A stretch of 64,000 bases of DNA, taken from assembly GCF_900113715.1 (NCBI RefSeq), contig NZ_FOQK01000015.1, positions 1-64,000 on the forward strand. Reading direction: 5' to 3'. The position numbers and the translations under genes were made by a program. The stretch comes from Pseudoselenomonas ruminantium (GTDB lineage Bacteria > Bacillota > Negativicutes > Selenomonadales > Selenomonadaceae). Under the pieces are notes generated by a model. That model was not told where the DNA came from, made no database searches, and saw only the letters and a list, made by a program, of their open reading frames with translations. Positions 1-64,000 of the stretch are shown piece by piece (the first letter of the stretch is position 1; the number at the start of each line of letters is the position of its first letter).

Positions 1-233
1 ATATATCCATTAGACATGAATCCGAATAAGATTGCTTTCAGCATGTTGGCCGGGTTGTATCTGATGCGTCCAGTGATATGTTTCGGAACATTTTTCAGAT
101 ACTTCTCCAAGTCGATTCCCTCCATGAATCTGTCGAAAACCAACACTGGGTCGCAAATATCCAGATAATCTGAAATATATAGTGGCAAAATTGCCTGTTT
201 TGATTTAGAATAGTTGGTGGTTGAAATTTTCAT
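1..233 (-). CDS. Transposase N-terminal fragment (IS1182-like), cut by the window edge
   Basis: Reading the minus strand from ATG at 231-233 gives 77 residues with no stop before the window edge. The stretch reads ...DPVLVFDRFMEGIDLEKYL... and ...GRIRYNPANMLKAILFGFM..., the N-terminal DUF772-type domain of IS1182/IS5-like DDE transposases, which normally continue to 400-550 residues. The catalytic DDE core would lie outside the window, so integrity cannot be judged. Base composition is visibly more AT-rich than the genes that follow, in keeping with a mobile element. No terminal inverted repeat was recognised between this start and the hairpin at 256-297. Family assignment rests on motif memory only. 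Confidence 0.7.
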   Translation of the reverse strand, partial: MKISTTNYSKSKQAILPLYISDYLDICDPVLVFDRFMEGIDLEKYLKNVPKHITGRIRYNPANMLKAILFGFMSNGY

Positions 234-255
234 GTGGTATGTAAATTTTACCATA

Positions 256-297
256 AAAGGCGGTCCGCCGACTCTTTTGAGTCAGCGGACCGCCTTT
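256..297. terminator. Strong inverted repeat, probable terminator of the esterase operon
   Basis: A 19-bp stem (256-274 with 279-297, one mismatch) closes on a TTTT loop. It starts with AAAGGCGG and ends with CCGCCTTT. It lies just past the stop of the minus-strand esterase gene and also faces the transposase start, so it can end transcription of the operon that begins near 6.54 kb. Confidence 0.8.
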
Positions 298-342
298 GTT
301 ACTAGGGATGTGTTATTTCACAGCCCCTTCTTTTTCCTGCCG

Positions 343-1704
343 TTATTTCCGCTTCTGCGCGGCCATCCACTGGAAGAGTTTTACAGTCTTGCCTCCAATG
401 GTATCCTCGCATTCATCGTTATAGACGTAGATCCAGGACCAGTGGCCCATGTACTCATACGGAGTGCCATCGGCTTTCTTATACTTGCCGCTGGTGTCCA
501 CCACCTTGTCAAAGAAGCTGAAATGCACATCGGCACCAGCCTTTTTGAGCCGTGCTACCGTCGGTACTGCATAGTCCTTGGGCGGCAGCACCGTATCGGT
601 CTTGGCCGCCGTGAACCATATCGGCGTCTTGGCGATATTCTTGAGATCCTTATCGGAAATCAGGCTGTCCTTGAGCCCTTCGCAGGTCGGGAAGGCCGCA
701 GCAAAGAACCCTGGATTGTCGCGCACGAGCAGCATGGTCATATAACCGCCGTTGGAATCCCCGCCGACGTAAATGCGGTTCTCGTCCACATGGGGATGCT
801 TGGCCACATAGGCCTTGATGCATTCCATCAGCGGCTCGGAATAGATGGATGTGCCATCGGCAAAGCCTTTATAGCCGTGCATCCAATAGGTTCTGGCCTG
901 AGGAGCCAGCACATAGGCCCCGCCAAAGTATTTCTGGATGGACGCATCGGCAAACTGGGTGGCCTTGTTGCCCATGATGGGCAGAGACGGGGAATTGCCC
1001 CCCTCCCCCATGCCATGTAGCCAGATAATCAAGGGCTTTTTCTCATCCTTGTTCTTCAATTCCGGTTCATAGCTGGCATAGGGGAAGGAGTTGCGCACCA
1101 CCAGCTCATGGTTGTAGTGGAATTTATCGGCCTGCGGACGGATATCCCCCTGATTGTTGTCCACCACCAGCTTGCTGCCATCGGTGATGGTATAATGAGG
1201 TTTTACCCAATTGTTCAGCATGGTATGCAGGTCGAAATTCAGCGCAGCCCCCAGCGTATCCGTAGGGCCTACGGCCATTTCCAACGTCACATATCCGCCA
1301 CTTTCCACGGGATTGCCCTTAGCATCCGATACATAGGCCTTCGTTACCTGACGGTCACCCTCCAGATCTTTGTCCGAAGTCGATTCCGCCCCTAAAGAAA
1401 TCGTCGCCCCCTGCTTTTCCCGCATGGCTTCGGCAGGAGTGATGGCCCCTTCGGCCAATTCCCGGCGCACATGTACCTTGAAGGTTCCCGTATTCACTTC
1501 GCTAGCCTTGACCGTGCGGCCCAGATCCACGATGACCTTGGACACGGACGGTCCCCAGTCAAAGGTTTCCGTCACGGTCTTATAGGACGGCTGCTGCGCC
1601 GGCACGGCCGCCAATGAAGCAGGCGTCCCCAACGCGAATACACCGGCGGCCATGACACCGCAAAGACTCAAACGTATCATCTGCTGAAGCTGTTTCCTAG
1701 TCAT
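343..1704 (-). CDS. Secreted alpha/beta-hydrolase (esterase / predicted peptidase, PHB-depolymerase-like)
   Basis: 453 residues with a Sec signal peptide (positively charged start, hydrophobic residues 9-25, likely cleavage near 32). An N-terminal beta-rich region (about 40-200) precedes an alpha/beta-hydrolase domain. The oxyanion-hole motif is IIWLHG (226-231), the nucleophile elbow is GGDSNGG with Ser317, and likely acid and base are Asp370 and His421 (GHWSW). This matches the COG4099 group of predicted secreted esterases/peptidases related to feruloyl esterases. It is the last gene of an operon with a GH3 glycosidase and an SLH-porin, suggesting deacylation or trimming of plant-type glycans. 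The start has a GGGGGAGAAAG ribosome site. Substrate is not determinable from sequence. Confidence 0.75.
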   Translation of the reverse strand: MTRKQLQQMIRLSLCGVMAAGVFALGTPASLAAVPAQQPSYKTVTETFDWGPSVSKVIVDLGRTVKASEVNTGTFKVHVRRELAEGAITPAEAMREKQGATISLGAESTSDKDLEGDRQVTKAYVSDAKGNPVESGGYVTLEMAVGPTDTLGAALNFDLHTMLNNWVKPHYTITDGSKLVVDNNQGDIRPQADKFHYNHELVVRNSFPYASYEPELKNKDEKKPLIIWLHGMGEGGNSPSLPIMGNKATQFADASIQKYFGGAYVLAPQARTYWMHGYKGFADGTSIYSEPLMECIKAYVAKHPHVDENRIYVGGDSNGGYMTMLLVRDNPGFFAAAFPTCEGLKDSLISDKDLKNIAKTPIWFTAAKTDTVLPPKDYAVPTVARLKKAGADVHFSFFDKVVDTSGKYKKADGTPYEYMGHWSWIYVYNDECEDTIGGKTVKLFQWMAAQKRK

Positions 1705-1732
1705 ATCTTTCTCCCCCTCATAAAACCATTGC

Positions 1733-4126
1733 TCAACGTTTCAAAACCGGCACATCGTATTTAGCCGTGCGGCCATCCTTGATGACGCCCTTCCAGTTGA
1801 GGCCATAGGCGAAGTCATAGCTGTGGCCCTCGCTGTCCTTATAGCACTCCATATCGCGCGGGACATCCTCGCACTGCCCCTCGACCGTCACCATATCCTT
1901 CGGCTGCTGCATCGGCAACAGGCCCTGCGGCTCAGCCTTGCCCGTCAGGATATCGAAATAAGCAGCATCGCTGACGCCATAGCCGACGACGATAGCATCA
2001 GAGAGCGGCTCAACCTCGCTGAAAATCATGGGCTTCAACGCATGGACCATCGTGATGACCGACATCGGCTTGCCAGATTTTTCCGCACATTCGCGGCCGT
2101 ATCTGACACTGTCGATATCCGTCGCATTCGTGATGCGGGCCGTCTTGCCGAAGTAGCTGCGGTTCTCGCCTTCATCATGGGCGATGGACTGCCGGCGGAC
2201 GGCGGACGAATCAGCTGTATAGGTGCTGTACTGCAGCGACAGCGGAATGAAATTCCCCTTCTCATCGCAGCCAAGACCGTCAAACTGGTTGCCTACGTTC
2301 GTCGGATTGTCGATGACTGCCAGCACCATATCGGCCTTGGCTACTTCTGCTGGTGCCAGCCGCTTGATATCCGTGACGGCTGCCATCGGCTTGCCATCGC
2401 GGTCAACGGCTGTGAGCTCACCCACGGTATCGGTGACGACATGGAAATACTCCGCTGCCGTCTTGAGGTCTACGAGCAGGCTCCAGTTCGCCGGCGCATA
2501 GGTATGGAACGTCTTGTTCTCCATGGCCGGGCGATAGATCATCGGGATATAGACCGTCGGCTTGGCAGCCCCTGCCTCAGCCTTATGGATCACACCGCCC
2601 TTGTTCTTGAGCATGACGATGGACTTGAGCTGCGCCGCATAGCCTTTTGCCTTGTCCTGCGGATTGCCGACCTCACGGACGGTCTTGGCCACATCAAGAT
2701 ACGGATTCTCGAACAGGCCGATCTGGAAGATATTGCGCAGCAGGCGCACAGCCGATTGCTGGAACCGAGCATCCATGAATGCCTTGCCATGTTCCTTGAC
2801 GCCCATCGCATAGGCGTCGAGCACCGGCTGCTTGTCATTGTTGCCGCCGAACTGGTCGACACCAGCCATCAAAGCCTTATAGTGACGCACGACCTCATTA
2901 TCGTGCTCAACACCCCAGGCCGTCGAAATGCCCTTGCCCACTTTCTTCGGGATATCATGCGTGACACACCAGTCCGTGCAGATGACGCCATCGTAATGGT
3001 ACTTATCGCGCAGCAGGCCGATCTTGAACTTGCTGAAGGCACTGCCGACTTTCTCGCCCAGTGAGCCATCATCGCTCCAGGCGATCGAATACGAGCTCAT
3101 GACCGCACTCGGCATCTTCGTCTTGCCCGCGAGTCTGAGGCCGCCTTCCACGAAGGGAATCAGCTGCGTGTTGAACTGCCCGCCTGGATAGACCGCGTAC
3201 TTGCCGTACTTCGAATGCGCCTCACGGCCTCCTTCGCCAACACCGTCACCTGGCCAATGCTTCATCATCGCATTGACGCTGTACTTGCCCCAGCCCATGT
3301 CCTTGCTATTCACGATGGTCGACTGGACGCCATCCATCGTAGCACGGGCCATGTCACGGGACAGTGCCGGATCTTCGCCGAAGGTGCCATAGTAACGCGT
3401 CCAGCGCGGGTCGGTCGCCAAATCGATTTGCGGCGAAAGCCCCGTGCCGATGCCGAGCAGGCGGTATTCCTTCGAGGAAATCTCGCCAAACTCCTTGGCA
3501 ATCGACGGGTCAAAGGTCGCCGCGATGCCAAGATTGCTGGGCCAGCGCGATACGCCCCCCGTCACATCCTTGAGATACACACCGTTGCCGCGGGCATCGC
3601 TGCGCGGATCTGAGCTCGTGTTGGCGGGGATGGCAAAGGGCAAGCTTTCCGCATAGGCCTGCATGGCGTTATTCCACTTGGCCGTAACCTCATTGCTGGC
3701 CGTGCTGTCAGCATTGAGCACCGTACGCACATGGTCGTCCCGCAGCATCTTCCGCTGTTCGTCGTTGAGCTCTGGTTTGAGATTGCGCTGATGCATGCTG
3801 TAAAGCATCAGGCCGGCAATATCCTCCGTGCTGAGCTGGCGCGCCAAATCCTCCGCCCGCTCCTGGGGCGTCAGCCGCCAGTCCTCATAGCGGTCCAGCT
3901 TGCCATTGCGGTTCATGTCCTTGAAAGCCTTGCCATCGACAGTCAGTATCTTTACGCCAGAATCCGGCATAAAGCCCAGCTCAGCACCATCCTTGTTCTG
4001 GATCAGCGCATAGCCATCGGCCGTCTTGGTCTCTGTATACTCCACTGCCGAAGCTGCCTGCACCTGTGTACCAGCCATCGCCAGCATCAGGGCCACGGCC
4101 AAAGCTGCATTGCGTTTCTTATTCAT
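1733..4126 (-). CDS. Glycoside hydrolase family 3 beta-glucosidase, exported
   Basis: 797 residues with a clear signal peptide (residues 1-24, cleavage after VQA). GH3 N-domain features: a calcium-like loop MNRNGKLDRYEDW (71-83), the substrate motif KHWPGDG (289-295) and the nucleophile in VICTDW, Asp385. The C-terminal (alpha/beta)6 sandwich covers about 480-740. Family members hydrolyse beta-linked glucosides or related beta-glycosides from the non-reducing end; location here would be periplasmic. The gene lies 22 bp after the SLH-porin and 28 bp before the esterase, so the three are probably one transcript. Length and motifs are normal, with no sign of decay even though the operon's putative antiterminator is broken. 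Confidence 0.9.
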   Translation of the reverse strand: MNKKRNAALAVALMLAMAGTQVQAASAVEYTETKTADGYALIQNKDGAELGFMPDSGVKILTVDGKAFKDMNRNGKLDRYEDWRLTPQERAEDLARQLSTEDIAGLMLYSMHQRNLKPELNDEQRKMLRDDHVRTVLNADSTASNEVTAKWNNAMQAYAESLPFAIPANTSSDPRSDARGNGVYLKDVTGGVSRWPSNLGIAATFDPSIAKEFGEISSKEYRLLGIGTGLSPQIDLATDPRWTRYYGTFGEDPALSRDMARATMDGVQSTIVNSKDMGWGKYSVNAMMKHWPGDGVGEGGREAHSKYGKYAVYPGGQFNTQLIPFVEGGLRLAGKTKMPSAVMSSYSIAWSDDGSLGEKVGSAFSKFKIGLLRDKYHYDGVICTDWCVTHDIPKKVGKGISTAWGVEHDNEVVRHYKALMAGVDQFGGNNDKQPVLDAYAMGVKEHGKAFMDARFQQSAVRLLRNIFQIGLFENPYLDVAKTVREVGNPQDKAKGYAAQLKSIVMLKNKGGVIHKAEAGAAKPTVYIPMIYRPAMENKTFHTYAPANWSLLVDLKTAAEYFHVVTDTVGELTAVDRDGKPMAAVTDIKRLAPAEVAKADMVLAVIDNPTNVGNQFDGLGCDEKGNFIPLSLQYSTYTADSSAVRRQSIAHDEGENRSYFGKTARITNATDIDSVRYGRECAEKSGKPMSVITMVHALKPMIFSEVEPLSDAIVVGYGVSDAAYFDILTGKAEPQGLLPMQQPKDMVTVEGQCEDVPRDMECYKDSEGHSYDFAYGLNWKGVIKDGRTAKYDVPVLKR

Positions 4127-4147
4127 GATTGGATTCCCCCTATCCCC

Positions 4148-5563
4148 TTAGAAGAACAGCTGCGCCTGGAAACGATAGAGATCCGAGCGTTTATCCGTAT
4201 CGATTTCACGGCCCCAGGTGTAGAATGTGTCGAGCATGATGTTCTTGGCCGGCACGTAATTCACACCGAGGCGGATGAATTTCTCGTTGAGCCCGCACCA
4301 ATCCGTGACCGTCGGCCAGGAAAGCGCTGGCTCATAGCGATAGGTTGCCGTGATGCCATAGGAGCCCGGCTTACTAAGATCTGCACCCTTGTACTGGACC
4401 TGCAGCCAGCGGCCCGGCTGTTTTGTTTTGGTACCCGCATCCGGATTGCTGCTGTCGCGCTTGGCATTGCTGTTGATAAGGCCGGCACGCACCTGCCAAT
4501 TCTTATCAAAGACATGATGCCCATGAACAAAGTAGTAAAGGACACGGCCTTGATCCGGATCTTGATAACGGCTGGCCATAGCCGAACTGGACGAAAGGCC
4601 GAAATTGATGTCGTTCTTGTCATCGAACGGATAGAAGAACCGCAGGCTCGTGACCTGTTCATCCTCACGTTTGCCGCCCATTGCATAATCCCAAAGATCC
4701 ATCTTGCCCGTCGTGAAGAAGGTCTTGAATTTCTTCTTGCCCTGGACGAGCTGGATGCCGGCGAAGTCGCAGTCGATGTCCATGCCCCAGCCATAGATAT
4801 TCCACTCGTTCCATTTGCCGACCTTGACGTCAAGGCCCAGCTTCGGGAAGCGGCCCGTGACATACGGATCGATCGTGACGCCTGCATGGTCCTCATCGGG
4901 CGATATGCTCTTGCTGTCCTTGTTCAGCGCGCTGAAGGTGCCACGATAGCCCACATCCGCATGCGCCTGCCAATCCTCATTGATCTTATAGGTCGAGTTG
5001 ACCGCAATATGGACCATATTGGCCCGCGTCGAGCGTGCCGTACCGCCCGCTCCATTGTCCTTCAGGTAATGGTCATTGCGCAGGCGCGCATAGCCGCTGA
5101 TGGAAAGCTTGTCTGCCAGTGCTGCCGCTTTCTTGAGTCCTTCCCTCTCCTCCGGCGTGAACGACGCTTCACCCTTTCCGCTCGTTTCGCTCATGTCCAT
5201 GGCATCGAGCTTGGCCAGCATACGGGCCTTCTTGATGTCATAGTAATACGCCTCATTGAGCTTCTTGAGCTCGGCCTGCTGGGCCTCGGTCATCGCCGCC
5301 TGATTCTGCATGGCGGCATCGACGATCATGGCCATCTCCATACGGCTCATGATGCGTCCCTCGGGAATCGCCAGCGTATAGTCTGGTACGACACCAGCAG
5401 AAATCAGGTCATTGACCGCGCCATAGGACCAGTCGTTTACCGGCACCTCTGACAGGAAGCCATTGGCGGCGGCCTCGCCAGTCACACTGCTGCCCAGTGC
5501 CAGCGCTGCCGAGACTACTGCGGCTCCTAACGTTCTCTTGCTTCTCTTCGTCCAATCTTTCAT
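4148..5563 (-). CDS. SLH-domain outer-membrane porin
   Basis: 471 residues: signal peptide (1-33), one S-layer homology domain (about 36-95, with VNDWSYGAVNDLISAGV), a Lys/Glu/Ala-rich coiled coil (about 96-140), then a long amphipathic beta-rich segment ending in aromatic residues (QAQLFF), as expected for a 14-18 strand barrel. This SLH-plus-barrel arrangement is the OmpM/Mep45-type porin of Negativicutes, in which the SLH domain binds polyaminated peptidoglycan and tethers the outer membrane. It is first of the three structural genes, preceded by a RAT site at 5614-5643 and a strong GGAGG ribosome site. In this setting it may serve as an inducible saccharide porin rather than the bulk porin (inference). 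Confidence 0.88.
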   Translation of the reverse strand: MKDWTKRSKRTLGAAVVSAALALGSSVTGEAAANGFLSEVPVNDWSYGAVNDLISAGVVPDYTLAIPEGRIMSRMEMAMIVDAAMQNQAAMTEAQQAELKKLNEAYYYDIKKARMLAKLDAMDMSETSGKGEASFTPEEREGLKKAAALADKLSISGYARLRNDHYLKDNGAGGTARSTRANMVHIAVNSTYKINEDWQAHADVGYRGTFSALNKDSKSISPDEDHAGVTIDPYVTGRFPKLGLDVKVGKWNEWNIYGWGMDIDCDFAGIQLVQGKKKFKTFFTTGKMDLWDYAMGGKREDEQVTSLRFFYPFDDKNDINFGLSSSSAMASRYQDPDQGRVLYYFVHGHHVFDKNWQVRAGLINSNAKRDSSNPDAGTKTKQPGRWLQVQYKGADLSKPGSYGITATYRYEPALSWPTVTDWCGLNEKFIRLGVNYVPAKNIMLDTFYTWGREIDTDKRSDLYRFQAQLFF

Positions 5564-5613
5564 TTGTCTTCCTCCAAAATTTGAATTTCATGATACTCAC
5601 TACATTAAATCTT

Positions 5614-5643
5614 GAAGGTTTGGCCAACTTAATGTCACCATCC
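5614..5643 (-). promoter_or_regulatory. RAT (ribonucleic antiterminator) site ahead of the porin gene
   Basis: A 30-bp sequence identical to 6471-6500. On the minus strand it begins GGATGGTGACATT and ends GGCCAAACCTTC, fitting the LicT/SacT RAT pattern (GGATNGTNAC ... GGCAAAACCT). RNA just 3' of it (about 5605-5617) can pair with the GGAGG ribosome site of the porin. No U-tract terminator follows, so control here might be translational; that part is inference. Confidence 0.7.
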
Positions 5644-5757
5644 AGCGGGGAATGCCTCCTGCTGACATGTCACCTCACTTTGCGCCGGAGCCTTGCCTGC
5701 GCTCTCCCCTAAAAGCATCGGCTCAGCTTCAGCCTGTATTTCTTATATGGGACAGGA

Positions 5758-6335
5758 TCACTCCTGACTCTTGCGGATGATCTTGGCGATATGGATCATC
5801 AGATAGAACTGCTCATCGCCGCTTACCGCATAGCGGTACTTGCGCGCCAGGAAGGCTGCAATCTTCTCGACACATTCATGGGCGCGCTGGTATTTCTTCT
5901 GTACCATCGCTTCCATCTCTTCGTCCACGTCGTCCTGCGGCGGATTCACTCCACTGAACATCCGCTGCGCAAAGAATTTCAGATGTGTGACAAAGCGGTA
6001 ATAGGGCAGGGAATCCTTGTCGAACTCGATGCCGCAGGTCCGCCGCACGATGTTGGAAATCTCTTCGATAAGATGCAAGATTTTATCAGCCATTGGCTGC
6101 TTGAGATCCAGCTGCGCATCGATGAGATGCATCGCGATGAAACCCGCTTCATCCTCGGGCATATCGACATCGAACTGCGCATCGAGCATCATCACGGCCT
6201 TTTCGGCCAGCGCAAACTCCTGCGGATAAAAACGCCGCGTCTCCCAAATATACCACGCCCCATAGCCACGACCTCGCAGCCATCCTCGTCGCTGGTCACG
6301 ATTACATTATTGTTCAATATCTTTTTTATCAGCAC
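5758..6335 (-). pseudogene. LicT/BglG-family antiterminator, broken by internal deletion and frameshift
   Basis: The gene starts at GTG 6333-6335 with a GGGGG ribosome site and encodes an intact co-antiterminator RNA-binding start (LIKKILNNNVIV...VAMGRG). At about 6259-6262 the reading shifts frame and jumps straight to IWETRRFYPQEFALAEKAV, which in LicT lies at the end of PRD1. PRD2 then runs normally (MPEDEAGFIAMHL..., LPYYRFVTHLKFFAQR, ending at 5758). Compared with a typical 275-280 residue LicT, roughly 90 residues of PRD1 are missing and the halves are out of frame. Without the frameshift the product would still lack most of PRD1. It stands at the head of the porin/GH3/esterase operon, where such regulators normally sit. 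Confidence 0.82.
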
Positions 6336-6372
6336 GTCAAATTCCCCCAAGATTCCTGCGCCAGACAAAACA

Positions 6373-6421
6373 AAAAGGCAAAACAGTATAGCAATCCCCA
6401 TTGCTAGATCTGTCTTGCCTT
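6373..6421 (-). terminator. Leader terminator between RAT and the antiterminator gene
   Basis: On the minus strand, AAGGCAAGACAG...ATTGCTATACTGTTTTGCC forms a stem of about 21 bp around a GGGG loop, followed by a run of T residues. Its place in the leader, after the RAT at 6471-6500 and before the GTG start, is that of the attenuator which a LicT-type protein would overcome. RAT and terminator are separated by about 50 nt and do not overlap, which is unusual. Confidence 0.75.
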
Positions 6422-6470
6422 ATCCATACCTATCATACTGAATCCCTCCAAAAATAGCACACGTATTTTC

Positions 6471-6500
6471 GAAGGTTTGGCCAACTTAATGTCACCATCC
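6471..6500 (-). promoter_or_regulatory. RAT site in the leader of the antiterminator gene
   Basis: Perfect 30-bp copy of the RAT at 5614-5643, placed 38-67 nt downstream of a predicted transcription start. A GGAGGG sequence about 27 nt further on precedes a ten-codon mini-ORF (ATG ATA GGT ATG ... TAG) that runs into the terminator stem. Pairing of the post-RAT segment with this GGAGG is possible, as in the porin leader. Confidence 0.72.
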
Positions 6501-6543
6501 ATACCACGGTCAAAAAATACAAAGTAATTTCAAACTAGAACCA

Positions 6544-6572
6544 AGTATATCACAGTCCACCAGCCTTGTCAA
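6544..6572 (-). promoter_or_regulatory. Sigma-70 promoter of the antiterminator/porin/GH3 operon
   Basis: Minus-strand TTGACA (6567-6572), 17-nt spacer, TATACT (6544-6549). Good consensus match placed just upstream of the RAT leader. The transcript would start near 6537. Confidence 0.75.
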
Positions 6573-6605
6573 AATTTATTCTATAATGATTCTCAAGCCT
6601 TCTGC

Positions 6606-7253
6606 TCAACGGAACCGGTTGGGCCGCGGATGGAACAGATGCCAGCCGTAATACAGGGCACTGAACCGCAGGCCGACCACAATCACAAAACAGAGCCAGG
6701 CCATGCCTGGCAGGCCGATATACGGATAGAGCAGGCATGAGATCAGCGCGCCCACCAGTGAGGCCGTCGCATAGATGTCCTTATAGAGCACCACCGGCAT
6801 ACGCTGGGCCATGATGTCGCGCAGGATGCCGCCGCCCACGGCCGTGATGACGCCGAGCAGCACCGGCAGCAGATACGGATTGCCATTTTCGTGGGACAGC
6901 CCCGTGAGCATGCCCGTGATCGTGAAGGACGCCAGCCCGATCGTATCGCAGATATTATATAGCCATATGATATGGCGCTTGCCGCGATGCGAAACCCAGC
7001 CGGCTGAATACAGCCAGCTGACAAGCGCCGCAGTCAACATCGCGAGGACAAAATCCGTGATATTACAAAGCGTCACCGGCGGCGTGATGCCCGCCAGCAC
7101 ATCGCGCACCATGCCGCCGCCCACAGCGGTCAGCAGGGCCAGCACGATCACGCCGAACACATCCATGCGCTTCTCGATAGCCACCATTGCTCCCGATACA
7201 GCAAACGCAATAGTGCCCATGATATCAAAAATCTCCCAAGTCAAACTCTCCAA
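6606..7253 (-). CDS. TRIC/YadS-family (UPF0126) membrane protein, seven TM segments
   Basis: 215 residues made of two homologous three-helix repeats plus a last helix. Each repeat carries a signature of the family: GGGMVRDVLAGITPPV (near 46-61) and GGGILRDIMAQRMPVVL (near 139-155). Prokaryotic relatives are trimeric channels for monovalent cations; some have been linked to glycine transport. The track start is a TTG at 7251-7253 with a nearby AGGA; a second TTG three codons on (LTWEIFDIMG) is an alternative, since family members begin only a few residues before the first helix. The gene stands alone, divergent from the chemoreceptor at 7461. Confidence 0.85.
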   Translation of the reverse strand: MESLTWEIFDIMGTIAFAVSGAMVAIEKRMDVFGVIVLALLTAVGGGMVRDVLAGITPPVTLCNITDFVLAMLTAALVSWLYSAGWVSHRGKRHIIWLYNICDTIGLASFTITGMLTGLSHENGNPYLLPVLLGVITAVGGGILRDIMAQRMPVVLYKDIYATASLVGALISCLLYPYIGLPGMAWLCFVIVVGLRFSALYYGWHLFHPRPNRFR

Positions 7254-7408
7254 AATCCTGCCATCCTCTCGCTTTTATCTCCCCACTATCGTACCGCAGC
7301 GGCTCCGCCGCCGTCAATACAGCCGGCAACTCTGCTGGTAAAAAACCGAAATATTCCTTGCGCTCTGCTGCTTTCGCAGCAGGATTTCATCCCTTTTTAA
7401 CGAATACG

Positions 7409-7434
7409 TAAATATGCTTGTTAGGAAACGATCA
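7409..7434 (+). promoter_or_regulatory. Possible sigma-28 (flagellar) promoter of the chemoreceptor
   Basis: TAAA at 7409-7412 and CGATCA at 7429-7434 resemble the TAAA-N15-GCCGATAA pattern used for motility genes, with five of eight bases matching in the second box. It lies 27 nt upstream of the chemoreceptor start. Weak but sensibly placed. Confidence 0.4.
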
Positions 7435-7460
7435 CTAGACAAATTGAAAGAGGGATACGT

Positions 7461-9431
7461 ATGGGATTAAAACAAAAATTCATGATACTATCCGGTATCA
7501 TGGGCCTGCTGATGGCAGCCGTCTCAATCATCGGTTACTTCATGGCCAGCAGCGATCTGCAAAAAAGCGTCGACAGTGAGCTGCGGGCCACCGTTTCGCG
7601 TGAAGCCATGACACTTGACGGCTGGCTGCGCGAGAAACGTGCCTTCGGCGAAGCCACCACGAACTACATGACCAGCCTCAACGGCAATTATGCGGTCATG
7701 CACAACAAGGAAACGCTGGGTACGACGATTTCCGATAAGGAAATCCTCGAAATGACCGGTGGTACCGAAGATGGCTGGTGGATGGGCTTCTACACGGGCG
7801 ACAAGACAGGCAAGCGCGATCCGCGCGAGCGTCCCTGGTATAAAGAAGCAAAAGCGCAGGACAAAGTGTTGTTCACGGATGCCTATATCGCGGCCAGCAC
7901 CGGCAAGCTGGTCGTATCCGTAGCCGCCCCTGTCAAGGCTGATGGCAAATTCATCGGCGCTACCTGCGTCGATATCGCACTGGATGCCCTGGCAGAGCAA
8001 GCCAACAAGATGAAATACCACGGCGAAGGCGCAGGTATCATCATGGAAAAAAGCGGCAACATCCTCGCCACCTCCGGTGCTGGCGAGCAAATGAAGAGCT
8101 TCAAAGATATCGACGGTCTTGGCAGCCATTTCGACGAAATGGTCAAGAACGGCGAGGGGTATTTCGAAGCGACGATTAATGGCGAGTCAAAAGTCTTTGC
8201 CTACCAGACCGTGCCCTCCACCGGTTGGATCATGGGCATTTCGGTGCCGACTTCCTTCGTCTTTGCCTCGCTTAGCCACCTGCGGCTGGTATTTGGCATC
8301 CTTACCATCATCGGTTTGCTGCTGGTCTCTCTGATCTGCCGCAGCTTCGCCCTTCGCATCGTCGATCCTGTCGGAAAGCTTGAAGCCCATGCCTCGCAGA
8401 TGGCCGAAGGCAATCTAGCCATCGATGCCCTGCCGATAGAGTCTGCTGATGAAATCGGCTCGCTGACAAAAGCCTTCAACACTATGAGCAGCAATCTGCG
8501 CAAACTCATCGCTCAGATGGCAACAACAAGCGAGCAGGTCGCAGCTTCGTCGGAGGAGCTCACAGCCAACGCGCAGCAATCGGCTGACGCCTCCGTGCAT
8601 GTAGCGGAAACCGTCGGCGAAGTTTCCATCAGTATGGAAAAGCAGCTTAGCGATATCGACGGTGCCAAGAAGAACGTCGACGAAGTCTACGCCGATGTCT
8701 CTGCTATGGCGGATAAGGCCCGCACCGTCACTGAAACCTCCAACCAGACAGCTGAAGCTGCCCAGAAGGGATCACAGCTCATGGAAAACGCCGTGAAACG
8801 CATGGGCAACATCGAGCAGAGCGTCATGGCCTCGGCAGAAGTCGTCCAGAAACTCGGCGAGAACAGCAACCAGATTGGCCAGATTGTCGAGGCCATCTCC
8901 TCGATTGCCGAGCAGACCAACCTGCTGTCGCTCAACGCCGCCATCGAGGCTGCACGCGCAGGCGAGCATGGCCGCGGCTTTGCCGTCGTCGCAGAAGAGG
9001 TACGCAAGCTGGCCTCCGAGTCGCAGGAATCAGCAGAGCAGATCAAGGCACGCATCGCCTCCATCCAGAATGATACCTACGAAGCTGTCAAAGCCATGCA
9101 GAACGGCAAGGACGAAGTCCAGTCCGGCACGATGGCCATCCGCGAAGTCGGCGAGCAATTCGAGGGTATCCTCACGATGGTCAACGGCATCAAGACCCAG
9201 ATGGATGAGATCAACCGCTCGGTAGAAACCGTTGCCCAGGGCACCGGCAACATCGTCAACGCTGTCGACTCCATCGACACCATCAGCCGCAAGACCTCGG
9301 AGAATACCCAGACCATATCGGCAGCCACCGAAGAGCAATCCGCCTCGAACGAAGAGATTGCCGCTGCCTCCCAGGCCCTGGCTCATATGGCTACTGACAT
9401 GCAGACAGCCATCGGCAGATTCAAGATCTGA
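7461..9431 (+). CDS. Methyl-accepting chemotaxis protein with dCache sensor
   Basis: 656 residues. TM1 about 7-28, periplasmic double-Cache ligand domain about 35-270 (GGWM-like motif [12 protein letters not shown], then [18 protein letters not shown]), TM2 about 275-297, HAMP about 298-350, and a long cytoplasmic coiled coil with the conserved hairpin tip [37 protein letters not shown] (split here by residues near 490-525). It senses small ligands, often amino or organic acids, and signals through CheA/CheW. The ribosome site AGAGGG precedes the ATG by six bases. Monocistronic, closed by a terminator at 9454-9487. Confidence 0.93.
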
Positions 9432-9453
9432 TATGGCCTTCCATCAATGACAG

Positions 9454-9487
9454 AAACGGGCAATCCCCTAGGGATTGCCCGTTTTTT
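9454..9487 (+). terminator. Intrinsic terminator of the chemoreceptor gene
   Basis: AAACGGGCAATCCC, loop CTA, GGGATTGCCCGTTT then TTT. Perfect 14-bp stem; may also stop minus-strand reading from the small gene at 9503. Confidence 0.9.
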
Positions 9488-9502
9488 GTACCCACAATCC
9501 GC

Positions 9503-9691
9503 TCAGCTGCGGAAAGCATACAGGAACACAGCCAGTAGCACCAGCCCCAGTCCCAGCGATATCCCGCAGAGTTTCACCTCAACGGAAGAAAGATCCGTCC
9601 ATTCTTCGTTCTGCTGGACAAGTTCCGGATGTTCTTCATAACTGCTGGCTTCTATCGCTGCAGTTCTATTCTTGATGGCAAGATCACTCAT
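9503..9691 (-). CDS. Small single-pass membrane protein, unknown function
   Basis: 62 residues: a polar, acidic N-terminal half (residues 1-38, with EEHPELVQQNEEW) and one C-terminal hydrophobic helix (about 39-60). It starts 19 bp after the YeiH-family transporter with a GAAAGGAT ribosome site, so the two are almost certainly co-transcribed. I do not recognise a family. Its position suggests an accessory subunit or small regulator of the transporter, but this is only inferred from context. Confidence 0.65.
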   Translation of the reverse strand: MSDLAIKNRTAAIEASSYEEHPELVQQNEEWTDLSSVEVKLCGISLGLGLVLLAVFLYAFRS

Positions 9692-9710
9692 GATATTTCA
9701 TCCTTTCTAT

Positions 9711-11195
9711 TTACGAAGCAACCACCGGCGGCAGGATGCCATGGTAGAACAGATACGAAATGCCAAGGCCTACCCAGAGGATAAAGCCGAATAGCGCAAG
9801 GGCATAGACGCCGACGATGCGGCCAAGTCCTTCGGCCCAAAGCTTGCGCACATTGGTAATGAGGCCGATGGAGAAGAAGCAAAGACCAAAGAAGATACTG
9901 CGCAACAAGTTGGCCTGTCCGGCACCAGCCCCAGCGGCTTTTACGATATCGGGATTCGTGATACCCCAGAGGAACACACCACCAAATACCACGAGAAAAC
10001 CAATCAGGAATTTCGGGAAACGATCGCCAATCTCGCGGAAGGAAACCTTGTAGGATTTACCTTCGCTGCGTTTGGTGCCGATCTGATAGACAGACCAGAC
10101 AACAGCCAGCACGAAGGCCCAAATACCGATAAACACATCGATGAACACCTTCGCCGTAGTGGCCGCCATCAGCGTCCAGCCCTCCTGATAATTCACGCCA
10201 TACTCAGCCAAGGCTTTAGCGCGGATCAGCGAATCGGTGATGGCCCCAGAGGCAATGGCACCGCCATCACTCTTGACGGCCAGGCCCATCCAGGCGCCAG
10301 CCACCAGCGGATCATCCGCAAAAAACGTGGTGGCAATCCACGGCAGGATCAATAGCTCCACCGCTACGAATACGATAATGACCGAAGAAAGCACCGTCGG
10401 CACGATTGCTCTGGCCCGAATGGCACTGCCCGTGGCAATCGCAGCGGCCACACCGCAGATGGAAATCCCCGAAGCCATCGGTGCCGCCCATTCCGGCGTA
10501 AACTTGAAGAACTTGCGAGCAATGATATAAACGACTGGCCAGTAAATCAGATACGCTTCAACTACCGCGCAGATACCGCGGAAAATAACGGTACTCGCCA
10601 GCCCCATCGCACCGACTGTCTTTATGGCAATTGTCATGCCTAAGATAACGATACCTGTTTTGATATACCACTCCGGCTTGGCAGCTGTGGACAGGAAGGC
10701 CGCGGCCTTCGGAAAGAAATTCCCGATGATAAGGCCAAGCACCAAGGCAATGACAAAGCCTAGTTCACCGAGCCCCAATGACCAGCCGATGCCAAACTTC
10801 TCCAGATTGTTCGGCGTAGCTGCCAAATAGGCAAAGTTTCCCGCAGTATTAGCAGCCACTGTTACCCAGTAGAGAATCGTAAAACCGGCCACAAAGCGCT
10901 TGACCGAACTTCCCATGAAGTACGCTCCCGCCGTCGTGAGGATGAGCAGGAACAAATATGTCGCCAGCATCGAGCCAAAGCCCCCGAGGAAAGCAAATTC
11001 CTTGGAATTCGGGGCCACGGCCTTGCCGATATCCGACCAGACATTGTACTTGGCGACCCATCCCAAAAGGTCAACACCTGCTGCCTGTCCTGCCCCCAAG
11101 GCAACGATCAAAAGCCCCAGCCATACGGCCCACCAATCTTCACTCTGGAAAAAGCCCGGCTTCTGTACGAGCAGTTCATGTGGTTCTGCCGTCAT
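9711..11195 (-). CDS. YeiH-family putative sulfate exporter (UPF0324)
   Basis: About 494 residues and 11-13 hydrophobic segments. Typical family blocks are VILGMTIAIKTVGAMG (near 175-190), GISICGVAAAIATGSAIRAR (near 250-270) and the glycine/alanine-rich SDGGAIASGAI (near 325). Family members are annotated as putative sulfate or sulfonate exporters, but transport direction is poorly proven. The start chosen is ATG 11193-11195, preceded by AAAGGAG; an upstream TTG would lack a ribosome site. The promoter is overlapped by a 14-bp-arm palindrome, and the leader holds a terminator hairpin, so expression is tightly controlled. Neighbouring cysE and the sulfate genes support a sulfur role. Confidence 0.8.
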   Translation of the reverse strand: MTAEPHELLVQKPGFFQSEDWWAVWLGLLIVALGAGQAAGVDLLGWVAKYNVWSDIGKAVAPNSKEFAFLGGFGSMLATYLFLLILTTAGAYFMGSSVKRFVAGFTILYWVTVAANTAGNFAYLAATPNNLEKFGIGWSLGLGELGFVIALVLGLIIGNFFPKAAAFLSTAAKPEWYIKTGIVILGMTIAIKTVGAMGLASTVIFRGICAVVEAYLIYWPVVYIIARKFFKFTPEWAAPMASGISICGVAAAIATGSAIRARAIVPTVLSSVIIVFVAVELLILPWIATTFFADDPLVAGAWMGLAVKSDGGAIASGAITDSLIRAKALAEYGVNYQEGWTLMAATTAKVFIDVFIGIWAFVLAVVWSVYQIGTKRSEGKSYKVSFREIGDRFPKFLIGFLVVFGGVFLWGITNPDIVKAAGAGAGQANLLRSIFFGLCFFSIGLITNVRKLWAEGLGRIVGVYALALFGFILWVGLGISYLFYHGILPPVVAS

Positions 11196-11265
11196 ACCAA
11201 TCAGCTCCTTTCTTACCAATTAACCCTGACAAATAATAACGATAAGTGCGAATAGAAACAAAAAA

Positions 11266-11314
11266 GAGGTTCCAAGGACATAGCCAGCCCAAAGCTGTAT
11301 GTCCTTGGAACCTC
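11266..11314 (-). terminator. Leader terminator (attenuator) upstream of the YeiH-family gene
   Basis: A perfect 17-bp stem (11266-11282 with 11298-11314) containing GAGGTTCCAAGGACATA, followed on the minus strand by TTTTTTG. It lies between the promoter at 11347-11375 and the ORF, so it would stop transcription before the gene unless opposed. No known riboswitch or T-box sequence was recognised. Confidence 0.8.
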
Positions 11315-11346
11315 CAATTTTTTGGTCAGTTCCTATCGTTGTTGAT

Positions 11347-11375
11347 ACTATATCATATTATACATACATAGTCAA
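11347..11375 (-). promoter_or_regulatory. Sigma-70 promoter of the YeiH-family gene
   Basis: Minus-strand TTGACT (11370-11375), 17-nt spacer, TATAGT (11347-11352). The -35 box sits inside the palindrome at 11353-11389. Confidence 0.7.
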
Positions 11376-11389
11376 TATGTATAATATGA
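11353..11389. promoter_or_regulatory. Operator-like palindrome over the YeiH promoter
   Basis: Perfect 14-bp arms, TCATATTATACATA and TATGTATAATATGA, with a 9-nt spacer, covering the -35 box and spacer of the promoter. A half-site (TGTATAATAT) recurs in the promoter of the DUF2292 gene near 28.79 kb. This is the geometry of a repressor operator; the regulator is unknown. Confidence 0.65.
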
Positions 11390-11468
11390 ATATTTTGTTC
11401 TCCTTTATGCGCGAAGTTTGCGGATTCAAATTCGCGGCAACGCCTCGCCCCCACTCCTCAAAACTATA

Positions 11469-11502
11469 AACTCCGCTGGCCCCATACCGAGCCAGCGGAG
11501 TT
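11469..11502 (-). terminator. Terminator of cysE
   Basis: Twelve-bp stem AACTCCGCTGGC / GCCAGCGGAGTT just after the cysE stop. The rest of the stretch 11196-11512 holds the YeiH leader, promoter and operator; no gene was seen in it. Confidence 0.75.
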
Positions 11503-11512
11503 GCTTTTCCTC

Positions 11513-12469
11513 TTAAATTACATAGAACCAAGCCGCATCGGGGTCTGCTTCTACTTCCTGTATCTCCCGGCGCCCCTGATTGTAGCGAAGCTCCTGATTC
11601 TTGACACTGACCTTCGTATCCGGTGCAATGGACTTCGTCAAAAATACATTGCCGCCGATAACCGAACCGCAGCCAATGACTGTATCGCCGCCGAGGATCG
11701 ATGCTCCCGAGTAGATCGTCACATGGTCCTCGATGGTCGGATGACGCTTCTTGTTGAACAGCTTGCGTCCCCCCGAAGTCGACAGCGCCCCCAGCGTCAC
11801 CCCCTGGTAAACCTTGACGTGTTCGCCGATTTCCGTGGTCTCGCCGATGACGATGCCCGTGCCATGGTCGATCATGAAGTATTTGCCAATCTTTGCCCCT
11901 GGGTTGATATCGATGCCTGTCTTGCTGTGGGCCAGCTCCGTCATGATGCGCGGTATCACCGGCACACCGAGCTCATAAAGCACATGGGCAAAACGGAAAA
12001 TCGTGATGGCATAGAGCCCCGGATAGGCAAAGATAATTTCATCGGCACTTTCGGCCGCAGGATCGCCATCGAAGACCGCCTCCACATCAGTGGCCAGATA
12101 TTCGCGGATTTCCGGGATGCGGCGCAGGAATGCCAGCGTGATTTTCTGGGCCTCCAGCCGCGTCGCCTCCAGTTTTTCCTCATCGGGATGTTCCCCATAG
12201 CGCAGGGCAATGGCAATCTGCTTGTTGAGGCGGAAAGCAATATCCTCGATGACCATCGAAAGGTTGTTGCGGATGTCGTAAATGCGGTAGCTCTTATCCT
12301 TCGTAAATCCGGGATAGGCCACCCTTACGAGTTCCTGGATCAGTTCATAGATAACCTTGGTATCGGGCTGGTTGAACACGTCCAGCTTGTCAATATGCCG
12401 CTTCTTATCATAGTCGGCAATGATTTCCCGGGTAATGTCATGTATCTCCGTTGAAATAAGTTCCTTCAT
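11513..12469 (-). CDS. cysE: Serine O-acetyltransferase
   Basis: About 318 residues. The C-terminal half is a left-handed beta-helix of hexapeptide repeats (GIDINPGAKIGKYFMIDHGTGIVIGETTEIGEHV...), with the family active-site His in MIDHGTG; the N-terminal half is helical, as in the long EpsC/SAT type found in anaerobes. It makes O-acetylserine from serine and acetyl-CoA. The start at ATG 12467-12469 has an AGAGG ribosome site; an open frame continues upstream to 12607 but has no such site and runs through the leader hairpin. Monocistronic with its own promoter and a leader terminator. No cysK was seen in the window. Confidence 0.88.
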   Translation of the reverse strand: MKELISTEIHDITREIIADYDKKRHIDKLDVFNQPDTKVIYELIQELVRVAYPGFTKDKSYRIYDIRNNLSMVIEDIAFRLNKQIAIALRYGEHPDEEKLEATRLEAQKITLAFLRRIPEIREYLATDVEAVFDGDPAAESADEIIFAYPGLYAITIFRFAHVLYELGVPVIPRIMTELAHSKTGIDINPGAKIGKYFMIDHGTGIVIGETTEIGEHVKVYQGVTLGALSTSGGRKLFNKKRHPTIEDHVTIYSGASILGGDTVIGCGSVIGGNVFLTKSIAPDTKVSVKNQELRYNQGRREIQEVEADPDAAWFYVI

Positions 12470-12506
12470 ATCAGTACCTCTTCTGGTAATATCGTTTTCT
12501 ATACAA

Positions 12507-12549
12507 AAAAGGTTCCAAAACCTGACCAAAACAGGATTCGGAACCCTTT
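12507..12549 (-). terminator. Leader terminator (attenuator) upstream of cysE
   Basis: On the minus strand AAAGGGTTCCGAATCCTG pairs with CAGGTTTTGGAACCTTT around a short loop, followed by TTTT. Like the YeiH leader hairpin it has GGTTCC at the base of the stem, and it sits between the promoter and the ORF. Confidence 0.7.
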
Positions 12550-12578
12550 GATTTGTCCATGCATTGGATTCTTGTTTC

Positions 12579-12607
12579 ATGGTAGCATACAGACGTATAT
12601 CTGTCAA
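12579..12607 (-). promoter_or_regulatory. Sigma-70 promoter of cysE
   Basis: Minus-strand TTGACA (12602-12607), 17-nt spacer, TACCAT (12579-12584) with an extended TGC before it. Located 23 bp past the end of the sulfhydrylase gene. Confidence 0.65.
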
Positions 12608-12629
12608 TCAAAACCGTTTCATAGCCCCC

Positions 12630-13859
12630 TCATGACTCAGCCAGCTTCGCCAGCGCCTGCCCAAAATCCGCCAGCAGATCCTCCGCATCCTCCAGACCAA
12701 CGCTTATGCGTACCAGGTCGCTGGTGACACCGGCATAGTCCTTTTCCGCCTCACTGGCATGGGCAAAAATCGTCGAAGCCGGATGGACGACCAGCGTGCG
12801 GGCATCGCCGATATTTGAGACATTGAGCGCATAGTTCAGCGCGTTGATGAACCGGTACGCTTTTTCCTTGGTGCCGAGCCGCACGGTCAAAAGCGTGCCG
12901 AAATGTTTGCCAAACTGCTTGGCCGCCGTCTCATGCCAGGGACTGTCAGCGAGGCCCGGATAATTGACCGCCAGTCCCTGGGCCTGCAAAAACCTGGCCA
13001 GTTCCCGCGCATTCGTACAGGCCCGATCCAGGCGCAAGGCCAACGTATCAAGCCCGATGCCCGTCAGATAGGCATTAAACGGCGCCATACAGCCACCATA
13101 GTCGGTGACCATGCGCATGCGCAGCCGCACGCTAAAACTCATGGGGCCGAACTGGAACTGGCGGAACTTCGGAAACCGCGCCGGGTCCCACTTGAAACGG
13201 CCGCCGCTGATGACGATGCCCCCCACGGAATTGCCATTGCCATTCAGCGCTTTCGATGTCGAATGGATTACGACATCGGCGCCTAACGCGAGCGGCCGGC
13301 AAAGATAGGGTGTCGTGACGGTGTTGTCCACAAACAGCGGAATATCATAGCTGTGCGCCAGCTTTGCCAGTGCCTCAATATCCACCACATTGAGTTTTGG
13401 ATTGCCGATGGTCTCCGCGTAGATGAGCCGCGTACGCTCCGTGATAAGCTCCGCAAAATCAGCCGGCGCATCCCCCTTGGCATAGTGCACCCGAATGCCA
13501 AATTCGGAAAGATCCCGGAAAATCGAACTGGTGCCGCCATAAAGGCCCCCCGAGGCCACAATCTCATCCCCTTGAGAAACGACATTGAGTACTGCCTGGG
13601 AAACCGCCGCCATACCCGAAGCACAGGCCACAGCGCCGACACCGCCCTCCAGGGAGCGGATGCGCATCTCAAAGCTGGCAATGGTCGGATTGCCCACCCG
13701 GGTGTAGACAAAACCGGGCTTACGCCCGGCAAAGATCTTTTCCATATCTTCGGCCGTTTCCTGATAAAAGGCCGTACTCTGGTAAAGGGGCTGCGTCACA
13801 GCGCCCGTAGCTTTATCGGGGCCAAAGGAATCGTGTAGCAGCCGGGTCGTGAATCTCAT
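12630..13859 (-). CDS. metY: O-acetylhomoserine sulfhydrylase-type PLP enzyme (Cys/Met metabolism family)
   Basis: 409 residues of the Cys/Met metabolism PLP family: YQSTAFYQETAEDMEKIF near 27-44, VYTRVGNPT for the neighbouring-subunit loop, ACASGMAAV for cofactor phosphate, and HSTSKALNG with the Schiff-base lysine near 204. The long N-terminus and absence of short CGL/CGS features favour O-acetylhomoserine aminocarboxypropyltransferase. Its ATG overlaps the tusA stop (ATGA). As last gene of the carrier-protein operon it is likely to accept sulfur from a protein thiocarboxylate and make homocysteine, as proposed for Wolinella. A cystathionine lyase function cannot be excluded. Confidence 0.82.
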   Translation of the reverse strand: MRFTTRLLHDSFGPDKATGAVTQPLYQSTAFYQETAEDMEKIFAGRKPGFVYTRVGNPTIASFEMRIRSLEGGVGAVACASGMAAVSQAVLNVVSQGDEIVASGGLYGGTSSIFRDLSEFGIRVHYAKGDAPADFAELITERTRLIYAETIGNPKLNVVDIEALAKLAHSYDIPLFVDNTVTTPYLCRPLALGADVVIHSTSKALNGNGNSVGGIVISGGRFKWDPARFPKFRQFQFGPMSFSVRLRMRMVTDYGGCMAPFNAYLTGIGLDTLALRLDRACTNARELARFLQAQGLAVNYPGLADSPWHETAAKQFGKHFGTLLTVRLGTKEKAYRFINALNYALNVSNIGDARTLVVHPASTIFAHASEAEKDYAGVTSDLVRISVGLEDAEDLLADFGQALAKLAES

Positions 13860-14110
13860 AACTCCCGCCCACCTTTTTGCACGACGAGGTCATAGGTGCC
13901 ATCGGCGGCCTGGCTGACCGACAGGACCTTATGCCCTTCATCTTTCAGGCTGCGCGGCACGTTCTGGATGGGCTCGCCTTCATTGAGATGAACGCCCAGG
14001 ATCTGCCCATCGTCCAAATCTTCGAGGGCCATCTTGACCTTCACGAACGTAATCGGACAAACGACATCGGTGATGTCAATCGTATCATCAATCTTCCATG
14101 CTTCACTCAT
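13856..14110 (-). CDS. TusA-family sulfur carrier/transferase
   Basis: 84 residues with the TusA fold pattern: DITDVVCPITFVKVKMAL, in which Cys19 is the persulfide cysteine of the CPxx motif, then LDDGQILGVHLNEGEPIQNV. Such proteins pass persulfide sulfur between enzymes. The start overlaps the sulfite reductase stop (ATGA) and its own stop overlaps metY, showing tight translational coupling. Its likely role is shuttling sulfur within the sulfide/thiocarboxylate pathway; the exact donor and acceptor are unknown. Confidence 0.85.
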   Translation of the reverse strand: MSEAWKIDDTIDITDVVCPITFVKVKMALEDLDDGQILGVHLNEGEPIQNVPRSLKDEGHKVLSVSQAADGTYDLVVQKGGREL

Positions 14111-14967
14111 AATACTTCCTCCACTGCCTGCTCAAACTTCTCCCAACCCACGCGGTCCAGGCAATTGGCAAACCGCTCGCTGGGCTTCGCGTTGTCCTCA
14201 AAGAATTTCAAGGCGACATCGACAATCTCGTAGAGTTTCTCTTCATCAAAAATAATCGGCAGGAAATGACGGCCGACGGCAATGCGGTTGCCATAGAGCC
14301 CGCCAAACGAAACGACAAAGCCATTCTCGCCCGTCCAAGCATCGGTGGGGCAGCTCTTGATGCACTTGCCGCAGTAAACGCATTTCTCTAAAGCCAGCGT
14401 CAATTTCTTGCCCCCCTTATCCACTTCGATGGCTTTCTCGGGACACACAGCCCCACAAACACCACAGTAGATACAAGCATCCGATTTCCACTCAGGACGC
14501 ACGCCGCCCTTGATGCCCATATCGTTTTCCTCGGCTTTCAAGCAGTTGTTGTGGCAACCCGTGAAACCGAACTTAAATTTATGGGGCAGCTCGCGGCCGC
14601 CATAGCGCTTATCAAATTCATTGGCCAGCTTGACCGTATCGATGAGACCGGAGGGGCAGACAGCCGCTCCCTGGCAGGCCGTAATCGTGCGCACGCGCGG
14701 GCCGCAGACGCCTACCTCCACGCCGCCTGCTTTCAGGGCTTTCTTGACGTCATCAATATCCTGCACGTTGATGAAAGGGATTTCGATGCCCTGCCGGCTC
14801 GTCAGATGCACATAGCCCTGACCGAACTTCTCCGCCACCTGCTGCACGGTGGCCAGCTGGGCCGCCGTAAAGTGACCGCCCACGGACTTGAGGCGCATGG
14901 AAAAACGATCCTTCTGTCTCTGCCGCATGAAGCCGCCCTTTTTGAGCTCTTTATAATCAACTGCCAT
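14107..14967 (-). CDS. Siroheme sulfite reductase with two 4Fe-4S clusters
   Basis: 286 residues. The N-terminal ferredoxin-like domain is followed by the siroheme/4Fe-4S motif C-x5-C (TACQGAAVC) and C-x3-C (GCHNNC), and then by a bacterial dicluster ferredoxin insert (CIYCGVCGAVCPEKAI and CVYCGKCIKSCPTDAW). This compact sulfite reductase type (COG2221) reduces sulfite to sulfide in anaerobes. It replaces the large CysI or the three-subunit Asr enzyme, and electrons probably come from ferredoxin. Placed between the JAMM protease and tusA it would supply sulfide for HcyS thiocarboxylation. Confidence 0.85.
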   Translation of the reverse strand: MAVDYKELKKGGFMRQRQKDRFSMRLKSVGGHFTAAQLATVQQVAEKFGQGYVHLTSRQGIEIPFINVQDIDDVKKALKAGGVEVGVCGPRVRTITACQGAAVCPSGLIDTVKLANEFDKRYGGRELPHKFKFGFTGCHNNCLKAEENDMGIKGGVRPEWKSDACIYCGVCGAVCPEKAIEVDKGGKKLTLALEKCVYCGKCIKSCPTDAWTGENGFVVSFGGLYGNRIAVGRHFLPIIFDEEKLYEIVDVALKFFEDNAKPSERFANCLDRVGWEKFEQAVEEVL

Positions 14968-14997
14968 CGTAATTCCTCCTAAATATCACACATATCA

Positions 14998-15411
14998 TCA
15001 GCGAATCCGCAAATCTTCCTTCGTCACCACTTTATCGCGGCTGACCTGGAAACTGTTGAGCACCGGCTCACCGCCATTTAGGGATAAAATAAAATAGCTT
15101 GCCTGGGTATCGAAGGCCAGCCGCTTGTCCTCCTCACTAGGGCGGGAGGGACTGGCTGGATGGCTGTGCCAATTGCCCAGGAGCACGAGGCCCTGCTCGC
15201 GCAGTTCCTTGACCGCCGCAAACTGCTCCTTGGGGTCCAAGGAAAAATGCTCTGCGCTTTGGTCGGTATTCGTCAGATAAAAGACCTTCTCCACTTTCTT
15301 GACATCGCCTTCAATCCGGCCGCCCAGCAGCCCGCAATCCTCAATGGGGGCTGTGGCGCGGGCATGACGCACCATTTCCAGATAATCTGTTAATCTCAGG
15401 TCAATCACCAT
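14998..15411 (-). CDS. JAMM/MPN metalloprotease that trims the sulfur carrier (HcyD/Mec-like)
   Basis: 137 residues with an intact JAMM zinc motif: NWHSHPASPSRPSEEDKRLA (near 80-99, HxHP...SxxD), and an upstream Glu (EDCGLLGG near 22-29). Such proteases remove residues after the Gly-Gly of CysO/HcyS-type carriers. The carrier encoded two genes upstream ends GGGAR, so cleavage would be needed before adenylation. The gene lies 12 bp after the ThiF-like gene and 30 bp before the sulfite reductase. Confidence 0.87.
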   Translation of the reverse strand: MVIDLRLTDYLEMVRHARATAPIEDCGLLGGRIEGDVKKVEKVFYLTNTDQSAEHFSLDPKEQFAAVKELREQGLVLLGNWHSHPASPSRPSEEDKRLAFDTQASYFILSLNGGEPVLNSFQVSRDKVVTKEDLRIR

Positions 15412-15423
15412 CGCACTCCCTCC

Positions 15424-16245
15424 TTAATGATTGCGCAGGTCGCAGGCCGGCTGCTCATAGTCGACGAGCTCCGTGATGGTCGGATGATCGCCGCAGACCG
15501 CGCAATCGTGATTGTGCGGAATCTTGACCTTGCGGAAGGTCATGGTCAGCGCATCATAAGTCAGCAGATAACCATTGAGCAAATCGCCGACACCGAGGAT
15601 ATACTTGAGGGCCTCCGTTGCCTGCAGGGTGCCAATGATACCGCCCATGACACCGAGCACGCCTGCCTGGCGGCAGGTGGGTACCGCGTCCTTCGGCGGC
15701 ATTGCCGGGAATACGCAGCGGTAGCAGGGCCCCTGTCCCGGCACATAGGTCATGAGCTGTCCCTGGAACCGAATGATTCCCGCATGGGAGTAAGCCTTCT
15801 GTTCCATGACACAGGCATCGTTGATCAGGAACTTCGCCGGGAAATTATCCGTGCCATCGATGATGAAATCGTAATCCTGGTCCCGGATGATGTCGCGGAT
15901 GTTGGCCGAAGTCACCAGCTCATTGTAAGTATGTACCGTTACATCGGGATTCATCGCGGCAATGGTCTCCTTGCCCGACTGGATTTTGGGCTTGCCCACA
16001 TCCTTCGTCTGATGGATGATCTGGCGCTGCAGATTGGAAAGGTCAACCACATCGAAATCCACCAGGCCAATCTGGCCAACGCCGGCGGCAGCCAGATACA
16101 TGGCCGCCGGGGCACCAAGGCCGCCAGTGCCGATGACCAGCACCTTGCCTCCCAGCAGTTTTTCCTGGCCCTTGCCGCCCACCTGCTGCAGGATGATATG
16201 GCGGGAATAGCGCTCAATCTGTTCATTCGTCAAGCTGACACTCAT
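15424..16245 (-). CDS. ThiF/MoeB/HesA-family adenylyltransferase (HcyF-like)
   Basis: 273 residues of the E1-like fold: nucleotide loop GTGGLGAPAAMYLAAAGVG (near 39-57), the arginine/glutamine motif SNLQRQIIH, the catalytic aspartate in DGTDNF (near 131), and zinc CxxC pairs (CYRC and CAVC). It adenylates the C-terminal glycine of a ThiS-like protein and allows conversion to a thiocarboxylate. The start overlaps the carrier stop (ATGA). The thiamine operon 0.4 kb upstream has thiS but no thiF, so this enzyme may serve both carriers (inference). Confidence 0.87.
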   Translation of the reverse strand: MSVSLTNEQIERYSRHIILQQVGGKGQEKLLGGKVLVIGTGGLGAPAAMYLAAAGVGQIGLVDFDVVDLSNLQRQIIHQTKDVGKPKIQSGKETIAAMNPDVTVHTYNELVTSANIRDIIRDQDYDFIIDGTDNFPAKFLINDACVMEQKAYSHAGIIRFQGQLMTYVPGQGPCYRCVFPAMPPKDAVPTCRQAGVLGVMGGIIGTLQATEALKYILGVGDLLNGYLLTYDALTMTFRKVKIPHNHDCAVCGDHPTITELVDYEQPACDLRNH

Positions 16246-16451
16246 CTTGCACCGCCTCCCATGAAGTACAGGAATTCCACCGTATCGCCATCTCCCACAA
16301 AGGTATTGTCAAAACCCGAATGATCCACGAATTCCCCATTCAGCTGCACCGTTACATATTCCGGCTGGTCGGCCTTTGCCACCACCAGCAGTTCTCTTAC
16401 ATTGATGGATTTCTCGATTTCCAGAGCTTCGCCATTGACCGTCAGTTTCAT
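16242..16451 (-). CDS. ThiS-like sulfur carrier with a GGGAR tail (HcyS-like)
   Basis: 69 residues from ATG 16449-16451, which follows a GGAGG ribosome site; a GTG inside that site is rejected as start. Ubiquitin-like beta-grasp pattern MKLTVNGEALEI...INVRELL...VTVQLNGEFV...GDTVEFLYFMGGGAR. ThiS and MoaD normally end in Gly-Gly, whereas this ends with two more residues, as in CysO/HcyS-type carriers that need a JAMM protease. It is first gene of the operon, 225 bp downstream of tenI, under a conserved leader RNA. Confidence 0.87.
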   Translation of the reverse strand: MKLTVNGEALEIEKSINVRELLVVAKADQPEYVTVQLNGEFVDHSGFDNTFVGDGDTVEFLYFMGGGAR

Positions 16452-16473
16452 TTTCTCTACCTCCACGTACTAG

Positions 16474-16641
16474 AAAAAGCCTATGAGAAACGCCAAGTTA
16501 TCCATAAATACACCTCGTGAAAAGATTCCACAGTGGTGTTCCATGCCCTGAGCGTTTCCCATAGGCTTCCGTTTATCGAATGACCTACGGTGATACCGTT
16601 CAATCATATTAAACCGATATGTTTTACAAATCGATAGTGAT
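16474..16641 (-). ncRNA. Conserved leader RNA with terminator, homocysteine operon (copy A)
   Basis: Between the promoter and hcyS lies a block (about 16569-16630) nearly identical to one ahead of the sulfate operon (28271-28335): ...AATATGATTRAACGG..., ACCGYAGGTCATTCGA, AAACGRAAGCCTATGG. It is followed by a terminator stem of 17 bp (16477-16493 with 16552-16568) and TTTTT. Possible structure: ACGGT-ATC-ACCGT hairpin, a distal TATCGA/TCGATA stem, and an alternative pairing of ACCGTAGG with GCCTATGG that would open the terminator. It is not a SAM-I, T-box or TPP sequence that I can recognise. Likely a sulfur-responsive transcription attenuator. Confidence 0.7.
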
Positions 16642-16670
16642 ATCTTACAACAACGCCTACGAAATGTCAA
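16642..16670 (-). promoter_or_regulatory. Sigma-70 promoter of the homocysteine (hcy) operon
   Basis: Minus-strand TTGACA (16665-16670), 17-nt spacer, TAAGAT (16642-16647), immediately after the tenI stop. Confidence 0.75.
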
Positions 16671-16677
16671 CTATTTT

Positions 16678-17322
16678 TTATTTTTTGTAAAGCCAGGTCT
16701 CGCCCTGCATCAATCCGCTCATCACACAAGCACCAGCTGCCCCGGCAGCCAGCACCGCCGCCAATCTTGCCGGCGTGATGCCGCCGATGGCATAGACAGG
16801 GAGTGCTGACGCCTGGCAGGCCGCCTGCAAGAAATCCAAGCCCCGTCCCGGAAGGCCCTGCTTGCAGTCTGTTTCATAGATATGCCCCGCCACCAGATAG
16901 GAGCAGCCAAGGCGCTGGGCCTCCTCCACCTCATCCAGGGAATGGCAGGAGGTGCCAAGGACTTGCCATGCTGACCGCTCCGCTGGCGAAAGCTGCCGCA
17001 GCTGAGGCAGCGGCAGCTGCAGGCCATCCGCCTTCAACCCCTGGGCAACAGCAGCCTGTCCATGCAGGATGACCGGCACACCGTACTGCCTGCCGATTCC
17101 CATGACTTTCCGGGCGAGTTTTGCATACTCTTCTGCCGCCAGATCCTTTTCCCGCAGCACGATGGCCCGGGGGCCCTGAGCGGCAATCCGAGCCAGCCGC
17201 CTGTCAAAATCCCCGGTACATTGTTTGCGGTCCGTAATGGCGATGACTTTTGACAAGTCAATGGTTGACCGGTCAAATCCTGACTTGTCAAAGATTGACT
17301 TGTCATTTTTTTCCCTACACAT
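16678..17322 (-). CDS. tenI: Thiazole tautomerase TenI (ThiE-like fold)
   Basis: About 214 residues. TenI signature GHIYETDCKQGLPGRG (near 153-168), GTSCHSLDEVEEA and the phosphate-binding IGGITP / GACVMSG. TenI aromatises the thiazole carboxylate made by ThiG. The start chosen is ATG 17320-17322, overlapping the thiH stop. The first 25 codons consist of four 15-bp units encoding DKSIF-DKSGF-DRSTI-DLSKV, each DNA unit holding a TTGACNNGTCAA palindrome; this linker is not part of the fold. Last gene of the thi operon. Confidence 0.82.
   Translation of the reverse strand: MCREKNDKSIFDKSGFDRSTIDLSKVIAITDRKQCTGDFDRRLARIAAQGPRAIVLREKDLAAEEYAKLARKVMGIGRQYGVPVILHGQAAVAQGLKADGLQLPLPQLRQLSPAERSAWQVLGTSCHSLDEVEEAQRLGCSYLVAGHIYETDCKQGLPGRGLDFLQAACQASALPVYAIGGITPARLAAVLAAGAAGACVMSGLMQGETWLYKK
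17250..17306. repeat. Four 15-bp-spaced TTGACNNGTCAA palindromes in the 5' end of tenI
   Basis: Units start at 17250 (TTGACAAGTCAA), 17265 (TTGACCGGTCAA), 17280 (CTGACTTGTCAA) and 17295 (TTGACTTGTCAT). Spacing is exactly 15 bp. Two more units with the same spacing are in the hairpin at 41742-41768. Confidence 0.8.
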
Positions 17323-18565
17323 AGAGATAGTCATTGAGCACCGGCTGCAAGCCCTCGGCGGCCATATCCGCATACATGGCCGCCAGACTGCGGGTATCGC
17401 AGATTTCAAACTGCTCATCGCCGGTGCGCGCTTCATCCTTGCCCGTATATTTTTCCTCATGGTCCCCAATGCCCGTGGACACCCCCGCGGAAATCTTCGT
17501 CGCGCAGATCTTGGCAATGCCGTTGCGGAAGGCGGCACTCTCCCGGGAGGAGACCGTTATGCCGGCAAAGGGCAGGAAGATGCGATAGGCGCAGAGGATC
17601 TGGCAGAGCTGCCGCTCGCCGACGTCCAGCGGATTGATCTTGTCGTTGTTGATGATGGGCCTCAGGCGCGGACAGGAAAGGGAAAACTCCGCCTGGGGAT
17701 ACTTGCGCTGCAGATAATAGACATGCAGTGCCGTAGCCAGTGCATCCTTGCGGAAATCCGACAGGCCCAAGAGGGCCGAAAAGCCGACGCCGCGCATCCC
17801 GCCGCGCAAGGCGCGTTCCTGGGCCTCAAAGCGGTAAGGCCAGACGCGCTTATGGCCCAGAAGATGCAGCGTCTCATATTTCTTGAGGTCATAGGTCTCC
17901 TGAAACACCGTGACATAATCGGCCCCGCATTCGTGGAGGTATCTGTAATCCTCGGTGTTGACGGGATAGATTTCCAGGCCCACGTTCTTGAAATACTTGC
18001 GCGCCAGCTTGCAGGCCTCACCAATATAGGAAACATTGGATTTGGTCTTGCTCTCCCCAGTGAGCAGCAGGATTTCCTCCATACCCGATGAAGCGATGAC
18101 CTGCATCTCATGCTCGATCTGCCCTGCATCGAGCTGCAAGCGCTTGATGTCATTGTAGCAGTTGAAGCCGCAGTAGACGCAGTAATTCTCACAGTAGTTG
18201 GCGATGTAGAGCGGCGTGAACAGATAGACCGTGTTGCCGAAATGACGGCTTGTTTCCAGCCGTGCCCGCGCGGCCATCTCCTCGAGGAAGGGCTGCGCCG
18301 CTGGCGACAGCAAGGCCTTGAAATCCTCCACCGTGCAGCTGTCATGATTGAGCGCCCGCCGCACATCAGCGGCCGTATAGGAAGCGTAATCGTAGGCCTC
18401 CATCGCCGCGATGACCCGCGCCCTTACTGGCGAATCGATCTGCTCCATGTCGGGGAAGTATTCCAGCGGGTCCTTACGGCTGGCTGGATCTTGTTCCAGC
18501 TGATGCTTCTTGGCCAGTGCCCCTTCGCTTAGTTTTTCCGAGTCGACAAAAAACTGATTTTCCAT
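17315..18565 (-). CDS. thiH: 2-iminoacetate synthase (radical SAM tyrosine lyase)
   Basis: 416 residues of the BioB-ThiH family. The radical SAM motif CxxxCxxC appears in YCENYCVYCGFNCYN (near 132-146); SPAAQPFLEEMA... lies before it, and the C-terminal part has SSRESAAFRNG. ThiH cleaves tyrosine to dehydroglycine, the imine source for the thiazole ring in anaerobes. It lies 11 bp after thiG and overlaps tenI. All cysteines needed are present, so function is expected to be intact. Confidence 0.92.
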   Translation of the reverse strand: MENQFFVDSEKLSEGALAKKHQLEQDPASRKDPLEYFPDMEQIDSPVRARVIAAMEAYDYASYTAADVRRALNHDSCTVEDFKALLSPAAQPFLEEMAARARLETSRHFGNTVYLFTPLYIANYCENYCVYCGFNCYNDIKRLQLDAGQIEHEMQVIASSGMEEILLLTGESKTKSNVSYIGEACKLARKYFKNVGLEIYPVNTEDYRYLHECGADYVTVFQETYDLKKYETLHLLGHKRVWPYRFEAQERALRGGMRGVGFSALLGLSDFRKDALATALHVYYLQRKYPQAEFSLSCPRLRPIINNDKINPLDVGERQLCQILCAYRIFLPFAGITVSSRESAAFRNGIAKICATKISAGVSTGIGDHEEKYTGKDEARTGDEQFEICDTRSLAAMYADMAAEGLQPVLNDYLYV

Positions 18566-18576
18566 GACGCGCCTCC

Positions 18577-19353
18577 TCAGTCGTGCAAAAAGCCAGTAAG
18601 GGGGTCCGAGGCAGCAGCCCCGCGGGTCAGCACGCGGCCCAGTCCCGCCAGATAGGCCTTGCGGCCAGCGGCGATGGCGTCCTTGAAGGCCGCAGCCATC
18701 AGCGGCAGATTGCCTGCCGTGGCCAGCGCCGTATTGGCCATGATAGCGGCCGCCCCCATCTCCATGGCCGCACAGGCCTCGGAGGGCTTGCCGATGCCGG
18801 CATCGACGATGATCGGCAAGTCGATCTCATCGATGAGGATCTGGATGAACTCTTTCGTGGCCAACCCCTTATTGGAACCGATTGGCGCCGCCAGCGGCAT
18901 GACGGCCGCCGCCCCGGCCTCCACCAGGTCCCGGGCGACATTTAGATCCGGATACATATAGGGCATGACCACAAAGCCTTCGTTGGCCAGCCGTTCCGTC
19001 GCCTTTATAGTCTCGGCATTGTCAGGCAGCAGGTACTTCGAATCCCGCATGATCTCGATCTTGACGAAGTCCCCGCAGCCAAGCTCCCGGGCCAAATGCG
19101 CGATGCGCACGGCCTCATCGGCGTTGCGCGCCCCCGAGGTATTGGGCAAAAGGGTCACGCCTTCGGGTATATAGTCAAGGATATTTTCCTGCTCCTTCGT
19201 ATTGGCCCGGCGCACGGCCAGTGTCACGATTTCCGCCCCGGCATCCCGCACGGCAGCCTCAATGAGCTGCAGCGAGTATTTGCCCGAGCCAAGGATGAAG
19301 CGGGAGTGGAACCTATGCCCGCCAATCACCAAACAATCTTCCTGTTTTTCCAT
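18577..19353 (-). CDS. thiG: Thiazole synthase
   Basis: 258 residues of the ThiG TIM barrel. The Schiff-base lysine lies in [17 protein letters not shown] (near 95-111), and the phosphate end in [18 protein letters not shown] and NTALATAGN. It condenses deoxyxylulose phosphate, dehydroglycine and ThiS thiocarboxylate into the thiazole phosphate. It lies 43 bp after thiS in the TPP-controlled operon. Confidence 0.93.
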
Positions 19354-19396
19354 CTGTCATTACTCCTCTCCACGCTGTTTCCGGCCCATTGACCAC

Positions 19397-19591
19397 TCAG
19401 CCACCGCCCATGAAGCAGACAATCTCCACCACATCGCCGTCTTGCAGCACCGTCGTTTCATAGTCCGCCTTCGGCAGGATGACTTCATTGTATTCCACGG
19501 CAATCGCCCGGCTGTCATAGCCCGCCTCCTGGAGGTAATCACAGAGGCTTTTGCCTGCTGCCGCTTTGTCCTCACCATTTATCCTGACCAT
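19397..19591 (-). CDS. thiS: Sulfur carrier protein ThiS
   Basis: 64 residues, VRINGEDK...LCDYLQEAGYDSRAIAVEYNEVILPK...VLQDGDVVEIVCFMGGG. The chain ends at glycines, so no protease is needed, unlike the HcyS-like carrier. Two in-frame ATGs lie close together; ATG 19589-19591 is preferred because it is six bases from GGAGG while the earlier one abuts it. First gene of the thi operon after the riboswitch. No thiF follows in the operon. Confidence 0.9.
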   Translation of the reverse strand: MVRINGEDKAAAGKSLCDYLQEAGYDSRAIAVEYNEVILPKADYETTVLQDGDVVEIVCFMGGG

Positions 19592-19619
19592 CTGCATCCT
19601 CCTGTAAAACCTGCACGAA

Positions 19620-19655
19620 AAAGGGAACCTGCCTGATTGGCAAGTTCCCTTCGGT
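19620..19655 (-). terminator. Riboswitch expression-platform terminator (thi operon)
   Basis: Minus-strand AAGGGAACTTGCC / GGCAGGTTCCCTT stem with TTTT, located directly after the TPP aptamer and 26 nt ahead of thiS. Confidence 0.85.
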
Positions 19656-19675
19656 TTACACGTATCATTCACCGC

Positions 19676-19770
19676 TCATCCCTACGTTGGCATTATCCAA
19701 ATCAGGTTATGGGTCGGAGTCGTAACCTCCCTCTCAGCCTGCTGTGATGTCCCCATCGGCAAGCTCCCCT
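19676..19770 (-). ncRNA. TPP riboswitch (THI element)
   Basis: On the minus strand the aptamer shows GGCTGAGAGGGAGG (P2/J3-2), then CCTGATTTGGATAATGCC and AACGTAGGGA (P4/P5, J2-4), closed by GGGGAGCTTGCC at the 5' side. These are the invariant THI-box segments. It is followed by an intrinsic terminator, so thiamine pyrophosphate should switch off thiSGH-tenI at transcription level. Confidence 0.95.
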
Positions 19771-19792
19771 TGCTGTGCAATTGTCTTTGACT

Positions 19793-19821
19793 ATTATACG
19801 TCAGCTTACGCAAAATTGCAA
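19793..19821 (-). promoter_or_regulatory. Promoter of the thi operon
   Basis: Minus-strand TTGCAA (19816-19821), 17-nt spacer, TATAAT (19793-19798), just past the cysN stop and before the aptamer. Confidence 0.7.
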
Positions 19822-19826
19822 ATTAC

Positions 19827-21554
19827 TCAGATAACATAGTCAAAGTAGAACTGCAAGCGGCGGTATTGGTTCAGGAAGAAATAACGGTTAGCAAACGCAG
19901 CTTTTACGCGAGGTTCCACGTGGCTCGAGGCCAGTTCCCGATAGACCGACAGCATTTCCTTCAGCTCCTTGGCCTTATAGACCTTGATGCCAAAGCCGCG
20001 GCCATTGATCAGTGGCCGCCCCGAATACTCATAGTCCGCCAGCGGCAGGATAGATTCGATCCTGCCCTGCCGCACCGAAACCGCTACCTGGTCGCGCAGG
20101 ATAAGGATGTCAAAATCGGCCGGATACTCGTAGCTGATGCCCCGGCGGGGAATCTCATCCCCCACCTGATAGGGTTTCTTGACGGCTGCGGCTACCTTCG
20201 TGACGTTGTAGCTTTCGATATCGTAGTAGAATTCATCGAAGACATCGCCCCGGGCGCGGATGCCGCCGTTCACAAAGGCGAAGCCTGCCCCCTCGTCGGC
20301 CTTTTCGGCGGCGACGACGATACCGCCGCCGGCCACATCATAGCCATCCACCAGCACGAACCGGCCCGTTGCCTGATGCTCCTGGAACACATCAAAGGCA
20401 ATGGCCTCCTTGAGGCTCAGGATGACTTCTGCCACATCGTTCAGCCGCAGTTCCTTGGCTCCCTCGCGGCTGTCGAGATTGGCCGCATCGATGGTCTTGA
20501 CGATGTCAGCCACCTCGGCCTCCACCTCCTGGGTGGCAAGCTTTAATTTGTAGGTACTGCCCTTGCGCAGAGGATTGCGCCCCATCCAGAATATCGAGGC
20601 CCGCAGGCGGTTGGACACGTGGGGGGCCTTGGCCCCAGGCGTCGTGATGATCTCACCGCGCTGGTTGAAGAACTCATCCCGGACGATGATGCCCGTGGAT
20701 TCCCCGGCCAAGGCGCGCTCCTTCTTGTCCCGCTCCTGCCAGTAGGCAATGGACTGGATGACCGTGCGGCGCCCCGATGGGTAGATGGCGATCTCATCGC
20801 CCACGGCGAGCTTGCCGGCCTCGATGCGTCCGGCAATGATGCGGCGGTCGTCGAATTTGAACACATCCTGTATGGGCAGGCGCAGATCCTTGTCGATAAT
20901 TTCTTTGCTGGCCTCGAGCAAATCGAGAGAATCCAGCAGCACCGGGCCATCATACCAAGGCATATTGGCCGACTCGGCGGCGATATTGTCGCCCTGATAC
21001 CCCGATACCGGCAAATAGCGCAGGGGCTTTACCCCCAGCGGTTCCAGGAACTCCTTCATATCGTCAGCAACCTTGTGGAATACTTCCTCGGAGTAGTCCA
21101 CCAAATCCATCTTGTTGACAACCACATAGACCTTCTCGATGCCCAGCAGGGACAGCATATAGCCATGGCGCTTGGACTGCTCCTGCACCCCCTGTTTGGC
21201 ATCAACAATCAAGAGAGCCGCATTGGCATTGGCTGCCCCCGAAATCATATTCTTGAGGAACTCCTTATGACCCGGTGCGTCGATGATGACGTACTCGCGC
21301 TTTTTCGTCGCAAACTGAATCTGGGTCGTATCAATCGTGATGCCCTGTTTCTGCTCTTCCTCAAAGGCATCGAGGAGATAGGCATACTCAAAGGGCTTGC
21401 CCGTTTCCCTGGCGATGCGCTTGACCTTGTCCACTGCGCCCTGGGGCAGGGAATCCGTATCGTAGAGCAGACGGCCGATGACCGTCGATTTGCCATGATC
21501 CACATGACCGACCACCACGATATGCAGACCTTCTTGTTTCAATTTCTCATCCAT
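19827..21554 (-). CDS. cysN: Sulfate adenylyltransferase large subunit (GTPase)
   Basis: 575 residues of the EF-Tu-like GTPase family: P-loop GHVDHGKST (16-24), switch motif DAPGHKE, and NKMD base motif near 147. It couples GTP hydrolysis to APS synthesis by CysD. Standard CysN is about 475 residues; the extra C-terminal 100 residues here are not an APS kinase, as no second P-loop is visible. Start and cysD stop overlap in TAATG. Last gene of the sulfate operon, followed by the thi promoter. Confidence 0.9.
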   Translation of the reverse strand: MDEKLKQEGLHIVVVGHVDHGKSTVIGRLLYDTDSLPQGAVDKVKRIARETGKPFEYAYLLDAFEEEQKQGITIDTTQIQFATKKREYVIIDAPGHKEFLKNMISGAANANAALLIVDAKQGVQEQSKRHGYMLSLLGIEKVYVVVNKMDLVDYSEEVFHKVADDMKEFLEPLGVKPLRYLPVSGYQGDNIAAESANMPWYDGPVLLDSLDLLEASKEIIDKDLRLPIQDVFKFDDRRIIAGRIEAGKLAVGDEIAIYPSGRRTVIQSIAYWQERDKKERALAGESTGIIVRDEFFNQRGEIITTPGAKAPHVSNRLRASIFWMGRNPLRKGSTYKLKLATQEVEAEVADIVKTIDAANLDSREGAKELRLNDVAEVILSLKEAIAFDVFQEHQATGRFVLVDGYDVAGGGIVVAAEKADEGAGFAFVNGGIRARGDVFDEFYYDIESYNVTKVAAAVKKPYQVGDEIPRRGISYEYPADFDILILRDQVAVSVRQGRIESILPLADYEYSGRPLINGRGFGIKVYKAKELKEMLSVYRELASSHVEPRVKAAFANRYFFLNQYRRLQFYFDYVI

Positions 21555-22360
21555 TACATATACCCCTCTTTACGCAGTTTCTGCATCGCATAAGCATCTT
21601 CCTGGTCCTGCTTACGCCCGGCACGCTCGCCAGTCTTCGTATGTTTCAATTCTTCAATGATCTTGTCAAGGGTATCAGCCTCCGACTCAATCTGTCCCGT
21701 GCAGCAGGCACAGCCCAGGCTGCGGTAACGCTTGCCGTTCTTGGCAAAATACAGGTCGATGATGGGAATATTCTCCCGGCGGATGTATTCCCAGATATCC
21801 AGCTCACTCCAAGCAAGAATCGGATGCACGCGGATGTGGTTGCCCTTGGGGAAATCCGTCTTGAACTGATTCCAGAGCTCCGGCGGCTGGTTGGTGTAGT
21901 CCCAGCCATCATCCTGGGTACGCTCGGAGAAAACCCGCTCCTTGGAGCGGGAGCCCTCCTCGTCGCGGCGCACCCCGACGATAAGACCGTCAAAGCCGTG
22001 CTGCTTCACCACCTGACGGAGGCCTTCGGTCTTGAGGGCCTTGCAGCAGGCCAGACGCCCCTTGTCGGGGCCGATGCCCGCATGTATGGCCTCCCAGTTC
22101 GTATGGACGATGAGGTCCAGGCCCAATTCCTTGGCTACCCGGTCGCGGTAGGCAATCATCTCGGGAATCTTGTGTTTCGTATCCACATGGATGAAGGGAA
22201 AGGGTACATGGCCGTAAAAGGCTTTCTTGGCCAGCCACAGCAGCACCGTCGAATCCTTGCCGATTGACCAGAGCATGCCCAGCTTGCCCAATTTCTTATA
22301 CGCCTCCCGGAGGATGTAGATACTCTCCGCCTCCAGTTGATCCAAATGATCCATTGCCAT
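21554..22360 (-). CDS. cysD: Sulfate adenylyltransferase small subunit
   Basis: 268 residues of the PAPS-reductase-like ATP pyrophosphatase fold: SIGKDSTVLLWLA (PP-loop near 32-44), HVDTKHKIPEM, VGVRRDEEGSRSKERVFSER and the C-terminal CACCTGQIES motif. It transfers AMP from ATP to sulfate, giving APS. It precedes cysN and follows aprB by 18 bp. Confidence 0.93.
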   Translation of the reverse strand: MAMDHLDQLEAESIYILREAYKKLGKLGMLWSIGKDSTVLLWLAKKAFYGHVPFPFIHVDTKHKIPEMIAYRDRVAKELGLDLIVHTNWEAIHAGIGPDKGRLACCKALKTEGLRQVVKQHGFDGLIVGVRRDEEGSRSKERVFSERTQDDGWDYTNQPPELWNQFKTDFPKGNHIRVHPILAWSELDIWEYIRRENIPIIDLYFAKNGKRYRSLGCACCTGQIESEADTLDKIIEELKHTKTGERAGRKQDQEDAYAMQKLRKEGYM

Positions 22361-22378
22361 TGTTATCGTCTCCTAACC

Positions 22379-22690
22379 TCAATACGCATTTGCTTTATTT
22401 TTTGCTACGATGATTTCCTGCTCACTGCCATCGGGAAGTCTTAGCTGCCAGGTAAGCGACGCCGCCGAATCATGGGCATAAAGCCGGCCGCCAGCACCGC
22501 CAAGATCAGCGCTCAGATAGTAGAAAATCGCATCCCGCGGGCACTCCTTGACGCAGGCCGTGCAGCCCCAGCAGTCCCGCACCTCGCGGATGGCGGCTTT
22601 CCCCGCCGTCACTTCCAATAGATTTCCCGGACAGACCTCCGTGCAGCGGCCGCAGCCCACGCACTTTTCCGGTTCAATACTGATGCTCAT
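22379..22690 (-). CDS. aprB: APS reductase beta subunit (two 4Fe-4S ferredoxin)
   Basis: 103 residues with two cluster motifs: CVGCGRCTEVCPG (near 10-22) and CWGCTACVKECP (near 41-52). The CWGC pattern and the following AIFYYLSADLGG resemble AprB of adenylylsulfate reductases. The chain is shorter than the roughly 150-residue dissimilatory AprB because the C-terminal tail is missing. It overlaps the aprA stop by 17 bp. It carries electrons to the flavin of AprA. Confidence 0.82.
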   Translation of the reverse strand: MSISIEPEKCVGCGRCTEVCPGNLLEVTAGKAAIREVRDCWGCTACVKECPRDAIFYYLSADLGGAGGRLYAHDSAASLTWQLRLPDGSEQEIIVAKNKANAY

Positions 22691-24362
22691 ACCGTTCCCC
22701 CCGCTTGACCAGATCCCGATAGATGATTTTCACCTTTCCCTCCTCCAGCCGCGAATTGACATATTTTTCCAGCGCCGGATCTTTGCCCGGATAGTCAAGA
22801 TTCTCGGCAAAGGAGTGCCAACGCGTCTCCCGGCGGGCCTTCAGATGCTCGATGAGCACGCGGCAGATGAGCAGCCGCTCCTGCAGTTCAAAGAGCTGCA
22901 CCAGCTCATAGCCATCCGCCGCCCGCAAGTCCTCACTGAGCCTTGTCAGCCGCCCGATGTGTTTGGCCGCCAGGTCCAGCTGCCTTTCCGTATAGCGATA
23001 GCCAGTGGTAATCCCCCCTGCATACTCATCCATGACCTGCTGCATGGCCTCCTCAAGCCCCGCCGCCGTAAACAGCGGACTAGCTGCTGGTGGCTTCAGC
23101 AGTGCCGTGACCCGGTCCAAAATCCTCTGGCGGACCACTGGGGGAAGGTCTGGCTGCCCCTGCCCTTCCGCATAGGCGGCGGCACTTTCCGCAGCAATCT
23201 TTCCCTCCACAAAAGCACCGGTCACATATTTCTGCGGGCAGCCGCCAGCCACGTCGCCAGCTGCGAACAGCCCCGGCAGCGTCGTCGCCCGCACCGCATC
23301 GATCCAATAGCCGCTGGCCGTATGGCCGCCCACCACATAGGGCTCGGAGCCCTCCACCTCCACATTGGCGCTGGCAGGGCCTAGCCCCGTCTCGCGCCAC
23401 TTCATGGTCTGGGCCGGTGCCATGTTGAGATAGGCCCGCTCCAGCGAAGCCTGCTGCACCTTGGTGATGCCCTCGGTTTCCAGATAGCAGGGGCCCCGCC
23501 CGGCCAGATTCTCGCTGACCACGGCATACAGGCGTTCTGACGTCGTATTGCCGTATCTATGCTGATAGCGCTCCCCCGCTGCGTTGACCTGAGCCGCGCC
23601 GACGCCCTGGGCCAATGTTCCCGTCGGCGCAATGGTACCCTTGCAGCGCAGGGCGATGAACCGCATCTCAAAGGTCGTCATCTCCGCGCCAGCCCGCAGG
23701 CCCATGGCATAGCCAGCCCCGGTATTGAAGGGACTGTACCACATCTTGTGGCGGGAACGGCCCGGATGATTGGGCCGGTAGAGCCCGGCCGCACCGCCCG
23801 TGGCACAGATGACGGCCTTGGCCCGCAGGAAATACAACTTCTCCTGCCGCACACCGACGCCCCAGGCGCCAGTCACCGAGCCATCATCAGCCTGCAAATA
23901 GTCGACGACACTTACATGTTCCAGCACTTCTACATTTTTACTCTTGCGCACCGCCATCGCCAGCAGCGGCTTGATATTTTCACCATTTATCTTGAGATTG
24001 CGCCACCCACGGGAGACATACTGGCCCCGCTCATCCTTCAGGATGACAAGTCCCAGCTCTTCCATATGACGGGTCACTTCGTTGAGCCCCTGGGACATCG
24101 TCAGCAGCAGGTCATCGCGCACAATGCCCGCCGCGTCTTTCGCCGCGTAATCGGCATAATCCTCGGGACTGTGCCCCGGCGTGATATAGGCATTCAGGGC
24201 ATTGACCCCGGCAGCCAGACAGCCGCTGCGCTTGATGCCGGCCTTATCCACCAACAGCACCCTGAGCTCCGGATGGTCTGTGGCCAAGGTAATGGCCGCA
24301 TAGCAGCCAGCGGCACCGCCGCCCACAATCAGCACATCGGCTGTCTTATCCAAAACTTCCAT
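22674..24362 (-). CDS. aprA: APS reductase alpha subunit (FAD flavoprotein)
   Basis: About 562 residues of the fumarate reductase/AprA flavoprotein family. The FAD loop is VLIVGGGAAGCYAAITLA (near 10-27); NALNAYITPG and GRSRHKMWYSPFNTGAGYAMG suit the AprA substrate site, and YVTGAFVEGKIAAESAA lies near the C-terminal FAD site. In this operon, with sulfate uptake and CysDN but no CysC or CysH, it most likely reduces APS to sulfite in assimilation. The start chosen is ATG 24360-24362 (AGGA upstream); a longer frame would overlap cysA. Confidence 0.83.
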   Translation of the reverse strand: MEVLDKTADVLIVGGGAAGCYAAITLATDHPELRVLLVDKAGIKRSGCLAAGVNALNAYITPGHSPEDYADYAAKDAAGIVRDDLLLTMSQGLNEVTRHMEELGLVILKDERGQYVSRGWRNLKINGENIKPLLAMAVRKSKNVEVLEHVSVVDYLQADDGSVTGAWGVGVRQEKLYFLRAKAVICATGGAAGLYRPNHPGRSRHKMWYSPFNTGAGYAMGLRAGAEMTTFEMRFIALRCKGTIAPTGTLAQGVGAAQVNAAGERYQHRYGNTTSERLYAVVSENLAGRGPCYLETEGITKVQQASLERAYLNMAPAQTMKWRETGLGPASANVEVEGSEPYVVGGHTASGYWIDAVRATTLPGLFAAGDVAGGCPQKYVTGAFVEGKIAAESAAAYAEGQGQPDLPPVVRQRILDRVTALLKPPAASPLFTAAGLEEAMQQVMDEYAGGITTGYRYTERQLDLAAKHIGRLTRLSEDLRAADGYELVQLFELQERLLICRVLIEHLKARRETRWHSFAENLDYPGKDPALEKYVNSRLEEGKVKIIYRDLVKRGERYEHQY

Positions 24363-24381
24363 TCGTCTTTCACATCCTGTA

Positions 24382-25446
24382 TCAAATAACCACCGACTCT
24401 TCCTGTTTCGCCCGGTTTTCAATGATCTGGGTCTTCCCGCCGGCGAAACTGTAGACGCGGTGAATCAAAACCAGCGCCCGGTCCCCCTCCTGCAAGGGTT
24501 TCTTTTCGAGGCTGCGCCAGCCATATAAGAGCTGGCCTTTGACCTCCACCACCACTTGCAGGCTGCTGCCCCGGAAATAGGTGGCCCTGACCGTGCCCTG
24601 TTCCGCCGCCAGGGGCATCAGGATTTCCTCCTCCTCGGCAGCAATCTCCAGGAATTCCGGCCGCAGGATGCCCTCATGGCTGCCTGCGCCATTCGTAAAT
24701 CCCTTGAACACCGTATAGTCGGGAACATGCACCGACTCACCGATGAAATCCGCCACAAAGGGCGTCTCGGGATGCTGATAGATGGCAGCTGGCGAACCAG
24801 CCTGCTCCACATGGCCGTGATTCGTGATGATGATGTCATCGGCCACCTCCACCGCCTCATCCTGGTCATGGGTGACAAAGATACTGGTGATGCCCAGCTG
24901 ATGGATGGTGGCCCGCAGCCATTGTCTCAGTTCCTTGCGCACCTTCGCATCGATAGCCGCAAAAGGTTCATCCAATAACAGAAGCTCCGGCTCTGGGGCC
25001 AAGGCCCGTGCAAAGGCTACCCGCTGCCGCTGGCCCCCTGAAAGCTGCTGCGGATAACGGGTGGCAAATTCTTTAAGCCCAATAAGCTCCACAAGCTTAT
25101 CCACCCGCGCGGCAATTTCCTTTGGCGGCACCTTCTGTACCTTGAGCCCAAAGGCGATATTTTCCCATACCGTCATATGGCGGAACAATGCGTAGTTCTG
25201 GAACACAAAACCAATGCCGCGCTTCCCCGCCGGCAGGTCGTTGACCCGCTTGCCCGCAATGAAGATATCCCCGCTGTCGGGATGCTCGAGGCCTGCAATC
25301 ATGCGCAGGATGGTGGTCTTGCCACTGCCCGACGGTCCCAAGAGGCCGATAAGTTTTCCCTTTTCCACCGTCAGATTCACGTCATCTGAGGCCTTGAACG
25401 TGCCAAAATTCTTATGGATATGTTTAAGTTCTACTTCAATTGCCAT
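24382..25446 (-). CDS. cysA: Sulfate ABC transporter, ATP-binding protein
   Basis: 354 residues: Walker A GPSGSGKTT (near 35-43), signature LSGGQRQRVAFARAL, Walker B ELLLLDEPF, H-loop VTHDQDEA, then a TOBE-type C-terminal regulatory domain. CysA family ATPase energising sulfate/thiosulfate import. It overlaps cysW by 11 bp. Confidence 0.93.
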   Translation of the reverse strand: MAIEVELKHIHKNFGTFKASDDVNLTVEKGKLIGLLGPSGSGKTTILRMIAGLEHPDSGDIFIAGKRVNDLPAGKRGIGFVFQNYALFRHMTVWENIAFGLKVQKVPPKEIAARVDKLVELIGLKEFATRYPQQLSGGQRQRVAFARALAPEPELLLLDEPFAAIDAKVRKELRQWLRATIHQLGITSIFVTHDQDEAVEVADDIIITNHGHVEQAGSPAAIYQHPETPFVADFIGESVHVPDYTVFKGFTNGAGSHEGILRPEFLEIAAEEEEILMPLAAEQGTVRATYFRGSSLQVVVEVKGQLLYGWRSLEKKPLQEGDRALVLIHRVYSFAGGKTQIIENRAKQEESVVI

Positions 25447-26263
25447 TTCTTAGCCCCCGTTTCGCCCGCCATTCCACCAGATTCCGCAGGATCAGGATGA
25501 TGACGGCCAGAATCACCAGAATCGATGCCACGGCAAAGGCCGCCGTGAAATTGTATTCGTTATAGAGGATTTCGATATGCAGCGGCAGGGTATTCGTCTT
25601 GCCCCGGATATGTCCCGAAACTACCGACACCGCACCGAATTCCCCCAGGGCCCTGGCGGTACAGAGTATCACGCCATAGAGCAACGCCCACTTGATATTC
25701 GGCAGGGTCACCCGCCGGAAAATCGTCCAGCCGCTGGCCCCCATCGTCGCCGCAGCCTCCTCCTCGCTGCGCCCCTGGGCCTCCATGACCGGCACCAGCT
25801 CCCGGGTGATGAACGGAAAGGTCACGAACACCGTGGCGAGGATGATGCCCGGCACCGCGAAGATGATCGCGATGTGCTCAGCCCGCAGGAAGGGATAGAG
25901 GGGACTCATGCGGCCAAACAGGATGACAAACAGCAAACCGGCCACCACCGGAGAAATGGCAAAAGGCAGATCCAGCAGCGAACTCCAAAAAGCCTTGCCG
26001 CGGAAATCGTATTTCGTGAGCAGCCAGGCCGAAGCCAGGCCAAATACCGTATTGCCAAGCACCGCCGCCACCGTTGCCTCTAAGGTCAGATACAGCGCCT
26101 TGCGCGCAAAGGGCTCGTCGAGAGCGGCCAGATAAGCCTGCCAGCCCTTGGCCAACGCCTCGCTGGCCACCAGGACCAGCGTCAGCACCAGCATGACCAG
26201 CAGGAAGGCAGCAGCCAGTCCGATAAGCCCCCATTGACTGAATTTATGCGGTTTCACTGCCAA
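25436..26263 (-). CDS. cysW: Sulfate ABC transporter permease CysW
   Basis: 275 residues, six TM segments, with the EAA loop EEEAAATMGASGWTIFRRVTLPN (near 168-190) that contacts CysA. The start is a TTG at 26261-26263, eight bases after GGGGG; an in-frame GTG two codons later is the alternative. Four bases separate it from cysT. Confidence 0.92.
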   Translation of the reverse strand: MAVKPHKFSQWGLIGLAAAFLLVMLVLTLVLVASEALAKGWQAYLAALDEPFARKALYLTLEATVAAVLGNTVFGLASAWLLTKYDFRGKAFWSSLLDLPFAISPVVAGLLFVILFGRMSPLYPFLRAEHIAIIFAVPGIILATVFVTFPFITRELVPVMEAQGRSEEEAAATMGASGWTIFRRVTLPNIKWALLYGVILCTARALGEFGAVSVVSGHIRGKTNTLPLHIEILYNEYNFTAAFAVASILVILAVIILILRNLVEWRAKRGLRNGN

Positions 26264-26266
26264 CTT

Positions 26267-27097
26267 TCACACCCCCTGTTTCTGCACGCGATAGCGCTGA
26301 TACCCATTGATGAGCAATAAGATGGCAAAGGACAAGAGCAGCAGCACCAGCGCAATGGCCGCCGCTGCCTGATAGTCGAACTGCTCCAGCTTAGCCATGA
26401 TCAAGAGCGGTGCGATTTCCGTCTCATAGGGAAGATTGCCCGCAATGAAAACCACGCTGCCGTACTCGCCGACCCCCCGGGCAAAGGCCAAAGAAAAACC
26501 CGTGAGCAGCGGCGATACCAGCTCAGGAAAAATTACACGGCGAAAGGTCAGCCAATCGCCTGCCCCCAGCAAAGATGCCGCCTCCTCCACCTGCGGGTCG
26601 AGGTCCCGCAGCACCGGCTGGACACTGCGGGCCACAAAGGGCAGGCCCACAAAGACCATCGCTAACGTAATGCCCAGCGGCGAAAAGGCCGAGGGAATCC
26701 CAAATGCATACAGGTACTGGCCCAGCCAGCCGTTTTCCGCATAGAGCGTCGTAAGCGCAATGCCCGCCACCGCCGTGGGCAGGGCAAAGGGCAGATCGAT
26801 AAGGCCATCGAGAACCCCCTTGCCGAAGAACTCATAGCGGACGAGCACCCAGGCCAGCAGCAACCCGAAGACACCATTCATCACCGCTGCCGCCAGTGCC
26901 GTCAGCAGGCTGATATAATACGCATGGAAGACGCGGTAATCCAGCACCACTGCAAAAAATTTCTCCCAGCCCATGCCTGCGGTATACAGGACAAAAGCGG
27001 CCAGCGGAATCAATAAGATAAGCGAGAGATAAAAGAATGTGATGCCGCAGGTAAAGCGATATCCCGGAATGACTTTCTTATTGCTGAAACTGCTCAC
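26267..27097 (-). CDS. cysT: Sulfate ABC transporter permease CysT
   Basis: 276 residues with six TM helices and the coupling loop VEEAASLLGAGDWLTFRRVIFPEL (near 172-195). It forms the heterodimeric channel with CysW. It lies 21 bp after the binding protein gene. Confidence 0.92.
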   Translation of the reverse strand: MSSFSNKKVIPGYRFTCGITFFYLSLILLIPLAAFVLYTAGMGWEKFFAVVLDYRVFHAYYISLLTALAAAVMNGVFGLLLAWVLVRYEFFGKGVLDGLIDLPFALPTAVAGIALTTLYAENGWLGQYLYAFGIPSAFSPLGITLAMVFVGLPFVARSVQPVLRDLDPQVEEAASLLGAGDWLTFRRVIFPELVSPLLTGFSLAFARGVGEYGSVVFIAGNLPYETEIAPLLIMAKLEQFDYQAAAAIALVLLLLSFAILLLINGYQRYRVQKQGV

Positions 27098-27118
27098 TTT
27101 CCTGCCTCCTTCACCGTG

Positions 27119-28150
27119 TCATTTCTTCTCATAGATCTGGTCAAAGGTACCGCCATCGGCGAAATGCTCCTTCTGGGCCTTTGTCCAGCCGCCAAAAGCC
27201 TCATCGATCGTCACGAGCTTGAGGGGCAGGAATACCTTAGCATACTTAGCGGCCACCTCTTTGTCACGGGGACGGTAGAAATTCTTAGCGGCGATTTCCT
27301 GGCCCTCTTTGCTGTAGAGGAAGTTGATGTAGGCCTCGGCCAGCTTACGCGTGCCCTTGCGCTCCACCACTTCATCGACTACCGCCACCGACGGCTCCGC
27401 CAGGATGCTGATGGACGGCACTACGATCTCATAATCGTCCGGTGCATCCTTCGCCGACAGCAGGGCTTCATTCTCCCAGGCAATCAAGACATCCCCCTGC
27501 CCGCGCTGGACGAAGGAAGTCGTTGCACCACGGGCACCGGAATCCAGTGCCACCACATGGCTGAACAGTACCTTGAGGAAATCCTTTATCTTGGCCTCAT
27601 CGCCATTGTTATGCTCCTTGGCATATTCCCAAGCTGCCAGATAGTTCCAGCGGGCACCGCCTGACGTCTTCGGATTCGGCGTCACGATCTGCACATCGTC
27701 CCGCACCAGGTCGTTCCAGTCGTGGATGTTCTTCGGGTTGCCCTTGCGCACCAGGAAGACGATCGTCGAGGTATAAGGTGCCGAGTTATCGGGGAATTTC
27801 TTGATCCAGTCCTTGTCGATGAGACCTGCCTGGGCAATCTCATCCACGTCATAGGCCAAGGCCAGCGTGACCACATCTGCCTCGAGCCCATCGCGCACCG
27901 ACCGGGCCTGCTTGCCCGAACCGCCATGAGACTGGGAGAAGGTCACGTCTTCGCCGGATTCTTTTTTCCATTCCTCCTTGAACTTCGCATTGAACTCCGC
28001 GAAGAGCTCACGGGTCGGGTCATAGGAGACATTGAGGAACTCCTTGCCAGCGCTGCCGCTGTCTGCCGTTGCATTGCCGCCGCACCCCGTCAGCGCCCCC
28101 ATGGCCAATACCAAACCTGCCGCAAGTCCAAACCATTTTTTCGCCTTCAT
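27119..28150 (-). CDS. sbp: Sulfate/thiosulfate-binding lipoprotein
   Basis: About 343 residues, SBP family. N-terminal lipoprotein signal with lipobox LTGCGG (Cys near 23), so it is anchored to the inner membrane. Family motifs: [24 protein letters not shown] and [19 protein letters not shown]. The start at ATG 28148-28150 is eight bases after GAGGAG. First gene of the sulfate operon, behind the conserved leader RNA. Confidence 0.93.
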
Positions 28151-28202
28151 TTCAAACACTCCTCATCCTTCATACTAATGACCTATATCAGAAACATATA
28201 CG

Positions 28203-28341
28203 AAAAAAGCCTATGGACGCACAGAACTCTCAGACTTATCCTCGCGGTTCCTGTACGGCTCCATAGGCTTTCGTTTTTCGAATGACCTGCGGTTATCCGT
28301 TTAATCATATTTATCATATATGCTTTCTTTCGATTGTTAAT
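28203..28341 (-). ncRNA. Conserved leader RNA with terminator, sulfate operon (copy B)
   Basis: Same organisation as 16474-16641. A conserved block (28271-28335) shares ACCGCAGGTCATTCGA, AAACGAAAGCCTATGG and AATATGATTAAACGG with copy A; loop sequences differ. The terminator stem is AAGCCTATGGA / TCCATAGGCTT (28207-28217 with 28260-28270) followed by TTTTTT. The conserved 5' block together with divergent terminator loops points to selection on an aptamer-like part rather than a recent duplication. Confidence 0.72.
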
Positions 28342-28370
28342 AGTCTATATCGGCTCAAGCCATTTGTCAA
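28342..28370 (-). promoter_or_regulatory. Sigma-70 promoter of the sulfate operon
   Basis: Minus-strand TTGACA (28365-28370), 17-nt spacer, TAGACT (28342-28347), directly upstream of leader copy B. Confidence 0.75.
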
Positions 28371-28396
28371 ATCTGTCATGCTGCCTGGCAGAACAT

Positions 28397-28744
28397 TCAG
28401 ATGCCCTCACCATCCAATCCGGTAAAGCGCTGTTTCTCCGTCCGCTCCATCTGCACGACGCTTCCACGCTTCACCACGATGACCAGCCGCCCATACTGCA
28501 GACGGCAGAATTCCTGCCGGATATGCTCGGCAACATGCTGGCATTGTTTTTCACTCCATACCTTCTCGTCCCGCTGGCAGCCAAAACTTTCGATCCGCAG
28601 TTTTTCCTTCCACTCCACCTGGACCAAAATTCCATCCTGCGCGACCAAAACCACTTCACCGTAGCTGATGCGCTGCAAGATTTTGAAGATCTCAGCCATG
28701 ACGCCAGCAGGAACTTCTCCCACACACAATTTTCTCCCGGCCAT
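28397..28744 (-). CDS. DUF2292 (YezD-like) protein with two tandem domains
   Basis: 115 residues from ATG 28742-28744 (GGGGG ribosome site). Two similar units: ILQRISYGEVVLVAQDGILVQVEWKEKLRI (about 22-51) and IRQEFCRLQYGRLVIVVKRGSVVQMERTEKQRF (about 75-107). Bacterial DUF2292 proteins are usually single-domain and about 50-60 residues; this is a duplication. Function unknown. It stands directly before the sulfate operon with its own promoter (TTGACG-17-TATTAT, near 28.79-28.82 kb). Confidence 0.72.
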   Translation of the reverse strand: MAGRKLCVGEVPAGVMAEIFKILQRISYGEVVLVAQDGILVQVEWKEKLRIESFGCQRDEKVWSEKQCQHVAEHIRQEFCRLQYGRLVIVVKRGSVVQMERTEKQRFTGLDGEGI

Positions 28745-28953
28745 CCATCCGCCCCCTAAAATATACTTATCAGATATGTTTAATTTATATTGTATAATAT
28801 ACCTTTTCTTTGCATTCGTCAACCCATTTCAGGAAAAATAATGCAATAGTGTAAACAAGCATACTTACAGTATTTGACAATTCAACGGGGAAATGATATG
28901 TTGGACCTGATAGACATAGTATCTGAACACAGACAGAAAGGATGGTTTATGCT

Positions 28954-29304
28954 ATGACAAAAGAAGAACTCCTCCAGGAGGTGCGCGCTGTCATCGCGGC
29001 CCCGAGCTGCTACAGCGGACTCAAGGAAGCTGCTGAAGCCTACCTTGCCGCTGTCGATCAGGCAGGTGAAAAAGACGCCGCCCGGAAACTGCTTGCTGAG
29101 CTTGAGGCCGACGTTTGCAGCATCGATGATGTCATCCCGTTCTTCGCTTCCAATGAAGCCAAGAAGCTTTTCGGTGAAGAGCAGGCCACAGCCATGCTGG
29201 CACAGGCACATGAGGTCAAGGCCCAAGGCGGCGACACCTGCTTCTGCCCGGCCTGCACCGCTGGCAAGGCCATCCTCGACAATCGCGACGTCCTGTTGGG
29301 CTGA
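28954..29304 (+). CDS. Small conserved CxxC protein (often labelled Hsp90-like without basis)
   Basis: About 116 residues, helical, starting at ATG 28954 after AAAGGA; an ATG twelve bases earlier is too close to the ribosome site. Near the C-terminus is CFCPACTAGKAILDN, two cysteine pairs that could hold a metal or a disulfide. I recall near relatives in anaerobic Firmicutes annotated as molecular chaperone Hsp90, but no Hsp90 fold is visible. Single gene, sharing a bidirectional terminator with the next one. Confidence 0.65.
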   Translation: MTKEELLQEVRAVIAAPSCYSGLKEAAEAYLAAVDQAGEKDAARKLLAELEADVCSIDDVIPFFASNEAKKLFGEEQATAMLAQAHEVKAQGGDTCFCPACTAGKAILDNRDVLLG

Positions 29305-29307
29305 CAA

Positions 29308-29348
29308 AAAAACTCTGTTTGCGACGAATCTCCGCAAACAGAGTTTTT
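29308..29348. terminator. Bidirectional terminator
   Basis: AAAAACTCTGTTTGCG / CGCAAACAGAGTTTTT, a perfect 16-bp stem between two convergent genes, with T runs on both strands. Confidence 0.9.
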
Positions 29349-29355
29349 TATTGCC

Positions 29356-31131
29356 TCAAATCTTGAATTTCTCGACCGCTGCCTCCATAGATTGTGCCAT
29401 CTCAGTAAGCTGGCGGCTCGAGCTGGCGATCTCATTCATCGTCGCCGTCTGCTCCTCCGTTGCTGCCGATACTGTCTCGGCCTCGCTAGCAACACTGCGG
29501 CTCATCTCACTGATCTTGCTGATTGCACCGGAAATCGTATTGGTGCTCTCTGAAAGCGTCACGACAATGCGCTCCATCTCCTTGGTCTCGCCGACAACTT
29601 TCTCGACCATTTCAGCGATTTCCTTGAAAGTGGTTCCCGCGCCGTTGACAGCGCCAACGCCATTCTGTACCTGGCTGACACCATCCTGCATGACTGATAC
29701 GGCACTGCGCGACTTCGACTGGATGGAACCGATGATGCCAGCAATCTCACGAGCTGACTCACTCGACTGCTCAGCGAGCTTGCGTACCTCATCCGCAACG
29801 ACGGCAAAGCCGCGGCCATGCTCACCAGCACGCGCCGCCTCGATAGCGGCATTGAGGGCCAGCAGGTTCGTCTGCTCAGCGATCTCCGAAATCGCATCGA
29901 CGATCGTACCGATCTTGTCAGACTCATGGCCGAGCTCCTCGATGACCTTGGCCGACTCGCTGACGGACTGCTCGATGAGCTCCATCTGCTGCACGGCGCT
30001 GGCGACTTTCTGCTCACCAGCATCGGCCTGTGATTTCGCCGAACCGACAACGGTACCGGCATGATCGAGAGCCTTCTCGAATTTCTCCATATTCATCGAC
30101 AGATGGTTGATATGCTCACTGGCATTCTCGACCTCTGTGAACTGCTCACTACACGAACCAGCCACATTGACGATCGAATCTGCCACCTGCCCGCTGACCT
30201 CAGCCGACTGCTCGGAGCTATTCGTCAGCTGCTGCGACGAAGAAGCTACCTGCTTGCTGGATTCTGCCACCTGACGCATCATGTCATGGACCTGCTGCTG
30301 GAGTTTCTGCAGCGCCTGGCTCATCTCGCCAATCTCATCGCTGCGATGCATGACTTCCGTGAGGGATTCATCCTTGCGGAAATCACCAGTCGCCAGCACG
30401 CCCAGCCGGCTCGTGACCAGATGGATCGGGCCGACCACGGTCCCGGCAGCATAAAGGCCCAGGCCCACAAAAGCGGCCAGCAGGATGACAATGATGCCGC
30501 CCAGCTTCATGATGCTCGACCAGAACGTCGCATCAGCTTCGGCCCGTGCATCAGCTACCTTCGCATCAATGTAGTCGATCCAGACACCCGTACCGACAAC
30601 CCACTGATATGGTGCGAACGTCGCCGTGTAGTTGCGCTTCGGCAGCGGCGTCGTCTCATTCGGTTTTGCAAACATCAGATCCGTATAGCCGCCACCATCT
30701 TTGCGGCCATTCTCGATCATTTCCTTGATGAAATGACGCCCTTCCGGGTCAGTCAGATTGATGCGCGACTTGCCCTCGGTATCGCGGCCGAGCAGAACGA
30801 CGTTGACACCCTCATAAGTGTCGATCCAGAAATATCCCGCACCATCATCGTAGCGCATGTCGCGGACAAGATCTGCCGCCTGCTTCTTCGCCTGCTCCTC
30901 CGTCAGCTCGCCCTTCTGCTGGCGGTCGTAGATCTGCTTGATGATCGTGATGGCTGACTCCGTCTCGATCTTGAGCTCACGCTCCACATCCTGGGTCAGC
31001 GTCCGACGGTACGTCTCTACCTGCCGATCCGTCTCACTGATCAGATTCGTGATAAACAGTGCACTGACCAGCAATGTTGTCAGCACCGCCGTACCGACGA
31101 CCATGATAACAAAACGTCCTTTCAAAGACAT
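29356..31131 (-). CDS. Methyl-accepting chemotaxis protein with single Cache (sCache_2) sensor
   Basis: 591 residues. TM1 about 8-28; sCache_2 domain about 35-185, with the typical [21 protein letters not shown] and [18 protein letters not shown]2 about 206-230; HAMP about 230-285; then the signalling coiled coil with [20 protein letters not shown] at its tip. sCache_2 receptors often bind short carboxylates. It has an AGGAGGGG ribosome site and is convergent with the CxxC gene. Confidence 0.92.
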
Positions 31132-31254
31132 GGCAACCCCTCCTATGATTCATCCCAATGATTATGGAAAATCTCCTTACCTTTACTCTTTCTTTTCTCT
31201 CGTCCTAGATATTTCGACAAGAAAGCAGTAAATCCTCCTTGATTGCCACACCAA

Positions 31255-31294
31255 AAGAGGCTTATCGCAAAACGTTTTCCGCGATAAGCCTCTT
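31255..31294 (-). terminator. Terminator of the exported-protein gene
   Basis: AAGAGGCTTATCGC / GCGATAAGCCTCTT, perfect 14-bp stem 15 bp past the stop of the 223-residue protein gene. Confidence 0.88.
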
Positions 31295-31308
31295 CTTTCC
31301 TTATTCGT

Positions 31309-31980
31309 TTATTGCCAGCCCTGCATCGTCCAGTAGTCTTCGATTCCCTTGACCACCGGATAGAAGGCTTCCGTTATATTGGCGATATGGACCGCCTGCC
31401 AATGGCCGTCCTCCTGCTGCTGCAGGTCGACCTTGAGCGTAAGCTGCGGTACGAGCCGGCCATAGGCTGTATCTCTGCCCGTGATGCCGACAACGGCCAC
31501 AGCCTGGGTGCCGTTGGTCTGGACAGATTCCACGCGGACATCGTAGCTGTCCGCAAACTTCGTCATCTCGTCAGCGATCCACTTTGCCTGTCCATCCATG
31601 CGGCTGATCGGCGTGATCGCCGGATCCATATAGAGCTCCAGCGTCCGCTGGATGAATACGATATCGTCACTGCGCCGCTCAGCGATGTACTGCTGCATGA
31701 AGGCCGTGTCATGACAGAAAAACCAATCCTGCGGATACGTCTTGTGCAGGTTCTCGATATCATCGGCCAGCAGCTTGGTGCTCTCATCATACGTCGTCGC
31801 AATGAGGCCATCCACATCTGCATAGCGCTTCACCGTGTCATAGTCATGAGCCTTCACGCCGTCCATGATCTGCGCCAGCGCATACTCCGGCGTCCGCTCA
31901 GCCTGATACGAATAGCCGATGCTGCCACCGGCAGCTATGAGCACTGCCAGCATAGCCAGCAATATATGTTTCATCTTCAT
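31309..31980 (-). CDS. Exported protein of unknown function (DUF2939-like layout)
   Basis: 223 residues with an N-terminal signal or anchor helix (5-22). The region APEYALAQIMDGVKAHDYDTVKRYADVDGLI (near 29-61) resembles the start of DUF2939-type proteins, and a beta-rich C-terminal part follows. No catalytic motif seen. It lies 84 bp after the SGNH-hydrolase gene with a terminator at its end, so it may be co-transcribed with it. Confidence 0.6.
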   Translation of the reverse strand: MKMKHILLAMLAVLIAAGGSIGYSYQAERTPEYALAQIMDGVKAHDYDTVKRYADVDGLIATTYDESTKLLADDIENLHKTYPQDWFFCHDTAFMQQYIAERRSDDIVFIQRTLELYMDPAITPISRMDGQAKWIADEMTKFADSYDVRVESVQTNGTQAVAVVGITGRDTAYGRLVPQLTLKVDLQQQEDGHWQAVHIANITEAFYPVVKGIEDYWTMQGWQ

Positions 31981-32064
31981 GGGTCATTCCTCCCAGACCT
32001 GGATCTTATTGCCATATAGCTTATTCTAGCGTCCTTCTCTGTAGATAAACTGAAGGAGTCCGCC

Positions 32065-33459
32065 TCACTGGCCATACTGCGGGATGGGCTTCTTCGTGAG
32101 CTTCTTGGTGATCCAGGCAAAGTGCGCATTAAGGTACTCCCCGACACGCTCGCCGATGTATTTCTTGCCATAGTAGTCTGGATGCAGGCCATCGGTCGTG
32201 TAGTTGGCACGCAGCCAGCCATTGCTGTCAGCCAGCATCGTCGATACATCGATGCAATAGCGCTGCTGCATGACCCAATCGTTGATATACTGCATATGCA
32301 CCTGCCAGTCTCCCGGCGGTGCTTCGATATGCGCGCGCTTCACCATCAGCGCCGGATTGATCGGCGTCGCGGTCAGGAACACGGGGATGATGCCATACGC
32401 ATCGCATTTGTCGCGCATGAGCTGCAGGTTCTGCACCGTCGTCCAGCCGTTGACCGTGCCGCGGAAATCGTTGACGCCGCCCATGATGATCAGCACGCGG
32501 GGCGAGAACGGCAGGATATCGCGCTCAAAGCGCTCGATCATATCAGCCGTCGTATTGCCGCTATAACCGATATTCTTGACAGGAACACTCGCATAGGATT
32601 CCCAGTCATAGAGCAGATACCCCGGCGGCACCGACATGGCGCCGCCACCATGGGTGATGCTGTCGCCGAGAGCCGCGATCGGCGTCGGCCCCTTCACCTC
32701 GAAGAATACCTTCTCCGACCACTCGCTGGTCGGATTCCCGGCCCCATCGACACTGCGCACCTGCCAGAAGTAACGGCCTGGCGTCGTGAAGCCGCCCTCC
32801 TCATAGACATCATACTCGCCAGCGCTCAGCGTATGCACCAGCGAATTGCCCCAGCTGGCCACGCGGTATACGCTGACCTCATGCTGCTTGGCCCCAGCCA
32901 GCGGCACCCACGAGTATACCGGATAGACCGGCGCATAATCCATGCCGTCAAACTGCGTCGTCGGCTTGGGAGCCTTCGGATTGATCTCGCTGCCCTCGAT
33001 TATGGGACGCGGCTTCGAAAAGTGCCCGATGGCCTTGCCATTGTAGTCCAGCGCGCAAACCTTCCAATAGAACTTCCCTGCCTCGCTGCCGAAACGGCTC
33101 AGGTCGATATCCACGCCATTCGTGAAAATCTGTTCTTTCGTCACGGCAATGTTGGACGGATCATCCTGCTCCGACCGCAGGATAACGACCTGATACTGCA
33201 CAGCGCTCGGCTGTTCCTTCCAGGTAAGCCGCACATGCTGGATACTAGCAGCAGCCGGCTGGCTGGCGGCTGCACGCACTGCCTTGCCCGCCTTGGCATC
33301 GCCAGGCAGCGCGATGACCCGCGAGGTATTCTGTGCCGTGCACACCGTGCGCAGCGTAGATGAGGTTGCTGCTGCCGCCATCTCCGTCCCGGCCAATAAT
33401 CCGGCAACCAGGCAAAGCGAGCCTGCCAGCAGCCACTTTTTCTTTATCGTCAGCTTCAT
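32065..33459 (-). CDS. Exported SGNH/GDSL-family hydrolase with two FN3-like modules
   Basis: About 464 residues with a signal peptide (1-30). Two beta-sandwich, fibronectin-III-like modules (about 55-155 and 165-255, with repeated FYWKV/YFWQVRSVDGAGN). The SGNH domain follows: block I ALGDSITHGG (Ser), block III GGVNDF (Asn) and block V DGLHPDYYG (Asp/His). Such enzymes are lipases or carbohydrate O-acetyl esterases. The ATG at 33457-33459 was chosen by signal peptide quality; the ribosome site is weak. Confidence 0.8.
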   Translation of the reverse strand: MKLTIKKKWLLAGSLCLVAGLLAGTEMAAAATSSTLRTVCTAQNTSRVIALPGDAKAGKAVRAAASQPAAASIQHVRLTWKEQPSAVQYQVVILRSEQDDPSNIAVTKEQIFTNGVDIDLSRFGSEAGKFYWKVCALDYNGKAIGHFSKPRPIIEGSEINPKAPKPTTQFDGMDYAPVYPVYSWVPLAGAKQHEVSVYRVASWGNSLVHTLSAGEYDVYEEGGFTTPGRYFWQVRSVDGAGNPTSEWSEKVFFEVKGPTPIAALGDSITHGGGAMSVPPGYLLYDWESYASVPVKNIGYSGNTTADMIERFERDILPFSPRVLIIMGGVNDFRGTVNGWTTVQNLQLMRDKCDAYGIIPVFLTATPINPALMVKRAHIEAPPGDWQVHMQYINDWVMQQRYCIDVSTMLADSNGWLRANYTTDGLHPDYYGKKYIGERVGEYLNAHFAWITKKLTKKPIPQYGQ

Positions 33460-33605
33460 ATCTTCTATCAAACTCCATTCATATGCTGCCGCCTTCCGCG
33501 GCGACTTTCCTCATTATAGCACCAAGCCCCCCGATTATCAAAAGCAAATCTTCTGTCTTCCCAATCCTTGGAGTTTTTAGAAAAAACAATCATCAACAGA
33601 AAGTC

Positions 33606-33660
33606 TTGCGACAGTTGACATGACAGTTTATAATACAAGCATGTTCAGCTGTCTTGTCAA
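33606..33660 (+). promoter_or_regulatory. Promoter with flanking inverted repeat, MFS gene
   Basis: TTGCGA (33606-33611), 17-nt spacer, TATAAT (33629-33634). TTGACATGACAG (33615-33626) in the spacer and CTGTCTTGTCAA (33649-33660) after the start form an inverted repeat with 11 of 12 matches around the -10 box. Likely a repressor site. Confidence 0.6.
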
Positions 33661-33703
33661 TGACAGCCGCAAAATCAACTGTATCTGAAAAGAGGTTTTA
33701 CAC

Positions 33704-35047
33704 ATGATACTTGAACGCCTGGAACAGCTGCCCGTCGGCTCTTTCCACTACAAGCTGCTGCTCGTCACGGGCCTCGGCTGGCTGTTTGACTCGATGGACA
33801 CAGGGCTCATCGCTTTCGTCCTGCCTGTCCTCGCCAAGGAATGGAGCCTGACGCCGGCGCAGGTCGGCTGGATTGGCTCAATCGGCCTCATCGGCATGGC
33901 ACTTGGTGCCGTGCTCGCCGGCACTCTCGCCGACCATATCGGCCGCAAGAAGGTCTTCACCATCACGGTGCTGCTCTACAGCCTGTCGACTGGCATGTGC
34001 GCACTGGCCTGGAGCTATGAATCCCTGCTGTTCTTCCGCTTCCTCGTCGGCTTCGGCCTCGGCGGCGAGCTGCCCGTAGCGGCGACGCTCATGAGCGAAT
34101 ACGCACCTACCCACCTGCGCGGCCGCTTCATCGTGCTGCTCGAAAGTTTCTGGGGCGTCGGCTGGCTCGTCGCAGCCTGCATCGCCTATCTCCTGATCCC
34201 GGCCTTCGGCTGGCAGATTGCTTTCGTCATCGGCACGCTGCCGGCGCTCTACGTGTTCCTGATCCGCCTGCACATGCCTGAGTCGATCCGCTACCTGCTG
34301 TCGAAGAACCGCATCGACGATGCCAAGGAAATCATCCTCAGCCTCGAGCAGAAGCTCGGCGTCACGAGCCAGCCCTTTGCTGCTGCACTCAGTGCTGCCG
34401 AACGCGGCAGCGAACAAAAAGCAGCCCCGAAATTCACGACACTTTGGACGAAACCCTTCCGCACGCGCACGGCCATGCTCTGGCTCGCCTGGTTCGGCAT
34501 CGTCTACAGCTACTACGGCATCTTCATGTGGCTGCCGTCCATCGTCTACGCCCAGGGCTTTGCCGTCGTCAAGACCTTCGAGTACGTGCTCATCATGACC
34601 CTTGCCCAGCTGCCTGGCTACTATGCCGCCGCCTGGCTCGTCGATGTCATTGGCCGCAAATACACGCTGTCGCTGTTCCTGCTGCTCTCGGGCATCTGCA
34701 GCTTCTTCTTCGGCAATGCCGCTGACGCTTCGTCCCTCCTGATGTGGGGTGCCGCCATGAGCTTCTTCAATCTCGGTGCCTGGGGCGTCATCTATACCTA
34801 CACCCCCGAGCAGTACCCGACCGCCATCCGCGCCCTCGGCAGCGGCTGGGCCGCAGGTTTCGGCCGCATCGGCGGCATGCTCGCACCGATGCTCGTCGGC
34901 GTCATGCTCGCCAATGCCATGGGCATGAGCTACATCTTCATGATGTTTGCCTCGGTGCTCATCATCGTCTCGGCCATCGTCATCGGCCTTGGCAAGGAAA
35001 GCAAACAGAAAACACTCGAAGAGCTCGAGACCGCTCTCGATTCCTAA
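33704..35047 (+). CDS. MFS transporter, NiaP-like
   Basis: 447 residues, 12 TM segments, with DxxxxGRKK (ADHIGRKKVF) and GFGLGGELPVAATLMSEYAPTHLRGR. N-terminus LLVTGLGWLFDSMDTGLIAFVL and the acidic TM1 region match the NiaP/YceI subgroup (nicotinate) and related aromatic-acid:H+ symporters. Substrate is not settled by sequence. Strongly biased, GC-rich codon use. Monocistronic with terminator at 35061-35089. Confidence 0.8.
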   Translation: MILERLEQLPVGSFHYKLLLVTGLGWLFDSMDTGLIAFVLPVLAKEWSLTPAQVGWIGSIGLIGMALGAVLAGTLADHIGRKKVFTITVLLYSLSTGMCALAWSYESLLFFRFLVGFGLGGELPVAATLMSEYAPTHLRGRFIVLLESFWGVGWLVAACIAYLLIPAFGWQIAFVIGTLPALYVFLIRLHMPESIRYLLSKNRIDDAKEIILSLEQKLGVTSQPFAAALSAAERGSEQKAAPKFTTLWTKPFRTRTAMLWLAWFGIVYSYYGIFMWLPSIVYAQGFAVVKTFEYVLIMTLAQLPGYYAAAWLVDVIGRKYTLSLFLLLSGICSFFFGNAADASSLLMWGAAMSFFNLGAWGVIYTYTPEQYPTAIRALGSGWAAGFGRIGGMLAPMLVGVMLANAMGMSYIFMMFASVLIIVSAIVIGLGKESKQKTLEELETALDS

Positions 35048-35060
35048 GCATATCCATAGC

Positions 35061-35089
35061 AAAGGACCGGCTGCTACAGCCGGTCCTTT
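35061..35089 (+). terminator. Terminator of the MFS gene
   Basis: AAAGGACCGGCTG, loop CTA, CAGCCGGTCCTTT: a perfect 13-bp stem between convergent genes. Confidence 0.9.
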
Positions 35090-35098
35090 GTCGTCCCT

Positions 35099-35875
35099 TC
35101 AGTTCTCCGTCTCGCTTTCGAGCCGCAGGCCCCCCGTCACCTGCTGCATGAAGGCCTTGGGCGTCGTATGGAGATATTTCTTGAACACCGCACAGTAATT
35201 CTTGTAATCGCCAAAACCGGTCTGCTCGGCCACCTCGTAGACACGCCAGGTGCCAGCCGCCAGCAGCTCGATGCTCTGCTGCAGCCGGTACTGTGCGAGC
35301 AGTGTCCCGAAGGTCTGCCCGGTCTCCTCCTTGATCTTGCGCGACAGGTAGCTCATCGATACGCCCTGCTCCGCGGCCAGCGTCTCGATGCTCAGCCTTC
35401 CCTGGTAGCCGTTCTTGATGGCCGTCAAGACATGGTGCACATAGGGATTGCCCGCATGATACTCGTGGAAAAGCTCCGGCACAGCAGGTGCCGCTGGCAC
35501 TGCTGCCGCCTCGCCGGCAATGCGCCGCAGCACAGCGGCCAGTTCCTCCTCGTCCACCGGCTTCAGCAGATAGTCGGCGGCTTGCAGGCGCACAGCCTCC
35601 TGGGCATACTCGAAATCGGCATAGCTCGTGAGGAACACGATCCTTGCCGCACTGTGCCCGCGATGGAGCTGCCGCGCCAGTTCCAGACCGTCCATGCGCG
35701 GCATGCGGATATCGGTCAGCACCACATCGGGCTCGGTTTCCTGGATGGCCGCCAGCGCCGCCATCCCATCGGCAGCCTCGCCGACGACCTTGGCCCCCAG
35801 CCGCAGCCAGTCGATGGTGCAGACCAGCCCGCGCCGGATGATTTCCTCATCTTCGACGATGAAGAGCTTCAGCAT
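35099..35875 (-). CDS. Response regulator, YesN type (REC + AraC HTH)
   Basis: 258 residues. REC domain (1-120): acidic pair VEDEE, phosphorylation Asp in VVLTDIRMPRMDG (near 55), conserved Thr/Ser in FLTSYAD and Lys in LLKPVDE. The C-terminal AraC double HTH (about 150-250) has GVSMSYLSRKIKEETGQTFG and VAEQTGFGDYKNYCAVFKK. It overlaps the sensor kinase gene by 7 bp and probably activates the ABC operon just upstream. Confidence 0.9.
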   Translation of the reverse strand: MLKLFIVEDEEIIRRGLVCTIDWLRLGAKVVGEAADGMAALAAIQETEPDVVLTDIRMPRMDGLELARQLHRGHSAARIVFLTSYADFEYAQEAVRLQAADYLLKPVDEEELAAVLRRIAGEAAAVPAAPAVPELFHEYHAGNPYVHHVLTAIKNGYQGRLSIETLAAEQGVSMSYLSRKIKEETGQTFGTLLAQYRLQQSIELLAAGTWRVYEVAEQTGFGDYKNYCAVFKKYLHTTPKAFMQQVTGGLRLESETEN

Positions 35876-37584
35876 ACTTCTTCCTCCTGTCTTGGCAGGC
35901 GCATCTCCACGCGCGTCCCGCCGCTGGCCGGCTGCAAGAGCTTGAGCCCATAGGCCATGCCGAACATCAGCTGGATGCGGCGGTGGACATTGTAGATGCC
36001 CTTGTGTATCGAATTGTTCTCGCCCTCCCGCAGCAAGCGCTGCAGATGCGCGAACACCTCCGCTGTCATGCCCTGCCCCTTGTCCTCGATGATGACCATG
36101 AGATCATCGCCGATTGCGTTGACACTGAGCCGCACATCGATCGTGCCATCGGCAGCCTCGCCATACTTTATCGCATTCTCCAGCACCGGCTGGAATAGCA
36201 GCTTCGGGATATGGCAGCCATGGGCGCGTTCGTCGATGTATTCCGTATAATGCAGCCGCCCGCCAAACCGGTACTGCTGGATCTTCATATAGCTGTGCAG
36301 ATACTCCAGATCCTTCTCCAGCTGGACACGCCGCACCTCGCCATTGATGCTGTAACGCAGCAGGGCCGACAGCGCCTGTATCATCTTCATGGCCGCCTCA
36401 GCATCGAGCTTGACCATGAACTTGATGTTCTCCAGCGTATTGAACAGGAAATGGGGATTAAACTGCGACTCCAGCTGCCGCACCTCCGAGATGACCGAGG
36501 CCCGTGTCTCGGCCTCCTTCTGCCGCATGAGCTCCTGCAGGCTCTCCGTCATGCGGTTGTACTCTTCCTCGATGATGGCCAGCTCACTGCCTGCATGCAC
36601 CTCCAGCTGCTGCCCGAGATGCCCCGCCTTGACGCGGGCAAACGCAGCCACGAGATCATCCACCGCCTTGGAGCGCGCGCGGCTTTCCCGTCCGACACTC
36701 ACAAGGATGATGGGAATCATGATAAGCACCACGCCGAGCAGTATCCCCGCCCCGAGCAGATACCGCAGCAAGAGATCTGTGACCGGCGATACGGCATAGA
36801 CCGTATACCGGCGGCCATCGCCGTGGCTGATGACCTGCTGGCTCGTCACATAGTATTCACGACCCTTGACCTGCACAAGGCCATCGCTCGACGAGCGGAA
36901 GGGCTCAGCGACCTTGTTCATCTGCACCGCATAAGATGCCCCCGCTGTGATCTGCGCATTGTCAAAGGGGTCCGCCACCACGAAGTCCAACCGGTCCGAC
37001 GTGATGTTGCGTTGCAGGTATTCGCCGGGTATCCGGAAGAAAAACCAGCCCGCGATCTGCCCACCCTGCTTGACGGCCTGGCCCACCAGCAGATCGTGCC
37101 CCCCGGTGTCGCCTCGCGTCACGAACTCGATCACCGGAGCCTCTGCCTGCTTTTCCATGCGCTGCAGGATGCCGCCCGCTGGATAGAAGGGCTGCAAGAC
37201 ATCCGGCAACAGCTCCGAACTGCCCAGCAATACGTGCCCCTCACGGTCAAGCAGATAAAACTGGGTGCCATCGTGGGTGATATTCACTTCATGATATAGA
37301 TAGCTGTAGATTTCCGCCCGCTTCTGCGGATCCGTCTGCCACTGCGTCAGATCTGCCGATGTCTCCAGCGTCGCCACGGCGCGTTCCGTCCGCTGCCAGT
37401 AGTCGGCAAAAATCCCCTGCATGACTTCAGCCACCACGGCCCGCTGTTCGTGGTTCGTCCCGGTCACATAATGCTTCCAGCTGAACAGCATCAAAAGCGA
37501 TCCGAGCACTGCCAGTATGAGCACCGGCATCAGCGCATATTTGGTCAGCGCGCGCCGGACTTCCTCCTGAAAGGTATGCTGCAT
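35869..37584 (-). CDS. Sensor histidine kinase, YesM/LytS type
   Basis: 571 residues: TM1 about 15-36, extracytoplasmic Cache-like sensor (about 40-265), TM2 about 270-295, HAMP about 296-350, His_kinase domain with the phospho-acceptor His in QFNPHFLFNTLENIKF (near 383), and an HATPase with GQGMTAEVF. The partner regulator follows directly. Position next to a ferric/sugar-phosphate-type ABC transporter suggests it senses that transporter's substrate. Confidence 0.9.
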   Translation of the reverse strand: MQHTFQEEVRRALTKYALMPVLILAVLGSLLMLFSWKHYVTGTNHEQRAVVAEVMQGIFADYWQRTERAVATLETSADLTQWQTDPQKRAEIYSYLYHEVNITHDGTQFYLLDREGHVLLGSSELLPDVLQPFYPAGGILQRMEKQAEAPVIEFVTRGDTGGHDLLVGQAVKQGGQIAGWFFFRIPGEYLQRNITSDRLDFVVADPFDNAQITAGASYAVQMNKVAEPFRSSSDGLVQVKGREYYVTSQQVISHGDGRRYTVYAVSPVTDLLLRYLLGAGILLGVVLIMIPIILVSVGRESRARSKAVDDLVAAFARVKAGHLGQQLEVHAGSELAIIEEEYNRMTESLQELMRQKEAETRASVISEVRQLESQFNPHFLFNTLENIKFMVKLDAEAAMKMIQALSALLRYSINGEVRRVQLEKDLEYLHSYMKIQQYRFGGRLHYTEYIDERAHGCHIPKLLFQPVLENAIKYGEAADGTIDVRLSVNAIGDDLMVIIEDKGQGMTAEVFAHLQRLLREGENNSIHKGIYNVHRRIQLMFGMAYGLKLLQPASGGTRVEMRLPRQEEEVC

Positions 37585-37652
37585 CCCGTCGCCTCCGTCT
37601 TATTTCTTCTTATAGTATATCATTATAGCGGACCTGCTGTCCAAACGAAAGA

Positions 37653-37673
37653 GTGCTGCCCCATGGACAGCAC
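37653..37673 (-). terminator. Small hairpin after the ABC binding-protein gene
   Basis: GTGCTG CCCCATGGA CAGCAC. A six-bp stem in the 114-bp gap between the ABC operon and the kinase gene; may separate the two transcripts. Weak. Confidence 0.45.
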
Positions 37674-37698
37674 CCCTTGCCTATCGATAATATTCCTA

Positions 37699-38748
37699 TC
37701 ACTGCACGCTCGTGAAGATATCCTTGAATTTGTCGAGCCATGCTTTCTTGTTCTTGTTGACGACTTCCTCGTTGTCGGTGATCGTGTTGATCTGTGCTTT
37801 CTCAAGCAGGCCGACTGGTGCCGGTACATCGTCACGGACACTGCGACGATGCAGTTTCTGCGTAATCAGCGTCTGGGCATTCTTGCTCGTGATGAAGTCG
37901 ATGAACTTCTTGGCATTTTCCATATGTTTCGCGTTCTTGATGATGTAGATGCCATCCGGCTTGGAAATGACGCCTTCTTTCATATAGACGAGCTTGACAT
38001 GAGCACCATCGGCAACGTATTTCGCGCCGCCTTCCTCAAACGTGCAGCCTACGGCATACTCACCATCAGCTACGCCTTTGTAGACGGCCGAGGAACCAGA
38101 CAGCAGCTTGCCATCAAGGTTCGCGCAGAATTTCTTGATATAGTCCCAGCCATCATCGGGATTGCCCTTGCCCATCGCATAGAGCATGTTGATGAGATGC
38201 TCATACGAAGACGAGGATTTTGACGGGTCAGCCATGGCGATCTTGCCCTTGAGGGCCGGATTCAAGAGATCCTCATAGCCTTCCACCTTGACATCGCCGA
38301 TGAGGTCGGTGTTGACCATGATGACGCTCGGGATATCCGTGAAGCGCGTGATGGAACCTTCCTCATTCTTGAAAGCCGGCTGGATATGATCCTCGTTGGC
38401 GGATTTATACGGTTCGAAGAGGTCGGCTTTCGGTTTCATTGTCGACAGCGAACCGCCCCAGAAGATATCGGCCAGCGGATTGGCCTTCTCCGACTCCACG
38501 CGTTTCAAGAGCTCGCCGGTACCAGCCGCAACGACTTCCACCTTGACACCGCTTTCCTTCTCAAACTCCTCCACGAGCGGATTGATGAAGGACAACGGAT
38601 GCGGGCAGTAGATGACAATCTTGTTTTCATCGCTGCCGCTGCCAGCAGAGCCTTTTGCCGCCTGCTTGTCACCACCGCCGCAGCCGGCGAAGCACGTGGT
38701 CAGCATTGCCGCGCCTAAGAGCGTGGCAATAATCTTCTTGAGTTTCAT
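37699..38748 (-). CDS. ABC transporter substrate-binding lipoprotein (Fe3+/AfuA type)
   Basis: 349 residues with lipobox TTCFAGCGGG (Cys about 22). Family features: IVIYCPHPLSFINPLVEEFEKESGVKVEVV, then ADIFWGGSLSTM. These belong to the FbpA/FutA/AfuA/PhnS cluster, whose members bind ferric ion, sugar phosphates or 2-aminoethylphosphonate. Tyr pairs typical of iron-binding FbpA are not obvious, so substrate stays open. Third gene of the operon. Confidence 0.82.
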   Translation of the reverse strand: MKLKKIIATLLGAAMLTTCFAGCGGGDKQAAKGSAGSGSDENKIVIYCPHPLSFINPLVEEFEKESGVKVEVVAAGTGELLKRVESEKANPLADIFWGGSLSTMKPKADLFEPYKSANEDHIQPAFKNEEGSITRFTDIPSVIMVNTDLIGDVKVEGYEDLLNPALKGKIAMADPSKSSSSYEHLINMLYAMGKGNPDDGWDYIKKFCANLDGKLLSGSSAVYKGVADGEYAVGCTFEEGGAKYVADGAHVKLVYMKEGVISKPDGIYIIKNAKHMENAKKFIDFITSKNAQTLITQKLHRRSVRDDVPAPVGLLEKAQINTITDNEEVVNKNKKAWLDKFKDIFTSVQ

Positions 38749-38780
38749 GAGAAATTCCTCCTTTTGCTATGACATGTCAT

Positions 38781-40442
38781 TTATAACGTCACATCGCGGC
38801 GGCCGGACACCTTGAAGAAGATGACCATTGCCGTGATTGTCGTCAACGTGAGGATGGTGGACAAAGCCGCGGCCGTACCGTAGCTGGCACGGATGACCTC
38901 GGTGTAGATGGCGACCGACATCGTCTTGGTCGCCCCTGTGAACAGGATGACCGAGGAACTCAGCTCATTGATGGCCGTGATCCACGAGATGATGGCACCG
39001 CTCATGACACCGGGCAGCATCATGACAGCCGTGACCTTGAAGAAGGTCTTGACCGGCGATGCGCCGAGGCTGATGGACGCCTCCTCAAGGCTCGGGCTCA
39101 GCTGGTAAAGGATAGCGGAACTCGAGCGCAGGGTGTACGGGAGACGCCGGATCACAAGGGAGATGATTATGATGAGAGCTGTGCCGGAAAGCAGCATCGG
39201 CTCTTCGTTGAAGGCCAGCAGCAGCGTGATACCAAGGACAGACCCTGGAATGATATACGGGAACATCGTCAAGGTATCGATGATATCGGTCAGCCAGCTC
39301 TTGCGCCGCGTAGTCAGATAGGCAACCGTCATGCCGAGGAACACGATGGCCAGCATGGCCGCCGTACTGAATAGGTAGGTATTCGATACGGCCGTCCCCA
39401 ATTCGCTGAAGATGCGGATATAGCTGTCAAAGGAATAGCCCTCGATGAAGATCGAACCGTTCGTCTTCAAAAACGATGTGTAAATGACGACGAGCTGCGG
39501 AATCATCGACAAGCCTACCAGCGTGTAGATGCAGACATGCATGATGACGTTCTTGACGCCATGCAAAGCGCCCATCTGCATCGGACGCAGCGAGCTCATC
39601 GTGAAGGACTTGCGGTTGACCACGTACTTTTGCAGCATGAAAATCGTCGACGTTATCAGCACCATGATGGCTGCCATTGCAGCCGCAAAGTTCGCCTGAT
39701 CGCCGACCTCATTGATGAATTCCGAATAAATCATGACCGGCATAACGTTGAAACCCTCACCGATCAGCATCGGCGTACCGAAATCAGCCATGGCATTCAT
39801 AAAGACCATCAGCGCACCAGCCAGGATTGTCGGCGTGATGAGCGGCAAGATGATCGTCACGACCTTGCGGATGCCGCTGCAGCCCAGGCTTTCTGCCGCC
39901 TCGATGAGCGCCGAGTCGATATTCTTCATCGCGCCGGCCACATAAAGGTAGATGAATGGATAGAGCTTGAGCGTCAATACCAGCAGGATGCCGGCAAAGC
40001 CATAGATAGACGGGAAATCAATGCCGTATTCGGCCAGCCACTTGGTCAGTATGCCGCTGCGGCCACCGATCAAGATCCACGAATAGGCGCCGATGAACGG
40101 CGGCGATAAGAGCGAGATGATGATGCAGATCTCGACAATGCTCCGCCCCTTGACGCGGTAAAGCGTCATGAAATAGGCCAGCGCCGTACCGATGATGACC
40201 GCTAGGATCGTCACGCTCGTCGTGACCGAGAAGCTGTTGATCATCGACTGGTAGTAGTATTTGCGTTCAAAGAAGTGTGCAAAGTTCGCCATCGACCAAG
40301 CACCGGTCGCAGCATCCTGGAAGGCACTGACAAAGAGGGCAAACAACGGATAGATCAGGAACAGGCCAAAGATTATGATGGACAGCAGCGTAACCCAGGC
40401 CCAGAAATCCCACCGGAAACGTCTATTCATTTTCCACCACAC
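38781..40442 (-). CDS. ABC transporter permease, fused two-domain (FbpB/AfuB type)
   Basis: 553 residues, about 12 TM helices, made of two permease repeats. Each has an EAA-type coupling loop: LIEAAESLGCSGIRKVVTIILPL (near 178-200) and LEEASISLGASPVKTFFKVTAVM (near 452-474). A single chain thus provides both halves of the channel. It overlaps the ATPase gene by 20 bp. Confidence 0.9.
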   Translation of the reverse strand: MWWKMNRRFRWDFWAWVTLLSIIIFGLFLIYPLFALFVSAFQDAATGAWSMANFAHFFERKYYYQSMINSFSVTTSVTILAVIIGTALAYFMTLYRVKGRSIVEICIIISLLSPPFIGAYSWILIGGRSGILTKWLAEYGIDFPSIYGFAGILLVLTLKLYPFIYLYVAGAMKNIDSALIEAAESLGCSGIRKVVTIILPLITPTILAGALMVFMNAMADFGTPMLIGEGFNVMPVMIYSEFINEVGDQANFAAAMAAIMVLITSTIFMLQKYVVNRKSFTMSSLRPMQMGALHGVKNVIMHVCIYTLVGLSMIPQLVVIYTSFLKTNGSIFIEGYSFDSYIRIFSELGTAVSNTYLFSTAAMLAIVFLGMTVAYLTTRRKSWLTDIIDTLTMFPYIIPGSVLGITLLLAFNEEPMLLSGTALIIIISLVIRRLPYTLRSSSAILYQLSPSLEEASISLGASPVKTFFKVTAVMMLPGVMSGAIISWITAINELSSSVILFTGATKTMSVAIYTEVIRASYGTAAALSTILTLTTITAMVIFFKVSGRRDVTL

Positions 40443-41547
40443 CTTCCATCAGACTGCGGCTGCCATCGGCAATGAACACATTGACCTTCATGGCATTCGG
40501 TTTCAGATAGACCGTATCGCCCACCTCAAGGATCTTCTCCGCATGGCCGAGATCCTGGCTGAACTCAATCGAAGGCTGATTCGGCAGGATCATCTCCTCA
40601 GGGAAGCTCAGACTGTAATTCACATACTTGCCGAGGAAAACCTTCGTCGCCACCTGGCAGCGGACGCCTTCGCCCTCGCTGCAGATTGCAAACTCCTCGG
40701 GACGCACCGAGATGACAACCTCCTGCCCGTCCGCAGCCTCTTCGCTGAGGGTCGTCATCGGCAGGCGGAAGCCGTCGGCAAACACCACAGTCTTGCCTGC
40801 CCCATCCGCTTCGATATTGCCCTTGAACAGATTCGAGTGGCCGATGAACGTCGAGACAAAGATGTTGTAGGGACGCGTGTAGATCGTATGCGGCGATGCC
40901 GTCTGCTGGATGACGCCCTTCTTCATGACGGCGATGCGGTCAGAGATCGACAGGGCCTCTTCCTGGTCATGGGTGACATATACCGTCGTGATGCCGACCT
41001 GCTTCTGGACCTCACGGATGGCGGAGCGCATTTCCACACGCAGCTTCGCATCGAGGTTCGACAGCGGCTCATCCATCAGCAGCACGCTCGGATGGATGAC
41101 GATGGCCCGCGCCAGCGCCACACGCTGCTGCTGGCCGCCCGACAGCCGCTCGGGCAGGCGATCCTGATACTCGGTGATCTGCACGACATCGAGGATCTTA
41201 TCGACCTTCGCCTTCATCTCATCCTTCGGCATCTTGCGGAGCTTCAGTCCATACTCGACATTCTCACGCACGGTAAGATGCGGGAAGATCGCATAGCTCT
41301 GGAAGACCATGCCGATGTTGCGCTTATGCGCAGGGATATCGTTGATGACCTGCTCATTGAACTTGATGGCACCGCCCTCGATGCTATTGAAGCCGGCAAT
41401 CATGCGCAGGAGCGTCGTCTTGCCACAGCCCGACGGCCCCAGCAGGGTGAAGAACTCTCCATTATGGATATGCTCGGTAAGACCGGGGATGATGGTAATA
41501 TCCCCATACTTCTTGACGACATTATCCACGGATATGGCAACACTCAT
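40423..41547 (-). CDS. ABC transporter ATP-binding protein (FbpC/PotA type)
   Basis: About 374 residues from ATG 41545-41547, six bases after GGAGGAG. Walker A GPSGCGKTT, signature LSGGQQQRVALARAI, Walker B VLLMDEPLSNLD, H-loop VTHDQEEA, and a TOBE-like C-terminal domain (about 285-365). First gene of the operon, giving the order ATPase-permease-binding protein, the reverse of the usual fbpABC. Confidence 0.9.
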   Translation of the reverse strand: MSVAISVDNVVKKYGDITIIPGLTEHIHNGEFFTLLGPSGCGKTTLLRMIAGFNSIEGGAIKFNEQVINDIPAHKRNIGMVFQSYAIFPHLTVRENVEYGLKLRKMPKDEMKAKVDKILDVVQITEYQDRLPERLSGGQQQRVALARAIVIHPSVLLMDEPLSNLDAKLRVEMRSAIREVQKQVGITTVYVTHDQEEALSISDRIAVMKKGVIQQTASPHTIYTRPYNIFVSTFIGHSNLFKGNIEADGAGKTVVFADGFRLPMTTLSEEAADGQEVVISVRPEEFAICSEGEGVRCQVATKVFLGKYVNYSLSFPEEMILPNQPSIEFSQDLGHAEKILEVGDTVYLKPNAMKVNVFIADGSRSLMEGVVENE

Positions 41548-41596
41548 GTGGAACTCCTCCATTCCATTGTTTTATCTTGTTTTCTACTGTATCTCT

Positions 41597-41625
41597 ATTT
41601 TATCGAAACAATAAAATCAGAACAA
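41597..41625 (-). promoter_or_regulatory. Promoter of the ABC operon with short palindrome
   Basis: Minus-strand TTGTTC (41620-41625), 17 nt, TAAAAT (41597-41602). ATTTTAT and ATAAAAT arms with a 7-nt loop overlap the spacer and -10 box. It does not match a Fur box. Confidence 0.55.
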
Positions 41626-41728
41626 TCCAAAATAATGGATATTTGTCGTCAAAAATGAACTAACCTCTGCGAGGTTGTCCTTCACATTCGGGGAGTACTA
41701 CGAGGATAAACCAGCCAGTATGGAAAAA

Positions 41729-41781
41729 GCCAACGCGGGGGCTGACTTGTCAAAAATTGACTTGTCAGCCCCCGCGTTGGC
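41729..41781. repeat. Long perfect hairpin carrying two TTGACTTGTCA units
   Basis: Eighteen-bp perfect arms starting GCCAACGCGGGGGC, then an inner GTCAA/TTGAC stem. Two CTGACTTGTCAA / TTGACTTGTCAG units start at 41742 and 41757, again 15 bp apart as in tenI. With the hairpin at 41816-41844 it fills most of the gap 41548-41866 between the ABC operon and the mutarotase gene. No gene was seen in the gap. Confidence 0.75.
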
Positions 41782-41815
41782 AATATCGACAATACATACC
41801 TGCTTTTTGAAACAA

Positions 41816-41844
41816 GGAACGTGCAGACAATGTCTGCACGTTCC
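41816..41844 (-). terminator. Terminator of the mutarotase-like gene
   Basis: GGAACGTGCAGACA / TGTCTGCACGTTCC, perfect 14-bp stem with a one-base loop, 23 bp past the stop; TTG TTTC follows on the minus strand. Confidence 0.7.
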
Positions 41845-41866
41845 GTATCTGTGTCTATGTATCGAT

Positions 41867-42745
41867 TCAGCCGATCGCGATCGTATAACTGAATTTCTTT
41901 TCCTCACCTGGTGCGAGCTCTTCACTGCCTTCGCGGTCTTTGAAGTCACTATCAAAGTCCACGTAATCAGCATGGCCATGCCATGGCTCGATGCAGAGGA
42001 ACGGTGCGCCGCCTTTGTCCGGCGTCCAGTAGCCCCAGTAGGGGAAGCCCTTGGCTTCGACCGTCAGGCTCTTCGCACTCTTCGTCGAGCGCAGGCTGAC
42101 TTGCGTGGATTTCTGCCCGGCATAGGCCAGGGCATCGTTGCGGAACATTTCATAGTTCAACGGCAGTTTCGTGCCCTTGACGGCCATGTTGCCGTATTCA
42201 CGCTGGAACTGTCCCTTGCTGTCAAGCGGCAGGTTCCGCATATCCTCGGCCTCATTGAACGCAAGGTAATAGTCCTCGAATTTCTCCCCCGGCACGATGG
42301 GGCAGCGGAAAGCGCCATGCGCACCAATCGAGAATACCATATGCTTCTCGTCAAGGTTCCTGACGCGCCAGATTACCTTGATCTTGTTTTCCTCCAGCTC
42401 ATAGCTTACATAAAGCGCAAACTTCCACGGATAAACCTTGAGGGTATCCTCTGACCATTCCAGCACAAACTCGATGCTATCCTGCTGGCGTGCCACGAGC
42501 TCAAAGTCGGAGATGCGGCCAAAACCGTGCCCCGGCAGTTCGTATTCGGCACCGCTCACACGATATTTGCCATCACGCAGCTTGCCGACAATCGGGAACA
42601 GCACTGGCGAGCTGTACTTCCACCATTCCGGATTGCCATCCCAAAGATATTCGGTCTCGTCTGCCCGCTCCTTGATAGAGCGCAGTTCTGCGCCATGGCT
42701 GCGTACCAATACGCAAAGTGTTTCATTTTCCAGTGTATAGAGCAT
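41867..42745 (-). CDS. Aldose 1-epimerase family protein (LacX/YeaD-like)
   Basis: 292 residues of the galactose mutarotase-like beta-sandwich. Motifs: SPVLFPIVGKLRDGKYRVSGAEYELPGHGFGR (near 45-76, substrate Arg and His), IGAHGAFRCP with the catalytic His, and PFLCIEPWHGHADY with the catalytic Glu (near 255). Members interconvert sugar anomers or hexose-6-phosphate anomers. It stands alone, 38 bp after the dehydrogenase gene, possibly in one transcript with it. Confidence 0.85.
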   Translation of the reverse strand: MLYTLENETLCVLVRSHGAELRSIKERADETEYLWDGNPEWWKYSSPVLFPIVGKLRDGKYRVSGAEYELPGHGFGRISDFELVARQQDSIEFVLEWSEDTLKVYPWKFALYVSYELEENKIKVIWRVRNLDEKHMVFSIGAHGAFRCPIVPGEKFEDYYLAFNEAEDMRNLPLDSKGQFQREYGNMAVKGTKLPLNYEMFRNDALAYAGQKSTQVSLRSTKSAKSLTVEAKGFPYWGYWTPDKGGAPFLCIEPWHGHADYVDFDSDFKDREGSEELAPGEEKKFSYTIAIG

Positions 42746-42783
42746 CTGTCAAACTCCCCTCGCTATGAAAAATTGCGCCTGCG

Positions 42784-43743
42784 TCAGCTGATTACACCAT
42801 TGGCCCGCAGGACAGCTTTGACACTGTCCGCACTCTTATGCAGCAACTCCTCTTCCTCAGCCGGCAGCGGCAGCGGGATGCGTTTGAGTACACCATCCTT
42901 GCCAATCACACTCGGCAGGGACAGCGACACATCCTCGATGCCATACTCGCCGCCAAGCGGCGTCGAAACAGTCAGTACCGCATGTTCATCGTAGAGCACA
43001 GCCTTGGCCAGACGGCAGGCGCCCATCGCAATACCTGTATTCGTCCAACCCTTCGATTTTAGCACATCATAAGCCGTATTGACAACTTCGCCTGCCACAA
43101 CCTCACGATCAAAGTCCGTCTCATGATCGTAGAACATATCGAGTTTTTCCAGCGGCACACCGCCAATGCTGACCGTGCTCCAAGCCGGGAAGGCAGAGTT
43201 GCCATGCTCGCCGAGCATATACCCCTGGACATCCGTCGGATCGACATGGTAATGCGCGCCAAGGATGCTCTTGAAACGCATGGTCTCCAGCGTCGTACCC
43301 GTGCCGAATACCTTGCCTGCCGGATAGCCAAACTCCGTTGCCGCCACATGCGTCGTGACATCGAGCGGATTCGTAATCATGATGAAAACCGCATCGCGCG
43401 TATACTTCGTTACCTCGCCCATGACATCACGGATAACGGCTATATTCTCCTTGGCCAGCGTCAAGCGATCCATGACACCGCCCGGCAGGATGCTCGGGCC
43501 TGCCGCGCAAATGATGACATCGGCATCGCGGCATTCCTCAAAACCGCCCGAATATACATGGACATTCGGCGTCAAAGCGCAGGCAATCGAATGCGTCGCA
43601 TCGACAGCCTCGCCGTGCGCCACCTCCGGTTTGATATCAATGCAGACAATCTCCGCTGCCAGCTGGCAGGCAATCGCCCGTGCGAGCACCGCCGAGCCAA
43701 CATGTCCAAGTCCAATGATTGCTAATTTGTGTGGTTTTAACAT
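42784..43743 (-). CDS. L-lactate/2-hydroxyacid dehydrogenase family protein, atypical
   Basis: 319 residues of the LDH/MDH family: NAD loop IIGLGHVGSAVLARAI (near 9-24), acidic CIDI, ITNPLDV, and catalytic His in GEHGNSAFPAWS. Differences: GEHGN in place of GEHGD, and the mobile substrate loop reads SILPGGVMDRL, so the Gln/Arg specificity position holds a hydrophobic residue. A 2-oxo acid with a bulky side chain (HicDH-like) is as likely as pyruvate. Start at 43743 with AGGAGATG. Confidence 0.75.
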   Translation of the reverse strand: MLKPHKLAIIGLGHVGSAVLARAIACQLAAEIVCIDIKPEVAHGEAVDATHSIACALTPNVHVYSGGFEECRDADVIICAAGPSILPGGVMDRLTLAKENIAVIRDVMGEVTKYTRDAVFIMITNPLDVTTHVAATEFGYPAGKVFGTGTTLETMRFKSILGAHYHVDPTDVQGYMLGEHGNSAFPAWSTVSIGGVPLEKLDMFYDHETDFDREVVAGEVVNTAYDVLKSKGWTNTGIAMGACRLAKAVLYDEHAVLTVSTPLGGEYGIEDVSLSLPSVIGKDGVLKRIPLPLPAEEEELLHKSADSVKAVLRANGVIS

Positions 43744-43846
43744 AATTACACATCTCCTTTGTCACTCATTTTAGCACAATTTACACTATATGGAAACATG
43801 TCTACCTTAAAAAATCAAACCTTTTCAAATATTGCTTGCAAAAGCA

Positions 43847-43888
43847 AAAATAATCCCCATCGCTGTATTATGCGATAGGGATTATTTT
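43847..43888 (-). terminator. Terminator of the PTS/transketolase operon
   Basis: AAAATAATCCCCATCGC / GCGATAGGGATTATTTT, 16 of 17 paired, 18 bp after the transketolase stop. Confidence 0.88.
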
Positions 43889-43905
43889 CTTGTTTGTAAT
43901 TCAAA

Positions 43906-44853
43906 TCAGCCCTTACGAGCAACAAACTGTTGTGCTTTGGCTGCAATGCTTTCTGCTGTCAGTCCATGCTCAGCGAGTAATTCTTCCGCTGCGGCTGAAT
44001 GTCCGAAGCAATCCCGGACACCGATGCGGCATACCGGCACAGGACACGTTTCTGCCACAGCTGCACAGACAGCTTCGCCAAGACCGCCGATGATGTTATG
44101 TTCCTCAACGGTAAGGATTGCACCGCAATCCTTAGCTGCCTGCCGGACGCATTCTTCGTCCAGCGGCTTGATAGTCGCCATATTGATGACGCGGGCCTCG
44201 ATACCTGCTGCCGCCAGTTTTTCTGCAGCCTTTACCGCCTCTGGCACCAGTATGCCCGTAGCAATCAAGGCCACATCACGGCCCTCGCGCAGGATTTCGC
44301 CCTTGCCGATGGTAATCTCTGCATTCTCGTCATGGAATACGGGCACACCGAGACGGCCAAACCGCAAATATACCGGCCCCTCAAGCTCATAAGCCGCCGC
44401 CAGCAGCTTGCGCGCCTCAACATCATCGGACGGACAAAGCACTGTCATGCCCGGGATACTGCGCATCAGCGCAAAATCCTCGCAGCACTGATGAGTCGCC
44501 CCATCAGCACCTACAGAAATACCTGCATGGGTCGCGCAAATCTTGACATTGAGGTGCGGATACCCGATGCCGTTGCGCACCTGCTCAAAAGCACGGCCAG
44601 CGGCAAACATGGCAAACGTGGACACAAAGGGAACAAGACCCATCGATGATAGACCAGCAGCGGCACTCATCATATTGCCCTCAGCTATGCCGCAGTCGAA
44701 AAAGCGATCCGGGAACTCTTTCTTGAACATGCCCGAGCGCGTCGCCCCTGCCAAATCGGCATCCATGACCACGATCTCCTTATGCTGTCTGCCAAGTTCC
44801 ACCAGGGCACGGCCAAAACTGTCACGCGTTGCAATCTTCTTCTGTTCTGCCAT
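43906..44853 (-). CDS. Transketolase, C-terminal subunit
   Basis: 315 residues covering the pyrimidine-binding and C-terminal domains: DADLAGATRSGMFKKEFPDRFFDCGIAEGNM (near 24-54, catalytic Glu), ATHAGISVGADGATHQCCEDFALMR. It works with the N-terminal subunit encoded just upstream (3-bp gap). Split transketolases are common in anaerobes. Last gene of the PTS operon; it would feed ketose phosphates into the pentose phosphate pathway. Confidence 0.9.
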   Translation of the reverse strand: MAEQKKIATRDSFGRALVELGRQHKEIVVMDADLAGATRSGMFKKEFPDRFFDCGIAEGNMMSAAAGLSSMGLVPFVSTFAMFAAGRAFEQVRNGIGYPHLNVKICATHAGISVGADGATHQCCEDFALMRSIPGMTVLCPSDDVEARKLLAAAYELEGPVYLRFGRLGVPVFHDENAEITIGKGEILREGRDVALIATGILVPEAVKAAEKLAAAGIEARVINMATIKPLDEECVRQAAKDCGAILTVEEHNIIGGLGEAVCAAVAETCPVPVCRIGVRDCFGHSAAAEELLAEHGLTAESIAAKAQQFVARKG

Positions 44854-44856
44854 GCC

Positions 44857-45702
44857 TCATCCCTCCTTCAACTGCTGACGGATGGCCGCCAGATCACGCA
44901 GCCCCTGCGCCAATTCTTCATCATTCGGTGCTTTGCCATGCCAGCCCGGATTGTTTTCCATAAAGCTTACACCTTTGCCCTTGACCGTCTTCATCAGGAT
45001 AACCGTTGGCCGGCCGCTGCCCTGATTTTCGTGGAAACGGGCAAAGCCCTTGGCGATTTCTGCAAAGTCATGTCCATCGACCGTGATAGCATCGAAGCCG
45101 AACGCCGCAAATTTCGCATCAAGCGGCGCAGTGTTCATGACTTCAGCCGTCGTGCCGTCAATCTGCAAACCGTTGACATCAACGGCCACGCAAAGATTAT
45201 CGAGCTTATAGTGAGCTGCGTAGAGCGCTGCCTCCCAGACCTCGCCTTCTGCACATTCGCCATCTCCCAAAAGCACATGGACGCTGAGCGGCTTACCGAG
45301 CACTTTTGCCCCCTTGGCCATGCCGACAGCTGCACCGATGCCCTGCCCCAGCGATCCTGAAGACATATCGATACCCGGCGTATCGTTCATATTGGGATGG
45401 CCCTGCAGATGCGATGTCGGCTTGCGCAAGGTCAGAAGATCTTCCACCGGAAAATAGCCCTTATGTGCCAGCACCGCATAGAGTGCGGGCACGACATGCC
45501 CCTTCGACAATACGAAACGATCGCGGTCTTCCCAACAGGGTTCGTCCGGACGGACGTTCATTTCCCGATTATAGAGCCAGACCAGATACTCAGTGGCCGA
45601 AAGGCTGCCACCTGGATGGCCATTGCCAGCTGCATGGGTCATGCGCAGGATATCCTCGCGTACCGTAACCGCCAGCTCCGGCAGATTCTGTACTTCCATC
45701 AT
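44857..45702 (-). CDS. Transketolase, N-terminal subunit
   Basis: 281 residues of the ThDP-binding half: GNGHPGGSLSATEYLVWLY (near 26-44), LSKGHVVPALYAVLA, and the diphosphate motif GDGECAEGEVWEAALYAAHYKLDNLCVAVDVNG (near 149-180). Together with the next gene it makes a full transketolase. It lies 14 bp after the PTS IIC gene. Confidence 0.9.
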   Translation of the reverse strand: MMEVQNLPELAVTVREDILRMTHAAGNGHPGGSLSATEYLVWLYNREMNVRPDEPCWEDRDRFVLSKGHVVPALYAVLAHKGYFPVEDLLTLRKPTSHLQGHPNMNDTPGIDMSSGSLGQGIGAAVGMAKGAKVLGKPLSVHVLLGDGECAEGEVWEAALYAAHYKLDNLCVAVDVNGLQIDGTTAEVMNTAPLDAKFAAFGFDAITVDGHDFAEIAKGFARFHENQGSGRPTVILMKTVKGKGVSFMENNPGWHGKAPNDEELAQGLRDLAAIRQQLKEG

Positions 45703-45716
45703 AATTCACCGCTCCA

Positions 45717-46991
45717 TTATTTAATCAGATTGATAACATTGCCAAGGATTGTGCCGACGACGCAGAAATCCGCATCGCTGAACGTCGTATTGGCAAAACC
45801 GAGGTTGCCAAGTACCGGCATCAACAGAATCGGCAGGAACGTAATCAGCAAGCCATGTGCCATAGCACCAAAGATGCAGCCGCGCAGGCCGCCCGTTGCG
45901 TTACCGAATACACCAGCCGTAGCGCCGCAGAAGAAATGCGGGACAACACTCGGCAGGATGATTGGCAGCCACGGCATCGACGTGCCCATCATAAGCAGGA
46001 TGCCCATGCCGATAACGCCACCGACAAAGCTCGACAGGAAGCCAATAAGTACGGCATTCGGAGCGAACGGGAATACAACCGGGCAGTCGATTGCCGGTTT
46101 AGCATTCGGAACCAGCGTCGTAGCAATACCCGTGAAAGCCGGCACGATTTCTGCCAGGATCAGGCGGACACCGGCGAGGATGACATAAACACCGCCAGCG
46201 AACGTGATTGCCTGCAGGATGGAGAATACGAGGAAGTTCTGGCCGCCGCTGAGCTCTTTTTCCACATATTCTGGGCCGCAAGCAAGAGCGACAATCAAAA
46301 ACAGCACGAGCATGACAAGCGAAATAGCCAGCGACGAGTCACGCAGGAACGCAAGGCCCTGCGGGAAATTGATATCTTCCGTGCTCTGCTCTTTGTTGCC
46401 CAGCAATTTGCCGACATAGGCAGCAAATACATAGCCCACCGTACCGAAATGACCAAACGCTACATCATCGCTGCCCGAAATCTTTTTCATGACCGGATGG
46501 GCAATAGCCGGGAATACCGCCATGACAAGACCGAGGATGACTGCGCCGACAGCGACTAGCGTTGCGCCCTCAAAGCCGCCGACCGTCAGGATAATGCCAA
46601 TCATGCAAGCCATGTAAAGCGTATGATGACCAGTCAGGAAAATGAACTTGAGCGGTGTGAAGCGCGCGATGAGAACATTGGCCACCATACCAAAAGCCAT
46701 GATGAGTGCTGTCTGTGTGCCATAAGTCTCCAGCGCCATACCGACAATGGCTTCATTGTGCGGAACGACACCCGTAATGCCAAAACCATACTGGAACATC
46801 GTGCCAAAATGGCCCAAGGCCGTAACGGCAAGGCCAGCGCCACCGCCGAGGATCAAAACGCCCATAACCGTCTTGATCGATCCCTTGAGTACATCCGAAA
46901 TCCCCTTCTTCTGTACCACAAGACCGATAAAGGAAACCAAACCGATGAGTATTGCCGGTACACTTAAAATATCAAGAATAAATTTTAACAC
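45717..46991 (-). CDS. PTS sugar permease IIC, ascorbate (UlaA/SgaT) family
   Basis: 424 residues, about 11 hydrophobic segments. SgaT-type features include GSIKTVMGVLILGGGAGL (near 37-54), MFQYGFGITGVVPHNEAIVG and PTLVPNAKPAIDCPVVFPFAPNA-like segments near 270-292. It translocates and allows phosphorylation of an ascorbate-like or pentitol-type sugar. None of the usual ulaD/E/F catabolic genes are present, so ascorbate itself is uncertain. Confidence 0.85.
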   Translation of the reverse strand: MLKFILDILSVPAILIGLVSFIGLVVQKKGISDVLKGSIKTVMGVLILGGGAGLAVTALGHFGTMFQYGFGITGVVPHNEAIVGMALETYGTQTALIMAFGMVANVLIARFTPLKFIFLTGHHTLYMACMIGIILTVGGFEGATLVAVGAVILGLVMAVFPAIAHPVMKKISGSDDVAFGHFGTVGYVFAAYVGKLLGNKEQSTEDINFPQGLAFLRDSSLAISLVMLVLFLIVALACGPEYVEKELSGGQNFLVFSILQAITFAGGVYVILAGVRLILAEIVPAFTGIATTLVPNAKPAIDCPVVFPFAPNAVLIGFLSSFVGGVIGMGILLMMGTSMPWLPIILPSVVPHFFCGATAGVFGNATGGLRGCIFGAMAHGLLITFLPILLMPVLGNLGFANTTFSDADFCVVGTILGNVINLIK

Positions 46992-47028
46992 CGTAAATCC
47001 CCCTTTTTATTCAGTTAGGATAGCTTTG

Positions 47029-47310
47029 TCATCCCTGTGACACCTTTTCAACAGCTGCTGTGATTTTTTCCTTGAGCTCCTGCTTGTCAATCATGTTATT
47101 GAGCGAAACGACCTCACCGCCCAAGCCGACAAGCTGCGTAGCAATATCACGCGTACCGACATAGATATCAGACTTATTGCCGGCAGCCGACGAAAGATCG
47201 CAATGCGTAACCTCCGCCTCAACACCAAGCTCCTTGAGTACATTCTTGATGTTCATCTCAATCATGAATGAACTGCCAAGACCGCTGCCACAACATACGA
47301 GAATCTTCAT
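47029..47310 (-). CDS. PTS IIB component, ascorbate family
   Basis: 93 residues with the phosphocysteine loop KILVCCGSGLGSSFM (near 2-16) and the DIYVGTRDIA region. It takes phosphate from IIA and gives it to the sugar at IIC. It overlaps the IIA stop (ATGA). Confidence 0.9.
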   Translation of the reverse strand: MKILVCCGSGLGSSFMIEMNIKNVLKELGVEAEVTHCDLSSAAGNKSDIYVGTRDIATQLVGLGGEVVSLNNMIDKQELKEKITAAVEKVSQG

Positions 47311-47756
47311 TTTCCTTCGTCTCCTTTCAAGATTGCCATAGCCTCCCCGACCGATCGAGCGGCCAGGAAATTATCCAAACACTCCGGTACCATAAGGAAA
47401 TCCGTAAGTGCTTCTAACATTTTGAGATGTTTCGTCTCATCTGGCGTTGCCAGCGTAATGACCAGCCGCACAGGATCATTATGCGCACTGCCGAACTCAA
47501 CCGGTTCACGCAGCGTCATAAGCGTAAGCCCCACACCATGTGCCCCGCACTCGGGACGCGCATGGGCCAGCATGATACCCGGTGCAATGACCATATATGG
47601 CATTGCCCGATGGTTCGCCTTGATGGCCTCCACATACGCAGGTTCGATGATGCCCCGCTGCAAGAGCGGCTGTGCGCCGCGCATAACGGCCTCCTCCCAA
47701 TCCTTGCAGGATTCTCCGAGCAGAATGTCATCTTCTCCAACGAAATCCTCCAGCAT
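47307..47756 (-). CDS. PTS IIA component (mannitol/fructose-type fold)
   Basis: 149 residues with the active His in MLAHARPECGAHGVGL (near 64-79) and the family blocks VEAIKANHRAMPYMVIAPGI and LATPDETKHLKMLEALTDFL. First gene of the operon, 136 bp after the regulator, with its own promoter. Confidence 0.9.
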   Translation of the reverse strand: MLEDFVGEDDILLGESCKDWEEAVMRGAQPLLQRGIIEPAYVEAIKANHRAMPYMVIAPGIMLAHARPECGAHGVGLTLMTLREPVEFGSAHNDPVRLVITLATPDETKHLKMLEALTDFLMVPECLDNFLAARSVGEAMAILKGDEGK

Positions 47757-47821
47757 GCCATCACTCTCCTTTCTATACCCTGTGGCTGCCTCCCTGCAGC
47801 CCGTGTTTCATCCACGCCTTC

Positions 47822-47850
47822 ATTATACGAATGAAAACCGGCCGCAACAA
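47822..47850 (-). promoter_or_regulatory. Promoter of the PTS/transketolase operon
   Basis: Minus-strand TTGTTG (47845-47850), 17-nt spacer, TATAAT (47822-47827). The hairpin just upstream could double as an activator site for the PRD protein. Confidence 0.65.
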
Positions 47851-47853
47851 GAA

Positions 47854-47886
47854 CAAAAGCTTGCACAATACTTGTGCAAGCTTTTG
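47854..47886 (-). terminator. Terminator of the PRD regulator gene
   Basis: CAAAAGCTTGCACAA, loop TAC, TTGTGCAAGCTTTTG; perfect 15-bp stem, 6 bp past the regulator stop. Confidence 0.85.
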
Positions 47887-47892
47887 CATTTC

Positions 47893-49905
47893 TTATGCTT
47901 TTGTCAGAAACTGCTGCAGCTGCTGCCGCATCGTCACGGCATCCGGACAGGTACGCAGCGCCTGCAACATATGCTCACTGTTGAACACACGCCAAAGATC
48001 CGATAATAGCGGCAGATGTGCCTTCTCGCTTGTGGTCGAGAACGCAAACAGCATATCGACCGGCCGTTTGTCATCACTGAAGAATACAGGCTGCTTGAGC
48101 CGCAGGAAGCTTACTGCTACCTTGCGCGCACCATCCTCGATATGCGCATGCGGCATGGCTACGCCATCACAGACGACAATATACGGGCCAATATTGCGCA
48201 CGACACGGACCATCTGCCGGACATAATGCTCCGTCACCGCGCCCTCGGCCAGCAGCAGATTCCCCGCCTGCGTAACGGCGGTCTCCCAATCACCGGCCTC
48301 GCCATCGAGCCGGATGCACGGCTCCTGCAGCAGCTCCACGAGACCGCTTTCTTTCGCTGCCGTCTGTCCTGGCAATGGCTCTGACATATACTTTTTATGA
48401 TAGAAATAACGGATTTGTCCCTCGATGACCTGAATGCCTGCATCGGTAAGGATCGGCGACACGCGCAATACCGCCATCCCCGGCGGTACTTTCTGTATGT
48501 CGACAGTGCTTATGATGATATCGACATGCTCCATATCCGCAGCACTCAGGCGATATAACGATACGGTCTTGACGATCTGGATATACGGCAGATTATTGCG
48601 CAGCGTCATAGCCAGCAGATTGGCTGTACCGATGCCATTGCCACAGACGAGCAGCACAGACAGCTGCTTCTTGCGCTGCAAGTTGCGCCGCTCGACCGCC
48701 GCCCCCAGATGGATAGTCAGGTAGCCGATTTCATCCTCGGAAAAAGCTATGCCCATATGCTCCGTGATTTTCGCCGCCGCACGGTTGGCAATATCATAAA
48801 GCGACGTATACTGCTCCTTGATGCTGCCGAGCAAAGGATTCGTCAGCATAATGCCAAAATGCGCCCGCTCGATAGCTGGCTGCAAATGCAGCGCCAGATT
48901 ATAGAGAAGCTCATCGTCGTCAAGATAGAAGTCTCCGAGCCAAACCTGCGCATACTCGATGAACCGCCGTGCCAAATCCACGGCCTCAACATTGACATCC
49001 TTGGGCTGACGCTGCTGGTCCCCTCCTGGCAGGAAGAATATGCGGCTGTGCAGCAGTTCCCGGACGAGATACTGCACCTCACCGGGCTGGCGAAAGCCAC
49101 GCTGCAGCTCGTCCAGCGACTGCGCGATCTCCCCGGCCAGCCGTTTGAGCTGCTCGCCCTCATCGGACAAGAACCCCAGCGGTGCCTGATAGCTCATATC
49201 ATGCCCCTGCTGCAGCCGCTTGAACTGCACGAGCAAGGCGCAAATCATGCGGTTGGCCGAGGAATCATTTTCGAGTATCCCACGCTGTTCCATCAGCTCC
49301 AAAAAGAAATGGGCAATCTGCTCGACAGGCAGATCCTGCACATAATCGCGGAACAATTCCTGCCCGGCCGGACAAGGCGCTGCCATATCAAAATGACCGC
49401 GGAAATCATAGCTTGCCCGGTTGAAAATATGGATGAGCATATCACGGCACGCCTGTTCATCGCCATGCGCCCAAATCCCCAGCCCGCGCTTCGAGTCGTA
49501 GACGAGATTGCGCTTTTCCAAGGTTTCCTGCACATCTTTGAGATCCGCCAGCAATGTCGTGCGGCTGATGGCGAGCATCTCCGCGAGCCCGTCAATGGAG
49601 CATTTCTGCTCGCCAAGCAGCGCCAGGATGATGCGGTCCTGCCGCTCCTTGCGTCCCCATACATGCTGCTCCGCATGAAGAGTACCTGCTTCATCGGCAC
49701 GTTCCAGCCACATGCCATACCGCGGCTTACGGCAAAGCGTCAGCCCCTGCTCCGAAAGCTCGTCCTCGATTTCCTTGAGATCATAGTGCACCGTACGCAC
49801 CGAGACCTGCAGCAGCTTAGCCAGCTGATCTATCGTAATCGGCAAGTCCTGTGAAGTCCCCGCCAGCGCTTTTTCCAGCCTCCGTCTGCGTTCATTCGCC
49901 TCCAC
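47893..49905 (-). CDS. PRD-containing transcriptional activator with EIIB and EIIA domains
   Basis: 670 residues, BglG/MtlR-like activator layout: two HTH domains (about 5-65 and 85-150), two PRDs (about 180-290 and 300-405), an EIIB-like domain with LLVCGNGIGTANLLA (near 415), and a C-terminal EIIA domain with GVAMPHAHIEDGARKV (near 590). Phosphorylation by the PTS on PRD, IIB and IIA residues would make it sense the sugar. It lies directly upstream of the IIA-IIB-IIC-transketolase operon and is its probable activator. Confidence 0.9.
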   Translation of the reverse strand: MEANERRRRLEKALAGTSQDLPITIDQLAKLLQVSVRTVHYDLKEIEDELSEQGLTLCRKPRYGMWLERADEAGTLHAEQHVWGRKERQDRIILALLGEQKCSIDGLAEMLAISRTTLLADLKDVQETLEKRNLVYDSKRGLGIWAHGDEQACRDMLIHIFNRASYDFRGHFDMAAPCPAGQELFRDYVQDLPVEQIAHFFLELMEQRGILENDSSANRMICALLVQFKRLQQGHDMSYQAPLGFLSDEGEQLKRLAGEIAQSLDELQRGFRQPGEVQYLVRELLHSRIFFLPGGDQQRQPKDVNVEAVDLARRFIEYAQVWLGDFYLDDDELLYNLALHLQPAIERAHFGIMLTNPLLGSIKEQYTSLYDIANRAAAKITEHMGIAFSEDEIGYLTIHLGAAVERRNLQRKKQLSVLLVCGNGIGTANLLAMTLRNNLPYIQIVKTVSLYRLSAADMEHVDIIISTVDIQKVPPGMAVLRVSPILTDAGIQVIEGQIRYFYHKKYMSEPLPGQTAAKESGLVELLQEPCIRLDGEAGDWETAVTQAGNLLLAEGAVTEHYVRQMVRVVRNIGPYIVVCDGVAMPHAHIEDGARKVAVSFLRLKQPVFFSDDKRPVDMLFAFSTTSEKAHLPLLSDLWRVFNSEHMLQALRTCPDAVTMRQQLQQFLTKA

Positions 49906-50018
49906 TTCATCGCCCCCTCACACTTTATCCATAATATCTAAAGTATAAAGTGGGCGCCAAAAGAAGACAAGTACAATTCTTTGCAGACAGTCTGTGCAAT
50001 ATTCCGACAATATCCCGA

Positions 50019-51014
50019 TCAGCCATCACAGCCAAAGACGATGCCCGCCTGCTTGCGGGCCTCCTCAGCTGTTGCCATCACCGCGGCCGAAATAGCCAAG
50101 CCCGAAAGCATAGCTTCTTCGTCACCCGCCGCATAGATGCGGGCAAATTCCTGGAATTCATGCACCATGCGATGTCCGTAGCGATTGAGCGCATAGCGCG
50201 TCGTCTGGCCGGAGCCATGCAGATGCACCTCAAACTCCTTGAGTTCATTGGGTGCTCCCAGAACGCGCAGCCAGCCCTTCTCCCCCTGAATGGTCACAAA
50301 GCAGGGACTTTCGGTATCCTTGGCTCCCAATGCCGTAGCGAAAAAGCCCGGATACCGCATCAGCACCACGCCCGAAGTATCGATACCATTGAAGCCAATA
50401 TTCGGCATATAGGTCACCTGCTTCGGCCTGCCAAACAGGCCGATAATAAAATTCAAGTTGTAGATATTGATATCGTAGAGCGCGCCGCCCGAAAGCTGCG
50501 GATTGAAAGCTGGCAGCACTTCCCCCTGCAAGTATTTATCGTAACGGCTCGAATACTGCGAGTAGTTCGCCGTAACGGCGCGGATAGCCCCGAGATCTGG
50601 CAAAGCCTTACGGATAGCCGTAAAGTTTGGCATATGAAGCAGGCTCACGGCCTCAAACACATAGCGATGCTTCTCGCGTGCCAATGCGCAAAGCTCCTGG
50701 ACCTCAGCTGCCGTCGAGGCAAATGGCTTTTCAACGATGACATTCTTGCCAGCCAGCAACGCTTTCTTCGTGTATTCATAGTGCACGCTATTGATAAGGC
50801 CGACATAGACAAACTCGATGCCGGGATTAGCCAGCAACGCTTCATAATCTGTATAGACCTGCGGTATGCCATAGCGAGCTGCCAGCTGCTCCGCCTTGCC
50901 TTGGCTCTTGGGCCGGGCAAAGATAGCCACAGTATCGATTCCGCCGGCCTGCTGCAGGGCCGGCAATGCCCCTTCCTGTACGATTTTGCCCGTCCCGAGG
51001 ATTGCCAGTTTCAT
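50019..51014 (-). CDS. Gfo/Idh/MocA-family oxidoreductase
   Basis: 331 residues. NAD(P) motif KLAILGTGKIVQEGALPAL (near 2-20), the family EKP motif VIVEKPFASTAAEV (near 91-104), and a C-terminal alpha/beta domain with GALYDINIYNLNFI. Members oxidise or reduce sugars, inositol or related substrates. It follows a second, distinct family member by 18 bp, so the two act in one pathway, possibly on the PTS sugar product. Confidence 0.88.
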   Translation of the reverse strand: MKLAILGTGKIVQEGALPALQQAGGIDTVAIFARPKSQGKAEQLAARYGIPQVYTDYEALLANPGIEFVYVGLINSVHYEYTKKALLAGKNVIVEKPFASTAAEVQELCALAREKHRYVFEAVSLLHMPNFTAIRKALPDLGAIRAVTANYSQYSSRYDKYLQGEVLPAFNPQLSGGALYDINIYNLNFIIGLFGRPKQVTYMPNIGFNGIDTSGVVLMRYPGFFATALGAKDTESPCFVTIQGEKGWLRVLGAPNELKEFEVHLHGSGQTTRYALNRYGHRMVHEFQEFARIYAAGDEEAMLSGLAISAAVMATAEEARKQAGIVFGCDG

Positions 51015-51032
51015 CTTCTCGCACCTCCCCTA

Positions 51033-52079
51033 TCACATAGCCGTCAGCAAGGATTTGCCCGCCTGCTCAAGAATACGCATCTGCGCCATTGTCTGTTCCT
51101 CCGTCACGAGGGGCGGAGCACCATGCACGATAGTCTCATAAAGTGCATCATAGTAGCGCGCATAATCGCCGCGCACCGACGGTACCTTTTCTTCATGGTA
51201 GCCGCCCTGCTCGTCATAATACGTCAACGTACCGTAATGTTCCGGCAAATCGATGCCAAAATCGTCATGCCCCTTGGGCAGATAGAACTTCTTGAGATCT
51301 GCCTCCTGCCGGTCCTCCGTCTGCTTGATGAACACGCCGCGACGGCCGTAGACCGCAAAGCTTGGCCGCGGCTTGGCGCGGAAATAACTTGACTTGACCG
51401 AAACCTTGAGATTGCGCGCCCCATAGTCAAAATCCAAATCGAAATAATCATTCATGCGCCCCGCGCCCAAGAGCTGCCGCACATCGCTATGAACCGCATC
51501 GGGCTCGCCGAAGAACGAGAGCACCTGATCGACCGTATGGCAGGCATGGGTATAAAGAAAAGCCTCTTCCCGGCTAAAGCTTTCCGCACGCTCTGGTACC
51601 TCCGGACGGTAATAGTCGTAATGCATATTGACCTCATACAGCTCGCCGAGCTTGCCCGAAGCAATGACCTGCTGCACCGTAAGGAAATCACTGTCAAAGC
51701 GGCGGTTCTGATAACACTGCACCATAAGCCCCTTCGCACGGGCCAGGGCAAAGATTTCCTCAGCCTCTGCCGTGCTTACGGCAAAGGGTTTCTCGACCAC
51801 ACAATGCTTGCCGGCCTCAAGTACCTGACGCGCCAACTCCACATGACTGCCAGCCGGCGTGCTGAGGACGACAGCCTGGATCTCGGGATCCTGCAGCAGC
51901 GCATCGATATCTTCTGTATAATGAACACCATCAATAGCCGGCCATATGTCATGGCGCACGCGGCGCTGATAGATGGTCTTGACCCGGATTTTCTCCGGCC
52001 GGTTCAGCACAAACGGCAGATGATAGCGGTTCGTGCTCTTGCCATTGCCAATGAATCCAATCACAAGCTGTTTTTCCAT
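51033..52079 (-). CDS. Gfo/Idh/MocA-family oxidoreductase (YdgJ-like)
   Basis: 348 residues. Start IGFIGNGKSTNRYHLPFVL (near 7-25), the EKPFAVS motif (near 97-103), and the FDSDFLTVQQVI / YTHACHTVDQVLSFFG pattern of the YdgJ/YhhX group. Substrate unknown. Upstream member of a two-gene operon; the ribosome site GGAGGGATTCGT fits the start. Confidence 0.88.
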   Translation of the reverse strand: MEKQLVIGFIGNGKSTNRYHLPFVLNRPEKIRVKTIYQRRVRHDIWPAIDGVHYTEDIDALLQDPEIQAVVLSTPAGSHVELARQVLEAGKHCVVEKPFAVSTAEAEEIFALARAKGLMVQCYQNRRFDSDFLTVQQVIASGKLGELYEVNMHYDYYRPEVPERAESFSREEAFLYTHACHTVDQVLSFFGEPDAVHSDVRQLLGAGRMNDYFDLDFDYGARNLKVSVKSSYFRAKPRPSFAVYGRRGVFIKQTEDRQEADLKKFYLPKGHDDFGIDLPEHYGTLTYYDEQGGYHEEKVPSVRGDYARYYDALYETIVHGAPPLVTEEQTMAQMRILEQAGKSLLTAM

Positions 52080-52166
52080 ACGAATCCCTCCGAATCACAT
52101 GCAAATAAACGGTTTCACGCTCGTATTATATCATACCCTGCATGACAAGATATATAAAAAAGGCCA

Positions 52167-53516
52167 TCACACACGGATGACCTTGATATTTTTGCGATAG
52201 AATCCATAAATGCCAGCCAATAGCACAGCGGTAATCGTCCAGCTGATGGGATAACAGACCATGATGTTGCGGAATGTCGGCTCGGCGGCAAAGACCGTAT
52301 AGATCCAAACGATACGGACACCGCAGACCGTCGCGAGCATCAAGAGAGCTGGCGGCAAAGAGTAGCCATAGCCACGCATGGCGCCTGAAAAGCCTTCGAT
52401 GAACACGCAGACTGCATAGAACCCGACAATATAGAATACGCGGATGCGGCCGATCTCGATGATGGACGCCACATCGTTGAAGAACGCCAGCAGATGGTCT
52501 GCCAGCAGGCAAGCCGATCCCGACAGCAGCACAATTACTACCATGCCGACCTGCATGCCGACACGCGTGACCTGACGGCAGCGCGGCAGATTGCCGGCAC
52601 CATAGTTCTGGCTCACGAAGGTCGTGATGGACTGGCCGAACGCAATCAGGAATACATAGATATTGATTTCGATGATGAATGCTGCCGCAGAAGCCGCCAT
52701 GACCTCGGCACCCAGGCTGTTGATGGCTGCCTGGATCACAAGGTTCGACAGCGAGAACACCATGCCCTGGATGCCTGCCGGCAAGCCAATGCGCAGGATT
52801 TCCCGCGCATATGGCCCAATCATGCGGATTGCTCCTGGCTCAATGCGGATGATGCCATGCTCATGACAAAGATTATGATAAAGCATCCAAGCACTCACAT
52901 AATTCGCCAATGACGTAGCCGCTGCCACACCGGCAATGCCCCAATCCAGCAGCAATACCGCGGCGAGATTGCCCGCTATGTTGAGCAAACTCGCCACGGC
53001 CAATGCCTTAAGTGGCGTCTGCGTATCCCCGCGGCTGCGGTAAATAGCTGATTCGAAATTATAAAGACCGATAGCCGGCATGCCCAAAAGATAGATACGC
53101 AGATACAAAGCCGCCGGCTCCATGACCTCCTCAGGCACGGATAGCGCCCGCAGCATCGGCTCAGCCATAAGCTCCCCTGCCACAGCTACAGCAAAACCTA
53201 AAATCAATGCCAGCAAAAACGACGTATGCACAGCGCGCGTCGTCTCCTTTAGATTATGCGCGCCGATAAACCGCGCAATCACGACATTTGCTCCCAGCGA
53301 CACGCCCATGAACAGATTGACGAGCAAGCCGATAATCGGGGAATTATTGCCGACAGCAGCCAGCGCATTCGTACCGACATACTGCCCTAGCACCAGCACA
53401 TCCGCCGTATTGAACAACTGCTGCAGGATGCCCGTCAAGGCCAAGGGCAGGGCAAACAAGAACATCGGCCCCGCAATCGGCCCATGCAGCATATCAATCG
53501 TATGATTCACTTTCAT
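52167..53516 (-). CDS. MATE-family multidrug/metabolite exporter
   Basis: 449 residues, 12 TM helices. Family start MLHGPIAGPMFLFALPLALTGILQQLFNTADVLVLG (near 9-44) and the mirrored second half FGQSITTFVSQNYGAGN (near 287-303). A cation-driven drug or metabolite efflux pump. Single gene; AAATGAAAGTG start with weak ribosome site. Confidence 0.9.
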   Translation of the reverse strand: MKVNHTIDMLHGPIAGPMFLFALPLALTGILQQLFNTADVLVLGQYVGTNALAAVGNNSPIIGLLVNLFMGVSLGANVVIARFIGAHNLKETTRAVHTSFLLALILGFAVAVAGELMAEPMLRALSVPEEVMEPAALYLRIYLLGMPAIGLYNFESAIYRSRGDTQTPLKALAVASLLNIAGNLAAVLLLDWGIAGVAAATSLANYVSAWMLYHNLCHEHGIIRIEPGAIRMIGPYAREILRIGLPAGIQGMVFSLSNLVIQAAINSLGAEVMAASAAAFIIEINIYVFLIAFGQSITTFVSQNYGAGNLPRCRQVTRVGMQVGMVVIVLLSGSACLLADHLLAFFNDVASIIEIGRIRVFYIVGFYAVCVFIEGFSGAMRGYGYSLPPALLMLATVCGVRIVWIYTVFAAEPTFRNIMVCYPISWTITAVLLAGIYGFYRKNIKVIRV

Positions 53517-53633
53517 TTTGCAGATACCTTCTTAGTTATAGAATCCCAAATTCTTCCATCGTATCTGACATTATATACCCAACCGCCCGCCTTCTGTCAA
53601 CCGTTTATCGTTAAGCCCGCGGTCAAGCAGCAA

Positions 53634-53660
53634 TTGACAAGTCAAAAAATACTTATCAGG
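53634..53660 (+). repeat. Single TTGACAAGTCAA palindrome upstream of the unknown protein gene
   Basis: TTGACAAGTCAA near 53635-53646, followed at 15-bp steps by degenerate traces. Same motif as in tenI and the 41.7-kb hairpin. Confidence 0.45.
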
Positions 53661-53719
53661 TTTTGACATTCTGCCGATAGTATCTATGGATATGATTTTT
53701 TAGAAGTGGAGGTAGTACC

Positions 53720-54322
53720 ATGGATATTCAAATCCGCAATCTGTCTGAATCTGCTGTTTCAGCCCCGGCCAGCCAGCCGGCTGCTGAGCCCCATGAATCA
53801 TTTCGGGACATTATGGGCGAATTTACCGCGGCAGAGCAGGCCCCCTCGCCGCCGTCAACGGCCCCGCTTGCCGATTTAGCCCTCGTTCAACCTGCGGCCA
53901 GCCAGGATACTGTGGATAGTATCAAAGCACAAACCCAGCACAATCTAAGCTGGCAGGCATATTACACCTTGGGCGGTCATTTCAAGCTCGGCGAACGCTT
54001 CACCATGCCGCATGTGCTGCCAAGCTATGAGGAATCTGTCCGTGCCATAGGCCCCGGCGGGCCGTATTCTGTCGAGGCAGTCAGCAACTGTATCCTCAGC
54101 ATGGCCGCTCAGGTCGCACAGGGAAATCCCGAAAAGATTGCAGAAATCCGTCAGGAAATCGAAAAAGCCGTAGCTATCTTCCGCCGAGATTACCAAGCAG
54201 CCACCAAAGAAAAGGACCTGCCCCAAATCTGCCTGTCTACCTACGACGCCATCATGACTGGCCTCGACAAGCTCCAGGCAGAATACACCCAAAACAACGA
54301 AGCAGCCGCACAGACTGCCTGA
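53720..54322 (+). CDS. Unknown 200-residue protein, proline/alanine-rich start, helical end
   Basis: No recognised family. Residues 1-70 are low-complexity (Ala/Pro/Ser/Gln), 75-125 more ordered (WQAYYTLGGHFKLGERFTMPHVLPSYEESVRAIG), and 125-200 helical and coiled-coil-like. No signal peptide or TM segment. GGAGG ribosome site nine bases before ATG. A TTGACA box (53672-53677) and a GCCGATAG sequence upstream hint at a sigma-70 or flagellar promoter. It is convergent with hsdR, 8 bp away. Confidence 0.7.
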   Translation: MDIQIRNLSESAVSAPASQPAAEPHESFRDIMGEFTAAEQAPSPPSTAPLADLALVQPAASQDTVDSIKAQTQHNLSWQAYYTLGGHFKLGERFTMPHVLPSYEESVRAIGPGGPYSVEAVSNCILSMAAQVAQGNPEKIAEIRQEIEKAVAIFRRDYQAATKEKDLPQICLSTYDAIMTGLDKLQAEYTQNNEAAAQTA

Positions 54323-54330
54323 CAATAACA

Positions 54331-57300
54331 TTATTTCTGAAACTCATGAAACATAACGGACGCCAACGCATTCATGATAGCATGGTAGCGTTCCGATTCC
54401 TGAAACATTCTCGTGAATGTTTCCGTGCTTTCGATGTAGGCATTTTGTGCCGTCTCATCAAAAATTCCCGGAAAGACGTTTTTCATGAACATCTGCTGCC
54501 CATTGTTTTGGGCAGCTTTTTTCAGTTTCTTGTTATTCTTTAGCTTTTCATAGAGGACGGTAGCTACTACGCGGTCACCTTCCTCGAATTGCCCGGCGAA
54601 CTGTTCGTTGATTTTGGCGATAACCTCTTCGAGCGGACTTAGGGTTTCTTCCTGTTTGACTGGTTTTTTCGGCCTTGCAGGTCCAAACTCACCTTTTTCT
54701 TCCTTTACCAATTCAATAGAACCCGCAAAAGTTTTTTGCAGATTATAGAATTCCAGGCGCACGCGGTTGTTCAAATCAAACGGCGTTGCCGGGTCACTGG
54801 GCAGAACCTTTGCCAGATAGGAACAGAAGATATACTCCTGATGCAGAGGCTTATCGAACATCCGCGTAATCTGCGTGATGTAGGCGTACCATTTCACGAA
54901 GGTACGGCAAAGCTTGCGGAATTGATAGCGTTGCTCCTGATTCAGGTCATTGTACTTGTGCTGTACTGGCAACAGCGTATTGGTTATGGCAGCCTGTGTC
55001 CGGTTGTTCTTGCGGGCATTCTCATCGAAATAGATTTGATTGACATTTTCGATGTCATTTTCGTCATAAATCTTATATTCATGGAGCATCTTCTGCACCT
55101 TGTAGATGGTATCCGTATTGATTTCCTGCTCCAAGTAAGTCTCCTGATAGAATGGCTGGAATGCTTCCAATATTTCATCCTTCGTGTTGACGAAATCCAA
55201 AATAAAGGTATCTTCCTTATCCGGATGACAGCGATTCAAGCGGGATAAGGTCTGAACCGCTTTTACGCCACGCAGCTTCTTATCGACAATCATCGTATGC
55301 AGCAGAGGTTCATCAAAACCGGTCTGGTATTTCTCCGCCACGATGAGGATATTGCCTTCGTCATGGAATACCTGCTTAGTCTGTGCTTCGGATACGGTGT
55401 TGCCTTCGGCATCCACGTTCATATTGCTTTCCGTATATTCCCTGTCACTGGCATCATCCGGGTCTTTGATACTGCCGGAAAAGGCAATGAGGATTTCTAC
55501 ATCATCATAATGATTCGCAGCAAGATACCGCTTGATTTCATGGAAGTAGCGGACAGCTGCCAAACGCGAAGCGGTAACGACCATCATCTTGCCCTTCCCC
55601 TTGAGTTTCTTTTTCGTAATATCACGGAAGGTTTCTACGATGATGGCGGACTTCTGCTGGATATTATACGGATGCAACTCACTGAACCTTTTTATCATCT
55701 TCAAGGCTTTGGATTGAGGTACATCGGGATTGTCGTCTACGTTTTTAGCTAACTGATAGCAGGTCTTGTAGGTCGTATAGTTCTGCAGGACATCGAGGAT
55801 AAAGCCCTCCTCGATAGCCTGTCGCATGGAATATATATGGAAAGGATGGAAGGAACCATCAGTATATTCGGTGCCGAACATCTCCAAGGTTTTCTGCTTC
55901 GGCGTAGCGGTAAAGGCAAAGAAGGAAAGGTTTTGATGACGTCCATGGGCAATCATCTCACGAACCATGCGGTCCTCAGAATCCAGAAGTTCATCCTCTG
56001 CCTTCCCCTCGATTTCCGCATATTCTTTCAATGCGTCCGAAGTATCCGCCAAAGCTACCTTCATCTTCATCGCTGAGCTGCCAGTCTGCGAAGAATGTGC
56101 TTCATCGACGATGATGGCAAAACGCTTGCCGGCGGTGTCGCTTACTTCTTCATAGATAACTGGGAATTTTTGAAGTGTCGTGACGATGATACGCTTGCCG
56201 GCATTGATTGCCCGTTTTAAATCCTGGGAAGTCTTTTTCTCACCGATGGTTTCGACGCTGCCAAGGGTGTGGTCAAAGCCTGTGACGGTATCCTGCAGTT
56301 GGGCGTCAAGGTTGCGGCGATCCGTTACGATGACAACGGAGGTAAAGATTGGTTCATTGTCTGCATTATGGAGCGATGCCAGACGATAGGCTGTCCATGC
56401 GATGGAATTCGATTTTCCCGAGCCTGCCGAATGCTGAACCAAATAATTACGACCCGAACCATATTCGCGGACATCGAAAATCAACTTGCGGACAACATCC
56501 AGCTGATGGAAACGTGGAAAAATGAGTTTCTTCTTGGTAACATTGACCAGCTTTCCATTTTGTTTGATTTTCTCCTGCGTAACCTGATAGCTTATGAATT
56601 TCTGCAGGATATCGAGCATACTGTCTTTTTGCAGGACAGTTTTCCAAAGATAGCTGGTAACATAATCATTATCCGCAGTCTGGGGATTTCCTTTGCCACC
56701 ATCAGCGCCGGGGCCGTTGCTGCCCTGGTTGAATGGCAGGAAAAACGTCTTATCGCCATTCAAGGTCGTAGTCATCGCGGCTTCGTAAAGGTCTACCGCA
56801 AAGAAAGCCAGGATACGGTGATTCAAGCGGAAAGCCGGTTCCCGAAAGTCACGGTCATACATCCATTGCGCCATGCCATTGTCGATGCTCTGTCCCGTCA
56901 GCTGATTTTTCAGCTCAATGGCAATCACGGGGATACCATTGACTGCCAGCATCATATCCACGCTATTCTTGTTCTTATCCGTATAATGCCATTGACGGAT
57001 ACATTGGCAAATGTTCTGCTGATAATGCTTGACTGCCTGCTCATTGAGGGTGGATTCCGGCTTGAAATAGCATACTTTAAAATCCATGCCACGATGCCGA
57101 AAGCCATGACGAAGAACAGAAATGAGTCCATCCGCCAAAACTGCATCCTCAAAGCATTTGTAGAACTTGCGTAACGGATCAGAATTACACTGACGTTCGA
57201 AACGCTGCCACATAATCGGCTGCGTTTTTTTGACAAATTTCACCAGCATCGCAATGTCCAATGCCATATCGATAGAATTCCGATAGCCAGAATCATCTGC

Positions 57301-57381
57301 TGGCTCATAGCCGCCTTCTGGCGATATCAGGAACTTTTCGATGTTTGCTTCAAACTGTTTTTCATTTTCTGCCAATGACAT
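54331..57381 (-). CDS. hsdR: Type I restriction enzyme R subunit (HsdR)
   Basis: About 1016 residues. N-terminal nuclease with [13 protein letters not shown] (E-x-K, near 153-165), SF2 helicase Walker [14 protein letters not shown] (near 318-330), DEAD-like [10 protein letters not shown], motif III FTATP, motif [11 protein letters not shown] and a C-terminal coupling domain. It translocates and cleaves DNA lacking methylation. ATG 57379-57381 or GTG 57382-57384 may start. Last gene of the hsd operon, 56 bp after rhuM. The coding frame appears intact. Confidence 0.93.
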
Positions 57382-57437
57382 CACCTACTTAACCTGTTTT
57401 TTCATATTGTCCTTTTCACAAAGACATTATCGCTGTT

Positions 57438-58442
57438 TTAATTGTCCGCTTCCTGCATCAGCCTGTCAAAGTCGCTGACATAGTGCTTATCCTGCAAGAC
57501 ACGATATTGCTCAAATTCGCTTTCGGCAAAAGCTTTGGCAATGGCTGCTGACACCTTTCCCTTGTCATGGAGGATTTCTGCATCATTGAATTGCAGAAAA
57601 GCATCCAATTTGCTGGCCCAGTCAGCCATGGTCATGGGGATATGGCGGCGGGCCTGACGAGTGGCGTAGTCCAGATACATGGTGACAATCTCGTTAAGCT
57701 CTTGCATTTCTTCTTTAGCCAGATAATTCTTGGCGATTGACACGTCAGCCTTGACGATTTTTCCATCTGGGGCGTTTTTCCACGAGGTCAGCCCCATGTG
57801 TTCCTTCTTGTGGTCGGCCCTGTCCATGATGAGCTCTGCCGCTGTACTGCCGTGAACGGCATAGTGCATCTTATTCTGCACCGTGGCAAAGAAATCCTTG
57901 GTAGTCTTGCTGTCCAGCGTGTAATCCACTGCCGTAGCGTAGATGTCCGTTATTTTTTGATAGAAACGTCGCTCACTGGCGCGAATCTCCTGAATCTCGG
58001 AAATCAGGTGGTCAAAATAGTCCTCGTCAAAAATTTGGCCATTGATAAGTCTATTTTTGTCCAGTACATACCCCCGCTTGGCAAAGGTATCCAGCACCTT
58101 GGTAGCCCACTGGCGGAATTGGATAGCCCGCTGGGAGTTTACCTTGTAGCCAACAGCGATAATGGCCAACAATTTATAGAAGTTATACTGATAAGTCTTA
58201 CCATCATCGGCAGTTTGTGCAAATTTTGCACAAACTGAATTCTTCTCTAGCTCTCCGCTATCAAATATGGTCTTCAAGTGCTTGGCAACAACGCTGCGGT
58301 CAATGTCAAAAAGCTCTCCCATGGCTTTCTGTGTCAGCCACACATCGCCATCCTGCACCCGTACCTCAATGGAATCAGCACCGCTATCCTTGGTAAATAT
58401 CAGAAAATCGACCGTGCTATTGCGAATATTAGCCTTGCCCAT
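57438..58442 (-). CDS. RhuM-family protein (virulence RhuM-like)
   Basis: About 334 residues. N-terminal region IEVRVQDGDVWLTQKAMGELFDIDRSVVAKHLKTIF (near 25-60) is HTH-like and is the RhuM/KilA-N-like signature; then YKLLAIIAVGYKVNSQRAIQFRQWA and a helical C-terminus. RhuM proteins commonly sit inside type I restriction operons and pathogenicity islands; their role there is unknown. The start overlaps the hsdS stop (TGATG). Confidence 0.85.
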   Translation of the reverse strand: MGKANIRNSTVDFLIFTKDSGADSIEVRVQDGDVWLTQKAMGELFDIDRSVVAKHLKTIFDSGELEKNSVCAKFAQTADDGKTYQYNFYKLLAIIAVGYKVNSQRAIQFRQWATKVLDTFAKRGYVLDKNRLINGQIFDEDYFDHLISEIQEIRASERRFYQKITDIYATAVDYTLDSKTTKDFFATVQNKMHYAVHGSTAAELIMDRADHKKEHMGLTSWKNAPDGKIVKADVSIAKNYLAKEEMQELNEIVTMYLDYATRQARRHIPMTMADWASKLDAFLQFNDAEILHDKGKVSAAIAKAFAESEFEQYRVLQDKHYVSDFDRLMQEADN

Positions 58443-59749
58443 CACGCCACCACCTTGCGCTTGCCGGTTACTACTTCGTAGATGAGGGATTTTTTGTAGG
58501 ATTCGAGGTCGGCGATAAGAGATTGCTTTTCCTCGACAAGATTATCAATTTGTTTTGTTCTTGTATCTAAATAATTTGCAATCTCTACTTGTTCCTTATA
58601 CATTGGCACAGGAACTTTTATAGCTTTAAACTGAGAACTATATGTCCTCCACCGCATCATCATTATCCCTCGACCAACGGTATAGCATTTCTTTGAAAAT
58701 CTCTCTGTTCTAAAAAGATAATGATAATATCTAGAGCAGATTACAGATTCTTCTATTGGCTTATATACATCATACGCCGGGCTGGTCACACCTTGGTATT
58801 CAGAACGCCCCATTGCCCCCATCCAGCAAAGGATAATGTTCACAACAATATCTTCAGGATATACTTTCTTATATCCATCAGCCGTAACAGCTTTATTGCC
58901 TGATGTTTTTTCAATGTCTGAGTGTTGCATTACGCCTCGATCTGTATATAGTGAAATAAGATTTACTTCGCTTAACGGGTCAAAATTTCGTTCATCACGC
59001 AATTCATATAGATACCTAATCTGCTCATATTTCCAGTTAGCAGGACACATATCAAACCAATCATTATAGGTCTTCATTTCAACATTCTTATCTAATCCCT
59101 TAGTAACCGCCTCATAGATAACCGCCTGTTTCAGTTCCTTGTATTCCTCAATACTGGCTTTAGCTTCAGCAATGATAGCATCTATCTTGAAACAACGGTC
59201 ATCAAGATAGTGGGCGATAAGTTGTTGCTCATTTAATAAAGGTATAACACATGGAATATATGATTGTTGCTGAGTATTTAGAATCTTGAGTACATTTCCG
59301 CTCGCACGCAAAATATATTCTTCTTCTTGAGCTATTGAGAGATAATATCCAAATTTATAATCGATGTATTTATTATCAAATAGAATCCCATTAATTTGTT
59401 GATTACAACTACAAGGGATTGTTGAATATCCAACCTTGCCAATACTTGCAATACAACAAACATAAACAGTATTTGCTGGAAACACACGACCTACATCGCA
59501 TCCATTTTTTGTTAAGTATTCTTTTGTCGTACAAATAGGATTAGGCATCCCGAGATTTTCTGCTTTAATCCATGGGACTCCATTTTCTCGTGAATAATAT
59601 TCTGCTTGGAATTTCTTATCTGGAGTTGAACCTGTCTGTATTTCACTAATATCTTTCAATCTGGATGTCCGCCAACAATTGGGAATTTTGCCTATCCAAT
59701 CAATTCCACTATCCTTCATTTCCCGTTCATCACGCATTACAGCCTTCAT
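58442..59749 (-). CDS. hsdS: Type I restriction specificity subunit (HsdS)
   Basis: 435 residues with two target-recognition domains (about 15-180 and 220-395), each followed by a helical conserved region (IIAEAKASIEEYKELKQAVIYEAVTKG and IDNLVEEKQSLIADLESYKKSLIYEVVTGK). Each TRD reads half of the split DNA target. AT-rich composition compared with flanking genes suggests recent acquisition or recombination. Overlaps hsdM in TAATG. Confidence 0.9.
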   Translation of the reverse strand: MKAVMRDEREMKDSGIDWIGKIPNCWRTSRLKDISEIQTGSTPDKKFQAEYYSRENGVPWIKAENLGMPNPICTTKEYLTKNGCDVGRVFPANTVYVCCIASIGKVGYSTIPCSCNQQINGILFDNKYIDYKFGYYLSIAQEEEYILRASGNVLKILNTQQQSYIPCVIPLLNEQQLIAHYLDDRCFKIDAIIAEAKASIEEYKELKQAVIYEAVTKGLDKNVEMKTYNDWFDMCPANWKYEQIRYLYELRDERNFDPLSEVNLISLYTDRGVMQHSDIEKTSGNKAVTADGYKKVYPEDIVVNIILCWMGAMGRSEYQGVTSPAYDVYKPIEESVICSRYYHYLFRTERFSKKCYTVGRGIMMMRWRTYSSQFKAIKVPVPMYKEQVEIANYLDTRTKQIDNLVEEKQSLIADLESYKKSLIYEVVTGKRKVVA

Positions 59750-60687
59750 TATGCTTCCTCCCCAAACAGTTCATGGAGTTTAGCCATCAAGCTCTTTTCG
59801 TGTTCTTCAATACGTTTGGCAATTAACTCAGCAGGCTCAATCTGCTTGTATTCATAGAAAGTCCGGGTAAAGGGAATCTCATAGCCAACCTTGGTCTTTT
59901 TCCTGTCAATCCAAGCATCGGGATTATAGGGGAGTACCTCCCGTTCAAAGTAGGCATCGATATCTTCATCCAGGGGGACGTTTTCTGTGTCACGCTTCTT
60001 GGTATCGGCCACGGGCTTGTTCTTCTTGAGAACTTTATCGCCGTTTTCATCCAGCTGCGGAGATTCCACCGTAATCTTGTTGTAGCCAAGGGTTACGGCG
60101 TCCAGCACTTTGCTTTTGACAGTAATATCGTTGCCGTTCTCGTCCGTGTCCTTGAAGGTGCCATCCGTGTAATCTCCATAGAGTTTGACGATAAGGTCAC
60201 GACAGGCACCTGTGATGTCCACCCGCTTGTTACCGATGTTCTTGCGGCGGCTGGTGTAGCACTGGCTGGCATCGATGAGCTGTACTTTGCCAGCGCGTTC
60301 CTCGGGCTTGTCCTTGGTAACAATCCATACATAGGTCGCAATCCCCGTGTTATAGAACGAATCATTCGGCAGCTGTACAATGGCATCCAGCCAGTCATTT
60401 TCAATGAGATAGCGGCGGATTTCGGACTGACCAGAGCCAGCGTCACCCGTAAACAGCGAAGAACCGTTCTGGATGATAGCCATGCGCCCGGTGTCTTTCA
60501 GTTTGGCTACACCATTCAGCATAAAGAGCATCTGACCATCCGATTTTGATGGCAGCCCTGGGGCGAATCGTCCATTAGCGCCCTTCTTATGCTCAGCGGT
60601 GACTTCCTTTTCCTCACGTTTCCAAGGAATGCCAAAAGGCGGATTAAAGTCTTTCTCTAGTTTGAATGCCAAATTACCATCTATCAT
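59749..60687 (-). CDS. hsdM: HsdM C-terminal half (starts at the NPPF motif)
   Basis: 312 residues. From residue 15 on it matches the second part of HsdM: NPPFGIPWKREEK (catalytic NPPF at 15-18), NGSSLFTGDAGSGQSEIRRYLIENDWLDAIV and LPNDSFYNTGIATYVWIVTKDK. The first 14 residues derive from inserted DNA. It has its own AGAAGG ribosome site ten bases before ATG, so it could be made as a separate chain. In the same frame as the upstream half but cut off by three stops. Confidence 0.8.
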   Translation of the reverse strand: MIDGNLAFKLEKDFNPPFGIPWKREEKEVTAEHKKGANGRFAPGLPSKSDGQMLFMLNGVAKLKDTGRMAIIQNGSSLFTGDAGSGQSEIRRYLIENDWLDAIVQLPNDSFYNTGIATYVWIVTKDKPEERAGKVQLIDASQCYTSRRKNIGNKRVDITGACRDLIVKLYGDYTDGTFKDTDENGNDITVKSKVLDAVTLGYNKITVESPQLDENGDKVLKKNKPVADTKKRDTENVPLDEDIDAYFEREVLPYNPDAWIDRKKTKVGYEIPFTRTFYEYKQIEPAELIAKRIEEHEKSLMAKLHELFGEEA

Positions 60688-60885
60688 AAAGGATACACCT
60701 TCTTTACATGTAATTTACGTCTTTTGTTGCTGGAATGAACAGCCTATCAGAAAGGCTTGCTGATATCAATACCCGCTTTGCTTGTTGTATGGACATCAGC
60801 AAGCCTTTCTGATCTGGAACCAAGAGCAGCAACAACCTGGAGTCTGATGACTCCGATTACAAGCCTCATCACTACTAGAGTTAGT
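60646..60885 (-). other. 240-bp hairpin-rich insertion splitting hsdM
   Basis: The disrupted product reads ...EFDYIIS, then 29 alien residues and a stop, and resumes at NPPFGIPW. Removing about 240 bp (a multiple of three) would restore YIIS-NPPF. The insert contains two 19-bp inverted copies (ATCAGAAAGGCTTGCTGAT at 60746-60764 and its complement at 60795-60813) around a 30-nt centre, flanked after 13 nt on each side by TTGTTGCTG and CAGCAACAA. It encodes no ORF of note. Confidence 0.8.
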
Positions 60886-61776
60886 TGAAATGATATAGTC
60901 GAACTCATAGCCTGTGAATTTATCATCAGAGAGGGTATCCCCGAACTGCATATTATCGGGATCGCCGCCACGAATCAGCATATCGGCTTTGGCAATACCA
61001 AAGGTAAAGGGATTGAACTCCTGTCCGAATACATTGATATCAGCATCCGCATCCAAAGCCTTCAGACGTTCTTCCATACAGGTAAGCATCTGACTGGTGC
61101 CCATGGTCATATCGTAGACGGTCTTGGAGATACCATCCTCTTCAAAGGCATTCTTATCGCCAGCCACCAGCAGGTCACACATCAGATAGATGATGTCGCG
61201 GCTGGTGAAATGCGCTCCGGCTTCTTCATTGTAGGACTCGGAAAAGCGCTGAACGAGATTCTCGAAAATGTAGCCCATATCGACGGCAGCCACATTTTCG
61301 GGGGAGAAATCGGCTTTATCGGAATTGAAGTCCGAGATGACCTGGTAAAGCAGACCGCCTTCCACCATGCGATTAATCTGCGCCTGAAAATCCATGCGGG
61401 TAAGGATATCCTGCACATTGTCCGAAAAGCCGTTCAGATAGGCTTTGAAATTGTCTTCGATATTTTCTGGGTCAGCAACCAGTGTCTTGAACGTGAATTT
61501 GCTAGTATTATAGAACTGATAACCGGAAGCCTTCTTCAAAAAGCCATCCTTAACAGCCAGTTCCTTGACTTTGGCATAAGTTTCCAGCACCTTCTCCTGT
61601 GTCGGCAGCAGGCAGTCATGGAATCGCTTGATGACCGCCATCGGCAAAACCACTAAGCCATATTCGTGCGGTTTGAAGGCACCTACGAGGTCATCAGCTA
61701 CCGACCATACCAGTGCCGCCTTTTCCTGGATATTCTTGCCAACCTGCGAAATCATCTCATTGCTATTCTCTGCCAT
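60796..61776 (-). CDS. hsdM: HsdM N-terminal half (interrupted)
   Basis: 326 residues. HsdM N-domain (about 10-150), then the methyltransferase SAM site VYDMTMGTSQMLTC (near 220-233), GQEFNPFTFGIAKADMLIRGG and EFDYIIS (291-297). The last 29 residues, beginning TNSSSDEAC, come from the insertion. Lacks NPPF and everything after it, so by itself it cannot methylate. First gene of the hsd operon, starting ATG 61776. Confidence 0.8.
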   Translation of the reverse strand: MAENSNEMISQVGKNIQEKAALVWSVADDLVGAFKPHEYGLVVLPMAVIKRFHDCLLPTQEKVLETYAKVKELAVKDGFLKKASGYQFYNTSKFTFKTLVADPENIEDNFKAYLNGFSDNVQDILTRMDFQAQINRMVEGGLLYQVISDFNSDKADFSPENVAAVDMGYIFENLVQRFSESYNEEAGAHFTSRDIIYLMCDLLVAGDKNAFEEDGISKTVYDMTMGTSQMLTCMEERLKALDADADINVFGQEFNPFTFGIAKADMLIRGGDPDNMQFGDTLSDDKFTGYEFDYIISTNSSSDEACNRSHQTPGCCCSWFQIRKAC

Positions 61777-61834
61777 TATTATCCCCCTGCTATGGAAAAA
61801 TTATATAATCTCACAAGATTTATGCACATGCAAG

Positions 61835-61880
61835 AATCCCGTTGACGATTCGTTTTCCACGCCACTCGCCAACGGGATTT
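61835..61880. terminator. Hairpin between the hsd promoter and hsdM
   Basis: AATCCCGTTGACG / CGCCAACGGGATT, 12 of 13 paired, with a 19-nt loop. T residues follow on the plus strand only, and the hairpin lies inside the predicted hsd leader. It may end paaK transcripts or fold in the leader. Confidence 0.5.
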
Positions 61881-61905
61881 GTTTTCCGATTATCTTGATG
61901 TATTC

Positions 61906-61935
61906 ATTATACGACCGCTATTCTTGACATGTCAA
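61906..61935 (-). promoter_or_regulatory. Promoter of the hsd operon
   Basis: Minus-strand TTGACA (61930-61935), 18-nt spacer, TATAAT (61906-61911). The -35 box is part of a TTGACATGTCAA palindrome. Confidence 0.7.
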
Positions 61936-61945
61936 CCAATTCGTA

Positions 61946-63181
61946 TCAGTCAAAACGCTCGTCAATCACGCGCTTGGTTTTCTTTTCGCTGCGCGGCAGC
62001 AGGCCGAGTTCGACGACTTTGACGATTGGCGTGAAACCGATGCGGCTCTTGACTTTCTGTGCAACCTTTTCGGCCATCTGCTGGAAGTTGACCGAGCCAT
62101 TCGTCTCGATGTAGATACGCATGGTATCCTTACCGTCGAGATGGGAGATACGGATCTGGTATTCGCTCGACAGCTCGGGGAAGGTATGCAGGATTTCCTC
62201 GATCTGTTTCGGGAATACGTTGACGCCCTTGATCTTGACCATGTCATCGCTGCGGCCGACCAGCGTATCGATACGCGGGAAGCGGCTGCCGCAGGGGCAG
62301 TCCCCCGGCACGATGCGCGAGATGTCATGGGTACGGAAACGAATCAGCGGTGCGCCTTCCTTGACGAGTGTCGTGATGACGATTTCGCCATACTCGCCAT
62401 CGGGTACATTCTCGCCCGTCTCGGGGTCGATGATTTCCAGGTAAATGTAATCATCCCAATAATGCATACCCGTGTTATGCGCGCAGCTGATACCGATGCC
62501 CGGACCATAGATTTCCGTCAAGCCATAGATATCGTAAAGCTCGATGCCAAGCTCACCCGCAATGCGCTCACGCATCTTGGCGCTCCAGCGCTCCGAGCCA
62601 ATGACACCTTTCTTCAAGTGAATCTTATCCTTGATGCCGCGCTTTTCGATTTCTTCTGCCAGCAGCAGTGCATACGACGATGTGGCCGTAAGCACCGTGC
62701 TCTTCATATCCATCATGAACTGCAGCTGCTTGTCTGTATTGCCCGGCCCCATCGGCACGACCATCGCACCGAGTTTCTCGGCGCCGTTCTGGAAGCCGAT
62801 GCCAGCGGTCCAGAGTCCATATCCAGGCGTAATCTGGATGCGGTCTTTATTCGTGATGCCAGCAAATTCATAGCAGCGCTTGAACATCTCCGCCCAATCA
62901 TCGACATCCTTGGCCGTATAGGGAATGATGACCGGCGTGCCCGTCGTGCCCGATGACGAATGGATGCGAACAATCTGCCGCTCTGGCACCGCCATTAGCC
63001 CGAGCGGATAAGCATCGCGCAGATCCTGCTTTTCCGAAAACGGCAGGTTCAGGAAGTCTTCTTTTGTCTCTACCTTTTCGATGCCGGCCTCGCGCAGGCG
63101 CTGGCCATAGAAGTTGTTTGCCTCCAGCAGGCGCTCAACCTGCCGGTTCACCATATTGAGCTGCTGTTCGTTGATCTGCAT
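61946..63181 (-). CDS. paaK: Phenylacetate-CoA ligase (AMP-forming)
   Basis: About 411 residues from ATG 63179-63181 (GGGAGGAG ribosome site); a longer frame overlaps iorB and is rejected. Motifs: HSSSGTTGTPVIIPYT (P-loop, near 89-104), YGLTEIYGPGIG, and the C-terminal GRSDDMVKIKGVNVFPKQIE (near 308-327). Activates aryl acetates to CoA esters. With iorAB just upstream it links aromatic amino acid fermentation to arylacetyl-CoA. Confidence 0.9.
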   Translation of the reverse strand: MQINEQQLNMVNRQVERLLEANNFYGQRLREAGIEKVETKEDFLNLPFSEKQDLRDAYPLGLMAVPERQIVRIHSSSGTTGTPVIIPYTAKDVDDWAEMFKRCYEFAGITNKDRIQITPGYGLWTAGIGFQNGAEKLGAMVVPMGPGNTDKQLQFMMDMKSTVLTATSSYALLLAEEIEKRGIKDKIHLKKGVIGSERWSAKMRERIAGELGIELYDIYGLTEIYGPGIGISCAHNTGMHYWDDYIYLEIIDPETGENVPDGEYGEIVITTLVKEGAPLIRFRTHDISRIVPGDCPCGSRFPRIDTLVGRSDDMVKIKGVNVFPKQIEEILHTFPELSSEYQIRISHLDGKDTMRIYIETNGSVNFQQMAEKVAQKVKSRIGFTPIVKVVELGLLPRSEKKTKRVIDERFD

Positions 63182-63203
63182 AGATTCTCCTCCCATATCT
63201 ATA

Positions 63204-63776
63204 TCAGCGGGCAAAGGCCAACGCTTTTTCATTGAGTTCATGGAATCTGGCGGGGACGCGTTCATGGATGGCTGCAAGGATATCCTGCTCGGAAAGCCCC
63301 AATGCACCGCTGCGCACCGCCGCACCGAGCAGGACGACATTGAGCACCTTCATCGAGCCGAGTTCCCTGGCCGCTGCCTCACTGTCAACCACCGTCAGCC
63401 TGTCGACCTTATGACGCAAGTAGTCCATAATGCCTTCCACATCATAAGCCGCATCGCCGATCATGGCACTGACGGGCAGGATGGGATGGCTGCTGACGAC
63501 AACACTGCCGCCCTCCTTGAGGAAAGGCATCTGCCGTACGGCCTCAGCCGGTTCAAAAGCAATGATGAGGTCGGCTCTTTTCTTGCCAATGAGCGGCGAA
63601 CCCTCGCCGGCTCCGAGCCGCAGATGGCTGAACACGCTGCCACCACGCTGAGCCATGCCGATGGTCTCGGCTGTCTTGACGGGGATATTCTTTTTCATGG
63701 CCGCGGCGGCAATCAGCTTGGACGCGAGAATCGTCCCCTGACCGCCGACGCCGCAGAGAATGATGTCTGTACTCAT
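63204..63776 (-). CDS. iorB: Indolepyruvate:ferredoxin oxidoreductase beta subunit
   Basis: 190 residues from ATG 63774-63776. Pyruvate-ferredoxin oxidoreductase gamma-type fold: DIILCGVGGQGTILASKLIAAAAM (near 4-27), GMAQRGGSVFSHLRLG and FEPAEAVR. It pairs with IorA to decarboxylate aryl pyruvates to arylacetyl-CoA with ferredoxin reduction. Start overlaps the iorA stop (ATGA). Confidence 0.9.
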   Translation of the reverse strand: MSTDIILCGVGGQGTILASKLIAAAAMKKNIPVKTAETIGMAQRGGSVFSHLRLGAGEGSPLIGKKRADLIIAFEPAEAVRQMPFLKEGGSVVVSSHPILPVSAMIGDAAYDVEGIMDYLRHKVDRLTVVDSEAAARELGSMKVLNVVLLGAAVRSGALGLSEQDILAAIHERVPARFHELNEKALAFAR

Positions 63777-64000
63777 AATTTCTCGCCTCCTGCTATGGCT
63801 CCGACCGGGCAGATGCTCTCGCAAAGCGTGCAGCCTGTGCAGAGCGTCTCATCGATGAAGGCCTTGCCTTCCCGCATGATCAGTGCTGGGCATCCCAGTG
63901 AACGGATGCATTTCTGACAGCCGATGCACGTCTCGGCATTGACCTGTGAACGTGCCGCTGGTTTGGCCAGCACGACGCAGGGCGACTTGAAGATGATGGC
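63773..64000 (-). CDS. iorA: Indolepyruvate:ferredoxin oxidoreductase alpha subunit, C-terminal end
   Basis: Only the last 75 residues lie in the window. They hold the C-terminal ferredoxin domain: CIGCQKCIRSLGCPAL and CTGCTLCESICPVGAI, two 4Fe-4S motifs characteristic of IorA. The frame runs off the window edge. Overlaps iorB by 4 bp. Confidence 0.88.
   Translation of the reverse strand, partial: AIIFKSPCVVLAKPAARSQVNAETCIGCQKCIRSLGCPALIMREGKAFIDETLCTGCTLCESICPVGAIAGGEKL

Follow-up and report, generated by a model that had tools for sequence, protein, structure and literature searches.

A short hairpin overlapping leader terminators ahead of sulfur genes in Pseudoselenomonas ruminantium, and its co-occurrence with DUF2292 proteins

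The 64,000-nt stretch of Pseudoselenomonas ruminantium DNA analysed here (the window; contig NZ_FOQK01000015.1) carries on its minus strand an eight-gene sulfate uptake and reduction cluster, which is preceded by a leader (28370-28203) and, upstream of this leader, by a gene for a DUF2292 (OscA/YezD family) protein (Table 1). A related leader lies ahead of hcyS, and a further hairpin-terminator copy (11331-11260), overlooked in the initial annotation, lies ahead of a YeiH-like gene. The names first given to the eight genes (sbp, cysT, cysW, a cysA-type ATPase, aprA, an aprB-like gene, cysD and cysN) agree with NCBIfam, the aprB-like gene scoring below the aprB cut-off. The statement that the DUF2292 gene has its own promoter fits a promoter-like TTGACG-17-TATTAT sequence recognized by consensus only; in the sbp leader the spacer between TTGACA and TAGACT is likewise 17 bp.

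Table 1. Features of the sbp, hcyS and third leaders and neighbouring genes in the window
Feature	Positions	Strand	Evidence
DUF2292 (OscA/YezD family) gene, tandem domain pair; candidate trans-acting factor	28400..28744	-	Pfam, co-occurrence, structure model
P1-type dyad CATAT-CTGATAA-GTATA ahead of DUF2292, no core hairpin	28762..28778	-	17.2 bits, E 0.57, weak alone
sbp leader, promoter-like -35 TTGACA (28370-28365) and -10 TAGACT (28347-28342)	28342..28370	-	Consensus only
sbp leader, dyad CATAT-N7-ATATG (CATA-N9-TATG)	28306..28322	-	Spacing test; stands alone in relatives
sbp leader, core hairpin AGGU-CA-UUCG-AAAAA-CGAA-A-GCCU (very probable antiterminator)	28265..28288	-	R1/R2/R3 matches, covariation
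sbp leader, intrinsic terminator (hairpin 28268-28209, T6 28208-28203)	28203..28268	-	Fold, energies, growing-transcript fold
sbp-cysT-cysW-cysA-aprA-aprB-cysD-cysN	19827..28159	-	NCBIfam, ORFs; putative operon from order and strand
hcyS leader, promoter-like -35/-10	16642..16670	-	Consensus only
hcyS leader, dyad CATAT-CGGTTTA-ATATG	16605..16621	-	Model match, sequence
hcyS leader, core hairpin AGGU-CA-UUCG-AUAAA-CGGA-A-GCCU	16563..16586	-	R1/R2/R3 matches
hcyS leader, terminator with T5	16474..16566	-	Fold, energies, sequence
hcyS (ThiS family), then ThiF-family and JAB-domain genes	16242..16457	-	Pfam
Third core hairpin AACU-GA-CCAA-AAAA-UUGG-A-GGUU	11309..11331	-	R3 28.3 bits, E 5e-5 in window
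Third copy, terminator overlapping hairpin 3' arm	11260..11312	-	Fold, sequence
YeiH-like gene, putative sulfate-export family	9711..11195 (ORF 9711-11219)	-	TIGR00698 E 1e-8, below cut-off (NCBIfam)

The block common to the sbp and hcyS leaders (query bases 20-85) shows 84% identity in a search of the whole genome (E 8.3e-13), which bears out the earlier description of the sbp leader as a second copy complete with terminator. A 50-nt pattern built from both copies, for which no match was expected by chance (100 shuffles), found the sbp copy alone because the hcyS copy carries an indel. Both leaders fold better than their shuffled counterparts, with z-scores of -4.1 (sbp) and -7.3 (hcyS) and none of 200 shuffles each equalling them. 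The sequence GCCUAUGG forms the 5' arm of the sbp terminator and overlaps the 3' arm of a short core hairpin. As had been stated, the two leaders have terminator loops of unrelated sequence; the helix lengths given for them (11 and 17 bp) are roughly right but describe the outer helix only, since in the folds the sbp terminator has an outer helix of ∼11-13 bp and a further inner helix of 9 bp, the outer helix of the hcyS terminator being longer. The third copy keeps the architecture with different stems, and two letter versions of the core hairpin thus coexist in the window. The same leaders were also found in contigs of S. ruminantium GACV-9, WCT3 and SIG241, S. ruminis, S. bovis, S. montiformis and Mitsuokella jalaludinii.

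The core hairpin measures 23-24 nt and consists of 4 bp, an asymmetric internal loop ([GCA]A opposite A), a further 4 bp and an A-rich loop of 4-5 nt. By DNA search the block was found in nine of 22 genomes of the genus, while model R1, built from 13 sequences, matches 19 of 189 genomes of the family, and model R2 matches 25 of the 189 and 26 of 380 genomes of the class. A pattern scan of GTDB contigs returned 60 stretches; R2 gives 29 bits or more to 34 of them, all from Selenomonas, Selenomonadaceae, Selenomonadales or Mitsuokella records, and the other 26 come from scattered taxa and either reach at most 24 bits or are unmatched. The stem letters differ in another Selenomonas lineage, where sbp is preceded by AACU-GA-CCAA-AAAAA-UUGG-A-GGUU, and genus g9 carries GGCU-AA-UUAG-AAAA-CUAA-A-GGCU and close variants ahead of both sbp and hcyS. 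A descriptor of the architecture (4 bp, VA bulge, 4 bp, loop of 3-6, A, 4 bp from G, with the terminator arm at that G) is passed by 21 of 60 and 7 of 40 sbp/hcyS upstream regions (28 of 100, many of them orthologous, the regions coming mostly from genomes or genes without an R2 match), compared with 3 of 1200 and 8 of 800 dinucleotide shuffles (11 of 2000).

Compensatory change in the stems is extensive. Across 43 cores, 98.0% of cells are paired, seven of the eight pairs have a two-sided change, and 55 cells are two-sided, compared with at most six in slid-arm controls; because a pairing descriptor selected these cores, the percentage of pairing and the constancy of A, A and G follow by construction. 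Among 500 shuffles none reached the number of cells, the paired percentage or the score, whereas 12 reached the pair count and 28 the pair types. In A3, whose 23 rows were gathered by sequence and R1 and aligned to the R1 structure, covariation over P1 (the CAUAU/AUAUG pairing of the dyad), P2 and the hairpin extends to seven of 17 pairs and 10 cells, the share of the hairpin being three of eight pairs and five cells; no shuffle of 500 reached four of the measures and six reached the fifth. Altogether, 79 loci yield 58 distinct cores, in which 12 different upper stems and 16 different lower stems occur. Of the 58, 36 have GA as the 5' bulge, 14 CA and eight AA; as closing pair 54 have U-G and four C-G; and the loop, for which the descriptor allowed 3-6 nt, has 4 nt in 40 and 5 nt in 18. 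An upstream hairpin that overlaps the core ('copy A', GAUU-GA-ACGG...CCGU-A-GGUC) was rejected as a second copy of the motif, its covariation being matched by 138 of 500 shuffles; its pairing is present in A2, but six of the 13 sequences break one pair, and it is a possible anti-antiterminator.

The terminator starts at the 3' arm of the core in 42 of 43 A6 rows, in all three window copies and at 30 of 33 sites chosen by model R3 (those outside the family or in G070), compared with 194 of 860, 12 of 60 and 93 of 660 cases, respectively, when the same test was applied to shuffled downstream sequence. In two loci (L043 and L058) GAGU/GCUC replaces the AGGU/GCCU stem, accompanied by a change in the terminator 3' arm; two mutually exclusive structures are therefore tied together, and the suggestion that the terminator may be tuned separately does not fully hold, its 5' arm being the 3' arm of the hairpin. 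For the sbp leader, the core alone has an energy of -4.8 kcal/mol, or -8.1 with outer CCG/UGG pairs, and the terminator -29.0. In folds of the growing transcript the GCCU arm pairs within the core until the terminator 3' arm has been made and then switches, the one exception being the earliest hcyS point, at which the arm is unpaired. The weak core, the strong terminator and the late switch suggest that termination would be the default and that read-through would require something to hold the core; the hairpin is very probably an antiterminator. Loci L056 and L057 have no visible terminator, and there the same 3' arm, by eye, adjoins the ribosome-binding site of DUF2292. In S. montiformis, a TPP riboswitch lies downstream of the DUF2292 gene (L056:1965-2083).

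The CATA-N9-TATG dyad, located right after the -10 and before the ribosome-binding site, persists alone in sbp/hcyS relatives that have no R2 match. Among 100 sbp/hcyS upstream regions, an arm spacing of 9 occurs in 22 (0.35 expected), a spacing of 0 in 15 (0.55 expected) and a spacing of 18 in eight (0.5 expected), with none at 8 or 10. The hairpin accompanies none of the 22 regions with spacing 9 which, as the regions were mostly picked for a missing R2 match, shows that the dyad can stand alone rather than how often it does so. The exact dyad is present in 16 of the 23 A3 hairpin leaders, and genus g11 has, by eye, the hairpin without the dyad. The single functional core of about 65-70 nt proposed in the initial annotation thus resolves into two separable modules, the dyad and the 23-24-nt hairpin. 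As the spacing of its arms is fixed while the sequence between them is free, the dyad near the transcription start is, on sequence grounds, probably a DNA operator. LysR-type operators follow the rule T-N11-A; for the dyad it is the spacing that was examined.

Other repeated sequences were observed in the upstream regions. A spacer-less dyad, CATATATG, occurs in L156, L157, L158, L162 and L249 and ahead of sbp in L140, L143-L145 and L148, and in the hcyS cases it sits upstream of the -35. A palindrome of approximately TTACACCTATTGACATAATAGGTGTAA covers the -35 of both sbp and DUF2292 promoters in the other Selenomonas lineage and in g22 (L138, L149, L205, L212-L218 and L222) and is probably another sulfur operator. 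The g11 sbp genes that have no hairpin share a short block, approximately TTATAAAATAATCC...CTGTCAAAA, right before the ribosome-binding site (L180, L193, L227, L228, L234, L236, L246, L258 and L260).

Model R3, trained on 43 cores that all pass the descriptor, has matches at E ≤ 0.05 in 136 of the 380 genomes of the class (74 of the 189 family members and 62 of the 191 others), of which ∼19 could be chance matches if its rough E-values hold, and gives up to 16 matches in one genome. In the genome of the window itself the genome-wide search returned two matches, the third copy having come from the search of the window, and the filters of R3 searches therefore undercount real copies. Weak candidates (L003-L007) were separately noted in the genome of the window. 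The hairpin is often located ahead of cysK, metY, ssuA, metN or hcyS. Among the R1 matches examined, the gene behind is hcyS, sbp, a metY-like gene or DUF2292, apart from L045, which precedes an AcsV-like gene.

Thirty-nine sites were inspected, from genomes outside the family and from G069 and G070, mostly the best scoring and with orthologous repeats included; 21 lie ahead of a sulfur-related gene. Nine of these genes pass a curated cut-off (SsuA, two cysK, two DUF2292, two homocysteine synthases, a sulfopropanediol dehydratase and a NIL-domain ABC ATPase), for four a sulfur family gives the best or near-best match but below its cut-off (RuBisCO-like, YeiH-like, methionine aminotransferase-like and MetN), and eight were named by eye without a scan. 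Nine sites are ambiguous (sulfite/nitrite reductase-like genes, parts of amino-acid or cystine-type ABC transporters and a symporter), five are ahead of corrinoid/C1 genes and four ahead of other or unknown genes. According to the accessible text of one report, corrinoid MtaA-like clusters are linked to methyl-sulfur or methyl-selenium metabolism (PMC10418091). Individual loci included one with two divergent hairpins ahead of AcsV-like corrinoid-activation and URO-D family genes (L073, in G161), two near-identical leader copies in a genome of another family with, by eye, no obvious sulfur gene directly behind (L069 and L070, in G272), and one in which a SAM riboswitch directly downstream of the hairpin (L304:760-859) precedes a methionine-type aminotransferase, placing two sulfur signals in tandem.

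The window DUF2292 protein scores 73.5 bits with PF10055, for which the Pfam gathering score is 22, but 37.9 bits with the OscA equivalog NF033785, for which the cut-off is 85, and is therefore regarded as carrying a homologous domain rather than called OscA itself. In its model a helix-strand-strand unit occurs twice (mean pLDDT 83), and with 18 K+R and 16 D+E the protein has a near-neutral net charge. Fold searches of the PDB were uninformative (best Foldseek E 0.075, best VIA Z 4.5), the top VIA rows being Rai1/Dom3Z RNA-processing enzymes at Z ≤ 4.5, inside the stated noise range of the tool; a PDB sequence search gave a single match at E 0.98, and a plasmid search with a 43-residue piece found no relatives. 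The family also occurs in the control genome of B. subtilis, and the DUF2292 gene is sometimes itself under the hairpin element.

Presence of the hairpin follows that of DUF2292, which was detected in 83 of the 189 family genomes. At E ≤ 0.05, 69 family genomes have both, five R3 only, 14 DUF2292 only and 101 neither (Fisher 5e-31), and at E ≤ 0.001 the counts are 61, 3, 22 and 103. Of the 14 with DUF2292 and no R3 match, one (G166) has a hairpin by descriptor; the five with an R3 match and no DUF2292 have completeness of 91, 80, 70, 82 and 96%. The association persists when the count is restricted to the 88 genomes carrying sbp or hcyS, of which 46 have both, none R3 only, five DUF2292 only and 37 neither, at E ≤ 0.01 and with G166 added by hand on its descriptor hairpin (L149), which R3 did not match; by our own count, at E ≤ 0.05 G130 would move to R3 only and G183 to both. 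Absence of the block from relatives that keep the operon, named in the initial annotation as what would refute it, is thus seen in many genomes (the 37 with neither), and the claim is therefore restricted to a subset of lineages, not refuted. Within genera (both/R3 only/DUF2292 only/neither), the association is seen in g1 (21/0/0/1), g11 (21/3/3/39) and g23 (2/0/0/5), with none of its own in g3 (0/1/1/14), g13 (1/1/0/0), g19 (7/0/4/0), g22 (2/0/4/0), g27 (2/0/1/1) or g29 (1/0/1/1); over the nine genera the CMH p-value is 2e-12, the limits of genera for unlisted genomes being taken from handle order. Outside the family, DUF2292 was present in all 41 chosen R3-positive genomes (from 62) and in two of 39 chosen R3-negative genomes (from 129), the chosen negatives being mostly smaller. 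A 32-genome check of three protein families gave, with and without hairpin, 17 of 17 vs 2 of 15 for DUF2292, 4 of 17 vs 7 of 15 for CAT_RBD and 14 of 17 vs 11 of 15 for ANTAR, the ANTAR count including one match below cut-off (G113) and the negatives including G069 and G183, which R3 later matched (E 1.8e-5 and 0.02). CAT_RBD does not track the hairpin, and ANTAR is missing from hairpin genomes G089, G098 and G109; both were rejected as the obligate factor. Co-occurrence with DUF2292 may also reflect a shared sulfur lifestyle.

Starting from the computed hairpin with its compensatory stems, the terminator overlap, the many sulfur genes that follow it and its association with DUF2292 across genomes, the following mechanism is proposed. 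By default, the strong intrinsic terminator would form and transcription would stop ahead of sbp. The short hairpin would fold first on the emerging RNA, taking the terminator 5' arm as its own 3' arm, and because both structures use this one arm the terminator would be blocked for as long as the hairpin persists. Under sulfur limitation a trans-acting factor would hold the hairpin and the operon would be read through; this factor would most likely be the small tandem-domain DUF2292 protein encoded directly upstream of the operon. The CATA-N9-TATG dyad near the transcription start would separately serve as the operator of a transcription factor. This reading of the leader as a whole, a sulfur-limitation attenuator combining a hairpin held in trans, most likely by DUF2292, with a separate dyad operator, is the one slightly favoured. 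That the switch is ON under sulfur limitation is likely, and DUF2292 is a candidate for direct hairpin binding with about an even chance of being so. More tentatively, and at somewhat less than even likelihood, DUF2292 could represent a new family of RNA-binding antiterminators that recognizes a minimal hairpin with an asymmetric loop and turns on a sulfur-acquisition regulon across much of the Negativicutes, as many as 16 leaders being targeted in one genome. If the proposal is correct, sulfur genes in the Negativicutes would be governed as a regulon through RNA antitermination, a role that falls to SAM riboswitches, T-boxes or DNA-binding regulators in related bacteria. It would also supply a testable molecular role for DUF2292, a conserved family with no function found in the literature searched. 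The RNA is short, which makes direct binding assays and structural studies feasible.

Among the alternatives, the hairpin could be a riboswitch whose internal loop binds a metabolite that reports sulfur status (e.g., O-acetylserine or another starvation signal), DUF2292 being a mere lifestyle neighbour; conservation of the internal loop and of the A-rich loop, the existence of two expression platforms (a terminator or, by eye in L056 and L057, a position next to the ribosome-binding site) and the tandem arrangement with an S-box in L304 are all compatible with this. However, a minimal element of 23-24 nt with one small internal loop is very small for an aptamer, and R3 matches track DUF2292 even among the sbp/hcyS genomes, which makes a riboswitch unlikely. 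It could also be that another RNA-binding protein recognizes the hairpin and DUF2292 acts elsewhere in the pathway, as co-occurrence does not show contact and the protein families compared numbered three; this is rendered improbable by the failure of both CAT_RBD and ANTAR to follow the pattern and by the finding that DUF2292 is sometimes itself under the element.

In the initial annotation the whole block of 65-70 nt formed one unit, and P1 could accordingly be the stem of an aptamer within a single RNA domain, the block being common to both copies and close relatives and P1 being paired in 88.7% of A3 cells with one two-sided change. It is the letters of P1 rather than its pairing that are conserved, however, and the separate occurrence of P1 and hairpin, together with the strong preference for spacing 9, leaves a one-domain structure very doubtful. 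Finally, plain intergenic terminators or leader-peptide attenuation, with an incidental hairpin, would fit the short open frames that by eye cross the block in both copies, but the indel shifts the frame between copies while the nucleotides are kept, for which reason a leader peptide was rejected, and an incidental hairpin is at odds with the compensatory stem changes and with recurrence ahead of sulfur genes; this explanation is largely refuted and has hardly any likelihood left.

At the gathering score no Rfam 15 family matches the element in the window and 40 loci (20 + 20), the TPP element of L056 and the S-box of L304 both lying outside it, and for three short stretches searched at a permissive threshold all matches were below the gathering score. 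S-box (SAM) and T-box elements control sulfur genes regulon-wide through terminators; the hairpin element is distinct from both by the Rfam search, and the S-box of L304 is separate from it and downstream. In outline the architecture resembles the RAT of LicT/SacY/BglG systems, in which a short internal-loop hairpin shares sequence with the terminator's 5' arm and permits read-through for as long as it is held. The same overlap is seen here (30 of the 33 R3-chosen sites and all three window copies), but a CAT_RBD protein is present in only four of 17 hairpin genomes, and RAT loops and target genes differ from those of the hairpin element. A fragment of a CAT_RBD (LicT-type antiterminator) gene, apparently truncated, lies in the window at 6249-6329 on the minus strand, in a frame of 75 aa. 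In ANTAR-controlled antiterminators a hairpin also overlaps the terminator, but these have two hairpins with six-base loops, whereas the present element has one, with loops of 4-5 nt, and lacks the paired hexanucleotide-loop feature.

The thiS motif/HMP-PP riboswitch is, in the accessible text of its description, a compact ON-type element interleaved with a terminator and found near ThiS-family genes, as here, but has a conserved terminator loop, whereas the loops here differ between both leaders and among relatives, and its genes are those of HET-P/thiamin, whereas those here are largely of sulfur acquisition, of sbp, cysK, metY, ssuA and metN type (PMC6478431). The hairpin element is not described in the accessible portions of open-access papers on DUF2292/OscA/YezD, Negativicutes antiterminators or Selenomonas RNA motifs (including PMC2965389 and PMC11109978), nor do those on DUF2292/OscA/YezD report RNA binding by the family. 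The window protein shares Pfam DUF2292 with OscA and YezD, and its position next to sbp has a parallel in Pseudomonas, where oscA also neighbours sbp (PMC2996968, as far as its accessible text goes). The same text, citing Viti 2009, describes OscA as a protein of unknown function and oscA and sbp of Pseudomonas corrugata as one unit, which is overexpressed upon exposure to chromate, a response linked to sulfate starvation, and without oscA the organism is chromate-sensitive (PMC2996968). The proposed pairing of DUF2292 protein and hairpin RNA may also lie behind the sulfur-starvation roles of OscA in Pseudomonas and YezD in Bacillus.
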